From contig JAIXMG010000015.1 in assembly GCA_025201345.1 (NCBI GenBank), positions 558,001-622,000 on the forward strand: a DNA stretch of 64,000 nucleotides, given 5' to 3'. Origin of the DNA: Thamnidium elegans (Eukaryota > Mucoromycota > Mucoromycetes > Mucorales > Mucoraceae). Shown piece after piece: positions 1 through 64,000 of the stretch. Positions within the stretch are counted from its first letter, which is position 1. Each line of letters starts with the position of its first letter. The notes below the pieces were generated by a model, which ran no database searches, was not told the origin of the DNA, and saw nothing but the letters and a program-made list of their open reading frames with translations. Position numbers and translations under genes: made by a program.

Positions 1-1149
1 CTATTACAAAGTACGGTATTCTCCGTCAAAAGGATAGTGTCAAGTGGGCTCTTCGTATCATTCCCGTTTATTTCTTCTTCACCACTGCTATTGAAGCTTT
101 CTATTTGATCTATAAGGGTGCTCCCGGTACTTCTGCTGCTAAGATGTCTGTTGGTGTTATTGTTGGTATTGCTTTCGGTATCGGTGGTGTCTTCGCTCTG
201 TTTGCCATCTTCTTCTTCTGTCCCTGGTTAAAGAGACGTGTTGTTGATCGTGAAGAACTCAAGTGGTATCATATCTTTGTCATTCCCTTTGTTAGTTACC
301 GTGCTCCCAAGGAAATTCCTGCCGAAACCAGGGAAACTATCAGCTCTAGCTCTTCTGGAAAGGAATATCCTACAGATATTAAGGATGCTGAGGGAGGTGT
401 TGTTCAAACCAATGAGACCGCAGACTTGGAACCTAAGAAGGTTAGCTTAAAGGACAAGATCCTCAACGTTCTTCTCCGTGGTATTAGAAAGGATGTTCGT
501 AACTTGGAAAACGAAAACGTTAAGTCTGTTCATGCTGCTGCCGAGATTTATGACAGCGATGTCGAATATATGTTCTCTTTCCTTCAAGTTATCACTGCCT
601 GTATGGCCTCATTCGCTCATGGGTAAGCATATTTAAATACTTGAATATGTTAAATCTAGTTTATTAATTATTTTTTTTTGTGTGTATAGTTCTAACGATG
701 TATCAAACGCTGTTGGTCCTTTGTCATCCGTTTTCGAAATCTGGAAGACTGCCCAAGTAGATCTTACCAACAAGGTCCCTGTTCCTCTTTGGATTCTTGC
801 TTATGGTGGTGTTGCTATCGATATCGGTCTTGCTACTTTTGGTTATAAAATCATTCGTGTCCTTGGTAACAATATTACTTTATTTACACCTACTCGTGGT
901 TTCTCTGCCGAATTAGGTGCTGCCTTAACTGTCTTAACTTGTACTAAACTTGGTCTCCCCGTTTCTACCACTCATTGTATCACTGGTGCTACTGCTGCTG
1001 TTGGTTTATGTAACGGAAAGTTGAGTGCTGTCAACTGGAAGATGCTTGCTTGGTGTTTCAGTAGTTGGATTTTGACCTTACCCGTTGCTGGTACCATCGC
1101 TGGTTTGATGTTCTCCTTTGCTGCTTATGCCCCTGCATTAGTCAAGTAA
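1..1149 (+). CDS. PHO89: Phosphate permease, PiT family (Pho89-like), 3' part
   Basis: This is the C-terminal part of an inorganic phosphate:cation symporter of the plasma membrane; the gene begins upstream of the window. Two exons are visible, 1-622 and 690-1149, joined by a GTAAGC...TAG intron. The junction rebuilds the second PiT signature, seen as ASFAHGSNDVSNAVGPLS. Before it lies a hydrophilic cytosolic loop rich in Ser, Glu and Lys, the usual large central loop of the family. After it come four to five hydrophobic segments with a GLPVSTTHCITGA motif, also typical of PiT. The protein ends in a short tail (PALVK). Codon use is strongly biased (GGT, GCT, AAG), which suggests high expression. 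The 5' end and the first signature cannot be checked here. Confidence 0.93.
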
Positions 1150-1849
1150 ATCATTCATTGACTATACTATTACTACTATTATTATTTTCTGCTCGCCTAT
1201 TTATTATTAATTATTTTCATCATTTTACCTTTTAATTTCCTTATTTTTTCTTTTTACCTATAATTACTTTGTAAACATTAAAAAATCATTTTCCCCTTCC
1301 TACTTGCTTAGTTTTTCTTTTTCAGTGTTTGTACAATGTTTCACTTTATTTTTTAAATGAATCTTGAGAAGAGCTTCAGAAAAAACCTTCGCCTTTTTCA
1401 ATCTTTTGCAAGTCGTTATCTTCTCATTACCTAACCCTACTTGATATAGATACAATCTATGCCTCAGATATATTTTTGCTTCGTAAATTTCTCGTCCACA
1501 TCGATTTTATTAACCTTATTTTACTTTAAATTTTTATATATTCATATCATAGTTATGATGGGTTAAGACTAGGTAAAATCGGCGGCTCTTTTTGTATCAC
1601 AATGATTGTCTCGGATAAAACAATCTTAAAGTGGCAAAAAAAAAATTTAAACACAGTATATGTCTTAAAAAAAAAGGGGAAGTCTGTATTTGTTTATAAA
1701 GTATAATTAGAAGTTAAAAACGAAAATATGCATAGTATATAAGAAGGTATGGTAAGGTGTAAAGTAGAGAATGTAGAGTTAAAGTAGAATATAGGGTAAT
1801 GAGTGTAATAGAATATGGATGCAGTGAAAGGTGGGGATTAAATTAATGT
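1150..1849. other. Intergenic, convergent 3' flanks
   Basis: This is the shared downstream region of two convergent genes. It is AT-rich, with poly(A) and poly(T) tracts and no coding signal. Nothing else was recognised. Confidence 0.6.
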
Positions 1850-4658
1850 CTAGTCTTCTAAAGGGTGTCTTGAATTAGCGGTATATCTTGAAGCAAAATA
1901 AGCGACTTCAAGTTCGCCGTCACTATAGTAGGATTCATCTTCAAGAGGAGAAATATCATCAATAACGGCTAGAGGAAAAAACCATAAATAATTAGTAATC
2001 GAGAATATATAATAATAATGATTAACTTACCGTTTAATTGTTTTTCAAGTAAAATGAAATCTTTTGGGGTATTATCTTGATAGTGAATGCTGTTTCTTTT
2101 AGAGCGACAACTTTCATCTGTTACCAAGTTCTTGACTAAAGGATGTGTCGTGATAGGCACTGTTTGTTCTTGACATCTATCAGTCCAAAATATATAATCA
2201 AATTCAACCAAGAGTAAATTGAAAATACTAGAAGGAATACCTAAAGTAGCTGAGAATACAATACTAATATTACGAAGTGTCATTTTGTTTTTATCGGCGT
2301 TTTCAATTACGCGAATTAAATGCGCACAAAGGGACCTCAATAGAGTATAATTGACCAGAGGCAAATAAGAGACAAGTTTTCCAATTTGGGATCTTTTAGT
2401 ATCACGGTCAGGTATATCTAATGACAGAAAGAAAGGTTTAATTTGTTGATTTATCATATGAATATATATAATTTTAATTTACCTATATTTTGTGAAAATT
2501 CAGCTAATAAGGCATCTGTAAGAATATTTTCAGGCATTTCACGAAGCCACATCTTCAAAAGTCCAGCAATTGCATGAACATCGTGATAATCAACATCTTC
2601 TAAAAGTTTAATATCTCCTTCATTGTTAAATCTTTTTTTCAACTTCTTCATTAAAGCGGAGCTACCACTAGATCTATATATTCCTTCTTCTACCAAGCCA
2701 TCTTTTGCCTCCATGTATTCTATACACCGATGTACGATAGCCGGCAACTGATACTGATCGCATACACGAGCCACCATGACAGCATTCTGTAAAGTGACAC
2801 CAAACACTTGAAAGTCACCTTTAGTTTCTTCAAAATCATCTTGGATATACTTGAACTCATGGGTCAAAGTATGATTACCAAACATTTTCTTTCCCCAAAA
2901 CAATTTTTTACTTGTACGGTGTTTAGATTTCTTATCTTCATCTTCTTGCTGGTGATGATGACTAGCGAAATCTTTTGAAAGCGAAGACCTACGTCGAGTG
3001 CCAAAATAATTAAATAAATGATCTACACTAGGTCTTCTTCTAACTGTGGGTGTAGTCTTTGCACTTTCAGTCGAAGAAGAGGGTTCAACTATCAATTCAT
3101 CTATCATATCTGTATCCTCACTGAAAAAAGAGTTCATAACGTCTTCGGTGATATGCATCTGATGTGTATAGTAACGAAGAGCGTCAACCCAACCATCTCT
3201 TTCTAAATCGGAGTTGGCGCAAAAAATGTGTTTCTGATGAGATCCATTGGATCGCGGCTCCAAAATTAAAAAGGCATGCCTATAACTGTTGTTCTCTTGT
3301 GGTTGACAGCCAATTTGGGAATCCATGAGTTTAATTTTCCCTAAAAACTTGCCATCCTTCTATAATAGAACGTATTAGTCAGAAGTTACGTATGCATGAT
3401 GAATACTTCTTACGTTTTCGTAATACTTGAGTAAACCTGTTCGGTCCAATACAAAGTATCTAGATATCCAAGCTCCAAAATTCTTTCCTCTTTTAGTAAG
3501 ATAACCATGTTTAATTGTGTCCTATTTAAATGATAAAAAAAACTTAATATATGTGTATATGAAACAGTGTGGTTTTATACATACATTTGCCAAGCTGGGT
3601 AAATGACAAATTTGATCGGAACTCAAAAAGTCACATAAAATTACTAAATTAATGGTTTTTAACGTAATCGCATGCTGTAAATAATCTTCAATCATGGTCT
3701 AAGAAAAAAAAAAGTCAGAAAAGATCGCCCGGGTTATTAAAGGGAAAAACTATTATACCTTTCTTTCATCCACTTTGGAAGGTGCGTGACTAATGGCCTT
3801 CTCTGGTAACTTTTTAAAGTGTGCATTTGAACCGTGTTTCAACTAGCAGTAATAATAAAAAAAAAAGGTTAATACAGAAAAAACACTAAATATATATATA
3901 AACTGTCTTACTTGTGAATCTAAGTTTAAAATATCAATTAAATTCTTCTCGATTCTCCAAATTTCATAATTTTCCTTTTTCTGTATAATGCCGATTATAA
4001 ATAACGGAAATTCTTTTCCTCTTGCATCAATATGATTACTAGAACTAATAACTTTAATTCTAATATTTGATAAATTGGTTAATACAGGAGGTGCATTTTG
4101 GTCATTTAATTGAGGCATCATTAATGATTCAAAACGAGGTGTGCGTGGTTTAACAGGAGTGGAAGGTTCAGATTTACTGGCTTTCATAACAATTTTTTCA
4201 TGTTGAGACTCTCTTTTTTTATGACGAAAAGTGGTACCGCTCGGTGATACAGAAGAACGACGGGTTGTACCACGTTTTGGCGACGGTACAGCAGGGTATT
4301 CAAACGAGCTGACACTATGAGGTGATAAAGGACTGATGATTTTACGATGATTGGATACGGATAATTGAAGTACGGGAGGTCTTTTAGGTTGATCGCGATG
4401 AACTCGATAGGGTGATCTTGGAGGTAAAACAGGTATACTTGACTCCACAGATAAATGTGTTATGTTCTTGTGATCTGGCATACTAGCTTCTAATTCTTGA
4501 TTTTTTTTTACGAGTTGCTCATTTTCACTGGTTAAATTGGAAAGTGATTTTTGTAACGTTTGAATGATCTTTCGTTGTTTTTCAATTATTTTCCAGTACT
4601 GTTCATTTTGCTGTTTGAAACTTTGCACATTTTCTATAGAGATAGCATGGGGTGACAT
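1850..4658 (-). CDS. BEM3: Rho GTPase-activating protein with PX, PH and RhoGAP domains (Bem3-like)
   Basis: A likely GAP for Cdc42/Rho GTPases in polarised growth, recruited to membranes through phosphoinositide-binding PX and PH domains. Seven exons on the minus strand (4658-3912, 3842-3759, 3698-3585, 3521-3414, 3359-2483, 2417-2031, 1968-1850) join in frame to 811 aa. Domain order: coiled coil at about aa 10-55, a Ser/Pro-rich basic linker, PX at about 205-315 (split by two introns), PH at about 316-419 (begins GYLTKRGKNFGAWISRYFVL), a second linker, and RhoGAP at about 534-720. The arginine finger lies in EEGIYRSSG (about Arg580), so GAP activity is expected. This order matches yeast Bem3. 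An upstream stretch of about 1.1 kb separates it from the next gene. Exon joins are inferred from splice sites and domain continuity. Confidence 0.9.
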
Positions 4659-5778
4659 GTCAATTAAAAAGAATGTATAAGCGTATAATTATATTTTTAA
4701 AAAAGAAGGGAATAAGAATAAAAATGAATGTAATTGAGAGCCTTTTTTAATACAAATTAGAAAAGAACTAAAAAAAAAAATTAAGAATGGGGTTTATATA
4801 TTGACAAGTGTGGGTAATAAAAAAAAATTCTAATTTTAGTAGCTCCGAAACTAGGCATGCCTTTGTGTTGTACAGACATGCGATAAATAATGAAGAAATG
4901 CTTAGCAACCAAGATTTGATAAACCCCAATGATTCATCATGCATATGAAATCATTACTGTCAATTTATGTTGTGATTATACCAAAACAAAACAGCATAAC
5001 AGAGAAGCGCCACAAAATATACAGCGGTCTTTGTGTGACAACAACAAGTAAATAGAGTTTCACAGCGATTGCCATATTCCAGGGCCTCCCCTTTATTTCA
5101 CCTCAGAATAAGCTGAGTTATAAGAAAAAAAAAATTAATAAACTTCGTTTTCCAGTGTATAAGCTGCAATACTCTCAAAAAGTTATCTAGTCCTTTTTAT
5201 ATTAGCTTCCCTTAAAGAATTAAAATTAACCGGACGAATTCATTCCAGTACTTTTGGGATAAAAAAAGTAACTTCAATTAGAGCTCTATCTTGATAAGTA
5301 GGACTCTAGGTTTTCTATCGCCTTAATCCGACATTTCGCACTAGCATCCCCTTACTCAATTGAATTAAAAACTCTTTTGTCCAACCAACAAAAACAGAAA
5401 TAAAATAACGAAAAAACAACAAAATCGTCGTGTAACATGTACCACGTTTTTTTCTATAAAAAAAACAATTACAAAAGACTTACGTCTCTTTTTTCATTTT
5501 CGGGGTATCTAAATTTCTACTTTTATTCAAGGGCCTATTCTCTTCGGAAAAAATTGATCCAGGTCCACAAAAAAAAAAATTCAAGGGGAACCAAAAAGAG
5601 GTTTTCGAACGGTCTGTGCAGAAAAAAAATTATAATTTTTTTTAAAGCGGAGCAATATATTATATTCCTTGACATGTAAGTCTTATGTCATTTCATTTAT
5701 TAAATTATAAGAGTTACACTATTCTATAGGGTAGCATTGAGTAGGTATAGAGTATTTATCGGTAGGAATTGCGTAACA
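4659..5778. other. Intergenic
   Basis: This is the upstream region of the Bem3-like gene and the 3' flank of the small secreted protein gene. It is AT-rich with poly(A) runs. Open frames here are short and of lysine/phenylalanine composition caused by homopolymers. No feature is supported. Confidence 0.5.
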
Positions 5779-6058
5779 TTAGATAAGAGCGTATACAGCG
5801 GCGACAGAAGTTAAGGCAACGACCAACATATTTCCATCAACAGTCGTAGCAGCATTTTCACCTTTTGGATGATCAACCGTGATACTAGCAGTAGCTACAG
5901 TTCCGCCCATTGGGTTAGGTACAGTACTGTCCAAAAAAAAAAAAAAAAAATAAGTATATACATATAAAAAAAAAAGAACAAAATAATGCAACTTACGTAT
6001 TAGTTTGAGCCATAGCAGTAGCAATAAGAGTAAAAGTAGCGATAATAGTGAACTTCAT
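5779..6058 (-). CDS. Small secreted, probably GPI-anchored protein
   Basis: Two exons (6058-5997 and 5926-5779) give a 69-aa protein. The first exon is a textbook signal peptide: Met-Lys, a hydrophobic core, then AMAQ as cleavage region. The mature part is short and rich in Thr, Ala and Val (begins TVPNPMGG). The last 17 residues are hydrophobic after a small-residue stretch (VDGN), as in GPI-anchor signals. A TATA box sits 46 bp upstream of the ATG. Function is unknown; such proteins are often cell-wall or plasma-membrane surface components. A 7.6-kb mobile element begins 249 bp upstream of its start codon, so its promoter is shortened or altered. The intron join is supported by phase and a GTAAGT donor with CAG acceptor. 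Confidence 0.72.
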
Positions 6059-6103
6059 ATTTGTTTATTTGAGTTTGTTTTTTTTTTAAGTAAAAGACCC
6101 TTC

Positions 6104-6114
6104 TTTATATATAT
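6104..6114 (-). promoter_or_regulatory. TATA box of the small secreted protein gene
   Basis: The minus strand reads TATATATAAAG, 46 bp before the ATG at 6058. This is a good match to a TATA element, at a spacing compatible with a short 5' leader. Confidence 0.55.
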
Positions 6115-6306
6115 TTAACTATGCCAACATTTTATCTTTTTCATGTGACTTTACGTTGGCTTTTATACTTTTCACATGTTTTGGAACTGCCCTCGTTTTT
6201 ATAAATACTTCCATTTTTGTATCTTTTTTTCGTACCTTTTTTTTTACAATATAAAAGTCGTAGTTTTTTATATATATGTAATCCCGGTAAACCCCCTCCC
6301 CCACTA

Positions 6307-7356
6307 CAGTCAGGCTTATGGAAATTGGCGTTTTCTAAAAAATAAATGTCACAAGGTTAAATTATTTTTGGCACAAGTTGGTAACTAAAATTAGCAGATG
6401 TTTTTGGCGGTTTTTTTTTTTGTCCTTTTTGCTTCTTTATAAAAATATAACATAACAATGACTACATTCTTTTATGAAGATGGACAAGAAAACCTTTTCA
6501 ATGAACATGGAAAGGAGAAATGAAGCGTGACAAACTTTTGTAGTCACAGACCATGTCCAGTAGAATCAGGGATGTCTGTGAGCAAGTCTTATTGAGTGAC
6601 TTGTATAGTTTTGCAAACCATTCAAAACGTCAAATCTCGAAATGTTATGATAGAATTCCTTTTTAAGCTTCTTTAAATATACACCCTAAGAAAAGAAACG
6701 AATAAAAAAGTTATTTAGTAGGAAAAGGTAACGCAAACAACAAGGTTAGATAGAGGTTATTCTCGTGCCGTTATCATTTTGACACATTTGAGTAAAGAGT
6801 GGAATATTGTACTTTTTTCAATTTTGACGGGTATTCTCAATTTGTACTAATTATGAATAAAACTTTAGTCAATTTTATAATATAAATGTACACTGGTGAG
6901 GATGATAAACGTTTCCGAATTATTTCTGTACGATCAAAGTTTGAATTTAAACAGTTGCGGAGAACATGATTTATTGCATGGCATATGGCGTTTTATATAC
7001 TGAATTTTCACAAACAATCAGATTCAAGCACGACTAGGTAAGAAGACTAGCGTAGCAGTGACACTTTTCAAAAACCAAAGTAGAAGCTTAGAAGTTATAG
7101 AGAAGAGACCAGAAAAAAATATGGGTTCCAGAGGAGACATTCTTTTTACACTTCAAGGTCAAGGAGTTAGGATTCAGTAAAGTTGGAAAGGACGCAGTAC
7201 TTCCTATCGATGACAAGTACCTTAATGATGGGTTGTTGAAACTATTAAAGATGCTAAGATACATTTTCTCTGTCTTTGTGGAAACAAATCATTCTCGAAT
7301 TAGTCAACTCGTAAGGAGAAAATAAAGTGGTAGTTGAAAATCAGTTAATTAAATCA
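6307..7356 (+). repeat. Left inverted arm of the 7.6-kb element
   Basis: About 1,050 bp. It reads inward from CAGTCAGGCTTATGG and ends with TTAATTAAATCA. It matches the right arm in reverse complement throughout; the comparison was by eye. It contains no credible gene. Confidence 0.88.
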
Positions 7357-7395
7357 ATGTAATGTTAACTAAAATAAATTCAATCAAGCGTACAG

Positions 7396-7611
7396 TTGTT
7401 CCAATGCCAAAGGCGTGTTTTTAAAGGCTGTTTTCTGAAAGTTAAAGGGCGGTTTTTGGTATTCCTACTTGAACTCACTATACCTGAGGATATACCGACC
7501 AACCAACATAAATACTATATGACTTTGATTGCGACAATCCAGTTTGCTATCTGGAAGCACTACTGGCAGTTCTGCATTCACTATACGTCGTTTGTGACCG
7601 TTCCATACTAG
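7396..7611 (+). pseudogene. Possible remnant of a LINE-like ORF2 C-terminus
   Basis: A 71-codon open frame just inside the left arm. Its last part (IATIQFAIWKHYWQFCIHYTSFV) has the Trp/His/Phe spacing I associate with the end of Mucorales non-LTR retroelement polyproteins. No reverse transcriptase motif is present, and the start is not gene-like. It is best read as a nested fragment; the assignment is weak. Confidence 0.25.
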
Positions 7612-7901
7612 CCTTCATTTTGCAGCAATACCACCTAACTGTCGACGTTCCCTATGTTGATTAATGAGATATTTGGTAGTCGTAATACCGTTATATCGTA
7701 TTCTGTCATATCGTCTTCGTTTTGAAATGTAGCCATTAGCTCTTTCGGAAGTCATATTCTTATATACCAATACTATTTCGATTTATATATAATCTCGCCA
7801 CATCCCTCCACGATGTGTGACGTTTAATAACTTTAATAAAATTCTTTATTATTACTACGAAAAAAAAGCATACTTAAAATGATATGATTAATGTGCATGA
7901 G

Positions 7902-9746
7902 TTATTGATTAACTGTGAATGGGCAAGGCCGCTTTCTGTTTTTCGTGCTGCTAGCAAGCTCTCTAAAGATCTCCTCACTCATACCTGCACGCATGTTTGA
8001 CTTTAAACTATCAATATCATTTGCCAATTGACAATGATTCTTATATAAATGGTGAACAGATAAAAGGTCTTCACAAGCGGCAACATATAGTCTGAGTTGA
8101 GTAGCGTCTCTAGGCATACTTATGGTGCAAATTTCAATCATTACATAAAGTCCAGAATCAAGCAAACAAGTATAATAGACTGTCACTATCAAGCCTACAA
8201 AGCAAGTTTAGTTAAAAGTCCATAAAGTTTTAGCAACAACCTACCAACAGCTTGAATACCAATCACCCCTTCATAGAAATTATTGTCAATGGACTGTTTA
8301 GAGAATCGGCCAATTCTAATCAAGTCTAAAAGAGTCGCATATATATCATCTTTTGCATCTTCGCCCTTTACTTCACCCACGGTAACTGGGCCATTCCATA
8401 CGATATTGTTTAGTATTCTTCCTACGAAATCTGGTCTTTGAATCGAATTGCTTATTTGAATATCGCACCTGTAAATATCATTCACGGACTAATTCTTCGT
8501 ATACTCAAATTCTTTTAAGTAATAGCTTACCATGAAAATTGCTTTCCTGAATCAGTATCTTCAATGATAGGACGAAAAATAGAATCAACGTAAGTCCCAC
8601 ACAATGTTCTTTCTTGGATTTTTCCTGTAAATTTTTTTCTTGGTAGTCTTTCCGTACTAATGAAAAAATTACGTCAATACATAAGCAAAAAGCAAAAAGC
8701 AAAAAGCGTATTATTATTATGATACTAACAGGTTTCTCAGACCAATCAAAATGTCATCTACAGCGGTATCAACATTTTCTGAAGTCAGTGACATGATACA
8801 TCTAGAAGCTTGTCTTGATCCAAGTTTTCCTTCGCCAAAATTCTACACAAGAGTCATAATTAGCTGCGCTTTTCGCCTTAAAGTTTAAAACAAATACCCA
8901 AATTTACCTTTACAATCAATTTTAACTCTCTCTCTAGATTCACATCAAGTGTTTCGCTTTCAATACGATATTTTTTTTGAATGTGGTTTGTCAAGCTTTG
9001 AATCATATCAATTCCCAAGATATCTTTCACATCTTCGCATATTTGATCTTTCTTTAAAAGCAAAATATTGTCTAATGCCAAGATGCCTTGTGCATCTGTT
9101 TCTACCAGTAAACCGGTTTGATAATACTTCTTGGCAACCATAACTTGATATTCTACCCACTTTTCTAAAATTACTTTTCCATCAATAACAAGACTATCTG
9201 TTGGAGGAACACGCTTATAATTCATATCGAACGATTGCTTGTTATTCTTTTGAAGCTGGGTTGATTTTTTGCGTGAAGATTGAGGTACTGGAGAATTGTA
9301 CACTGAGCCATTGAAACTGTTCAGGGAATGGTTGATGGAGCCTATATTGATAGTTGAAGAGCTACTCGGTCTTATAAAAAAAATATTGTTGGAGTATTAT
9401 GTTTCTTCACACATAAGGGACTTTACTTACGTTGCATAATTTGAGGGTTCTGACGACGATGTTCGATGCGACTCAGTCGTGGGTGGTGGTAATTGAGCAA
9501 GATAATTGTTTTTCATAGTCTGAATATTGTACTAGTTTTATTTCTCTGCTTAAACTTTATCTCTTTTTTACTTACATTCCAATCGTGTTTCCATTTGCTC
9601 GCTTTTTCGTTGTTATGAAAATTTAACTCTTGTCTTAATGCATCAAACGCACTCTCCAAAGAGCAATTTCCTTTTTCAATGCGCTTGGCCGCGATAGCTT
9701 CATCAAAGTTCCAATAACTGTAGACAGTTTTTGCTAAGTATGACAT
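7902..9746 (-). CDS. Cargo gene: PD-(D/E)xK-like protein of a Mucorales-expanded family
   Basis: Seven exons (9746-9576, 9519-9431, 9370-8908, 8842-8730, 8656-8531, 8468-8245, 8194-7902) join in frame to 492 aa with no stop. The N-terminal half is hydrophilic with a Ser-rich stretch. The C-terminal half holds RPDF (PD at about 333-334), then VGEVKGED (E353-x-K355), then DLIRIGRFSKQSID and a GLYVMIEI strand. The spacing PD...ExK is that of PD-(D/E)xK nuclease-fold proteins. From general knowledge, multicopy Mucorales proteins share this RPD/GE(V/A)K/GLYxMxE pattern; their function is unknown to me. All introns have GT-AG ends and proper phase, so the gene is not decayed. Activity as a nuclease is inference only. 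It could be the element's own recombination factor, or a captured host gene. Confidence 0.72.
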
Positions 9747-10022
9747 GTGAGGAATAGGGAGATTTTATGGAGTTTGATTTATGAAGTCATTCTTTTTGTC
9801 TTTTTTTTTTGTGATTTCAATATTATTCACTAGCCGCCTATCCTCACTACGCTCAGAGGCGTCGTCGCCCTGCGGGTTTAGTCGATTTCACAAAAGGACG
9901 CTGTTGATTCAAGCGCACTACGCCATCACAAATGACGTAACTATTATTTATTACACTAGACTTAAAAATTTCCGTCGTAAGCAATTTTTAAACACTTTAC
10001 AAAGTTACATCAAGGGTGCCAC

Positions 10023-10567
10023 TTTGGCTTGGTCAGTAGTTATAGCTGCGAAACAGTAGTTCTGCGTTACTCGGGTTTGCTACGACTCTACACGTTTTGT
10101 GCTCTCAAGGTCCTTTGGTTACTTGGCATCTTTGATGCTCGGGAACCATAGATCTGACTTGCGAGGCAGCTTGCAGCAATGTTGAATAGAAGCATTTCGT
10201 GTTTTCCATTGCTGATTCAGAGACATCCAAGGATTTTGTTGTCGATAACAAAGTTAGGCGGAAAAGATTTGTAGTTGCGTAGCCATTGGTCTGACATGGA
10301 AGGTTCTATAGTTTGTTATCGATTTCGATTGGGAACTATAGGTCTGACTTACGAGGCAGCTTCCAATACAGTTGAAGAGTGAAAATGTGATGTATTCGTA
10401 CACACAGGTTCATCCTGTATCATTAATTGTCATCTTGAAGTCTTGTTACAAGATGGGAAAGAAAGATACTTTGCCACTCAGAGATTAATACAAACTGCTG
10501 TTTTGGCTACTGCTTTATAAGTATTGTTCCAAGTCAATTTGGTATCCAGGCTCACATAGCTAAGTAT
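10023..10567 (+). repeat. Internal direct repeat, copy 1
   Basis: About 545 bp, repeated at 10684-11228 with an offset of 661 bp. The copies differ at about four positions that I noticed. It contains two versions of a 32-bp motif starting GGGAAC(C/T)ATAG at 10141 and 10331. It is non-coding as far as I can see. Confidence 0.9.
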
Positions 10568-10683
10568 AAATTCTTTCACGTAAAAGAAGCATTATATTGA
10601 ATTTGTCTTCTGCTAGGGAAAATGAATATCTTTGTTCAGATTATTCTCCAAGGAATATTTTGGAACTATAACAAGTGTTCCAT

Positions 10684-11228
10684 TTTGGCTTAGTCAGTAG
10701 TTATAGCTGCGAAACAGTAGTTCTGCGTTACTCGGGTTTGCTACGACTCTACACGTTTTGTGCTCTCAAGGTCCTTTGGTTACTTGGCATCTTTGATGCT
10801 CGGGAACCATAGATCTGACTTGCGAGGCAGCTTGCAGCAATGTTGAATAGAAGCATTTCGTGTTTTCCATTGCTGATTCAGAGACATCCAAGGATTTTGT
10901 TGTCGATAACAAAGTTAGGCGGAAAAGATTTGTAGTTGCGTAGCCATTGGTCTGACATGGAAGGTTCTATAGTTTGTTATCGATTTCGATTGGGAACTAT
11001 AGGTCTGACTTACGAGGCAGCTTCCAATACAGTTGAAGAGTGAAAATGTGATGTATTCGTACACACAGGTTCATCCTGTATCATTAATTGTCATCTTGAA
11101 GTCTTGTTACAAGATGGGAAAGAAAGATACTTTGCCACTCAGAGATTAATACAAACTGCTGTTTTGGCTACTGCTTTATAAGTATTGTTCCAAGTCAATT
11201 TGGCATCCAGACTCACATAGCTAAGCAT
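10684..11228 (+). repeat. Internal direct repeat, copy 2
   Basis: Second copy of the 545-bp unit, separated from the first by a unique spacer of about 116 bp (10568-10683). The 32-bp motif recurs at 10802 and 10992. Confidence 0.9.
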
Positions 11229-12833
11229 GATGTTATGCATTTTCCTTAAAATCAGTATAATCCATTAGCCGTGTCGCGTCATTCTCACTTTAACCGTCCT
11301 CACAAGCTAAATCAATCTCATGCTTGGTGTCTAGAAATTGCTGAAGTAAGTTGATACTATAAGTTTTGATGCATGTTTTGTGATAACTTATGAGCTTATT
11401 TGTCTGAAGAATTCTCCTGATGATATTGAAATTATGTACTGATTTTTTAATTCAAGCGACTGAACAAGACAATGAGGTTGATTTACATATGGCTCATACT
11501 TTGACGCCAACATGGTGTAATGAGTTACTAGTACCATATATTTATTTAGACCACCTGTGTTTGTTGCTGGTTCTCATGATAGTTCGATCGAAGACTCTTA
11601 TGTGTGCCATTATTTAGCACCCATACTTTAGTCAATTTATAGTACGGATAAAAAATTCATTGTTTAATGGTAAGTTGGCAGTTTTTGTGGAAATAGAAGA
11701 CTAATCTACATGCATTTGATGCATTTTCATAGGGCCAATGACGCCTCAAATGAAGATCCAACTGTGGAGAAATACTTTGATTTAACACAGAAAAATTAAT
11801 AAAAACAGGTGAATAAGATTAAATGTCTAATAACGTTTATTTCTTATTTATAGTCTTTTGCAATAGTGGTCACACCATTGTGATCGTTACACTTAGACTT
11901 GACCTAGTGATTTTTATAGCCTGAGGATCTTGGTTTCTAGATCCTGTGCTTTTTTTTTATATATAAGGTTCATTTTGTTACCTAACGTTTGTTATCGATG
12001 GTTCATCGATTATTATATATTCTATTTTATGTGTGATTTTACCACACCAACATTTGAACCTGACTTTCAGGGCTTTAACCTTATCATTAATATTAGATGT
12101 ATCGTTATTGTGGTAGAATCTGACTTGATCAAATTAGGAAAACAGATCTACAGTCCGCGGACTTTTATGTCAAGGTAAAAAATTTAAACACACATGTAAT
12201 GGATATGCCATCTCCTTACACATATCGAATGTAGAAACATCGAAGAATTACATTTGTCACCTGCCTTCATTTATAAGCTTATTCAAGTTAAAGTAAGTAC
12301 ATAGTGTTTGATTAAAACGTTTATATCTTGCTGACCTTAATTTCTTTTGTAAATAATACAAACAGAATATCACTCAACTGTAACTCGTTTTCATTATGAT
12401 TAATGAATTATACGCCAATCATCAACTATTATCGTTATTGCAATATATATTTAAACTTCTTACATTGCCATATTAAGCATAATCGTCAATAGTCATTCCG
12501 CATAAAAAAAAACCAGCAAACTTGAATTTTTTTGTTTTATTTATATAATCAATCACATCCCAGGATCTTAAATAAAAAAATCTGTTATTTTTCTATATAT
12601 GTGTAAAAGTGCATGCGTATTTATTTAAAATAAAGACTTTGTAAAAATTGATGGCCTTGAAGTAGATGTGATGCATCGTACTAGCCATTCTACTGCATAA
12701 TTCAAACATAATGTTTTGTATCACTATAACAATCTCATACTTATTGATAGCTTTACTCTCTCAGTCGTTCCAAAAATAAGACATATAATTGCTTAATCTT
12801 CTTTTATTTAACGTCAGCGAAAAAATAAAATGT
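11229..12833. other. AT-rich interior of the element, right half
   Basis: Between the direct repeats and the right arm lie 1.6 kb with only short open frames (for example 11420-11617 and 11930-12178), none with a recognisable motif. A decayed gene cannot be excluded. Confidence 0.4.
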
Positions 12834-13929
12834 TGATTTAATTAAATGATTTTCAACTACCACTTTATTTTCTCCTTACGAGTTGACTAATTCGAGAATG
12901 ATTTGTTTCCACAAAGACAGAGAAAATGTATCTTAGCATCTTTAATAGTTTCAACAACCCATCATTAAGGTACTTGTCATCGATAGGAAGTACTGCGTCC
13001 TTTCCAACTTTACTGAATCCTAACTCCTTGACCTTGAAGTGTAAAAAGAATGTCTCCTCTGGAACCCATATTTTTTTCTGGTCTCTTCTCTATAACTTCT
13101 AAGCTTCTACTTTGGTTTTTGAAAAGTGTCACTGCTACGCTAGTCTTCTTACCTAGTCGTGCTTGAATCTGATTGTTTGTGAAAATTCAGTATATAAAAC
13201 GCCATATGCCATGCAATAAATCATGTTCTCCGCAACTGTTTAAATTCAAACTTTGATCGTACAGAAATAATTCGGAAACGTTTATCATCCTCACCAGTGT
13301 ACATTTATATTATAAAATTGACTAAAGTTTTATTCATAATTAGTACAAATTGAGAATACCCGTCAAAATTGAAAAAAGTACAATATTCCACTCTTTACTC
13401 AAATGTGTCAAAATGATAACGGCACGAGAATAACCTCTATCTAACCTTGTTGTTTGCGTTACCTTTTCCTACTAAATAACTTTTTTATTCGTTTCTTTTC
13501 TTAGGGTGTATATTTAAAGAAGCTTAAAAAGGAATTCTATCATAACATTTCGAGATTTGACGTTTTGAATGGTTTGCAAAACTATACAAGTCACTCAATA
13601 AGACTTGCTCACAGACATCCCTGATTCTACTGGACATGGTCTGTGACTACAAAAGTTTGTCACGCTTCATTTCTCCTTTCCATGTTCATTGAAAAGGTTT
13701 TCTTGTCCATCTTCATAAAAGAATGTAGTCATTGTTATGTTATATTTTTATAAAGAAGCAAAAAGGACAAAAAAAAAAACCGCCAAAAACATCTGCTAAT
13801 TTTAGTTACCAACTTGTGCCAAAAATAATTTAACCTTGTGACATTTATTTTTTAAAATCCGATCAATTTTTTTTTTTGACTTTCGGCCAATTATTTTTTA
13901 GAAAACGCCAATTTCCATAAGCCTGACTG
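12834..13929 (-). repeat. Right inverted arm of the 7.6-kb element
   Basis: About 1,096 bp, the reverse complement of the left arm. Near the outer end (about 13856-13900) it has roughly 42 bases absent from the left arm. They are bordered by short ATTTTTTA repeats, as expected if the left arm lost them by slippage. Confidence 0.88.
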
Positions 13930-14135
13930 TATCGTACATGGTACCTGATTCTATTTTTGAGTAGGCTATTAGGGGAAGAGTGTACAACACTGACACAACA
14001 GATTCTGTGATTCACGTTCATTAAAGTCATAATCTATTACTCAACAAAGAAAACCATTATGACGAAAAAGATATAATACATTGTACAGTTTTTATTAAAT
14101 AATAATACATAAAAAAAAAGGGGGGGGGGAATAAT

Positions 14136-17100
14136 TTATCCAGAAGGTTTTTGTTGCGTAGTATCATACATGCGAATAATTCTTGATTGATCATTATCAT
14201 TTTGAGCAAACGCAAAACCTCTTGTTTGTTTCAACCTTTGAATCTTTCGTACTTTATTAACTGCACGACGGAACCTGTCCATACGAGGTCTATAATCGGG
14301 GAAATTATACTTTTGGATTTCTTGAATGTAATGGTATGATTGAGGTCTATACATACGTTTAACACTAAAAAAAAAGAAGTTAGAAATGAGATCATATTAA
14401 AAAAAAAACGGCACGAAAAAAAAAAAAAAAAAAAAAAAAACTTACTATTTCCAAATATAATCACGAAGAACACAAGCAAGTGGTACGACTATGAAAAACA
14501 ACCAGAAATTAGCGTTACCCATTAATTGAGGTACGATATCGTTGTATTCCATAAACAGTTGCCATGGAAGAAGTGGTCCGACATACGCCGTGATTACCAA
14601 AAAGATAAACCAGATAACCATTGAACCTGGAATACAAATCCAAGAATATTTCGTCCAAGTGCTTTTAAATACACATTAATAAAAAAATATATATATACAC
14701 ATATATAAAAAATACTTACTCTGTAATTAAAGCTGCTTTCCATAAAATTGTAGCTAATGTCGCAGAAAAGATAGTTGTACCAACCCACCATTGTCCACCA
14801 GAAAGACCGTTTTGGAACACGGAATCATCAACAAATGCAGCCATACCAATAAAATACAGCAACTATAAATAATAAATTAATATAATCATCATCATTATTT
14901 TCCTTTGTATTACTTACAGCAGAGTGATAAACAGCGTTAATGATCCAACCCCAAAACCTCTTTTGGTTAAAGAACTCGTTCTTTTGACCCAGCACATACA
15001 TTTGAGGGTACTTATCCAACAAACGAGCCGACGCAAACTGATCGAATAAACCAATAGCCATCGGTGGTAAAAACGTAAAGAACACGTTAAAGCAAGCCAT
15101 AGTCCACGACTCATACAAAGTTTGTCCCGAGAAACCGTTAAAAATAGCATACCAAAACTGTGTTAAATACATGGCAACGTTCTTGTAGAAATAATAAAAG
15201 ATCATTTTACTAAGTCTTTGGTAAGCCCAAGAACCGTGTACCAATAAAAGCTTGCGAAGGAATCTAAATTGAGAAATAGCGAAATCTGCACTTCGAGCTG
15301 CTTGTAAACCTTCGACGCCACTGATACCAACACCAACATGAGCTGCTTGGATCATCGAAACATCGTTGGCTCCATCACCGATAGCTAATAAAATTGATTT
15401 AGAGTACTTCTTAACAGCCTTGACAACCAACGCCTTTTGTAAAGGCGAGACACGACAACAGACAACTGCTTTACAGCGAGTAGCAAGATCATAAAAAGTT
15501 TTTTCAAGGTCTTTTTCAAGTGCATATGTAAGTGCTTTTCCTTCAATAATAAAAGCAAAAGGCTACATATATTTGTGGTGAGCAAAAAAAAAAAAAAAGC
15601 TTAATAATAATAAACTTACATCGTGTTGCATATGTTCAGTAACAGATAAAACCTGTGCTAATTTTTCATCCATAAATTTCTTGGTTGATGAATGACTGTC
15701 TTCATTACAAATAATCAAATCCATTTCATCAGTTAATAGCTTACAACTGTAACCGATATTGATTGCAGTTTCTTGTCTATCACCTGTTAATACCCAAATT
15801 TTAATATTTGCCTCGTGTAAAGTAGCGATTGTTTCAGGCACGCCATCTTGAAGTTTATCTTCAATAGCAGTAGCGCCTAATAAAAACATGTTTCTTTCAA
15901 TTAATTCTGCTGCATGATCCAATTCTTCAGAACGATCGACGAGCGTAGTAGATGCCTTTTCGTAGATTTGAGACCATTTCGCGTATTCATCGTCAGAGAT
16001 TTCTCTCATTGCAAAACATAATGTACGAAGGCCTTCACAAGCATAACTCTGCATTATATATATATATATATCCTGTTAGCACAACCAAAATATATATATA
16101 AACGCAACAAAATATTACCTCTAAATGTTCTAAAGTTGATTTAACAAACGGATTATCTTCAGAAAGCCGTTCCAAAATAACCGTATCAGCACCTTTACAG
16201 TAAAGTTTAATTTTACCATCGGGACCACGTAAAACAATCGACATTCTCTTTCTAGTCGAATTAAATTCACATACATTTAAAATCTGATACTCTTCTTGAA
16301 TGCCTTTTCTTGAACACATGATCGAATGAGGTTTTCTAGCCATAAACTTGTACGAAAATACATCACTGGCACCATTAACAAGCGCTCCTTCATCCGGTGA
16401 AGAAGCTTGATAGACAATATGATTGGTTTCTTCATTGACTTCAGGGATAACTGTGTGACACGTCATTAGAGAAGTGAGAAATTCACTAATCACATAGGCA
16501 TCTTGAGAAGTTTCTAAATGTTGCTCCAGTTGTTGAAATGAGTATTCGGCATTAGAATCAGAATCAGAAATAGGACGTTTGTCAGGATCAGGTGATAGCG
16601 AGTAAGATAAACCACTAATAGAACACTGTCTAAATTCCATTTCGTTACAGGTCAAGGTACCTGTTTTATCAGAGAAAATGTATTCAATTTGACCTAATTC
16701 TTCGATTAAACTACTACTTCTGGCTACTGCTGGTGTATCTGTTTTCTCGTAATAAATATCCAAGTCATTATCAATCATGATTGCTTGAATATACTTTACA
16801 ATTTCCATTGCAACCATTAAACTATATAAAAAATGTATTAGTAAAAAAAAAAAAATTAGACTAGCGATTTTTTTTTTACCTGATGGGAATAAAACTGTTA
16901 AATAAAATCATAAATGTCAAAATATTGAACCCAAATTCTTTTCCAAGTTCAGTTGCAGAAATCATAATATAATCTCTCTTATCACCGTTACTTCTGGACA
17001 TCGCCAAATTACCACAAGAGCATAAAATACTCATGGTAACCAACATACCAAACAAGTACAAGATATTTCTGTTTGTGATACGAGTAACGTTTGATAATTT

Positions 17101-18405
17101 AGTTGGTTTTTTACTCGAATTCAACATCAATTTTGTTTCATGACCAGTGAACACGACCAGCCCGTAAATCCAACTTGTATTTCTCAACTGGGCGCCTCTT
17201 AATAAAAGCATACCAGGATCCAAAGGATACTTCTTACCATTTACGGCAGGTGACAAAGTGCCATCATAATTGTACAATCGATTGTTCGGTTGTTCTGATT
17301 GTACTACACCGCTTAAAGTAGATAGTTGGGCTGGGGAAATATTTTTAGCTGTCTCTGGTAAAGCTTGCTTGATTTTTAAGTTGACTTCTCCATCTAAATT
17401 ACTGGTTTCGATATAACATAACCCTTCTGGTTCTGAACTACTGATTAAAATCAAATCGGCTGGAAAGAATTGCGAATTATCAATACGACAAATATCGCCT
17501 ACTTTTAAATCTCTCCATGCTTTTTCTGTAAATTGTGATCCATCAAATATTTTACATTTACGATTATTTAATTCTCGATCAGATTTATGCACACCCTATA
17601 TGTAATTTTTTGTCAGTTTCTATATAATATTACTTTGCACACATTAAAAAAAAAATATCTACATAATCTTCAACAATCTCTTTAATAGCAGTAATCAACA
17701 AGACAATGACCAAAGGTAAAACTGTAGTATATCTTGAAGTAGGTGAAATATTTGGAATTTGCTACTATATACGTTAATATATATAAAAATAATAACAATA
17801 AAAATCTATATGACTTTACTTGAATACCAGAAATAAATAAGAAAAAGATATTTGCAGATTTACTAAATTCATCATATAAAAACTTCGGTAAAAAAGAGGC
17901 TACGTTGTATTTAGCAGTCGAAACTGAGTTGGATATAAAACCTTGATTTAATTCATTTTGGTTGATATGAATAATTCGTGGTCCATCGTTATTTTCGTTA
18001 CGACGAAATATTGAGTTCCAAGAAAACGTTGATTTTTTGTTTTTGAAGTTGTCAGTTTCTACTTTGGGTTTGATAGGTGAGAGCATTTCGGTTGATTCAT
18101 GTACATGTTGGTTTCCCAACGTTGAAAAAGAATAGTCTGGTACGAATTGGTTACGTGGTGTGTTGTTTAATAGTCCAATGCCTTCCTCATATTCTTCTGG
18201 TACTGTACGTCCATCTTCAGAAGAAGTAGCTATTTTTTTTTTTTTCAGTACTTGGAAATGAACTATATATATAAAATATACTAATAATAAAAAAGGAAAA
18301 CACACCATTCATACCTGTGTCAAAAGAACGTACTTTCTTTAGTGGAGGTTTTAACTGTTCTTTATTACTATCATTAGACCATTGAGAAGATGAAGGGTCA
18401 TTCAT
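14136..18405 (-). CDS. DRS2: P4-type ATPase, aminophospholipid flippase (Drs2-like)
   Basis: It moves phosphatidylserine and related lipids to the cytosolic leaflet of trans-Golgi and endosomal membranes. Ten exons (18405-18315, 18229-17820, 17761-17663, 17595-16880, 16821-16119, 16048-15620, 15562-14918, 14862-14720, 14661-14446, 14364-14136) join in frame to 1,226 aa. Visible marks are the phosphorylation motif [12 protein letters not shown] (Asp490), the P4 PIS motif in TM4 (created at an exon junction), the [10 protein letters not shown] hinge motif, and ten expected membrane helices. The C-terminal [11 protein letters not shown] with a following Arg/Tyr-Asp matches the Drs2 autoinhibitory tail. 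The actuator loop reads [10 protein letters not shown], where P4-ATPases normally have DGET (residue 271 is Val). An AGAG-rich repeat lies just upstream of the start codon. Assignment to Drs2 rather than Dnf rests on the tail and the length. Confidence 0.93.
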
Positions 18406-19300
18406 TTATAAATGGCTCTTTTTTTTTATATGTATAAAAAAAATAAAATAAAATAAAGGGGGCTGAAAAGAAGAGAGAGAAAGAGAGAAAGAGAGAAAGA
18501 GAGACTTAAAATATTTCACCCGGGGAACACAAGTTTATTTTTATACATTGTTCTACCGTCACATGGAGCTGAATTATTGAATATTTAGATAAAAAAAGGT
18601 ACACAGTGCGCTAACTAAAAAAAAAAAAAATGATTGGCCCTTTTGGTTGTTATTTAACAGAATTCATCTACTTTGTCATTTTACCGTACAAATGAATACT
18701 TATTAAAAAAAAGAAATAAGCAGCTAACTATAAGAGTGAATAATAACCTTTTACTCGACTACTTTGCTTTCTCTTCCGTCTTCATTTGGGCAGTTGGAAT
18801 ATACAGCTCTTTTTTAAAGGATATGGCAGACATTCTCCAGCATCAGTAATTTACTTTAGAACTTACAAAGTGCTCAACTGGGATATGTCTGTCATTTATT
18901 TTCAGTAAATCTCGATACCTACTTATTGTATATACGAAGTAAGTTAATCATGATCAATTTAATCGAAACGACATATATTATATAACAGGTATTTTATACA
19001 TCAAATAAGCAATGCAAAGATAAAGTGTAACTACTTGAAATGCCACAATGTATCTAGATACTCTATAAAAAGCCACTGTGGTTTATTCGGTAAAGATACT
19101 CTCTCTCATTAGCCTCTACCTGGTTAGCATTTATTTATTTAAGAGGAGCGATTTTAAATATCGTAAGCGTTAAAAAAAGAAAGTTTTTGTAACCTAGCAA
19201 TAAAATAAATAAATAAAAGTCCTTTTTAGGATATTTTGATAATAAGTTTATTTTTAAAAGAGTGATACAATTATAGATTTTTGTCTTGGCAAATTGAAAA
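18406..19300. other. Intergenic with AGAG-rich repeat
   Basis: Upstream region of the flippase gene and 3' flank of the SNARE gene. A GA-rich repeat (GAGAGAAA units, about 18472-18503) lies about 70 bp before the flippase ATG on the opposite strand. No gene is seen. Confidence 0.5.
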
Positions 19301-20295
19301 TCACATCATTATCACAAGTACTAATAAGATAATTAATATAATAATAAGGCAACAAATACAATAACCAGATTTTGATTCTATTATATACGTCTTTCTTTTT
19401 TAATACGTGTGGTTTCATTTTAATATAAATTGTTACCTTCTTCTTTCTTTAATATAGTCGTCACTCGTCTCATCGCATTCTTTAGTTTTCCTTCAGAGCG
19501 ATCCACTTGGTCTCCCAAATCATCCAATAAACTACAATAGTATTCTAAGTAGCTACCCTTTATCTTTTCTCAAATTTATATACTTACATCACTTGGTCAT
19601 CTATCTCTCGATTCATCGTACCTGCTATTTCTTTTAAATTAACCAGTGTACCTCCCATAGCGTCCAAGTGTTGGTCTTGATCTTGCATAATCATCTATCC
19701 ATCAAAATCAATATCTATACCTTATAAACACACACATATTTTATATACCATTTGTTGTTGTTGTTCACTTTCGATAAATAGACTATTATCATTTTGCCGT
19801 GCTGTTTGATACGACCCACTAGCATTATTATTATTATTATTATTACGACTCTATCATATAAATATTACTAAAACAAAATACCAAAAATGTCGACCTTTTT
19901 ATACCTTTTTACTAGGAGGATTAGCTAATGTTCTACGTATAGATTGAATAGTATTACGAGAATTATCTAAAAACTTCTTTCTAGCATTTAAATCTTTAGC
20001 AGTTAAATGAAACTGAGCAGGATTATTTTGTGCAGCTTGTAAAGCTTCTTGTAAATCCTCAATGTCTTGCTCAATAGCTTCCAAAGTTGAATTTAATTCA
20101 TCCGCTGTCCATACAAGTTCTTGATTCTTGGGAGAAGAGACTGTTTGTTGAATACGTTTCCAAGATTCAAACAAATTAGAGGCATTGATTAAAGACTCCT
20201 CAACTTGACTTAAAAACCAGATGTCAGGATTTTTATTTTTTTTATTAGTGCGATTTATTTTACCTCTTCACAATTAAGAACGGGTCGTCATCCAT
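19301..20295 (-). CDS. TLG1: Qc-SNARE, syntaxin-6/Tlg1-like
   Basis: A tail-anchored SNARE for endosome to trans-Golgi fusion. Six exons (20295-20264, 20208-19905, 19850-19749, 19694-19588, 19531-19437, 19377-19301) give 238 aa. The start MDDDPFLIVKSQVEESL is the classical syntaxin-6 N-terminus, followed by a three-helix bundle to about aa 112. A linker with six Asn from an AAT repeat and four Gln follows. The SNARE motif spans about 148-213, with Gln of the zero layer in EIDDQV. The tail SKSGYCICC then a run of Ile/Leu/Val is the membrane anchor, with likely palmitoylated cysteines. The tail is encoded by a separate last exon; without that splice the protein would lack its anchor. All joins keep phase. 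Confidence 0.9.
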
Positions 20296-20574
20296 TTTTT
20301 TTTTAAAAAGTTGGTTTGCATAAACTAACCTTTTTTTTTTCTCTCTCTCTTGGAAATATGAAGATGGGCTTTTTTCTTCTTTTTTAACCTCAGCGAACCG
20401 GGTCATTCAAGATGCGGTCACCCTTTTTAACATCTCGATAGTGTATGACTTAGGATAAAAGGTTGTATAAGCAATAGTATCAAGAAGAAATATTTGATTT
20501 ATTCATAAGAAGTAAGATATATATATATACAATTGAGAGTGAAGGGGATATAAGGTGTGCAGGGGGGTATGTAC

Positions 20575-22654
20575 TTAGACTTGCTTAGGTTCACTAGCAT
20601 CTTCAATCTGACAAATAACGCTCTTTTTGTCAGCCTGATCACTGTACAAACGGCTATGGCCACTAATTGATCCTGAATCACCCAAAATATTTTCAGGTAA
20701 ATTGGTAGGAAGAATCCAGTTAAGAATGATAGCGAAAAGACCGGCCATGATATACCCAGTTTCGACAATAGTATTAATAGAATCATAGAAGCCTTGTGTT
20801 GCTTCATTAGTAGTAACAGGCAAGACATGGCTAAACCAATCTGGAACAAGCGAAACACCAAGACCAACAGCTAAAGCAGAAGCAACAATAACACGATCAC
20901 GACGATCCCAATCGAGATAGCCCAAGATACGAATGCCAGAGGTACCAACAGATGCAAAGATAAATAACGTCATACCGCCAATAACAGGGTTAGGAATCGC
21001 TAAAAAGGCAGCAGAGATTTTACTGAATATACCGCAAAGGATTAAAAGACCAGCACAGATAAGACCAGCCGTTCGACTAGCGCATCTGGTAACTGCAATA
21101 ACACCATTGTTGTTACTGTACGTGATAACACCCATGGTAGAGCACAAGCCTGCAAAAATAATACTGACGCCATCACAAAGAAGACCACCTTGAGAACGTT
21201 CTTCAAACGTTTTTCCTTCAACCGGTAGGCCAGAGACATCACTAGCTGCAGTTAAATCACCCAAGCATTCGATCATCATATCAAGACAGGTAAACAGAAA
21301 AGGTAAAATAGCAGGAGGATAAATACTGTATTTAAAAGTCTTTACCCAAATAAAAGTAATAGCGGGAGCAGTAGCGATGCCAGAACTATCAAACATACCA
21401 AGTGAAACTGTAATAATGACACCGACAACCAGCCCAATAATAACAGAGATATTTTTCAAAAATACTGAACCCAATATTTCGATCAAGATAATAGACCCAA
21501 ATACAGCTGCACCAATTCCAAAATTCATTGGACTACCCCATGCATGCGGATTAGGCGCATGGATATCGGGACAAAGAACAAAGTCTCCTACAGTAGGACG
21601 GTCCATACAACTTCCTGATCCACCTGCCCAGTTCTTCATAGCGTTACTAATCAAGGAGGCACCAATCACCACCAAAACAGTACCAGTAACAATCTTGGGG
21701 AACAGTTTACGAAGAACACGGTGAGGTAAGAAACTAATTGCAATGTTTAAAAGGGCGCAGACCATTTGTGTACCGAGAATAGCTCCGTATGCATCAGGGC
21801 AAGGCAAATAACTAGTTGTGCCATCAGGTAATAGCTCTGTAGGACAATGGCCATCTAACCAAGAAAAAAAATGCGTTTAAAAAAAGAATTGTAATAAGAA
21901 TTGTAATAAATATTTACTTTTATACATGTTACCAACAACTGCTTGAGCAGCAGGCATGTTAGCAAAAGCAACACCAGCAATTTGAAGTAAACTTTTTTTT
22001 TAAAAAAAAAAAAAGTTATATTAGGTTGCGAGGTATATGACTGATATGCATTAATAACATTACCCAATACCAAAATAGTAGTTTGTCTTTGGAATTTTGA
22101 ACCGAACAATTTGAAAGATACTCGAGATACCGCTAACGATCAACGAAGCAGATACCATGTATTGACGTGTAGCTTCATCCAAGTTTAAATTATTTGGTCC
22201 AGCTCCGGATAGAATAATTGTAGGTGTAATGATACCACCGATAACAGCTAAAAAGTCTATTTACAATAATAAAAGGTTAAAATATCTTTTTTTTTTGTTT
22301 GCGGATTTTTTAAAATGTATGAAACAAAAAAAAAAGAAAAAAAAAGAAATATCATTTACGTTGAGCACCCATTAATAAAGCAACCAGTACTGGAATATCA
22401 TCAAATGGGCCATAAAAGATAGGGTTTCCGACCTTCTTCTTGTAAAAAGGGATACGAGGCATACAAAGAGCTACGTAGTCATAATTACCAAACCAACCAT
22501 CACGAGTCATAAATGTATGTTGAAGTCTCTTTCGCAGAGGTAACCTTGGTAACTCTGTGCTCATAGATTCTTCTTTTGAATAAAAAAAAGCATCGCCATT
22601 TTCTATTTCAATATCACTACTTGGAGTTTTCACCGTGGTTATTTCTTGTGCCAT
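20575..22654 (-). CDS. Nucleobase-ascorbate transporter, purine permease (UapA-like)
   Basis: Proton-coupled uptake of xanthine/uric acid or related purines at the plasma membrane. Four exons (22654-22360, 22256-22064, 21991-21918, 21854-20575) give 613 aa with about 14 hydrophobic segments and hydrophilic ends, a length normal for the fungal NAT family. The N-terminal PVLVALLMGAQHFLAVIGG is the usual family start. The NAT signature reads NNNGVIAVTRCASRTAG (Asn435 onward), where UapA-type proteins have Gln as the first residue. TM8 carries ECLGDLTAASDVSGLP. The Met chosen (MAQEITT) is preceded by a TATA box 59 bp upstream. An upstream in-frame ATG at 22747 lies before the TATA box and is unlikely. 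Substrate is inferred from the family only. Confidence 0.92.
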
Positions 22655-25600
22655 ATTTTTTGTTGTTGTTGTGTGAATAAAACCAACAATAAAAACTAGA
22701 TTCGACGTTTTACCTTTTATATAATAATAATAAAAAAAAAGTGACACAAGTCATTAGATAACGATAATAAAAAAAAAGCAATGTAATCGTACACTTAGAA
22801 ACGTGAGATAAAGAAATAATCATTTCCCCGCCAAAAAAAAATATTTCACATGAATAACGAAGGTACATATTTCTTCCCGGCTTATGCTTAGTATTTTGTT
22901 TAAAACTCCATACCGAAAAATATTTTTTTAAAAAAAAAAGTATTGATCTTCACACACAAATCAGTGTACTGTGTACAACTACTACTATCCTATGAATAAT
23001 ATCGTACATCTGTGCACAAGTGTCATCTTTCTTATGACCGATTTAGTCTTATTTCTCTTATTCCGATCTCACGGCATACCTAATATGATAATTTTTATCA
23101 CAAGGTGTCCGTCAACGATATACCTGCTCGTGAGTAAGGATATACCAATTATATCGAGTATAAGGACGATACCCTTTATTATCATTTTTGTGATACTTTT
23201 ATTAAATACCCGCTACTCGCTTATCTGCTTATTATCCATTTGAGGGACTTCCTCATATTTAATATCACTACTACTAATCAATTTCCATAAATTTAAATTC
23301 ACTTTTTTTTTAAAAAAAAAGTATATCTTGGTAATTGTTTAAATTAATTTTATAAGTTTAGAGATATTCTTTAAGAAAGGAATTAAAAAGGATGTATATT
23401 TATCAAAGGGAAAGAAAAAAAATCTCACTATTTGGGTCTTGATAAGACTGATCGAATAACTGTAATCTCATAATTGCGGGATCTTATCTGACATTGGTAA
23501 ATATTATATGCGTTTGTTCTTTAAACGAATTATTAATTAGATATTCTTTTATCGTAAAAAAGACAATGCTTATATGTTTCTACGTTTTCTCTTTAATTTA
23601 ACTTTAATCAACATTAAGAAGAAAAAAAAACACTTTCTCTCTACATAACCCGTATAATTAACTCAATAATTAGTTTAAAACAGGCATTTTACCCCCCCCC
23701 CCTCGATCAACTCATTTTTTTTTACATTTGTACTAATTAAATAGGGTTAAATAGAAGTATCGGGAATGATATTATAAAGAGACTTTACCAAAAACAAGTG
23801 ACCAGTCTAATGTTGGTTCTGTGTTCACGCATAAACCTTTCAACAAATCCTTAAACTATTCTAAACCTATCGGATCCATTTATTCCAATTCTGGAGAAGG
23901 AATATTTTTTAATAAAAAGAATGTTACATAAAGAGAGTGCATACTATTCTTTTTTTTTAAAAAAAAAAAATTGTTAAAAATCGTAATAGTTTCTTTTTTC
24001 ATCTTGATCAGTAGATAACATTTAAGCAAGACTAGTTTAACACGAAAACTATTAGACACGCTAGTACTCTCTCTCTCTCCGCTGAATGTTACACGCTTTT
24101 CAAATAAGTTTTACACTCTCGATCTTAAAAATAAGATAATAGACTTGCATATAATATCCTTTTCCTAGACTAAACCAAACAACCAAGTTTTTTTTTAGGT
24201 CCTTTTTATTAACAACTTGATAAACCAATATATATATAAAATCATCTTACACTCACTTGCTACATAAAAATAAAAGCAAAAGAAATATCGGTACAGTACG
24301 CGTCAAAATATATTACCTTGCCAATGAGAATAACTGATACCAGAAACATATCGTTTTCAGTAACTATTTTTTTTTTTTTTACAAATCAAGTGTAACAGAT
24401 TTTAATACAAGCAGCAATAGACACAGCACCTTAGTTAAGCCTGTTATTTAAGTTCACGGTGTATACTCGCAAGTATAACAGTGATACTCATGTGGATTCA
24501 CATTTATTTTCTGATCCCCATTACTGCGAATTATTATGTCTGTAAAAATTTGATGCAATCTGACGCCATAGCCCGGACATAACTTGAGCATTCTACTACC
24601 AAAAACGGGAAATAATTCTGATTTCTATTGACTTCTCACGATACGATCACGTACATATCTACTTATAATATAGGTATTAAACTTCACTTATTTAAGTATT
24701 CTGGTTTTTTTTTTTTAAAAAAAAAAAAGAAGTTATACTGACAAAAAAGAGTTTTTTTTTTCTCATTCACTTGAATATTTTTGCCCGCTTGGTGTATCCA
24801 ACATAAATCAAGTGATAAACCAAGTGATCTAGTATCGAGTTACACTAGTTACATCCAATGTATCTTACTGCTGTCAGTGTCTAGAATCATTTACAACACA
24901 CCCTAAAGAGAAAAAAAAACCCCATTAAAAAAACTAGCCAGCCATGGTTTACATGTTACTCATAAACCAAATTGTCACACAAGAAGATTTATTTTACTCG
25001 TAGATCTATTCAAACTGGGAATTTATAATAAGTGATGGTAAAAGAAAAATCCTTTATGTACGATGAAAAAACTAGATTTGAACATTGCCTACCGACAATA
25101 GGTCTGTACCTAGGGCTATATATCGTCCCTGAGAGAAATCGTAGCAAGATATAGCTTTTTTTATTTGTGTATGACTTTTTTTTTTTTTTTTTTTTTTTTT
25201 GTACAGTTTCTTACATTGGATCCTTTAGAGGTATCCCTAGACACACCCTTATTTTTTTAAAGAGAGCTGTTGAACCCCGAGAATATGGATGGGCGTTAAA
25301 CCTCCGTAGAACGCGATCCTATTTACATAGTTTACATAAATCAGAATCTTGGGTTCCAAGATCGATAGTTCTTTTTCTTTTTTGCATTCAACCTAGTGCA
25401 GTCGAGATATACATTCAGTGTTTTCTTCGATACACTCACGGCATTTATAAATTACCAAGTTCAGATCTTTTGTCTTAAACGTGTTTTACCATTGGTTACT
25501 TGAAATACAAATTACATCACAACTAAAAAAAACCGCGTTTTGACAGCAGTTATTGATAGAAGAGTCATCTAGCATTCTTTCTTTGTGTTTTTTTTATATA

Positions 25601-26820
25601 GTGAAGATATTATAAAATGACAAGTGTGTGAAGCCAGTCAAAGATAAAAGCCATTTGATAAAATCATTACGTACCAACATGATTATATGTCAACAAAAGA
25701 TGGTGCAACCTTGATACGGCCTATCTAGTTGTATAACAAAAGGAGTTTTTTTTTTTTATAGTACTTTACAAAAAAAAAAAATGGACGTGATTTTTTTTTT
25801 TTGGTGCACCACCATTTACAATTAGAAGTACTTTACATGTAAAAACGACTTTTTTTTTAATATCGTAATATAAATGTCACGATGATTAAATGAATTCTTT
25901 TTATCATAGCTAAATAAACCCCTTTTTATCATGATTGAATACACTCGATGCAATCTTATGAAATTCAACGTCAACAATAATTTAAGTAGAGATGCAGAGC
26001 AGAGGTTATTTTTATTTCACTTTATAATGCTTTTAAGATGGAATACATTTAAAGGCTGATTACAATTAATTAGTGGAGTCTAACCATCAAAACTTAAAAT
26101 CATAGTTTCCTTACGCATATATTAGAAAAAAAAAGACAAGTTCAAAGTAAAAACTAGATGTATTTATTAATTAATATGAATAAATTAGACTTCTCTTGGT
26201 TCTCAAAGGAAAGCTCCTTTGATTAACAGAATCAACCAGAGGAAGGTGGAAGTCCATCTGATTCCAAAAAAAGTTGTATCATGTCCAGCATCCTATTAGC
26301 CTCAGGTCAGTTGCTAATAGTTCTTAAACACGATTTTTGCGAAGCTTCTGACGAAGCAAAGCTCAGACAAAAAAAAATTTGGCTTTTTATAATGCTGCCT
26401 GACTAACATCACCCTTTTACTTCCTTATTTCGTACTCAACTTTTTTTTTTTTAATCTCATTGTTACAGCTAAATGAATGACTTTACACACTACGTGATTA
26501 TGCCAAAAAAAATCAAAGGACTGTAAGAGGAAGTGGTGTGGTGTTAGAGAGAACGATCTAGCCATTACAAAACTTTACCATCCTTCTACCGCTATAAATT
26601 AGTTACTGCTTTAATAAAAGTAAAATTAAGAAAACTAATTTTTTTTAATACATGTTTCAAAAATTCATAATAGTAGTTCTTCACATCATAACTTATATAA
26701 ACGTAAAATCTATGAAAATAAATATATAGCATATACCTGTATCTCGTATTATTATTTTTTACTCTTATCATGTTATACTACTCCGCGTGGAAATTATTCG
26801 TCATATATTACGATTTTTTT
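22655..26820. other. Gene-poor AT-rich intergenic region
   Basis: Four kilobases upstream of the permease gene. The permease TATA box is at 22713-22723. The rest is AT-rich with several perfect T-run/A-run junctions (22921, 23302, 23947, 24703) and a run of 25 T at 25176-25200. A 103-codon frame at 25167-25478 starts inside this poly(T) and has no recognisable motif. No RNA gene was found by eye. Confidence 0.5.
22713..22723 (-). promoter_or_regulatory. TATA box of the purine permease gene
   Basis: The minus strand reads TATATAAAAGG, 59 bp upstream of the chosen ATG at 22654. It supports that start over the upstream in-frame ATG. Confidence 0.6.
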
Positions 26821-26821
26821 A

Positions 26822-27015
26822 GCACCATGTTTACTTCAAAAATTCCGTAAACTTTACACAATTAACAATATATTTATATATATATTGTAATTATTATTAT
26901 TTATTTGGTTTTAATAAGCTGTGTTAAACCATGAGCCTTTTTTACTGCCTGGCATCTAGCTGGCATACTATTTAACAAGTTTCTGGCAAACTTCTTCCCA
27001 CTTGATGAGGTCAAG
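26822..27015 (-). mobile_element. Truncated 3' end of a Tc1-like element
   Basis: This stretch resembles 57854-58085, the 3' end of the Tc1 copy further right. It shares AGCACC..., CAATTAACAATA and the coding end for QKLV...SM.AR.QAVKK. Only about the last 30 codons plus the terminal non-coding part remain, so it is a dead fragment. Confidence 0.7.
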
Positions 27016-27173
27016 CATATATAAATATATATTCTCATATATATTTACACATACACGATTATCTCACACGTCTTTATCCTTTTATGACTAATTCATATTT
27101 ATTTCAGCTAAGCCTTACCGACATCGTCCAGTAGTAATTGTTGTCTGAGTAATGATTAGAGGATTGACCATAA

Positions 27174-27960
27174 TTACATATCTTGACCGAAGACTAGGTT
27201 AGAAAAGCACGGCTTGAAGCTATATAAGGAAACTGTGGCACTTATTGTTTCATTAGTGGATGGTGTTTTCCTAGGATTTTTGGGTGCGCGAAGTCTAGAC
27301 TTGGAATTGTGTGGATTAGGACATTCAGCCTGACGATTTCCATCTTCGTGACAGTAACGACACCATGTGGGCATATCTGGGAACGTTGCATGGAAAAATT
27401 CGTCAGTCTTTCCTCAAAGTAATTTATGACTAAGAGGGGCATAGGTTTTTTCTGTTTATCTATAAGAGGAATATCAGATAAATTAACCTGTACAACCTTT
27501 CCTTTTCCCTCGAGGGTTTTACAAGGGATAAGATGAATATTCGAGTGTTCATATAGGATCCCCTCCGCCGTAAATCTTTTGATAATACTCTCTTTGGGAT
27601 ATAACTCCATATATCACTCGGTAGGTTTTCCAAAAAAAAAAAATTGACACCGTGAAAACTAGTACTGCCAAATGCAGAGTGAACAATGTTAAGGTGTCGA
27701 TAATCAGTTACGGTAGCAATTTTGGATATTTCCATGATGTATCCATTTTGATAAAGACTATGTCTCCAGATACGGGATTGGATAATTTTGATATTATCTA
27801 CAGTGGATGATGTGTCCAAAGTTGAAGGTTGATTATCGAGGAATGAACGCTTGGTGATGGTTATGAATTTCTTTTTATTAGAGACCGCGTCAGCATAGGA
27901 TACAGTTGGAGTAATCCCCGACCTGAGAGATGCAAAAGTTTCGTTAAGTGAAAGAACCAT
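27174..27960 (-). pseudogene. Broken retroelement ORF1 (gag-like, CCHC knuckle)
   Basis: The frame begins MVLSLNETFASLRSG with a SYADAV stretch, and continues in two other frames. It ends with a zinc-knuckle-like CRYCHEDGNRQAECP and a basic tail. This is the layout of ORF1 proteins of LINE-like elements. Lesions seen: a frame shift at a T12 tract on the coding strand (about 27638-27649), a TGA just after it, another frame shift near 27380-27420, and Asn in place of the zinc-binding His of the knuckle. No reverse transcriptase follows downstream. It is a decayed, partial copy lying beside the Tc1 fragment. Confidence 0.65.
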
Positions 27961-28100
27961 GATCGTTTTATTAAATAAAAAAGGTGTAGGTTTATATATC
28001 TGAGTTTAAGTACAATTCTGGTAGTGTGCTGTATCACAATAAGTGCCACAAGTATTCTGTGCTTTGCATGTGATGTAACGCGTTGCCTTTCCCCCTTCAA

Positions 28101-28645
28101 AAAAAAAAAAAAAAAAAAATGTTTAGAAAACTAGTTTACCACCTTTTAACTCGCATTGTTTCAACTGATATAAAGAAGAAGAATGGGAACTTGATAATGA
28201 GCCCTTCTTTTTGTGTGTGTGTGTGTGTAGGGATACATGCCACAGCAATATATATGTACACATACAAAAAGCATACTGCAATCGGAAGTTTGTTGTGGCG
28301 TTCATATCGAGGCTAATGCAGATCTACATCATTAACCGGAGATTTCCAAGTTACTGAAAAAAACCTATTTAATCAAAACTTGGGGCTCTGTTAGTAAATC
28401 TTGGTCTGTTCATTGTTTTTATAAGTAGATCTTATGTTATTGGTAGATTAGATACTTGACGGTAAAGAAAGGAGGGAGGATAACAATAAAACTGATTGAT
28501 ACATGATGTCAATATGTGTTACATAATTACAAATTAGGTAATTTAAAGAAAAAAGAAAATTTTCGAGCCTTTTTTCTTCTTTCTCTTCTTTCTCTCTATT
28601 ACTTTTTTAGCAATCAAGTTAAAAAGTTCCGAATTCAAATAAAGC
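28101..28645. other. Upstream region of the PIP5K gene
   Basis: Contains a run of about 20 A, a (GT)n stretch near 28214-28230 and a pyrimidine-rich tract (28567-28604) shortly before the PIP5K start codon. The tract may be a core-promoter element; no TATA box is evident. Confidence 0.4.
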
Positions 28646-30539
28646 ATGTCAGTTGAAGTTGTAACATCTCATGCTGATATTTCACGGCATGAAGCACCCA
28701 TGTCAACTACAACAATACAAGATGACCAACAAGAACCAGTAACAAAAGATAGCGGTCTACTTTTAAACAATAGAAAGTACTGTCAAGACAGTAGTTCGGA
28801 TAATAAAACCACTTCTGTTATATTAAAGAAAGCCATCAAGAAACCTCCTCCACTTTTTATAGATATTCAAAATAAAAGAAGTCTAGATGATTTACAACAA
28901 GTACATAATAATACCTCACAACAAAATAATGTTATGACTCCATTAAAATCACCTACTTCTTCTATAAGAGTAATGGATCTAGGTCCCTTGGATAATGAGG
29001 AACAAATTATATTAGAAGAAGAAATTAAGGCTAGAAGGTTAGCTAGAAGACAGCATAAAAAGACTTATGCCGATGATGATGAAGAGGATGAGGATTTATC
29101 TCGTACAACAATAGGTACAAGGGTAGCTGAAGGACATCGTAATTATCAAATGATGTATGATATGTTGACTGGTATAAGGATTGCTGTTGGTCGTGTATCT
29201 GCTAAAATACAAAGGGATTTAACTCCTGAAGATTTTACTGCTGCTCATAAATTAGTATTTGATGTGTAAAGTAAAAATTATACATATATATTCATATTAA
29301 GCATTACTAATTACATATATATATATATATAGTACTGGTAACGAATTAACTCCTGGTGTAAAGTACGATTTTAAATTCAAAGACTATGCTCCATGGGTAT
29401 TTAGAAACCTACGGGAGAAATTTCATGTGGACGCAGCAGATTATATGATGTCTTTAACAAATAAATACATTTTAAGCGAGATTGGTTCGCCTGGTAAAAG
29501 TGGTAGTTTCTTTTATTATTCAAGAGACTATAGGTTTATTATCAAGACAATTCATCATTCTGAACATAAATTTATGAGAAAGATCTTGAAAGAATATTAC
29601 GAAGTAAGTTTAAATTAATACCTTCATTAGTGGTAATACCTGCTAATTATATTTATTTGTAGCACGTATCAAATAACCCAAATACTTTATTATGTCGATT
29701 TTATGGATTACATCGTATAAAATTACCAAGAGGAAGAAAAATTCATTTTGTTATTATGGGAAACGTATTGCCGTCGAATAAGGATATTCACGAAACTTTT
29801 GATTTAAAAGGTTCCACCTTTGGAAGATTAACTTCGGATGAAGAAGTAGCCAGGAACCCTCATGCGGTTATGAAGGATCAAAATTGGGTTAAAAACAACG
29901 AAAGGATTCAATTAGGTGCAAGTAAAAAAGCTTTATTTCTTACTCAATTGCAAAGAGATGTTGATATTTTGAAAAAGTTAAATATTATGGATTATAGTCT
30001 ATTGGTTGGTATTCATGATATTAGAAGAGGAAATACTGAAGGTATTCGCGATCAAAGTTTACATATGGTTACTCCAAGGACGGACGGCTTGCAAAGAAGA
30101 AAGAGTAAAACTGAAAAGGCCGAAATCATAAGAAAAGCACTAAGGAACACTAACCCTGTTCATATCGATACATCAGAACTACCTGCAAGTCCATCAGAAG
30201 AGTAAGTTTTTAATAATACCTTGTAAATAAATACTAACACTTCAAAAAAAAAAAAAAAAAAATAGACGAAGATGGTGTATATTCTATGCTGATGATGGCG
30301 GATTCAGATCAAGCGATGACGAAAACCGACCACTAGACAAACTATACTACATGGGCGTGATTGATATTTTAACTCCATACAACTTTATTAAACGCTCAGA
30401 ACATATTTGGAAAAGCATTACGCAAGATAAAGACACCATTTCTTCTGTTCATCCCATCACATACGGAAAACGATTTATGGATTTTATGATAAAAGCAGTA
30501 AATGGTTCTTTTTTATCGTCAGATAAAAAGAATGATTAA
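28646..30539 (+). CDS. MSS4: Phosphatidylinositol-4-phosphate 5-kinase (Mss4-like)
   Basis: It makes PI(4,5)P2 at the plasma membrane. Four exons (28646-29265, 29333-29603, 29663-30201, 30266-30539) give 567 aa. The first 165 residues are hydrophilic and Ser/Thr/Gln-rich with an acidic patch. The PIPK domain follows: [38 protein letters not shown] (ATP-site Lys), [20 protein letters not shown] with the catalytic Asp, and a C-terminal [11 protein letters not shown] basic insert with RRKS lies between the catalytic loop and the C-terminal lobe. The protein is shorter than yeast Mss4 (about 780 aa) because the N-terminal extension is short. Intron ends are GT-AG and all phases agree. Confidence 0.94.
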
Positions 30540-30685
30540 GCCCCTTCCTCCCCTTCCTTTATATACCCACCACCCCCCCCCCTTTAACACACACGTTATT
30601 ATTTTTGTTATTTCTTTATTTGTATTATGTATTATGTAAAATTATTAAAAAAACAAGAGAGAAAAAAACGAGAGATAGTTCCTAT

Positions 30686-32227
30686 TTAACAGCAGAACCA
30701 CTTCTTCTTCTTTGGCTTGTTGGCTTTATTCTTAGTATTCGCAATGCTTTCCTTTACTGGATTAGTGCTGGTTGTGTTTGCAGCGGCTTTGGCAGCATTA
30801 GTATCTGGTGCAATTGCACCAGCAGCTGTAGGTACAGTACCAGTAGCAGTAGTAGCAGCTCCAGTAGTAGCAGCTCCAGTAGCGGCAGTGGCCGTAGCAG
30901 CTTTAGCAGCGGTACCGGTGGAATTAGCTGTGCCAGTAGATGTAGGAACAGTACCAGTAGATGTCGGAGCAGCACCAGTAGATGTGGGAACAGAACCGGT
31001 AGATGTAGGGACAGTACCAGTAGATGCAGGGACAGTACCAGTAGATGCAGGGACAGTACCAGTAGATGTGGGAACAGTACCAGTAGATGTGGGAACAGAA
31101 CCGGTAGATGTAGGAGCGCCGATACTTGCAGGAGGGATGTCAGAACTGGTCGGTACCGTAGAAGAAGCCGCGCCGGAGACTCTATTAGCACTCGTATCTA
31201 CAGGATGAATTTCGTTAATATCAGATGCTCTAGCATCTAAACCATTAGCTGCCGTAGTAGGTTGATTTGAAGTAGCAGCGCTTCTAGCACCCGAACCAAC
31301 AGTTGAAGCAGTTGTTGGAACAGATCCATGCACTGTGTTAGAAGCATCTTTTCCTCTAGATCCAATAGCTGAAGCAATACCGGTAGCACCAACAGCACCG
31401 GCAGCAGCACCAGCTACACCAGCACCAACGTTACTACCACCTCGTTCATTCATATTAACAGCATTTGGGCTTAACGTATCGCCATTATTATTTTGAACAG
31501 CAGAGACGACATTAGGATTAACTGAATTCGAAGTTGGATCATTTACAGTAGCAGCACCGCCTTGATTATAATCAGAATTTGTACCAGCAGCAGCATTCGT
31601 AGTAGATAAATCAGCATCTCTACCTTTTACAAAAGTCGACACTATACTAGCAAAATTTTCGGCTTGAGTTCTAGCAAGACTTAATTCTAATGCGGTTGGT
31701 TGACGAGACCCATCGCCATCCGATATGGTTCCGCAACCATACGCGGAGCCACCAAAGACTTCATCTACGGTCTCCACGCCCTTATTAGCGTATCCAGATG
31801 GGACATACAACATACCATGATGAGCAAAATAAGTGACGGCAGTTAAGGCAGTTGTTTCTTGTCCACCGTTTTGAGAGGCAGTGGAAAAGAAAGTGGCAGC
31901 GAATTTACCAGCTAAAGCACCTTTGGCCCATAACGCGCCACTGGCATCTAATAAGGCCTTCATTTGTGCAGGCATGGTACCGAATCGGGTAGGAAGTCCA
32001 AACATAATAGCGTCGGGCTCGGATAGTCTATCAATGGTCATGATGGGTAAGTCGGGTTTGGGTGGTGCTTGCATCTTTTGAAGGATCTCGTCAGATAGTG
32101 TCTCTTGCACTTGAAATAACTTGACATCGACTCCTTTGGATTCTAAAGTTTCCTTGATGGTTAAGGATAGTTTATAGACATGGTGATACAATGAGTAAAT
32201 AACTATATATACAACTGGCTTCGTCAT
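30686..32227 (-). CDS. WrbA/Pst2-like flavodoxin quinone reductase with repeat linker and Cys-Cys tail
   Basis: The first 205 or so residues are an NAD(P)H:quinone oxidoreductase of the flavodoxin fold. IYSLYHHVYKL is the FMN phosphate loop region; GLPTRFGTMPAQMKALLD and FFSTASQNGGQETT are family signatures. It probably protects against quinone stress. The remaining 300 residues are low complexity, with about nine near-perfect 7-residue units of the type VPTSTGT (DNA period 21 bp, about 30925-31130). The end is a polybasic KPKKKKWFCC. A basic patch plus terminal Cys-Cys suggests lipid anchoring to the plasma membrane, as known for yeast Ycp4-type paralogs (inference). The gene has no intron, unlike its divergent neighbour. 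513 aa. Confidence 0.9.
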   Translation of the reverse strand: MTKPVVYIVIYSLYHHVYKLSLTIKETLESKGVDVKLFQVQETLSDEILQKMQAPPKPDLPIMTIDRLSEPDAIMFGLPTRFGTMPAQMKALLDASGALWAKGALAGKFAATFFSTASQNGGQETTALTAVTYFAHHGMLYVPSGYANKGVETVDEVFGGSAYGCGTISDGDGSRQPTALELSLARTQAENFASIVSTFVKGRDADLSTTNAAAGTNSDYNQGGAATVNDPTSNSVNPNVVSAVQNNNGDTLSPNAVNMNERGGSNVGAGVAGAAAGAVGATGIASAIGSRGKDASNTVHGSVPTTASTVGSGARSAATSNQPTTAANGLDARASDINEIHPVDTSANRVSGAASSTVPTSSDIPPASIGAPTSTGSVPTSTGTVPTSTGTVPASTGTVPASTGTVPTSTGSVPTSTGAAPTSTGTVPTSTGTANSTGTAAKAATATAATGAATTGAATTATGTVPTAAGAIAPDTNAAKAAANTTSTNPVKESIANTKNKANKPKKKKWFCC

Positions 32228-32524
32228 ATATTAAATGCTTTAGAAGAAGAAAAAAAAATATAAAGAAAAAAAAAATAAAAAAAAAAGAGAAAAATAAAAA
32301 ATAAAAAAGTTTAGTTTGGTTTATTGTCCGTTCATAAATCAATATATTTTCCTATAACATATCCACTTTATGAGTACTAGGAAAAAATAAAAATTTAAAC
32401 AAACTAAACAAAAACAAAATGTTACCCAGTTTCAAAGTGAAAATTTTTATAAATTAAAAAAAGTAATGATAGATTATTTTTTTGATTCTTTTCTATCATT
32501 TATTATAAAAAAATAAAGTAAAAA
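32228..32524. promoter_or_regulatory. Shared divergent promoter of two quinone reductase genes
   Basis: Only 297 bp separate the start codons of the two head-to-head paralogs. The region is A/T-rich with long A-tracts and no clear TATA box in canonical position. Co-regulation is likely but inferred. Confidence 0.5.
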
Positions 32525-33267
32525 ATGCCTCCTACCGTTTATATTGTTATCTATACACTTTACCATCACATTTACAAGTTGGCTGAAGAAGTCAAGCGAG
32601 GACTTGAGAGTTCAGGTGTTACCGTAAAGATCTTCCAAGGTAACTTACTCTAAATAACATTTTTTTTTTTTTTTTTTTTTTTTTACTGAAATTATTTATC
32701 TAGTTCAAGAGACATTATCTGAAGAAATTCTTCAAAAGATGCATGCTCCAATCAAGCCCGACTTACCTGTAATTACAGTTGACCAGTTGACAGAACCAGA
32801 CGGTATTATCTTTGGTATCCCTACTCGATTCGGTACCATGCCTGCACAAATGAAGGCCTTGTTGGACGCTACTGGTAAGCTTTGGGCTACAGGTGCATTA
32901 GCAGGTAAATTTGCTGGTACTTTCTTCTGTACTGCTTCTCAACACGGTGGACAAGAAACTACTGCTCTCACCACTGTTACTTATTTCGCTCATCACGGTA
33001 TGATTTATGTTCCGTTCGGGTTTGCGAATGCTCATTTGTTCGACAACTCGGAAGTGATTGGTGGGTCCGCTTATGGGTGTGGTACCGTTGGTAAGTTATA
33101 TAATACATACACCTTTTTTTTTTTTCTCTCTACTAAAAATATTATTTATAGCTAATGGCGATGGATCACGTCTACCAACTCAAAAAGAACTTGAAATTGC
33201 TGTTACTCAAGGTGAAAACTTTGGAAAAGTTGTATCTACCTATTACAAAGGAAAGAGTATCATTTAG
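32525..33267 (+). CDS. WrbA/Pst2-like flavodoxin quinone reductase, short form
   Basis: Three exons (32525-32639, 32704-33090, 33152-33267) give 205 aa, the normal length of the WrbA/Pst2 family. It shares IY.LYHH.YKLA, G(I/L)PTRFGTMPAQMKALLDA, TASQ.GGQETTALT and GGSAYGCGT with the upstream paralog. FMN-dependent two-electron reduction of quinones is the expected reaction. The first intron contains a run of 25 T. It lacks the repeat linker and the Cys-Cys tail of its neighbour, so it should be cytosolic. The pair arose by inverted duplication. Confidence 0.93.
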
Positions 33268-34651
33268 AAATAGTTTAATAGATTTATTGGTTTACTACAG
33301 TTGTCTCACTGCCAATTTAAACTATTTTTGTGCTTTTAATATTTTAAAAAAAAACGTAGCTTGAAATTAAACTTAAATTCGCAGACTCTTATAAAATAAA
33401 ATTGCTAATATATATTATGAGCCTCAATGGGCTTTATTTTTATCGTGGATAATATTAAAAGGTCTGGACAAAACCAGATACTGCATACAATATTCCTGTT
33501 AAGCATCTTCTGGGACTGATGATACAACAAAACTGACAACGATAATTTCAATATAAATCTGTCCTCCTTTTTTTTATAATTATACATGGTAAAAATATAT
33601 AAAGTATTATGCTTTAACTGATCGTCTTTATACTAACACATACGTGATGATTTCTCTTATTATACTGATGGCTATTTATGCGTGGTGCTTCCGTATTAAA
33701 TGGTTACTTTCTACAGATTGACTTTCAAAAGTTTGTTCATCTGGGGGATAAGACTTCTTCGAGTGACTTCCTTCTTAGTGTGCGTCTTTAAGGCTACATA
33801 CGGAATTATAGCTGGAAGAGGTTATTCCGGTATGCGAAGAATCTGCAAATTTATTTAAATTGGCAGTAGTTAAACCAAAAGTAATCAAGTTGGACAAATT
33901 CAAATTCTTACCATCACTGTATTTTGATTGTTCCGTGTCTTCGGAAAAATAATAGTTATTTTATTTTAAAGTAGTACTGGTTGATCAAAAAGCTTTTGTA
34001 TTTGTCATGATGTAAATAATCGCCGGTTTTGAGTTAAACTACCAAACAAAATTCATCCCCCGCTTCACAATTAAGCAGTATACTTTTTTGTAGAATAATG
34101 CGATAAATATATCATAACAGAATAGGGGAGGATATAAGGTTGAAATCTAACTGATTTGATAGATGAGAGCAATTTGTGCTAAATTGCTCACCTGTCAAGT
34201 CTAAAAAAAAAAATAAAAAAAAATAAAAAAAAAAAAAAAGACTGCAGACGAAGTTACTGCTTTGTTTTTCTCAGGTACTAAAAAAAGATCTTACTTCAAG
34301 AATAGTACAGTGATCATAAACAATTCTTTTTTTTTAAAAAAAAAAGAAAAAAATCACTACGTCGTATGCACTTTTTTTCTTAACGTATTTACAGTAAAAA
34401 AAGGAGGAGGAGGAGGAGGAGGAGGAGGATATTACTGCTATAAAAGTAAAAGATTATTAATGCACCATCTAAAGATTAACAATATTTACGTACAAAAACG
34501 TAATGAGTTTATAGATGACAAATCAACCCGGTGCTTTAAAAAGCCCTCTAAAAAAAAAATTTATTTTCTCTTTTTAGTACCTGTTTTTTTTTTCGAAATA
34601 ATATTTTTCGAAACTTTTTTTATACCAAAACTGTCTTACCTCACAAAAAGA
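33268..34651. other. Intergenic with a dispersed-repeat scrap and GGA repeat
   Basis: A stretch at about 33790-33855 resembles 40690-40765 (shared core AGAGGTTATTCCGGTA.GCGAA). A (GGA)n stretch of about nine units lies at 34402-34430, some 220 bp before the glutathione reductase start. The frame upstream of that start stays open from 34262, but mostly through homopolymers. Confidence 0.55.
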
Positions 34652-36188
34652 ATGCTTTCCTCAAAACCAATTTATGATTACCTCGTAATTGGTGGTGGAT
34701 CGGGTGGACTTGCATCAGCCCGTAGAGCCAGTGGTATCCACGGTGCCAAAGTTGCCCTTATCGAAGCTCAACATCGTTTAGGTGGAACATGCGTCAATGT
34801 CGGCTGTGTACCCAAGAAAGTAATGTGGAACGCTGCTTCTGTTGCTGAAGCCCTTCGCGATGCTAAGCATTACGGCTTCGGCGACCAAGAACCCGTAAAG
34901 TTCAATTGGGAACTTATGAAGGAAAAGCGTGATGCCTATGTTAAACGTCTTAACGGTATTTACGAAAGAAACTTGGGTAACGATAAAGTAGAACATATTC
35001 AAGGTTTCGCTAGTTTTGTCAATGAGAACACTGTTCGTGTTCAAACTTCTGAATCTGAATCTATTGAAGTTCACGCCAACAAAATTTTAATTGCTACAGG
35101 TAAAATAAAAAAAAAAAAGCTTATTTTTGAAGTAGGAAGCTAACTTTCGCTATATTTGTATAAAAAAAAAGGTGGTCATCCTTTGATTCCTGATATTCCT
35201 GGATCCAATTACGGTATTGATTCCGATGGTTTCTTTGACCTCGAACATCAACCTAAGCGTGTTGCAGTTGTTGGTACAGGATACATTGGTGTTGAATTAG
35301 CTGGTATTTTTAATACTTTAGGTACACAAACCACCATCTTTTCTCGTACCAAGCAAATCCTCCGTAGCTTCGATAATATCATCAAGGACAACTTATTAAA
35401 GGAAATGCAATCTGTTGGTGTTAACTTTGCTTTCGATTCTAAAGTAAACGCTTTAGTCCGTGAATCTGAAAATGGTCCTATTACCATTCAATACGAATCT
35501 GATGGAAAGCCAGAGACTTTAGAAGTTGATTGTGTTGTTTGGGCCGTAGGCCGTTTACCCAACATCAAAAAGTTAAACTTAGAAGCTGCTAATGTTAAGA
35601 TTAACGAGAAGGGTTATATTATTGCTGATGCTTATCAACAAACTACTCAAGAAAACGTACTTGCTTTAGGTGATGCTTGTGGTGTTGCTGAATTAACTCC
35701 TGGTAAGTGATTTGTATGTAATTACAATACAACGAAAATATACTCATCTTTTTTTTTTATAATTAGTTGCTATTGCTGCTGGTCGTAAGTTATCCGATCG
35801 TCTTTTCGGTGGTGAACAATTCAAGGACTCCAAGCTTGATTATGAAAACATTCCTACCGTTGTTTTCTCTCACCCTACTGCCGGTACCATTGGTTACACT
35901 GAAGACCAAGCTCGTGAAAAGTTCGGTACTGAGAACGTAAAGACTTATACCTCCAAGTTTACCAACATGTATTTCTCCATGCTTGAACATAAGGAACCTA
36001 CCGCTTATAAATTGGTTTGTGCTGGTGATGATGAAAAGGTAGTTGGTGTTCATATTTTGGGTAGAGGCAGTGATGAAATCCTTCAAGGTTTTGGTGTTGC
36101 TGTTCGTATGGGTGCTACTAAGGCAAACTTTGATTCTTGTGTAGCTATTCATCCTACTGCTGCTGAAGAGTTAGTTACCATGCGTTAA
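34652..36188 (+). CDS. GLR1: Glutathione reductase
   Basis: NADPH-dependent reduction of glutathione disulphide. Three exons (34652-35099, 35172-35702, 35767-36188) give 466 aa, normal for the family. FAD site GGGSGG at aa 14-19; redox pair in [13 protein letters not shown] (Cys47, Cys52); NADPH fold [11 protein letters not shown] at about 183; SRTKQILR supplies the two Arg that select NADPH over [12 protein letters not shown] is the second FAD motif, and the C-terminal HPTAAEE holds the His-Glu catalytic pair. The start [15 protein letters not shown] was chosen because the FAD fold begins right after it. The frame is open upstream and could add a basic N-terminal stretch (LSYLTKR) from a non-AUG codon. 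Codon bias points to strong expression. Confidence 0.96.
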
Positions 36189-36287
36189 AGAAGGGGGAAA
36201 AAAAAAAAGAAAAAAAAAAAAGACAAATGTAATACTATTTATAATAGACACCTCTAATAAATAAATAAAATAAGGTTTTTATTATTA

Positions 36288-38762
36288 CTATGACATGGGA
36301 TTATCATCTATAAACATATATTTGTTCATTTTTCTTGGACTAAAATATCTAAATTTTGGTTGATTTTTAAAAGTCTTTGTTTCGGGTGATGGGTTTAATG
36401 AAGGTTTAGTTGTAGGTTGATATGGTACAAAGGATGGCATGGATGAAGAAGGTGGTATAGCTAGGAATTTTGAATTATTAAATTGTATATTAGTGTTATT
36501 TTGAAATCGATGAGACTGATCAATGAATGAAATGGGTGAAGGGCTGATGGGATAAGTATCCGGTACAACCGTAGTAGGATGACTAATAATGTGTTGATGT
36601 TGCATCCATGCTGATTGATTATCATTTGTTAAATCTTGAGTCGCAGACGATAATGACATACGTCGTGACAGATCGCATTTTATCTTGTAAGTATCTGCCA
36701 TACCATCTTGTCTCTTCTTTTCTGCATCTGCTTTAAGGTTAGCAAGATAATAATCTGACTTCTTGTTATTTGGCTTATTATTCTTTGCGTTTGCTAGTTT
36801 TGATCGAGGACTAGAATACAGTTGATGTCTTCGAATCTCTACCTGTAACCAATCTGCTACTTGAATCCAATTTCGATTCAGTGCTTCAAATTCCATGGTA
36901 TTTTTTAAAATATCTAATGCTCGTGTCAACCCATTTTCAAATTCGGCAGGACAAATATCTTTAATGATCAATGCTCTATCTTCAATCGAAGCGCAAGCTC
37001 GATAAATATCCATTGCCATTGAAATAACTTCGCTTGCTCTCCAAAATTCATCTCTATCAAAGGAACACCTGCCAGTAGGAAGAAACGAGCCCGAGTTAAG
37101 TGTAGGTAATTGATTCAACGCTGTCTTTAAACAAATATTCAAAGACTCTAATGAGAACTGACTTGGTCTTGGATCATTTTGATCCGGTATAAATAATTTG
37201 TGAAGAATAATTCGTGTAGCATTATATTCGATATTGACTCGAATACAAGCCAAAAATAAATCTTCATGTCCATATTCAAACCCGCTATCAAACTTCAAGT
37301 AATCTGGCAACTCGGCATAAAACGCCAATAATTGTTTATCATACTCTTGAAGTTGTTCTACTGTCATATCTGATTCTTGTTCGTATATGGTAGCTATCAG
37401 ATGAGCTTGTATCTTCCACAATCTTAAACAATGTATATAGGCAATAATACTAATTTCATTTTCATCAATATCTTGTTCCAAAACTTTGGGATAATCAATC
37501 TCACTACCGGGGATTCGAGGCTGCGGTGTATTCTTTGGTGACCCCGACGAATACAGATAAAAATCCCAAGCCCACACAAACCACCAAAGCCGGGTATCCA
37601 TTTCTTTTTCATAGGACTCATCATCTGATTCAGCAACTGTGCGAGGATAAATTTCCAACTCATGTAAAGCGGACACTGCCATTCCAGCATAATGATGTTT
37701 CCGACTTGGTTCAGCTCGAAACACCATCAATAATAACGAAACAATTGTAAACCTATCAGGGTTATCAAACGATTGAGACAAACATTCTCTTGCTGCATCA
37801 AAGAAATACTCTTCTTGTTCCAAAATTTTATCCTGATCACCAACAAAATGTTCTACGCCTGGTATTGAATGATGTAAAACCATGTGTCTAAATACGAACA
37901 AACAAATAGCATTGACAATTAAGGTATTTGTTGCATCAGGTTGCGCGTGATACCAAATCATAAATTCATCTTTATTTAATACGGGCGTATTTCTTATCCA
38001 ACAAATAAAATAAGTATCAATACAAGCATCAGCTACTTGTTTTAAGCTAATCAACCCATGTTTTGAATGAGGGTGAACAAGTTGACCTAATCTACCTACG
38101 GAAGCAAAATAATTGACAGGTTTTAATTTATGCGATTTGTTTCTGCAAAGAGTAATACCGCTATTGGTGCTAGTAACTGATTGGTTTGAAGAGATAGGGT
38201 ATTCGTCACTTGAAGCAATTGTTATTGGCGAAAGAGGAAATAAAGGTGGTGAATGGGAATAATGGTCATGTGCCACCACAGGTGTGTCCGTACTACATAA
38301 CTTACTAAACACATCAATAAGCGAATGCAGATCGGATGCGCTAGTAACATTTGCCTCCATATTGATACCAACATCAGTATAAGATAAATTGAACTTTGAC
38401 CAGATATCAAGCTCAACTGTGCTGGGCATAGATAATGTAGGCTGCTCCCAAAATGTTGTATTACCGCAGGTAGGCAATGATAATAATGAATGGACTGAAT
38501 GTTTGTCGGGTTTTATGCTACTAGCGGTAGTAGTAGGTTCTGTAAAATCTGTCTTTATAGAAAATAGTTCTGGCTTGTTTGTTATTTCTTTATGTTTATC
38601 TGATATCCAGGTTTCTGGTGACCAATCCTTTGGATGACTGTGATTGACGGTAAATGGCGAAATATCATCAAATGCTGAGAAATAAATATCTTGAGGTTCA
38701 TTAAACGGTAAAGTAGAGCATCGACTACGCTTTTGTGACCTTCCAATAGTATCAAAAGGCAT
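36288..38762 (-). CDS. Fungal transcription-factor domain protein without Zn2Cys6 cluster
   Basis: A single-exon gene of 824 aa. The central region, about aa 215-640, has the helical fungal-specific transcription factor domain (RLGQLVHPHSKHGLISLK, then DTRLWWFVWAWDFYL, then PRIPGSEIDYP). The N-terminus begins MPFDTIGRSQKRSRC and has only Ser/Thr/Pro-rich sequence. No CX2CX6C cluster is present, and no upstream exon that could supply one is apparent. The C-terminal 180 residues are Asn/Ser/Pro-rich, as in activation regions. It may act as a dimerising cofactor, bind DNA by other means, or have lost its zinc cluster. It is convergent with GLR1, 99 bp away. Confidence 0.83.
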   Translation of the reverse strand: MPFDTIGRSQKRSRCSTLPFNEPQDIYFSAFDDISPFTVNHSHPKDWSPETWISDKHKEITNKPELFSIKTDFTEPTTTASSIKPDKHSVHSLLSLPTCGNTTFWEQPTLSMPSTVELDIWSKFNLSYTDVGINMEANVTSASDLHSLIDVFSKLCSTDTPVVAHDHYSHSPPLFPLSPITIASSDEYPISSNQSVTSTNSGITLCRNKSHKLKPVNYFASVGRLGQLVHPHSKHGLISLKQVADACIDTYFICWIRNTPVLNKDEFMIWYHAQPDATNTLIVNAICLFVFRHMVLHHSIPGVEHFVGDQDKILEQEEYFFDAARECLSQSFDNPDRFTIVSLLLMVFRAEPSRKHHYAGMAVSALHELEIYPRTVAESDDESYEKEMDTRLWWFVWAWDFYLYSSGSPKNTPQPRIPGSEIDYPKVLEQDIDENEISIIAYIHCLRLWKIQAHLIATIYEQESDMTVEQLQEYDKQLLAFYAELPDYLKFDSGFEYGHEDLFLACIRVNIEYNATRIILHKLFIPDQNDPRPSQFSLESLNICLKTALNQLPTLNSGSFLPTGRCSFDRDEFWRASEVISMAMDIYRACASIEDRALIIKDICPAEFENGLTRALDILKNTMEFEALNRNWIQVADWLQVEIRRHQLYSSPRSKLANAKNNKPNNKKSDYYLANLKADAEKKRQDGMADTYKIKCDLSRRMSLSSATQDLTNDNQSAWMQHQHIISHPTTVVPDTYPISPSPISFIDQSHRFQNNTNIQFNNSKFLAIPPSSSMPSFVPYQPTTKPSLNPSPETKTFKNQPKFRYFSPRKMNKYMFIDDNPMS

Positions 38763-41127
38763 ATTGTATTGTTGTTGTTATAGTTACTGTTGTATGTGTA
38801 TATAAATAAAAAGAAAAAAAAAGTGAAAAAGAAAAAGAAAAAAGTTGTGTGAAAATAAAATAAAACGTTAGTCAAAACAATAAAGAATAATCAGCGACTG
38901 TGATACAAAGTGAAATAAATTAGAAATCAGTGGCCAATAACTTTGCTAATCAAATCAAATTAAACAGATAAAAAAGCTTATCATTCAGAAAACAGGCTTC
39001 TTTTAAGACTCACATCACTTTCTTTTAAAAGAAAACTGTACATGTGTTCCTCGTTCATGGATTTTTTTTTTTTTTTTACTAAGCTCACCTAAGAAGATGA
39101 AAAGAAAAACAGTATCAAATCATTGAAATCTATACCTTTCATTTTTTTACGGTGATACATTGTACTTATATTTTTATTAGCAAAGTGTTTTAATTCATAT
39201 ATTTACATCCCCATCCAAAAATTAAGAGGTAAAAAAGCTTTTTTTAGTAGCCCCGTAAAAACGGCCCATACTTTATTGATAGCGGAAAATTCATAGATTA
39301 TTGAAAATAACACTATTCTCGTTATCAAATTAATATGCAACCCATTAAAATCTAACTTTTGTCTAAAGAAGGTACAGATCATTGCACTTTATATATATAT
39401 GACCACATACAAAAATGGAAAAAAAAAGTAAAAAGGGGTAAAAATCTATATACAATCGGTCGATTTTTTTCTTTTTTTTTTTTACAAAAGGTGGGTGTAC
39501 TATCTGTATTTACGGAGATAAGGTTAGTACTTCAATATTGTGGGAAGTTGAAAAAAAAATACACCATGTGCCCTCTTTTTTTTGTAAGTGTGGGGATTTT
39601 TTATATAGAAAAAACTAAGATTTCCTTTTCCACGGCTGATTGACTGTTTATATCCTCACCGTATTGTTTTAACACGGTACAACCCCAATCAACTTTTTCG
39701 TTATATAAGAGGTTTTGCGTAATCAATACAATTTCTTATTTTTGATTTAGAATATGAAAGTTAATAATGTCAAATTGATTTCATAAGTTTTCATATTCCT
39801 GCTCTCCCTTTTTAGATATAAAAAAAAGGAAAAAAAAAAAAAAAAAGAGGCCATTTATATAGAGTAATGATTTTCTCACCATTCTGTGTTTTTCTATTAC
39901 ATGTGTTACTATAAACATTTTATTCAAACTATTATAGAACTCTGTAATTCTCTCTCGGATCTGCACTAAGATTAAATATGAATTAAAATGCATCTTTTGG
40001 TAAGTAAATCATATTGTGCCACGATATATTCTTCGCTTGTAAAAAAAAAAAAATTAGGCCCAACGCTTTCCATTAGAGTCTTCTCAAGTAAACTCTAATA
40101 CGTGCTCAGCAAAATGTACCAACACTTTAATTATAATCCTATGCTTGCAGCGAATTAGATATTTTGATAGTCACTGAATTATTTTAGTATAAAAATAGAG
40201 CAACATATAAAACACATTTTATATGATTCATGGCATCACACTACCTAGACCGAGCCGTAAAGCACTGCAGATTAATCGCAATATTATTCCGGGCGTGAAT
40301 AATAAAATAATTATTGTGTCTCTTGCAACAAAACTTACTCGAATAGAACTGTTTACGAGTGTCACTTGGTAACAAACCATGATATAAAAAAGTCAGATTA
40401 AACAAGAACATACAGATAAAAACTTAAATATTCGATCGGTGCAAATAAACCAAGGTTTTTATTAGTATATCCTAGGTTGAAGAAATATATCTTTATAAAT
40501 AAACGCACTATTGAGCTATGTAACTAAGTTATTCAAAGATATATCTGCCCTTTTGTTCTTTAATATACCAGACTTTTAACTCAATAAAACCTAATGTATT
40601 GGAAAATTAAATTATACTGTCACTTGGAATAAGCACCAAAAGAAACTTGTACAGCATTTTTATTACTGAATAATATTTTTTGCTACTACTTTTGAAGCTA
40701 CGGAATATAGTTGTAGAGGTTATTCCGGTACGCGAACCCTTATTCTCTGCAAACACGGCTTCTACAAGAGAGGGTTTAAATTATCACAGGTAACAACTGC
40801 AAAGCAGCATAGTCCTAATAACACAAGTTTTTTTTTTTTTTTTTTTTTTTTTTTTGCCAGTTATAGGTTCGAATCAAAGTCTAAGCTTTCTCTCTATTTT
40901 AATTTTTTTTTCCTTCTCAAAGTAAGGTTATCAGCAACTTTAAATAATTATTTAAACTCCAAGTTTGAAAAGGGTTAATAATAAAAGTGCTTTATTTACA
41001 GGGTTAAAAATATACATGGTTATGAAGTTATTATGTGTATTGGAGAATATATGCAAATTTTTTTTATCAAGTTCTTGCTGTACAATAAAGCGAACTGAGG
41101 ATTTCTTTAAACAAATCTGGAGGATTT
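38763..41127. other. Gene-poor region with poly(T) and a dispersed repeat
   Basis: Upstream region of the transcription-factor gene and 3' flank of the hypothetical gene. A 28-T run lies at 40828-40855. The segment 40690-40765 resembles 33790-33855. Open frames (for example 39359-39643) follow homopolymers and are not credible. Confidence 0.5.
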
Positions 41128-41634
41128 TTAATTGAAACAAATCTTAATGATTTTTTTTGGCAAAACAAATTGCTTGCGTAATTTCATGATCTTTCTTGGA
41201 GGCTTTGGTGGAGGATTGGTATTCGTGAATTCAACTGATAAATAATAATAATCAACTAAACCCCAAAAATCGTCCAAGGGTCTTTCTTCATCGATATATG
41301 TGCCTCTAGATAAGATGTCCGCGTCAAATGCATCATTATCGTAATCAGAGGAACTGGTCTTTTTGGGACAAATATAACTTGCTACGGCGAAAGCTCCATA
41401 CGCGAAGGTGTGTGCTACATTATCTGCAACGTTACTGGCCAATGCTTTCATACGCTCCTTTCGTGATACAAGTTTCGTTATATTCCATGTTTTGGTAGTT
41501 GGATTGTAATGAAATTTAAAATCAGAGTCATTTGCATGGCCTCCGTATTGGTGAGGGTCGTAACCACTGGCATACGCTTGAAAGTCTTTGAATGACTCCT
41601 TCAAGTTTTTAAAACGATTATACATATAATCCAT
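41128..41634 (-). CDS. Hypothetical protein, 168 aa
   Basis: Not recognised. The frame begins MDYMYNRFKNLKESF and is hydrophilic, with a Tyr/Gly/His stretch (YASGYDPHQYGGH), a DFKFHYNPTTKTWNITK segment and a short Ala-rich hydrophobic segment (about aa 67-88). An acidic region follows, then a Pro-rich basic end (PPPKPPRK). Normal amino-acid composition amid poor surroundings supports a real gene. A PxxP-type stretch could bind SH3 domains (inference). The 3' end may be spliced differently, since the last codons run into AT-rich sequence. Confidence 0.55.
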   Translation of the reverse strand: MDYMYNRFKNLKESFKDFQAYASGYDPHQYGGHANDSDFKFHYNPTTKTWNITKLVSRKERMKALASNVADNVAHTFAYGAFAVASYICPKKTSSSDYDNDAFDADILSRGTYIDEERPLDDFWGLVDYYYLSVEFTNTNPPPKPPRKIMKLRKQFVLPKKIIKICFN

Positions 41635-41974
41635 AGTTATTAACTTTTTATATGAAAAAAAAGAAGAAAAAAATAAAGTTTGTGTTTGTAAAAAGTTGAT
41701 GTTTAGTTATAAAGTCGGTGCTTATAAAACGTTAAAGTAAAAGGTGATAACAGTAGACGATAATAAAAGAGACGAAAATAATAAAGAGAAAAAAGAGATT
41801 CCCCTTTTTTTTTTTTTTTTTTTACCTTGTATTTATTCAAAAGGAAGAATAAGGGATGAAACGCAAGTCTTTTTGACTGTTCTTTGCAAAAAAAAATTTT
41901 AGTGCAACCATATCAGAGAGAATATCGATTTCACAGCACAGGCCATTTTGTCAAAAGGCTTTGAGCCTAACAGT

Positions 41975-42068
41975 ACTTATTTATTTGTAGGATAAAAGAC
42001 CCGTGATGTGAAAAGCCACATAATGATACTCTTCGACGTTGTGCTTTTTCATGCACACATTACAAATG
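41975..42068 (+). repeat. Dispersed repeat copy A
   Basis: Shares ordered blocks with 42728-42808: TATTTATTTGT, TG(T/A)GAAAAGCC-like, GATACTCTTC(G/A)(A/G)C(G/A)TTG and CATGCACACATTACA. Confidence 0.7.
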
Positions 42069-42727
42069 AAAAAGACAAACTGACTTTGGTGCCTCTTTCA
42101 CTACGTAGGTTAATACTGGAAACAGTATGTAAGATCCCTCGACATTTACGTCTACCTCAACAAAGATTTCTATTTGTAAAGAGTAAGTTACTAACACTGT
42201 AAAAATTATCTTTTTCAGAAGAAATGCCTGGATGTTCATATAAAAACAAGTGTTTTTGAAAAAGATAATAGATGGACAATGCTGGATTATAATACTTTAC
42301 ATAGTCCTTGAACCTGTCCAAGTTATTATACAAAAAAAAATTATGTAGTTATCGTTTTCTGCAAGGGCTTAAACGTTAGGTTCACTTTAATTATATTTAG
42401 CAAATATAATAGTACAGAGTTATGTATTAAAATGACACATTACTATAAATTTAAAAACTACTTTCTACGATATATAGGACTAAAATTATCTTTGTGTTGA
42501 TGTTATTTGATATAGACTGCATTCCTTTCTAATTTTTCAGCGCTTAACAACCCTTCATATTTAATTACTTTTCCTAGAAAAAAAAAGCGATTATATATGC
42601 TAATAACAGTAATGCTTTTCATCCAATACTGTGGAATGAGTTGCGATGGTTTTATTGTTGCTTCATTCGCTTAGATAGCGGTGAGTACCTCTTTGGGCCG
42701 CAGGGTGTGTCCATAGGATTTCATAAT

Positions 42728-42808
42728 ATTTATTTATTTGTGATTTGAAAAGCCTTATAAGGATGCTCTTCAGCATTGCACTTTTTTTTTTCATGCACAC
42801 ATTACATA
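42728..42808 (+). repeat. Dispersed repeat copy B
   Basis: Partner of 41975-42068 in the same orientation, 0.75 kb away, diverged by substitutions and homopolymer length. Confidence 0.7.
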
Positions 42809-43324
42809 ATTACTGCTGTCAAAGTATTGTTAATATATGCAAGGCTTTATTTATTTTTCTCAAGAAGCGTTTAACTGGTTTCTTTCCGTAATTGTATATA
42901 TAAGACTGCTACTTTCGAATAACATCTTAACCTACCCAAAATTATCATGTGTACATATCAGTTTCCTGGAAAGATAATATGTGGCATGAAAGAAAAATAG
43001 CGTTAAATTAAAAGCGAATAACTACATGTAGAAATAGAGACGTATAATGCATAGGCTTAGCTGTATTTATATATATATAATTTTTCTTCCAAATCTAAAT
43101 AAACTGATTGTCTTTTTTTTTTATTCTCGAGTATGATAATAATGCTTTTAAAAAAAGAAGTATACTTTATCACAAATAAAAAGAGTAATGTCTGAGAGAG
43201 AGGGGTTCCAAAACCAGAAGTGGCTTAGAACCCCGCATTAATAATTAATGAAAAATATTTTTTTATGTTTTCTTCTTTTACTTTCTATCGAACACTTTTT
43301 TTTAATAACAGTAGTAAAATAAAA

Positions 43325-44508
43325 ATGTCAGATACACCAGTAGGGCCCCAAAAGTTCAAGAGTGAGTTCACTATGGACCCAGATAATTTAGAAGAGGAGC
43401 TTTCCAAAGTACCTTTGTTTATGACTGATTTACCTACCGAAGAAAACGATACATTAAACGCACTTCAGTCACTTGTTTTTGACGGTACACCTGAAGGTAA
43501 GTTTTACGTATAAAGAAAGAAAGAGAGAGATAATTAATACTGGAGGGAATGTGTAATTTTAGAGGTTGCTTTAAACTTTAAAGAACAAGGAAACGAATGT
43601 TTCAGAGCAGGAAAAGCAAGATATCCTGACGCGATTACGTTTTACAGCAAAGCATTGGACACGGAATGTAACGATACAGCTATTATGGAAGCATGTTATG
43701 CTAATCGAGCAGCATGTAATCTCGAATTAAAAAATTATGGACGTGTCTTGACGGATTGTTCAAAGTGTCTTGAAATCAACCCAAAGAATGTGAAGGCGTT
43801 TTATAGATCCGCTAGAGCATTATTTGCACTTGATAAGTTGGTGGAAACCATTGATTGTTGTGATCATGCGTTGGGTGTGGATCCTGAGAATGCAAACGTT
43901 AAAGATATAAGAGAAAAGGCTTTGAAGCGAAAAAATGAGATTGATGAAAAGATTAGATTAAAGGAAGAGAGGGAGGAACGTGAGCGTACTAAGAAGCAAC
44001 GTTTAGCCAAAGCTTTAGAAGTAAGTTGCTACACAACAACAACAACAACAACAACGAAAAAACATTGTATTAATGATGGTATCCATAGGAACGTAAGATT
44101 AAAATAGAAGTTGTAGATAAAGATGTATACGAAAAAGCCAATATTGAGATTGACGAAGAAACACAAACATTAAATTGGCCAGTCTTCTTTTTATATCCCG
44201 AATATAAAGAAAGTGATTATATTCAACAATTTAATGAGACGAATTCATTCTACGATCACTTGCAAGTGATGTTTGAACAACCTGCACCTTGGGATGAACG
44301 TAAAGAATACAATGCAGATTCAGTTGAAGTTTATTTTGAAGATACACGTGGATTAAATCCAAAACTTTTAAAGATTGGTAAAAAATTACCATTGGGTAAA
44401 ATCTTATCGCTTGAGCAATATACAGTAAAGAATGGTGTACCATCTTTTATTATTTTGCCAAAGGATTCATCGTTTAAACAAGAATTTATTAACAAGTTTA
44501 AAAAATAA
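43325..44508 (+). CDS. CNS1: Hsp90 co-chaperone Cns1/TTC4-like, TPR protein
   Basis: Three exons (43325-43496, 43563-44020, 44089-44508) give 349 aa. The N-terminus is acidic (EELSKVPLFMTDLP, the TTC4/Cns1 hallmark). TPR repeats span about aa 58-170: NFKEQGNECFRAGK, then ACYANRAACNLELKNY, then VKAFYRSARALFALDK. A charged helix rich in Glu/Arg follows, then a C-terminal wheel domain with LNWPVFFLYPEY and VEVYFEDT. It links Hsp90/Hsp70 and ribosome-associated functions. The stop codon lies two bases from the stop of the opposite-strand gene, so the transcripts must overlap at their 3' ends. Confidence 0.93.
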
Positions 44509-44510
44509 AA

Positions 44511-45131
44511 TTATTTGATTGATATATCTTCGTTTATATCTGACCAACTTTCATCAAGACTTTTAATAGACATTGATTTATTACTGTGATGATCTAAAAA
44601 CGGGTTTTGTTCATCTTGATCATCATCATAATGATCAAATACGCCTATAATACTATTTCCTCTGGATTCTACTAAGCTTTTCTTTCTCTCTAATTCGGCT
44701 TCTTGTCTTAGTAATATTTCATGTTCTTTTTCTAAAATACTCTTTCTATCAGAGATACTTCTTTCCATTTCGTGTAATTCATACTATATTATTTGTTGTT
44801 TAATACATACATCATGTTATCAAAAAAAAAAAAAAAAAAAAAAAGAAAGAGAAAAATTTACCTGAGATGATGTCACATTTCTATGCCTTAATTCACTTGT
44901 TCTTTGCTTCCAAAGTCCAAGAGGTTCTTCATCCTCTTCATCTTCTTCTTGATCAAATAAAGTGGATGGTACACACCTTCCTTTTTCAGCATGTGCCTTG
45001 ACATATTCTTCATACGCTTTTTCTTCTTTTCTATCTTGATGCCATTCATACAGTGTATTAATTGCTTCGTATCCACCCCACAACACACATACGCCTCCAA
45101 TGACAATAACTGCAACAGCTACTGGATGCAT
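44511..45131 (-). CDS. Small single-pass membrane protein with charged coiled-coil tail
   Basis: Two exons (45131-44862 and 44783-44511) give 180 aa. Residues 4-27 (VAVAVIVIGGVCVLWGGYEAI) form one membrane segment. Then comes a charged region (HQDRKEEKAYEEYVKAH), an acidic run (EEDEEDEE), and a heptad-like helix from ERSISDRKSILEKEHEILL to about aa 125. The end is acidic with DESWSDINEDISIK. I do not recognise the family. The short N-terminus places the bulk on one side, probably the cytosol. It is convergent with the Cns1 gene with a 2-bp gap between stops. Confidence 0.7.
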
Positions 45132-45438
45132 ATTTTTTTTTTTTTTTAATAAAAAGGGGAAAAGAGGGGAAGAAAAAAAGATAAAAAAAAAATATGGCGT
45201 GGGGATAAATATATAGGAGGCTCAAAAAGCCACTTTTGTTTATTATAGAAATGAGCATCACATTGCATACATTTGCGGTTCCTCAAAAAGAAAAGGCGTC
45301 TTTTGTATGTAAAAGTACTTTTTCAATGCATCCCATTGCTCCGCTCAAAAAGGAGAAGTATATGTGACCTTTCTTTTATTTTTCTCTCTCTCTTTATTTA
45401 TTTTTTATTTTGTTGTTGTTTTTTTCCCCTTGTATAAT

Positions 45439-48381
45439 ATGCTTGCAATTGCTAGGACAGTTGGTCATGTTGGACCACAGTAAGTGTGCTCTATATAGAA
45501 GTTTCAAAGGAAGCTAACAAAAAAATAAATAGTTTAAAGTACCAGTATAAGAGAACGTTTCTTTCGTCTATCAAGAATATATTTAACAAGTAGAAATATA
45601 GTATATATTTTAGAGTTCGTAAAAAAAAAGTATATTTAACAAATTAGTATGAAATAGAAACTCGGCACCCGTACCAAGACCTAGAACAGTCAGTGATATA
45701 CAATTACATCATGGGAAAACTCGGCAAGATTTGTTTTCGTGGATGGAAAACATATCCGATCCAGTAAGAGCAAAAGGATTTATAAATAGGCCCAAAAAAC
45801 TTACTTTTATATATTTATATATATATTTAGCATTTAGGAACCTATATACAGTCTGAAAATGAGTAAGCTAAAGTTATAAACAGATAAATTAAAATGTTTC
45901 TTAAACGATATCTTTTTAGGTTTACACGTCAATCCATGCGTAAACATAAATTTTTACACAAGATTGTATTACAAGAAATGAAAAAGAGGTTACATATTCC
46001 TAATGTATTACCTCCTTTAAAAACTGTTGCCCATGGGTATGAGTATTATTCAACTACTTCTGCTTATGGTATGGTTTATTTGAGAAAGAAACTAGGCGAA
46101 GGAAAGGACGCACCTGAGGTAATATATATATATATATATATAAAGTATATATTAATAATTCTGTATTGTATCTTGTAGCAAGTATTGTTAAATTCTGGTT
46201 TCTTGAGGTCAATGAATATGTCGATTCGTAAAGTATTATTATCGCCTGATCACAGTATATTTGCATATAATACTGAGAGAGAAGGAGTGGAATACGGTGA
46301 ATTACATTTTAAAGACTTGAATAATAAGAATCATTGGGAGGTAAAAAAAAAAAAAAAAAGACATGTATAAATATTTATCATAATACTTATTTGAGTGCAT
46401 TAGAATGAAGTATTGGATAACGTATTTAATTTTGTTTGGGCAAATGATCAAACAGTTTATTACACAGTACCTAACGCTCAATTAAGACCATATCAGGTAT
46501 ATGCACATATTATTGGTACAGAACAATCACAAGACGTATTGGTATATGAAGAATTAGACGATACTGTATTTGTAGATATTACAAGTTCAAAAGACGGTGT
46601 AAGTTATTGTTATTTATCTGTATAATTTTTTGACAACTAAAAGCTTGTTGTATATAGAAATACGTTACCATCAATGCCAATTCACTTTCTTCTTCTGAAG
46701 TAAGAGTAATTGCATCAGATTATGATTATAAGGATAAAAATTTACCAGAGATTAGACTTGTTAAGCCTAGAGTGGATGGTGTAGAGTATTACGTGGATCA
46801 TCATAATGTAAGGTAAATCCTTCTTTTAAAATCTAAAACCACTTGTATTAATATATATATATATATATATTAAAAAAAAGGATACATTTTATATCTTGAC
46901 AAATGCTGATAATGCAAAAAACTTTAAACTTGTTCAAGTACCCGATCAGTCTATCACAGAATCTATTTGGCAAGACTTGATTGTTATGAAACCAACAGAT
47001 AAAATAGAAGATGTTGATTTATTTAAAGTAAAGTATACTAGATATATTTTATTTTCAATTGTAGATACTTATATATACGAACAGAATAATGTAGTGATTT
47101 ATGGTAGAAGTGATGGATTACCCATGATTTTATGTCACGATCTTCGTACAAAGGAAACTCATAAAGTAGAATTACCAGAGAAGTTTTGTGTGCTTCATCC
47201 TGGTACCAATTTAGACTTTAATACTGACGTCTTTCGATTCTCGATTGTTTCACCTTTTACACATGAATCGACGTATGAGTATGATATGGCGACACGTAAA
47301 CTTGCTCCTATTCAAGTCCAAACCATTAAAAGTAAAGTATATCAATATTTTTTATATACACTGGAAAAAAGGATACTGATATAAAAAATAAATAATAGAA
47401 TTCGATAGATCCAAATATGTTTGTACTCAAACACACGTTAAATCACACGACGATAAACAAATTCCAGTTACACTCATTCATAGAAAAGATATTGAATTAA
47501 ATGGAAGGTATATATATATATATATGTTTGATTTTGTATATTTCAGAGAGACTAAAACATATTATAGAAACCCGGTATTAATGAGATCGTATGGTGCATA
47601 TGGTACATCAACAGATATAGATTTTCGAGTTGAGAACTTTCCTCTTATTGAACGGGGTTGGGTTATTGCTTTAGCTCATGTTAGGTACAATAATAATATA
47701 TGCAAGGAGAAAAAAAAAAGGATTGACATATATACTTATTTTATTTATTTTATTAGAGGAGGAGGCGAACTTGGTAAAGATTGGTATGAAGACGGTAAAT
47801 TGGATAAAAAGATGAATGGATTTAAGGACTTTATTTCAGTTGGACAACATTTAGTTGATTCCAATTTGACCTCACCTCAACATTTGACAGCGATGGGTAC
47901 AAGTGCCGGAGGACTGTTAGTAGGAGCCATGTTTCACATGCGACCTGACTTATTTAAAGCACTTGTATTAAAGGTTCCATTTGTTGATCCACTCTCAGCC
48001 ATGTTAAACCCACAATTGCCCCTTACTCAAATTGAATATCCAGAGTGGGGTAATCCTACTGAAGATCCCAAGGCGTATGAATTAATACGATCTTATTCTC
48101 CTTATGAGAACGTTTCTTCCAAATTATTTAAATCAGAGTCTCCTTTACCATCACTGTTTGTGACAGGTGGTATGAAAGATCAACGAGTTGCGTATTGGCA
48201 ACCGTTGAAATATGTAGCTCGTATTCGTCATTTTACTCCTCCTGCTTATGATTCTACAAATACTTTACTTAAAATGGATTTAGACAAAGGTCATTTCGGT
48301 GGAGGTGGCTCTGAGCAGGATTCGAGGTTATCTGATGTTGCTGAGCAAATCACTTTTTTGATATCTCAAGTTCAGAAATAG
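45439..48381 (+). CDS. Oligopeptidase B-like serine peptidase (S9A, PtrB type)
   Basis: It cleaves short peptides after basic residues in the cytosol. Eleven exons (45439-45479, 45658-45763, 45831-45862, 45920-46118, 46179-46340, 46404-46598, 46658-46807, 46881-47331, 47399-47507, 47547-47684, 47757-48381) join in frame to 735 aa, close to the family norm. The first 380 or so residues are the beta-propeller (begins HHGKTRQDLFSWMENISDP). The hydrolase domain shows SYGAYG, RGGGELGKDWYEDGKL and GTSAGG (Ser577), with Asp669 in GGMKDQRV and His707 in DKGHFGG, a complete triad. Early exons are very short. The frame is open through 47028-47064, so no intron is needed there. The start MLAIARTVGHVG is the only plausible one but is the least certain part. 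Confidence 0.88.
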
Positions 48382-48596
48382 AGTTTTTTTTTTTTTTCTT
48401 TTAGAATATAGTGCTTACAGTCTCAATTCAAGTAAAAATAAAAACCAATTCATCTTTTTTTTTTTTTTTTCGATATGTCGCTCCCATAATTATTTCTGAA
48501 AAGCGTATGAAATTGGGTACCAGGTACCAAAAAATCGTATTTTAGGGAAGTAATAGGAAATTGGAAAAACGTCATATATATTTATTTTGTGATTTC

Positions 48597-48777
48597 TATG
48601 ATAAAAATGCTGCTAGTTGCGATTCCTGACATAAAATCGGTTCGGATCTTCACAAGCATAAATATTACAATTGTTGGAGCGATCTGTGGAAAAGGAATAA
48701 TTGATTTGGTCCTACGTAAGACGGCAAAAGTTGTTTGGGAAGAAGATCGCGTCTATAAAGAAGAGAAAGAGAGGCGA
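48597..48777 (+). pseudogene. Fragment of an IS630/Tc1-like DDE transposase
   Basis: The frame contains INITIVGAICGKGIIDLVLRKTAK, the block between the first two catalytic residues in IS630-like transposases of Mucorales, as I recall the family. Neither flanking catalytic block is seen, and the frame runs into a poly(T) tract. A fragment only. Confidence 0.4.
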
Positions 48778-48797
48778 GGTTTGGCACACGAAGTGAG

Positions 48798-48830
<33 letters not shown>

Positions 48831-49391
48831 AATTTAGCACTATGGCAAAAATCCTATGTTTGATTTATCTTTGCAAAAGGTACCAAAAAGGAGTGCGAAC
48901 TTTTTATAAAAAGCAGTTAGAGGGTTGAAATAATCCCTTTCGCTAAAACGCATTTTCTCTTTTCGACTTCTTTTAATAACCCTTTCACTAAACGGTTAAA
49001 AAAACTCCTTTCATCAGCAGGAAGGAAATTCTTTTCAAATTTGACTACTTTTCATATAATACCGGACCTTCTGCCAAACTTGTAAAAAAAAAAAAAAAAG
49101 CGTTTAACCATTACCTTGAGCTTGGTTTAGCCAAAAACATTAAATCAAAGTTATTAGATGTCACGGCAAAGCAAGAATATTCATTGAAAATATTTTCTTT
49201 CAGATAAAAAAAAGTAAAACGTGTTGAACTTTCTGGCGTGAAACAAGTAGGAATGTATAAAAATGATTAAATAGATCAAATAGAACCCTATTTTATCGAC
49301 CTAATAAGTGTTTATTCTATTCTATCTTTTCCTTAGAGTAAATAAATTACTTTTCTTACACTTTTCTTTATTAACGATGTATACCAGCAAG

Positions 49392-49432
<41 letters not shown>

Positions 49433-51981
49433 CCTTTAACTATATCTTATACTCATTTCTTATTCTACTTTTTCCTAGCGTTTTTATTTTTATGTTCATA
49501 CAAAAGAGTACTGTTCTTCTTAATGCAACCGCCATGTATAAGAGCACTAGCTACAAACGCACAAATGTGGTCCACTCGACTGTGATAGCGTATAGATACC
49601 GAGCTACTTTTTTTTTGCACTTTATCTTTATAAAAGTCAATGCTACCGAGAAACACGTTTTTAAAAAGATTGATCCACGAATTAAAAGACGAGATAAAAG
49701 AAGAAAAATTAAAAACAAAAGGAAAAAAAAAATTGAAATTTTTACAAGATGCATTTGAATTTTAATATTTTTCTTTATTGAAATACTTTGTATAAGCTCT
49801 ATCTTTCTTACGTTATACTATTTCAGACAAATAAAACGCAGCATTATTATATACTGAACTGATATTATTAGTTGTATGATTACATAATCTTGTCAGTACA
49901 TAGTAGGTCACTGAATGGGTTTAAAATACGTTATTACTTCGAAAAAAAAATTTCTCTTTCTTATCCCAGAAGTCTTTTTTTAAAGAGCGAGAAAGGACTT
50001 GATATTCTATTCTATGGCTGCAAATTAAGATATTGGCAAGTAGAGATGTTTATAATTGAAATGAGCTTGCTTAGTTTTTATATTATCAGACATGTAACGA
50101 TTAAATACGAATAGAAGAATAACTAGGGAAAGTAACAAAAAAAAAAAAAAGCAAAAAAAAAAAAGATCAAAAAATTACTACCACAAGTTGATATAGTAAA
50201 AAAAAATATATATATAATTTTCTCAAAGCGGCAATTGATTGGATCCTTACCTACTTAGAAACTATAAAATTTACATTTGGACTTACCAGTGGATATTTTA
50301 TTCTCTATAAATATTAGACAAAATGACCAATGTGACAGCAAAGATGTACAGTGTGTAAGGGAATGGATTCTCTATGAAACTTCCCCCGACTGGTACAAGA
50401 TATTTTTTTTATTACTATTACTTTAAAAATTAAAACGAAAAAAATTTAATTACAAAACATCATGGGTATCTTATTTCAAAGGACGAATAATGAGCTCGAT
50501 AATTAAATTTTCACAAGCGAAAAAGAATGCTTATAACGTTCATACTATATTTATGCCAGACTGTATGTTTAAAGTAGGTTATCACATTTTTGTTATTATA
50601 TTCTGCAATCGACAGATGCATTTAATTTTGTAGTCTACTTGATCATTATACTAGTGGGTTTCAAACCCACTTTTTGGATTTCTTATAATTATTTTTAAAT
50701 ATTTTTAAGCCAATCACAGCGATAAGAAATTCATTTACTTACTGATTTCATTTCTTCAAACAATTTCTCTTCTATTGTTATTCTTCTACATAATATAAGA
50801 AATAAAACAGATATAATGATAACAGATATTTATCATTTTACCTATCTTTTTATTTTTTGGAGAGGTTGTTCTTTTGACTCTAGCTCTGATTTTCATTTAC
50901 TATAGCTTTTGATGAGTCGGAAAAACCATTCTTCGTGTTAAAAATATTGGTTGCCTTCTTTTCTGGCTTCTTCTTTGAGATGTTATTATCATGGCCCTTC
51001 ACTTTTTTTTATAAAATGATTTCCATCTTTCTAATAAGGACTGTATTTTGGGTTCTTCTTGTTTTTTTTAAGAACGCATGAAAGCAATCAAGTTTCTGCT
51101 GTGTAGACTGTTTTGTGTATTCTTGGGGGAATATTGGTACACGTTCTATTTACACGTTCAGTAAAAAAAAAATATGTGACGAATCACTTTTAGCGTACGT
51201 ACCTTTATGGATAGCAGTTTCTTTAAGAAGGGCCGGTATAAGTTAGTAAGAAAATAATACGTGAAGAAGAAAAAGACTTGCAAAAAAAAAAATGTAATAA
51301 ATAAGTGATAAAATAGAGCTCACTTTTACTCTTGTGATATGCTTACTCATCGTGTCGTATTATACCAGTATTTGTTTCATATACTCTTACTTATACGTTG
51401 GTTAATCATTTTTATATACGTAATAGATACTTATTGCTTCAAATTGATTCATGCAAGATCCTTTTTATGCGAATAGAAACTAAGTTGAACGCATGAAAAA
51501 TAATCATAAAATATGTCTCACTTTTTTTTTTTTGTATGTGTAAATGGAATGTGTACCAATAATTCCCTGTATTCTTCTGCAAAGTTGTTATAAGTGTCAT
51601 TCGAGGCCCATAAGGACTCTTCTTGATACAAAATTAAAAGGTAAAAGTAATTCTTGATACACGGTCGATTTACACGGTTTATTTAAATAGGGCGCTCCAA
51701 AAACACACTCCAAAATTGTCGAAGTAGAGTACCTACTCTTTCTTATCTTAATCTAATTGGGCTAGATGTTAGATAGATAATTACGTAACTGGTGGCTCGC
51801 TTATTAATCTTCAAGTCAGAATGTTTTGCCTAGTTGAAGAACATTACTGAATTAATTCGAAATGTTTTATCATTGTAACAGAGATATAACAATAATTTGA
51901 ATTAGAACCTATATACATCAATAAAGACAGGAAGTATTAAGAGAAATAGACAAAAATAGTTAAAAGAACATTGAGAAAAGG

Positions 51982-52245
51982 CTATTTTTTAATACAAAAG
52001 AGAATATAAATTGGATGTTGTATATATAGGTGGATTTGCCTAGTGTTTAGGAATAGAGTTGTGAATAATCTGTATGAGTTTTTTTTACGAAAGGCATTAT
52101 GTCCAGGATATAAAGTGGACTGTTTAATTTGCTTCCATTGGTCCTGGTCGTCATATATTCTGTGATATAAGCTACAAAATACGCCTTTGGGGTCGACAAT
52201 ACGGTCAACGTGGTTTTTAGGTACATCATATCCGCAGAAAAGCAA
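51982..52245 (-). pseudogene. Unrecognised coding-like remnant
   Basis: An 87-codon frame whose first two thirds (GYDVPKNHVDRIVDPKGVF and on) look protein-like, with Asp, Pro, His and Trp. The end drifts into AT-rich codons. No family was recognised. It lies immediately beside a 31-T run. Probably a fragment. Confidence 0.25.
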
Positions 52246-52270
52246 GTTATTTGTTTCAAACCCAGTTTTT

Positions 52271-52305
<35 letters not shown>

Positions 52306-52513
52306 GAAGAACGAGAGTATTGTGATTGTTGGCTATTAGATGTACTATTGAAGTAAAAATTAACTAGAAATATATTATTTAATGCACTTCATATGTACGG
52401 CTTACTATCGAGAGCTTTGTATATTTAAAATATTAGCGTTTGGCTTTTGTTTTTTCGGTTTTTATTGGACATCGATTTCACGGTATACGTGTTCCAGAGC
52501 GATCCTATCTCTT

Positions 52514-52735
52514 TTAATATTTGTGTTTCTTCACAACAGTGTCAGGAGGTAGGATACTTTCTAGCTTCTCATCGTCGTTATTTTGCTCAAAGACAAGGGC
52601 CATTTTTTTGTTGTTGAGCTGATTTGATTTGTCCTGTACAGATTGAATCTCATCAAATTTCACAAGCAACTGTTTATCTAGCTCATTTATCGTATTGGCA
52701 ACGTACGACTCACCTCTAAGTGCCCTTCTCTTCAT
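52514..52735 (-). CDS. Short hypothetical coiled-coil protein
   Basis: 73 codons starting MKRRALRGESY, preceded directly by an in-frame stop. The middle (NTINELDKQLLVKFDEIQSV) is helical and heptad-like, and the end is basic. Unrecognised. It may be a small gene or an element remnant. Confidence 0.3.
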   Translation of the reverse strand: MKRRALRGESYVANTINELDKQLLVKFDEIQSVQDKSNQLNNKKMALVFEQNNDDEKLESILPPDTVVKKHKY

Positions 52736-53543
52736 TCAGTTTTTCACTGACTTTAGAAATATTCAAATTTTCCCAAATTTAAGCTTACCCTACAAATTTT
52801 TTCAAAATTATTTCTTGCGATACCCCCATGTGTGGTTTATACGGCCCCTCTGTATCTAAAATACCGTAAGCCAACAAAAAAGAAGGCAAGTATGACGAAC
52901 TCAAGTTTATATATTCATGGTTTTGAACTTTATCAAAAAACAATTGGTTTTTAATATAACTTTTTCATATCGTCTTCATGATGTCATGATGGCCTCTTTT
53001 CTTTTTTTTTAAAAAAAAAAGGTCTGGAGTTTTAAATACAGTAAGAGAGAGGAGGCTTCGAATGAAATAAAATAGGTATTCCCATGCCTGATAAGGGGTT
53101 TTACGACTGGCTTATAAATACAGTGGGTATAAGTGGGAAGTGCACTTTCTGGGGGGAGCCCATTGTTTTTACTCCCGCCTAAGAGTGATTGGTTTAAACC
53201 TATTAAAAAAAACTAGTAATTAGTTAAATTTTTCTCTTTTTCTTTTGGAGGCTTTCTTCTTCTCACTTCTCTGTTAAAAAAGTAAATCCTTTTTTTTTTC
53301 TTCATAAACTAATAATAAAGTATTATTAAATTCGACAAAATAGATAAAGTGCGGTCTCGTTGCTTTTAAACCAACGCCCCCTCCTCTAAAAAGGCCTATC
53401 GTCTCTTTTTTATACATATCTCACCCCACTCCCTTTTGTTTCACACTTGTAATTTTTCTTTTCTTTTTTTTTTCTCTCTCTTTCTCTCCTCCCTTATTTT
53501 TTTTTATCATTTCTCATATTATTTGTACTATATATTTTAAAAC

Positions 53544-55800
53544 ATGTCAGGTTCTCAATCTGTCACATTCGAAGATGAAATCGTCAATTATGACGATGAA
53601 CCACTGGACCAGTCGCAAACATATTACACTGAATCAGACGAAACGTTATATCAATCTATGCAAAATAACAATAATTTTCAACAGCGTCGAACCAATGGAC
53701 TTTCAATGCCTCAAGTGAATGAAATAATTGATCAATCTCGGTCTCACGATACGGAAAAAGTAGTTGAAGTATCCCCCAATGAACGTTACGTTCGTCTCAA
53801 CACTTTACTAGGTAAAGGAGCTTATAAAGTAGTTTATAAAGCTATCGATCGAGAAGAAGGTTATGAAGTAGCTTGGAACACAATGCAGGCAACAAAATCA
53901 ATTGACCATAAAGAAATGGAACATGAAATTGAAATTTTAAAATCGGTTCGTCACCCAAATATTATTGCCTTTCATGATGCCTGGTATCAAAAGAACGAGT
54001 TTGTGTTTGTTACTGAACTTATGACTTCGGGTACTCTTCGTGAGTATATTCGAAAGTTGAGTTTGCCAAATATCAAAATTGTCAAACGTTGGTCTCGCCA
54101 AATCTTGAAAGGGTTGGCTTATTTACATGGTTATAATCCTTCCATTATTCATCGTGATATCAAGTGTGATAATATCTTTATTAATGGTGCTCATGGTGAA
54201 GTCAAGATTGGTGATATGGGTACGGCCGAAATGAAAATGGGTAAAAAGTATACAATCATTGGTACACCTGAATTCATGGCTCCTGAAATGTACGAGGAAC
54301 AAGGTTACAATGAAAAAGTAGATATATATGCTTTTGGCATGTGTCTTTTAGAAATGGTAACTGGCGATTATCCTTATGGTGAATGTAAAAATGCAGCTCA
54401 AATTTACAAAAAAGTCTCGGCTGTAAGTATTTTTTTTTTTTTTTACTGTGTATATATAAAACCTAATTTTTTTTTCTATTTATACAGGGTATAAAACCTG
54501 CCAGTTTATCTGAAGTTCAAAGTCAAGAAGTATTGGATATAATTGATAATTGTTTAGGTAATGAAGATGGAAGAATGTCAGCTCAAGAAATTCTGGAGCA
54601 TACTTTTCTTGCAGTTGAACCAGATGTAGTATTACTTGCAGCAGATCCCGCACAAGTTCATCTTACGCTTCAAGTTGTTTTTAAGGGTATGGATAAACTA
54701 TCGGTCAAATTTGATTTTAACGTCGAAACAGATACTGCAGAACAAGTCGTTCGTGAAATGGTAAGTCCCCCCCCCCTCCTTTCTGTGTTACATTAATAGG
54801 GGTGAAAATAAACTAACCTGTTTTATACTCTATTTACCACTAAAAATAAAAGATTGAAGAACAAGTACTTCCCGAAAGATATCAACATCATATTACAAAA
54901 GAAATCAATCGTATTTTAAGAGATATCGAAAAGCCTAATAACAAGGCAAGTGATAACGATCAAGACGATGACTCTAAAGAATCAGTCTGGAGAAGAGAAA
55001 ACGATATAAGATCTGAACTTGAAAAGACTAAAGAAGAATTGGATCGCGCTGCGGAACATGTTTTAGAAGTAGAATTGAGATGCGATGGTTATGAGAACAG
55101 GGCAAGAACTGCAGAAATCAGATACCGTGATGCTGTACGTATACTGCGTGAGATGAAGGAAACTCAACAATTAACTACGGAACAACTTGATGTGTTGGGT
55201 AAAAATCCTAGATTCGATAATGATTTAAAGATTGATACCAGTCGTCTTTTACGCTCAGAAGCTATGCGTCTTGTTGATACGCCTGTGAGTGCCGTCTCCA
55301 ATGGAAGTAATGGTAGTGTTAAGAGCGACCCTATCATTAAAAAACCAGATTTGTATGATTCTCCATCTCCTCCTTCAACTACTACTCTTACCCGTGAAGC
55401 GCTTGTTTCTAGAATTCTTGAAGGTAATAATTACTTTTTTTTTTTAAAAAAAAAAAAGAAAGAAGGGAAGAATTATATACTAATTATTTTTATACGTCTA
55501 ATAGAATATACTGATGATACCGATATTGAATTATTTGTTAGAGATTGTGCTATTGCAAGTCACCGTAATATCGATAAGGCTCACGAATGGGCAAACAAAT
55601 TAAAAAATCAAGATATTATGACAGTAGGCGACCTTCGTGACTTACACGACGAAGATTGGGTTGGTATTGGATTAACTGTATTTGCTTTACGTGCACTCAA
55701 GAATATGCTCAAGGGTAAAAAACAAGCAAGCCAATCTAGTACTCCTGCTACTGGTACACCCATCTCTTTAAATTCTGCCCGCGTATCTCCTCCGTTATAA
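53544..55800 (+). CDS. WNK-type protein kinase with OSR1_C-like and SAM-like domains
   Basis: Four exons (53544-54422, 54488-54760, 54853-55423, 55505-55800) give 672 aa. The kinase domain starts at about aa 82. The glycine loop GKGAYKVVYKA holds a Lys at 95, while the usual VAIK lysine position reads VAWN (109-112); this is the WNK arrangement. HRDIKCDN at 203-210 and a GDMG in place of DFG at 223-226 follow. Then comes a domain (about 345-410, VHLTLQVVFKGMDKLSVKFDF) like the OSR1 C-terminal/WNK autoinhibitory fold, a coiled coil, and a C-terminal SAM-like domain (about 576-645). WNKs sense osmotic/chloride state in animals; the role here is inferred. A pyrimidine-rich tract precedes the start. 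Well supported as active: all catalytic residues are present. Confidence 0.92.
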
Positions 55801-56171
55801 CCTTTTTTTTTTTTTTTTTTTTTTTTTCAAGATTGCCGGCCTTTCTAATACACCCTCATTATAGATTTCCTTTCCTTTCCCCCCCCCCTTTTTTTTCTTT
55901 TTTTTTTTTCTTTTTTTTTTAAAAAAAAAAAAATTCGGTTCATATACCTTTTCGCTCCTTTCTTCTCGTGTACTCCCCCCCTCTTTCCAACAGAAAAAAA
56001 AAATAACCCGACTTTCTCACCTCCCCCACCCCCAAAAAAAACCTCCATTTTCACTGTAAATACTGGATCAGACTGGAATTTTGACCCAACGACCAAAATT
56101 TTTTTTTGTATACATAAAATAAAAAAAATTATAAATATTCTTTGATAATGAGATTTTTTTTATTGTTATAT
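55801..56171. other. Convergent 3' region, homopolymer-rich
   Basis: Between the WNK and dehydrogenase stops. Contains 25 T, a T-run/A-run junction near 55910-55933, and C-rich stretches (about 55880-55888). No gene. Confidence 0.5.
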
Positions 56172-57263
56172 TTATTGTGTTTTGTTTTTATATTTAGCCA
56201 AATTGGCTTCTACTGTAGCTTCGATTTCACCATCAGCATACTTGTGAAACATCTGAGCAATAAACTGTTTAGAAGAAGGGGGTAAGCAAGAAAAGATACC
56301 GAACCCAAAGAATTGATAAAGAGGCAACGAAATCAATGGTTCATCGTATTCAAGGCCGTATTTTACTTTTTCAGCAAAGTATTGAGGAGTGAGACAAATA
56401 CGATCGTCCAAGTGCAAGTCAGTCACCATGGCCGTCTTTACAAACCCAGGCGAAATGGTATTTACAGTGATACCATGATCTTTACCCATCGCACGAAGGT
56501 CACGAGCATAGCCCAACAAGGCAGCTTTGGAAGACGCATAACTAAGTACAGCGGGTGGATTGGCATATCCAAAAATAGAGGACACACATGCAATCTGTCC
56601 ACCCTTTCCTCGTTTAACATATGCTTTGTAAACAGAGTTTAAACCAATAACGGCACCCAACAGATTCGTGCCAAACACTTGTTCTGCTTGGTCCAAAATA
56701 GATAGATGGTTTAAATGCGATATACCTGCGTTGGCAATAAATAAATCGATACCGTATTCAATGGTTTTTTCGTCGAAGAATGAGGAGACTGCTTTAATGT
56801 CCGAGACGTCCATTCGAACTACCTTGACATCGGGCGATCCAAGGTTCTTGCATTCTTCTGCTACTTTCTCCAAGCGTTCTACAGAGAAAAAGATATAAAA
56901 AGCATTTTGCTTGAGTAAGGGTTCATTTATATATATTTGTGTGTGTGTGTGTGTTACCCATATTTCTTGCAATTAAAATTAGAGATCGTTTATCTCTAGC
57001 GTAACAGTAGGAAAGTTCTTCTCCAATGCCAGTACTATTTTTTTTTTTTACAAAAGATCCCTTGGTGAATATATATTATATGTGTAAAAGTCTCTAACTT
57101 ACCTTGCGCCAGTTATAGCGACAACATTTGGTACAATCCTTTTTTGTTTAAATATAAGTGCACCAATACAATTCCAAAGAGTCAATGGTAAAAATAGTAT
57201 ATTTATAATAATAGCAAGAATATTCATCACTAAATCTCTTGCAGTAGATGCAAACGTAGCCAT
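56172..57263 (-). CDS. Membrane-anchored short-chain dehydrogenase/reductase
   Basis: Three exons (57263-57103, 57034-56958, 56878-56172) give 314 aa. Residues about 12-40 (LVMNILAIIINILFLPLTLW) form an N-terminal membrane anchor. The cofactor motif TGASTGIG is built across the first intron. NAG at 129-131, SSI at about 179-181 and YASSK at 193-197 complete the catalytic set. The layout resembles ER 3-ketosphinganine reductase and related HSD-type enzymes, but I cannot assign a substrate. A TATAAAAAG lies about 77 bp upstream of the start (57339-57347). The second intron carries a (GT)n stretch at its donor end. Confidence 0.88.
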
Positions 57264-57853
57264 TTTTGTTTTGTTTTTTTTATAAAAAAATAGTTGTAAT
57301 AGATAAATAAAAGAAAAAAAGATTGGTAGCTCTTTTTTCTTTTTATACTTTTTTTTTTCTTTAAAAAAAAAAGTGTACAATGACATGAGTTGCCTATAAT
57401 ATTTTCATTTTATATTCTAATTCGTATCGTATAGTCTCATGCCATATATATTTTAGAGAATTTAAAAACGGCTGTTTATTTTTATGCTGTTGGACAGAAG
57501 TAATAGAACTTCTTAACGTGGAAGTAGGTAGCCCAAAAGCTCATGTTTAGGTAAAAACACATCACACATATCCTGCTCGTAGGTTTATAACTAGGGTAGA
57601 GATATTTTATAAATTGTTTCTTAACTGATTCAGGAAAAAAAAAACCTTAAAGTTTAAAAATATACTGTTTTGTAAAGGCTAGACATACAAAGTCAATGCT
57701 TATAAATAATTCAAAGAATAATTACTTCTAATATATTAAATGGATATATAAAAAATTATGTAATCTTATTAAATTTAGAGAGAAGGAAAAAAAAAAGGAA
57801 GGTTTCTTTACAAGCGCATTATTAAATCGTCGAATACTATAGCTTTTTTTTTT
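57264..57853. other. Intergenic
   Basis: Upstream of the dehydrogenase gene. AT-rich; a possible TATA box at 57339-57347 on the minus strand. No gene is seen. Confidence 0.45.
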
Positions 57854-57993
57854 AGCACCGTCATTAGTGCCATTTTTTAAAATATCATAATAAACAATAA
57901 AAATTACTTCAAACATCACGAAATTCTGTACAATTAACAATACACATTTGAATATTATAATAATAAGTTTTTATTTGATTCTAATATGACGTG

Positions 57994-59058
57994 TTAAAAC
58001 CACAAGCCTTTTTTTACAGCCTGGTATCTAGCCGACATACTTTTAACAAGTTTCTGGCAAACTTCTACCCTCAATTGATCCCACTCTTCTTTGATTATCA
58101 CCTCCAAATCATTCAGGTTTCTTGCCTCAACTCTCCTCTTTGAATTTTTTTTTGTCCTAGAAGACACCAGATATGCTCGATGGGGTTGAGATCAGAACTT
58201 TGGGCAGGCCAATAGTCAAGGCCTCTGATCCCAGTCTTCTCTTTCCACCATCTCGCATATCCCCCTAGTATGACACGAGGCGCCATCTTCTTGGAATATG
58301 AACTCCTTACCTTCTTTTTCTGTAAGTTCATGAAGCCAGGGAAGGAAATTCTGACTCAAACAGTCGATATATTCGTCTTGGCTTACAGCGCCTTTAAGTA
58401 CCGTCAAAGGGCCCAAACTTCTAGCCCCAAAACATCCCCAGACCATTACGTAACCTTTACCAAACTTAATGATTGGCAGTATAAACTTATTGTTATACCT
58501 TTCCTCTTTCTTTCTAATCACTCTAACACTTCCATTGTTGTGTCTCAAGGCAAATCATGACTCATGGGACCAGATCACCTTATTCCAGTCCTCCATCGAC
58601 CAATTCACCTTGTCATTTACCCATTCTCTTCTCAATGGTCTATGTATCGAATTAAGGAAGAACTTCTGAGCGGTTTTATAAGAGAAAAAACCTTTTCTTC
58701 TAAGAGCTTTCCTCAATGTAGTCAAACTAACGCTACTGGTGATCGAGGCAAGATTCTGCTGCTGAATGCCTGTTGGTTCGAAAGGTTCTCTCCAGACTAG
58801 AAGAGATAAATGGCGTTTGTCCCTTTCACTTAGTACTTTGTTACGTCCTGGGCGAGGTGCAGCAGAAGTCTGACCTTCGTTCACAAACTTTTGTACTATC
58901 GATACAACTGTTGTTCTTGGGATATTCAATTTTTTTTTGCTAATGTCGGTATTACTCAATTTTGCATGCTGAGATAGGCCGCAAATGACTCCACGGGTAA
59001 AATCCGAAAGGCCTTTTCCTCTTCTAGGGACCTTGTTTGTTTTGTCTGAAAGTGGCAT
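57994..59058 (-). pseudogene. Inactive Tc1/mariner-like transposase
   Basis: The reading frame starts MPLSDKTNKVPRRGKGLSD with a helix-turn-helix region, then a DDE domain (WGCFGARSLGPL, FIFQEDGASCHT, DLNPIEHIW) and ends KKGLWF. Lesions: a TGA at 58555-58557, a one-base insertion near 58261-58268, and a one-base loss in an A9 tract (58145-58153). The first catalytic Asp is His (motif WSHES, 58564-58566). About 355 codons without lesions, the usual Tc1 length. The surrounding element extends to roughly 57854 on the 3' side; its 5' end could not be fixed because no clear inverted termini were seen. A truncated relative is at 26822-27015. Confidence 0.88.
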
Positions 59059-59223
59059 TATAGATTACTTTTTCGAAATGTGAATAAAAAAAAGTTGTTT
59101 TATTTTAAATGCGCGGAGTTGTATAAGTAACGTTCTGGCATAATGGTTACATCTATTTTTTTTTTCTGCCTTTTTTCTACTCATGTAGAATTTATTCGAT
59201 AGTTTGACAGGTAAATTATATGT

Positions 59224-59554
59224 TACAGTGCGACCGGTTGATTTTGTCAGTTCTAGAAAAATAAATGTCGTTTTGCCAAAAGTAATTGAAAACCAAGGGG
59301 AATTTCTTGGTACATGTTCTATTTACGCGCCCAGGCAAAAAAGTGTAACGTATTCTTGAATTCTCTTGCGTAAAACAAGTTAGAACGACTTTTATAATCG
59401 CAAGACTATTCCAAACAGGATAAATATCGATTGTTGGCAAGCATATAAGCTACATGCCTCGAGCATGCTATAAAACAAGCAGCCTGATTTCATGTCAACA
59501 ATTATTTTTGGCAAAACGACATTTCAGGCTGATAAAATCAACCGGGTTGTACTA
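59224..59554. mobile_element. MITE-like hairpin element, about 330 bp
   Basis: Arms 59224-59288 and 59499-59554 are imperfect reverse complements (shared core CCGGTTGATTTT(G/A)TCAG and ATGTCGTTTTGCCAAAA(G/A)TAATTG). Each end is bordered by TA. The interior has no gene. Interior sequence recurs at 51121-51190 and weakly at 51648-51680. It is probably a non-autonomous Tc1/mariner-type element. Confidence 0.65.
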
Positions 59555-60663
59555 TGGTTTCAGCCTGTCAAACATTTTAGTTTCTAAATAAAAATTTACA
59601 AATTATGCGCTTTATTATTTTTACAGACTATAATCTTGAATGTTTTTTTTTAAAAAAAACTTACAACTAATATTAAATAGCTACACGTGTAAAAAAAAAT
59701 AAGCTAAACAACTTCATATCCCTCTTTCTTTAATTGTCTTGGATACAAAAGAAGGAGGAAAGCACACGTTTCAGTAATCTCGAGCCAAAATATAAGACGG
59801 AATAACGGGACTGACAAGGCTCCGTTACCAAGGGAAAAAGTTTAATCTTATTATCCGAGGAAAAAAAAAAACTCGGTGGTCTATCCATTTTCAAGCAATG
59901 CGGTTTACACAAAATACTGCATTATGATGATAAAACTTCATCATACAAAAGATTACCCTCTTTTGGGTGTTTTTTTTTTAGACTTTTAAGTTTTCGTACA
60001 GGCTTTTTGCATAGTATAACAACGAATTCGGCTGTATAACTTTCTGGAGGCGCCAAAGTTTAGCTCAGAAAGCGCTTGGTATATTAAATATATATTCTGA
60101 CTTTGTAATTGAATTAGCTTAGTTTAGTAAGAAAAGGCAGAAAAAGAGCATTGTGCAGAAAAAAATGCTTTTTAAAAAGAAAAGGATAATGAAAGTCTGG
60201 ACTAAACGGTTTTTGTTATTTTGTAATGATCAAATCGCATAAACAATAAACAATGACAAAAGAAAAAAAGGGTGAGTTCTAATCTACCTACATATTTTTT
60301 TTTTTAAAAAAGGAAAAAGACTCTCCAACCATTACTAAGAAAACTTTGTCATAAAAAGCTCTAAACTAAAAAAAACCCCTCCATCCTTTCAAACTTTTCT
60401 TTATAAACTAAAAAAACCATTTAGTGCAAAAATAAATAATTATAATAATCGGGGAAAAGCTGTTGTTTAGATGACGGATAATCTAGTAGTTCCGAGTTAT
60501 ACTATCTAAAATACTTTTCCTCACAACCCAGCCAATAAAGACCGCAACTAAACTATTGTTTGACAAAAAAAAAAAAAAAAAGATCGTCATAAAATAAAAA
60601 AAAAACTTTTTTTTTCTCTCTTCTTTCTTTTTTACTTTTTTTATACTTTTATATATATATAAA
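59555..60663. other. Intergenic, upstream of Sec14-like gene
   Basis: AT-rich with homopolymers. A pyrimidine-rich tract (about 60607-60648) followed by TATATATATAA directly precedes the Sec14-like start codon. No gene is seen. Confidence 0.45.
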
Positions 60664-61852
60664 ATGAACGTATTTAATCGACTCAAGTCAAACTCAAACG
60701 CTAGTTTAAAACCCCGTATCCCCTCACCAACAGAAGAATTTGGACCGGTAACGCATGAACCCAAGTTGACACCTGGTAATTTTAGTCCTGTTGCTGCTGC
60801 TCCATTAAATGAAGAACAAGAGGCTAAAGTGGTTAAATTGAAAGAGTATATTGAGTCCATCATGATACCTGAATCTGACGCATATTATGCAAGTGAAAGA
60901 GGATTTGTAACTGATAGTACTGTAAAAAGATACATGCGTGCTAGAAAATGGGACTACGAGGTAAAAAAAATTAAAAAAATACGACTAAATATAGTAATTA
61001 AAATGGTCTTTTTTTTTTCTTTTTTTTTTTAGCAAGCAAAAACAATGTTGGAAAATACTGTTAAATGGAGACGAGATTATCGTCCTGATGAACTTGACCC
61101 TGAATATATTAAGCCAGAGGTAAGCACATGGTTTTTTTTTTTTTTTTTTTTTGCGAAGAGACGGAGGAGGAACAAATTTTTTTCCGACCAAAAAGATTTA
61201 CTAAAAAAAAAAAAAAAAAATAGGTTGAAACTGGTAAAATGTACTATAACGGGTTTGATAAATGTGGTCGACCAGTATGGATTATGAGACCTCGTCTTCA
61301 GAACTCAAAGGACGGAGAACGTCAAATTAAACATATTGTATACTGTTTAGAACGAGGTATTCGTTTAATGCCTCAACTTGTAGAGAATTTAGCCATCATT
61401 GTAGACTTTAAAGATTCTTCTGCTGCTCATAATCCAAGTGTATCTACTTGTAAAAAGTTTTTGGATATTTTAGGTAATCATTATCCTGAAAGATTAGGTG
61501 TTGCGTTTGTGGTTAAATGTAAGTGTATGATATACATGTGTATATATATATATTTTACTAAGCAGAGAGAAAATAAATAGCACCTTGGTTTTTCCTTACT
61601 ACCTTCAAGATTATTTCACCTTTTATGGACCCTGTAACGAAAAACAAAATCAAGTTTGTAGTTGATGGAAAGGAAGATAAAGATACAAAAAACTTGGGCA
61701 ACGAAATGGTGCGTTTAGATGATTATATTGACCCCGAGCAATTGGAATGCGATTTCGGTGGACACTTTAATTTTGAATTCGAGTTGGAATCTTATTGGAC
61801 TGCACTTCTTGAAAAAACTGGAAACCCATACAAAGTAATAGATTACAAGTAA
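60664..61852 (+). CDS. Sec14-like phosphatidylinositol transfer protein (CRAL-TRIO)
   Basis: Four exons (60664-60960, 61033-61119, 61224-61518, 61581-61852) give 316 aa. A short N-terminal extension is followed by CRAL-TRIO-N (about 55-125: RYMRARKWDYEQAKTML, WRRDYRPDEL). The lipid-binding domain contains YYNGFDKCGRPVWIMRP, LAIIVDFKDSSAAHNPS, HYPERLGVAFVV and SPFMDPVTKNKIKFV. The last exon ends with YIDPEQLECDFGGHFNFEF, the usual substrate-gate region. It probably exchanges phospholipids between membranes. Closest yeast types are the Pdr16/Sfh proteins by length; the exact ortholog is not assigned. Confidence 0.92.
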
Positions 61853-62404
61853 AGAAATACACACAAACACACACACCTTCTCTCCCCCCTGTATAGACAA
61901 AAAAAAACCCCATATTACATTCATATATATACTTTTTTTTTATAATTATTTCATTGCCGCTTCCCCTGTTTACATATCACTTTTTCTTTTTTTTGGGGTC
62001 TCTCCCGCTTTATTATTATTAAAAAAAAAACGCTTCTATTTTTTTTTTTTAGTCGTAACAAAACAAAAGAATACCCTTTGTATGTATTACTAACAAACGT
62101 TCTACGAGCGGATTCAAAACGGGCCGACTTGCTCCAAAACTTTCTTAATAGTAACGGAATATAGTTCTCCCCCCAAAAAAAGAAGAGACGAAATAAAAAA
62201 ACTCGTGCAACAATAAAAAAAAAAGGTACATATTCCTTTTCCGATTAAGCATGTGTCTTTTTTTTAAAAGCAAGCATAAACCGTGATTTTTTTTTTTTTT
62301 TATAAAACATAACACTATATGTTTCTATGACAACAACAAATAAATTGCAAATCTATGCTTTTTTTTTTTTTTTTTGCGAGTTAAAAGAAATATATATATT
62401 TTAA
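61853..62404. other. Convergent 3' region
   Basis: Between the Sec14-like and arrestin-like stops. Homopolymer-rich, with a short stretch (about 62149-62168, ACGGAATATAGTT) that also occurs in the repeat at 40690. No gene. Confidence 0.45.
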
Positions 62405-63498
62405 TTATAAGGTGTAATTACAACAAGCTAATGGCACATCGATTGTACTATCAAGACTTGAAACTTCATCAGTAAAACTTGAAGAAAGACTAGCAAAGCT
62501 TGTTTGTCTCTTCATATTTGTAACAGTAGCATGTTTTGGCACATGTTTAGAGAAAGAATTGCCGGTAAACATGACAGGAAAGCGTAAATCCATACACTCT
62601 GATTCACCTGCACAAAACTCTACGGTAAGACGAATAGAATGTTCTACGCCCAACCTTTGATTGATAACAGTAGGTAAAGGTAACTGATCAAATTCAAATT
62701 CGACGTGACAAGATTGATTCCAGGTTTTATTTGGATTTTTTAATAATTTAGTTGTTGTAGCAAGTACTTCAATGTGACTTTGATACCTATAAGTTTTAAT
62801 AAATATAAATAAAAGGAATTCATTTTATATATAAACAAATAACTATAATACCCTTCTAGATGAATTGACTGTATAATTTGACATCCGATTAAGCAGCAAT
62901 CATCTTTTAGTTCTCTTTTATGACCCGATACAGACCTTAGTCTAACGGAAACCATTCCGGTTCTTGACACCATCAAATCAAAAGTACTTGCAAATTCAAG
63001 CTCATACTGCCATCTTTGCTTTGCTTGTTTCGTAATTCCCCAAAATACTCTTTTTGGTATAGCATATTCTTGTTTATCCATCACATTGTTGTATCTACCG
63101 GATCGATGAAAATGGATAGCCCGTGTCATGGTTTGTTCCATCGAGCATACTTTTACTTGCAACTTATAAGCGATACCGCACACTAAACTACCTTGTTCGT
63201 CAAACACTTGAAACGATGCGGGTATCGTATTAACGATTGATAATCGAAATTGGTAACTGTAAACGTTATCTTGATCAAATAATCTAGTCTTCCAGTCTTC
63301 CAGTTTACTTGAAAGGTGAAATGTATCATTGATCATCGTTTGCGTTTGACTTCGTATCACTTCGGTCCCTACTAATTGTATTTGGATCCAAGTAGGTGCA
63401 ATAAATTCATGACTTTTTATTTGTAGGACGCCTTCAATCTGTGTAGTTGCATCACTTTTTATCGCAAATGATTCTTGATCCAAAGTAAAAGACAACAT
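62405..63498 (-). CDS. Arrestin-like protein (alpha-arrestin fold)
   Basis: Two exons (63498-62852 and 62786-62405) give 342 aa. The N-terminal half shows the arrestin-N pattern: LDQESFAIKSDATTQIEGVLQIKS, then WIQIQLVGTEV, then FRLSIVNTIPASFQVFDEQGSLVCGIAYKLQV with the conserved Pro and Tyr-Leu strand. The second half (from about aa 160: FWGITKQAKQRWQYELEFASTF) matches arrestin-C. The end is Ser-rich. No PPxY motif was seen, so recruitment of a Rsp5-type ubiquitin ligase, as in yeast ARTs, is not evident. It may still act in transporter endocytosis (inference). Confidence 0.8.
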
Positions 63499-63904
63499 AT
63501 ACTTGTATAAAAATAATAGGGACTAATAAAAATGATGGAAAAAAGGAAAGAACAAAGAAAAAAAAAAAAAGTCTCTTTTGTATTTAAACAGAAAATTTAA
63601 GGTTGTTAAACTTTAATGAGCTATTTTTACTCGACTTACATAATAAACATTACAGCGCTTTTTATTCTATTGTATTAAAACTGCATGTGAGACATCGATT
63701 TATAGCAGCATATGGCATATCTTTTTATTATAACTATGAGAAAAAAAGAAAAAAAAAAGATAGGGTATATAGTTTTACGATATTTATGCCATTGGTAACT
63801 TCTACTCTTGGAATATTTTCTTTAATGATAATAGTAAAAAAAAAAAAAAAAATCTCTCTCTTTGTTACATGATCATATCTCCTTATCATTTTGCGTTTGT
63901 AACT
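63499..63904. other. Intergenic
   Basis: Between the arrestin-like start and the end of the next minus-strand gene. AT-rich; the 89-codon frame at 63603-63872 runs through homopolymers and is not supported. Confidence 0.45.
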
Positions 63905-64000
63905 CTATAGTTCGTATAGCGCACTTTCCTCTTTGATTTCAATGTTTCCAAGATGTTGTTGTTGTTGAATTTGAATCAACGCTTCTTCTTCAGGTAAATC
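63905..64000 (-). CDS. C-terminal end of an unidentified protein
   Basis: 31 codons and a TAG, open to the window edge: DLPEEEALIQIQQQQHLG, then an acidic end. The composition is protein-like (Glu, Gln, Ile, Leu) and the frame is free of stops to the edge. The rest of the gene lies outside the window, so no function can be given. Confidence 0.5.
   Translation of the reverse strand, partial: DLPEEEALIQIQQQQHLGNIEIKEESALYEL

Follow-up and report, generated by a model that had tools for sequence, protein, structure and literature searches.

What kind of element ends in TA, carries inverted arms of about 1 kb and an intact multi-intron gene, and has no intact transposase of its own? The question is raised by a locus of the mold Thamnidium elegans, located in a 64,000-nucleotide stretch of the contig labeled C7 (hereafter "the window"); the genome searched is the T. 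elegans assembly (34.1 Mb, 64 contigs). By inverted-repeat search and arm alignment, the element, which we refer to as E1, runs from TA to TA at 6305–13931 (7,627 bp). A preliminary description of a TA-flanked, 7.6-kb element with near-identical inverted arms of about 1 kb is borne out, with bounds 2 bp wider on each side. The TAs at 6305–6306 and 13930–13931 form a putative target-site duplication, as suggested by the anatomy. Both outer ends read TACAGTC, and the flanks around the target TA read CCCCCAC-TA-TCGTACATGG.

The left arm (6305–7357, forward strand) and its inverted copy, the right arm (12833–13931, reverse strand), make up two inverted pairs, 6333–7357/12833–13857 (1,025 nt) and an outer pair, 6305–6361/13875–13931. 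In a global alignment of 6305–7357 with the reverse complement of 12833–13931, the arms are 99.9% identical, with one mismatch in 1,053 aligned positions and a single 46-bp gap in the left, shorter arm. The 46-bp stretch was probably lost from the left arm, since it is present in a related copy at C34:51057. Arms of this kind are far beyond chance, because the window otherwise yields one inverted pair of 60 nt or more, 331 nt long and 77% identical. A scan of the whole window against Rfam gave no match at the gathering threshold. Near-identity over 1 kb is what misjoined reads producing mirror arms would give, but we consider such an assembly artifact extremely improbable: the arms differ by the gap and one base, their inner borders and flanks differ, 5.5 kb of different, gene-bearing DNA separates them, and two related loci described below (E3 and E4) contain inverted duplications of a similar kind but different extent.

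Sequence within the arms identifies their source. The outermost part (6305–6511, forward strand) is a Tc1/mariner end of one subfamily, A, together with the start of a transposase gene, and its best match is the copy at C34:51057; the mirror part, 13679–13931, is 92.5% identical to that copy. Next comes a C-terminal transposase fragment of a second subfamily, B, at 6496–6663 (forward strand; mirror, 13527–13694), with 84% protein identity and with one TGA and one TAG inside each of the two fragments. The arm sequence at 6511–6849 matches subfamily B (C34:177898–178258) at 88%, as against 65% for subfamily A. Subfamily changes from A to B at 6511, and the arm is therefore a chimera that keeps the start of the transposase gene and its last codons. 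Judged by sequence, the arms represent a Tc1/mariner element with an internal deletion, chimeric in that the two subfamilies are joined at 6511. Further in, the arms contain pieces of a second gene family (6950–7313, forward strand; mirror, 12877–13240), with 38–44% protein identity to an ORF at 270 kb on C7; this family also occurs in E3 and E4. The one arm ORF compared with Pfam gave no family over the cut-off. The preliminary description saw no transposase, which is correct for an intact gene and overlooks the fragments with stops in both arms. Because E1 contains no intact DDE transposase of its own, we class it as a non-autonomous derivative rather than as an autonomous member of its family.

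The ends lead to the same superfamily. As the preliminary description had proposed, the terminus was searched for in the same genome: allowing up to 3 mismatches, the 26-bp E1 terminus occurs at 12 places, 10 of them beyond E1's own two ends, and a reversed control occurs at none. These 10 sites are single and unpaired, and those checked have no partner within ~1.5 kb at up to 6 mismatches. One of them, C34:51057, begins a Tc1/mariner copy whose transposase gene has interrupted frames, such that E1 has its terminal repeat in common with a transposase-bearing copy. In a copy on C9, an inverted end comes after a C-terminal transposase piece and matches E1 for ~185 bp (83.6%), a length that we take as that of the ordinary repeat. 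The earlier view that E1 fits no standard class finds no support, since its ends and arms match Tc1/mariner copies elsewhere in this genome. That E1 represents a new foldback-type superfamily with no relation to Tc1/mariner has very little probability in our assessment. The appeal of that idea lies in arms of 1 kb, where typical Tc1 ends measure ~30 bp (available text of PMC7325037); against it, transposase pieces of Tc1 type lie in the arms, which also carry the end motif of such copies, and the subfamily B transposase has a DDE_3 domain (Pfam, E = 1.2e-17). Long inverted arms are a foldback criterion that E1 satisfies, and no direct repeat family was found inside the arms (minimum repeat length 40 nt, seed 14), so E1 is foldback-like by shape only. 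Of the suggestion of a foldback-type or cargo-carrying family, what stands is a long-armed, cargo-carrying, TA-ended element; the new class does not.

Three other loci are related to E1. The subfamily B end occurs at 7 genomic places, and two pairs of these ends delimit TA-ended elements: E2 (C34:176406–182969, 6,564 bp) and E3 (C23:1259992–1264462, 4,471 bp). E4, on C7 ~295 kb from E1, has one subfamily B end, at 269066, and has lost its left end; it has both interior and arm sequence in common with E1. A search for relatives with a transposase, also proposed earlier, finds a large one in E2: its transposase gene is spread over two overlapping frames, and a frame resembling a retrotransposon is nested inside the element. 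This 834-aa frame, presumably a DIRS-type retrotransposon, means that E2 is large at least partly by nested insertion, and its interior was dropped as candidate cargo. Nor is E3 taken to have the nuclease type of E1 (see below), its frame matching the N-terminus of a nuclease on C18 weakly (E = 0.005). The inverted ends measure 75 bp at 97% identity in E2 and 349 bp at 99.1% in E3. In E4, an inverted duplication spans the inner arm border and adjoining interior; it measures 231 bp with 91% identity, or 182 bp with 99.5% when scoring is stricter. Since the extents differ among E1–E4, inverted copying was repeated, or took place over different lengths. Divergence between E1 and E4 is 11% where they share arm sequence, and two pieces of their interior differ by 8% and 15%, while the E1 arms differ from one another by 0.1%; arm copying in E1, or a later conversion between its arms, is therefore young.

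The intact gene inside E1 lies at 7902–9746 on the reverse strand, with seven exons encoding 492 aa. Its splice model is identical to the annotated T. elegans protein BDF21DRAFT_422142 (100% over 100%), in line with the single intact multi-intron gene described previously. Among the 19 of 24 aligned rows of its family that cover both sites, a D...E-x-K motif was counted by eye, with D in 18/19 and E-x-K in 19/19. Neither the exons nor the whole protein gave a Pfam family over the cut-off, and a sequence profile compared with PDB returned one row, a leucine-rich repeat protein (E = 0.066). A first fold, from a 6-row alignment (pLDDT 42), was discarded, and a model from 24 rows was used instead. 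Foldseek comparison of this model with PDB and viral sets gave nothing at E ≤ 0.001; the top viral row was a DUF5898 protein of a pandoravirus (E = 0.011, probability 0.99). The predicted fold is compatible with PD-(D/E)XK nucleases. From the motif, a nuclease of the PD-(D/E)XK type is the likely product of the cargo gene, with a presumed nuclease activity. No relatives of the cargo were confirmed in IMG/VR or GTDB contigs.

The rest of the interior is a composite. A TACAGT-type end sequence at 7391–7413 (forward strand), found at 16 genomic places including this one, is taken to be the end of a further Tc1-like family. The duplicated block that had been noticed before is present as two forward copies, 10006–10595 and 10667–11261, 96% identical; no further copy appears in 56 match rows (best 40 of 159 candidates). 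A decayed second nuclease-like gene follows (11287–12331, forward strand), with a better kept relative in E4 (C7:266.5–267.4 kb). It is split by a solo-LTR-like insertion of 284 bp (11763–12046, forward strand; TG..CA, with the 5-bp duplication CCAAC) that is absent from E4, as are the 168 bp between the interior and the right arm (12665–12832).

Genes like the cargo are found beside Tc1 transposases elsewhere in the genome. The cargo protein matches 36 rows, of which 7 are E1's own, giving 24 loci outside E1. Ten of the 24 are within 5 kb of a Tc1-type transposase match, for a background of at most 4.3% of the genome (148 transposase matches, from the best 150 of 322 candidates, E1's own two excluded); two of the ten, both on C13, share one transposase. 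The binomial probability of this proximity is 2.6e-8, or 4e-5 with all 322 candidates as background, and both values overstate the association because transposons cluster. With the E4 gene, the other nuclease type, as the query, 0/16 loci (query locus counted) are near a Tc1 transposase. Four cargo-like loci are convergent with the transposase, at spacings of 239–520 bp. At one locus, C19:299850–304808 (4,959 bp), nuclease and transposase converge between TA-ended repeats that are identical across their first 35 bp; each gene is in two frames, being interrupted or having an intron that was not recognized. The 26-bp C19 end, at 0 mismatches, is also paired at C29:214450/219547. This pair encloses a weak nuclease match (C29:216594–216917; 25%, E = 2e-4), where 0.004 loci are expected, and no transposase among the matches listed (best 150 of 322 candidates). 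The flanking DNA examined at C18, C13, and C63 showed no paired Tc1 ends. C18 has a 470-bp element with 46-bp ends and, by eye, an apparent 8-bp duplication, which we take as unrelated. Nuclease sequence is also duplicated in inverted orientation on C13 (426 and 126 nt, 99–100%).

Did E1 move as a unit? It may instead never have done so, a Tc1 end having undergone duplication or conversion in place, around nuclease-rich DNA that was already old, with outer TAs that stem from older, separate insertions. The genome search found no second full copy of E1 and no other pair of its ends, the locus is old and composite (decayed genes, the solo-LTR-like insert, the inner Tc1-like end at 7391), and E4 lies on the same contig. 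However, each outer border coincides exactly with a terminal TA, and the same TA-to-TA anatomy recurs at other sites in E2 and E3; on balance we think an in situ origin unlikely, if worth keeping in mind. For E1, the probable reading in our view is a chimeric Tc1/mariner element that is non-autonomous, has captured a nuclease gene, gained its long arms by copying, and was mobilized in trans. On the evidence of its sequence, such an element would have lost the transposase gene except for the two ends, from two subfamilies. One end was then probably copied, inverted, onto the opposite side, because the related loci show inverted duplications of other lengths. The likeliest route would be repair of an excision gap, with synthesis switching between inverted ends, or gene conversion between the arms. 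Transposase from other copies may have recognized the ends of E1 and inserted it at a TA, and movement in trans is plausible because Tc1-type transposase matches are numerous. The cargo probably derives from Tc1/mariner elements in which two genes, nuclease and transposase, converge; C19 offers a complete example. The nuclease would act on DNA and, least certain of these steps, probably aid copying of the element by cutting.

The cargo also has close relatives in other Mucorales. Most rows of the 11-row search are fragments, with identities of 92.0% of 474 aligned residues in Pilaira anomala, 94.7% of 436 in Mucor plumbeus, 94.6% of 166 in M. circinelloides, 89.2% of 148 in Cokeromyces recurvatus, and 95.3% of 127 in Rhizopus stolonifer; two further relatives, P0110 and P0111, give 93.3% of 135 and 72.2% of 169. 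A second alignment put the five named species at 86–95%. Three more relatives are lower (a second Cokeromyces, 39%; Benjaminiella, 50%; and one at 57%), so similarity is not uniform. The M. plumbeus protein extends into DNA that is non-coding in E1 (52 residues in the 7615–7782 frame, with 3 differences), and P0110 ends in an intron read-through that matches the cargo locus. As a baseline, the regulator gene at 36288–38777 of the window is 84% identical in Pilaira (over 66% of the query), with lower values in M. saturninus (73%), M. hiemalis (70%), and the trio of M. lusitanicus, Cokeromyces, and R. stolonifer (48–53%), whose matches are probably paralogs; no matching row is named M. plumbeus. 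Because the cargo is very similar across genera, with intron and downstream sequence shared, when compared with the baseline gene, these protein data, with one baseline gene, suggest that the cargo spread horizontally among Mucorales. M. plumbeus was sequenced in the same study as a T. elegans strain (PMC7928374, available text). It is possible that the M. plumbeus match, whose origin in that assembly was deduced from its tag, is contamination. If confirmed on DNA, the similarity across genera would mean recent horizontal spread.

These observations can be joined in a wider proposal, offered tentatively and with clearly less confidence than the reading of E1 itself. A Mucorales family of two-gene Tc1/mariner elements may have, as second gene, a working PD-(D/E)XK nuclease that cuts the empty or sister site and so drives gap repair from the element, which would thereby be copied instead of lost; the same repair would yield long arms, chimeras, and cargo-only forms, and the family would pass between genera. 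The related loci of this one genome record the passage, by stages, from a plain element to one with long arms and cargo only, and they open to testing the question whether a transposon's nuclease favors copying of the transposon itself.

How does E1 compare with known systems? It is no new class; in the literature searched we did not meet its combination of features, its nuclease family, or its host group. That literature, which included few subscription papers and excluded Repbase, showed no Tc1/mariner element with a PD-(D/E)XK gene in Mucorales. For the published systems, we refer to the text available to us. Galileo of Drosophila has, like E1, recruited internal, non-TIR sequence into inverted ends of up to ~1.2 kb, and its ends have been proposed to lengthen through template switching during gap repair, or through recombination or conversion (PMC3573991, PMC4168063); however, its transposase is of the P superfamily, whereas E1 is a TA-ended Tc1/mariner element with nuclease cargo. 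The Tec and TBE elements resemble the E1 group in belonging to the Tc1/mariner superfamily and having several genes, with Tec ends of ~700 bp, but they are ciliate elements, and the second gene of Tec encodes a site-specific recombinase (PMC7325037). KolobokP similarly unites a DDD/E transposase and a nuclease gene in one element, but it is of the Kolobok superfamily, with long direct repeats and a His-Me finger nuclease (PMC9587614). Mariner elements with a nuclease, and others with cargo only, have already been described (PMC3627910). Fanzor-carrying Mariner has the Mariner ends, TA duplications, and nuclease gene beside the transposase seen in the E1 group, and PUl-4 is cargo-only, as is E1. 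The three-gene Mariner examples in that work are viral, whereas here we have Tc1/mariner elements of Mucorales with a different nuclease family and arms extended to 1 kb; the Fanzor1 genes of three Mucorales were assigned there to MuDr-type elements. E1 and its relatives provide a fungal case in which Tc1/mariner is repeatedly accompanied by a nuclease gene, parallel to Fanzor-carrying Mariner and KolobokP.

The TA-ended, Tc1/mariner-derived element E1 contains a solo-LTR-like insertion (window 11763–12046) whose relatives are numerous across the genome; several of these lie no more than 25 kb from a contig start (40 of 159 candidates scored, for both observations). Elsewhere in the window, a minus-strand open frame that spans 514 aa contains 21-bp tandem repeats (30774–31156). 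An inverted pair of 331 nt with 77% identity (31784–32114 and 32699–33029) perhaps represents two paralogous genes in opposed orientation.

On contig C45, two inverted copies of the terminal sequence of the two-gene (nuclease and transposase) element of C19 are spaced 272 bp apart (721277–721548), with 0 and 2 mismatches. This locus may be a miniature version derived from that C19 element. A 470-bp element with 46-bp inverted ends and an apparent 8-bp duplication is found on C18 (L082:4093–4562), immediately upstream of a nuclease gene.

On C13, the C-terminal part of the predicted nuclease is present as an inverted duplicate (L083:1445–1986 and 3811–4351), matching over 426 nt at 99% and 126 nt at 100% identity, and adjoined by a Tc1 transposase. 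This inverted duplication parallels the young mirror arms of E1.
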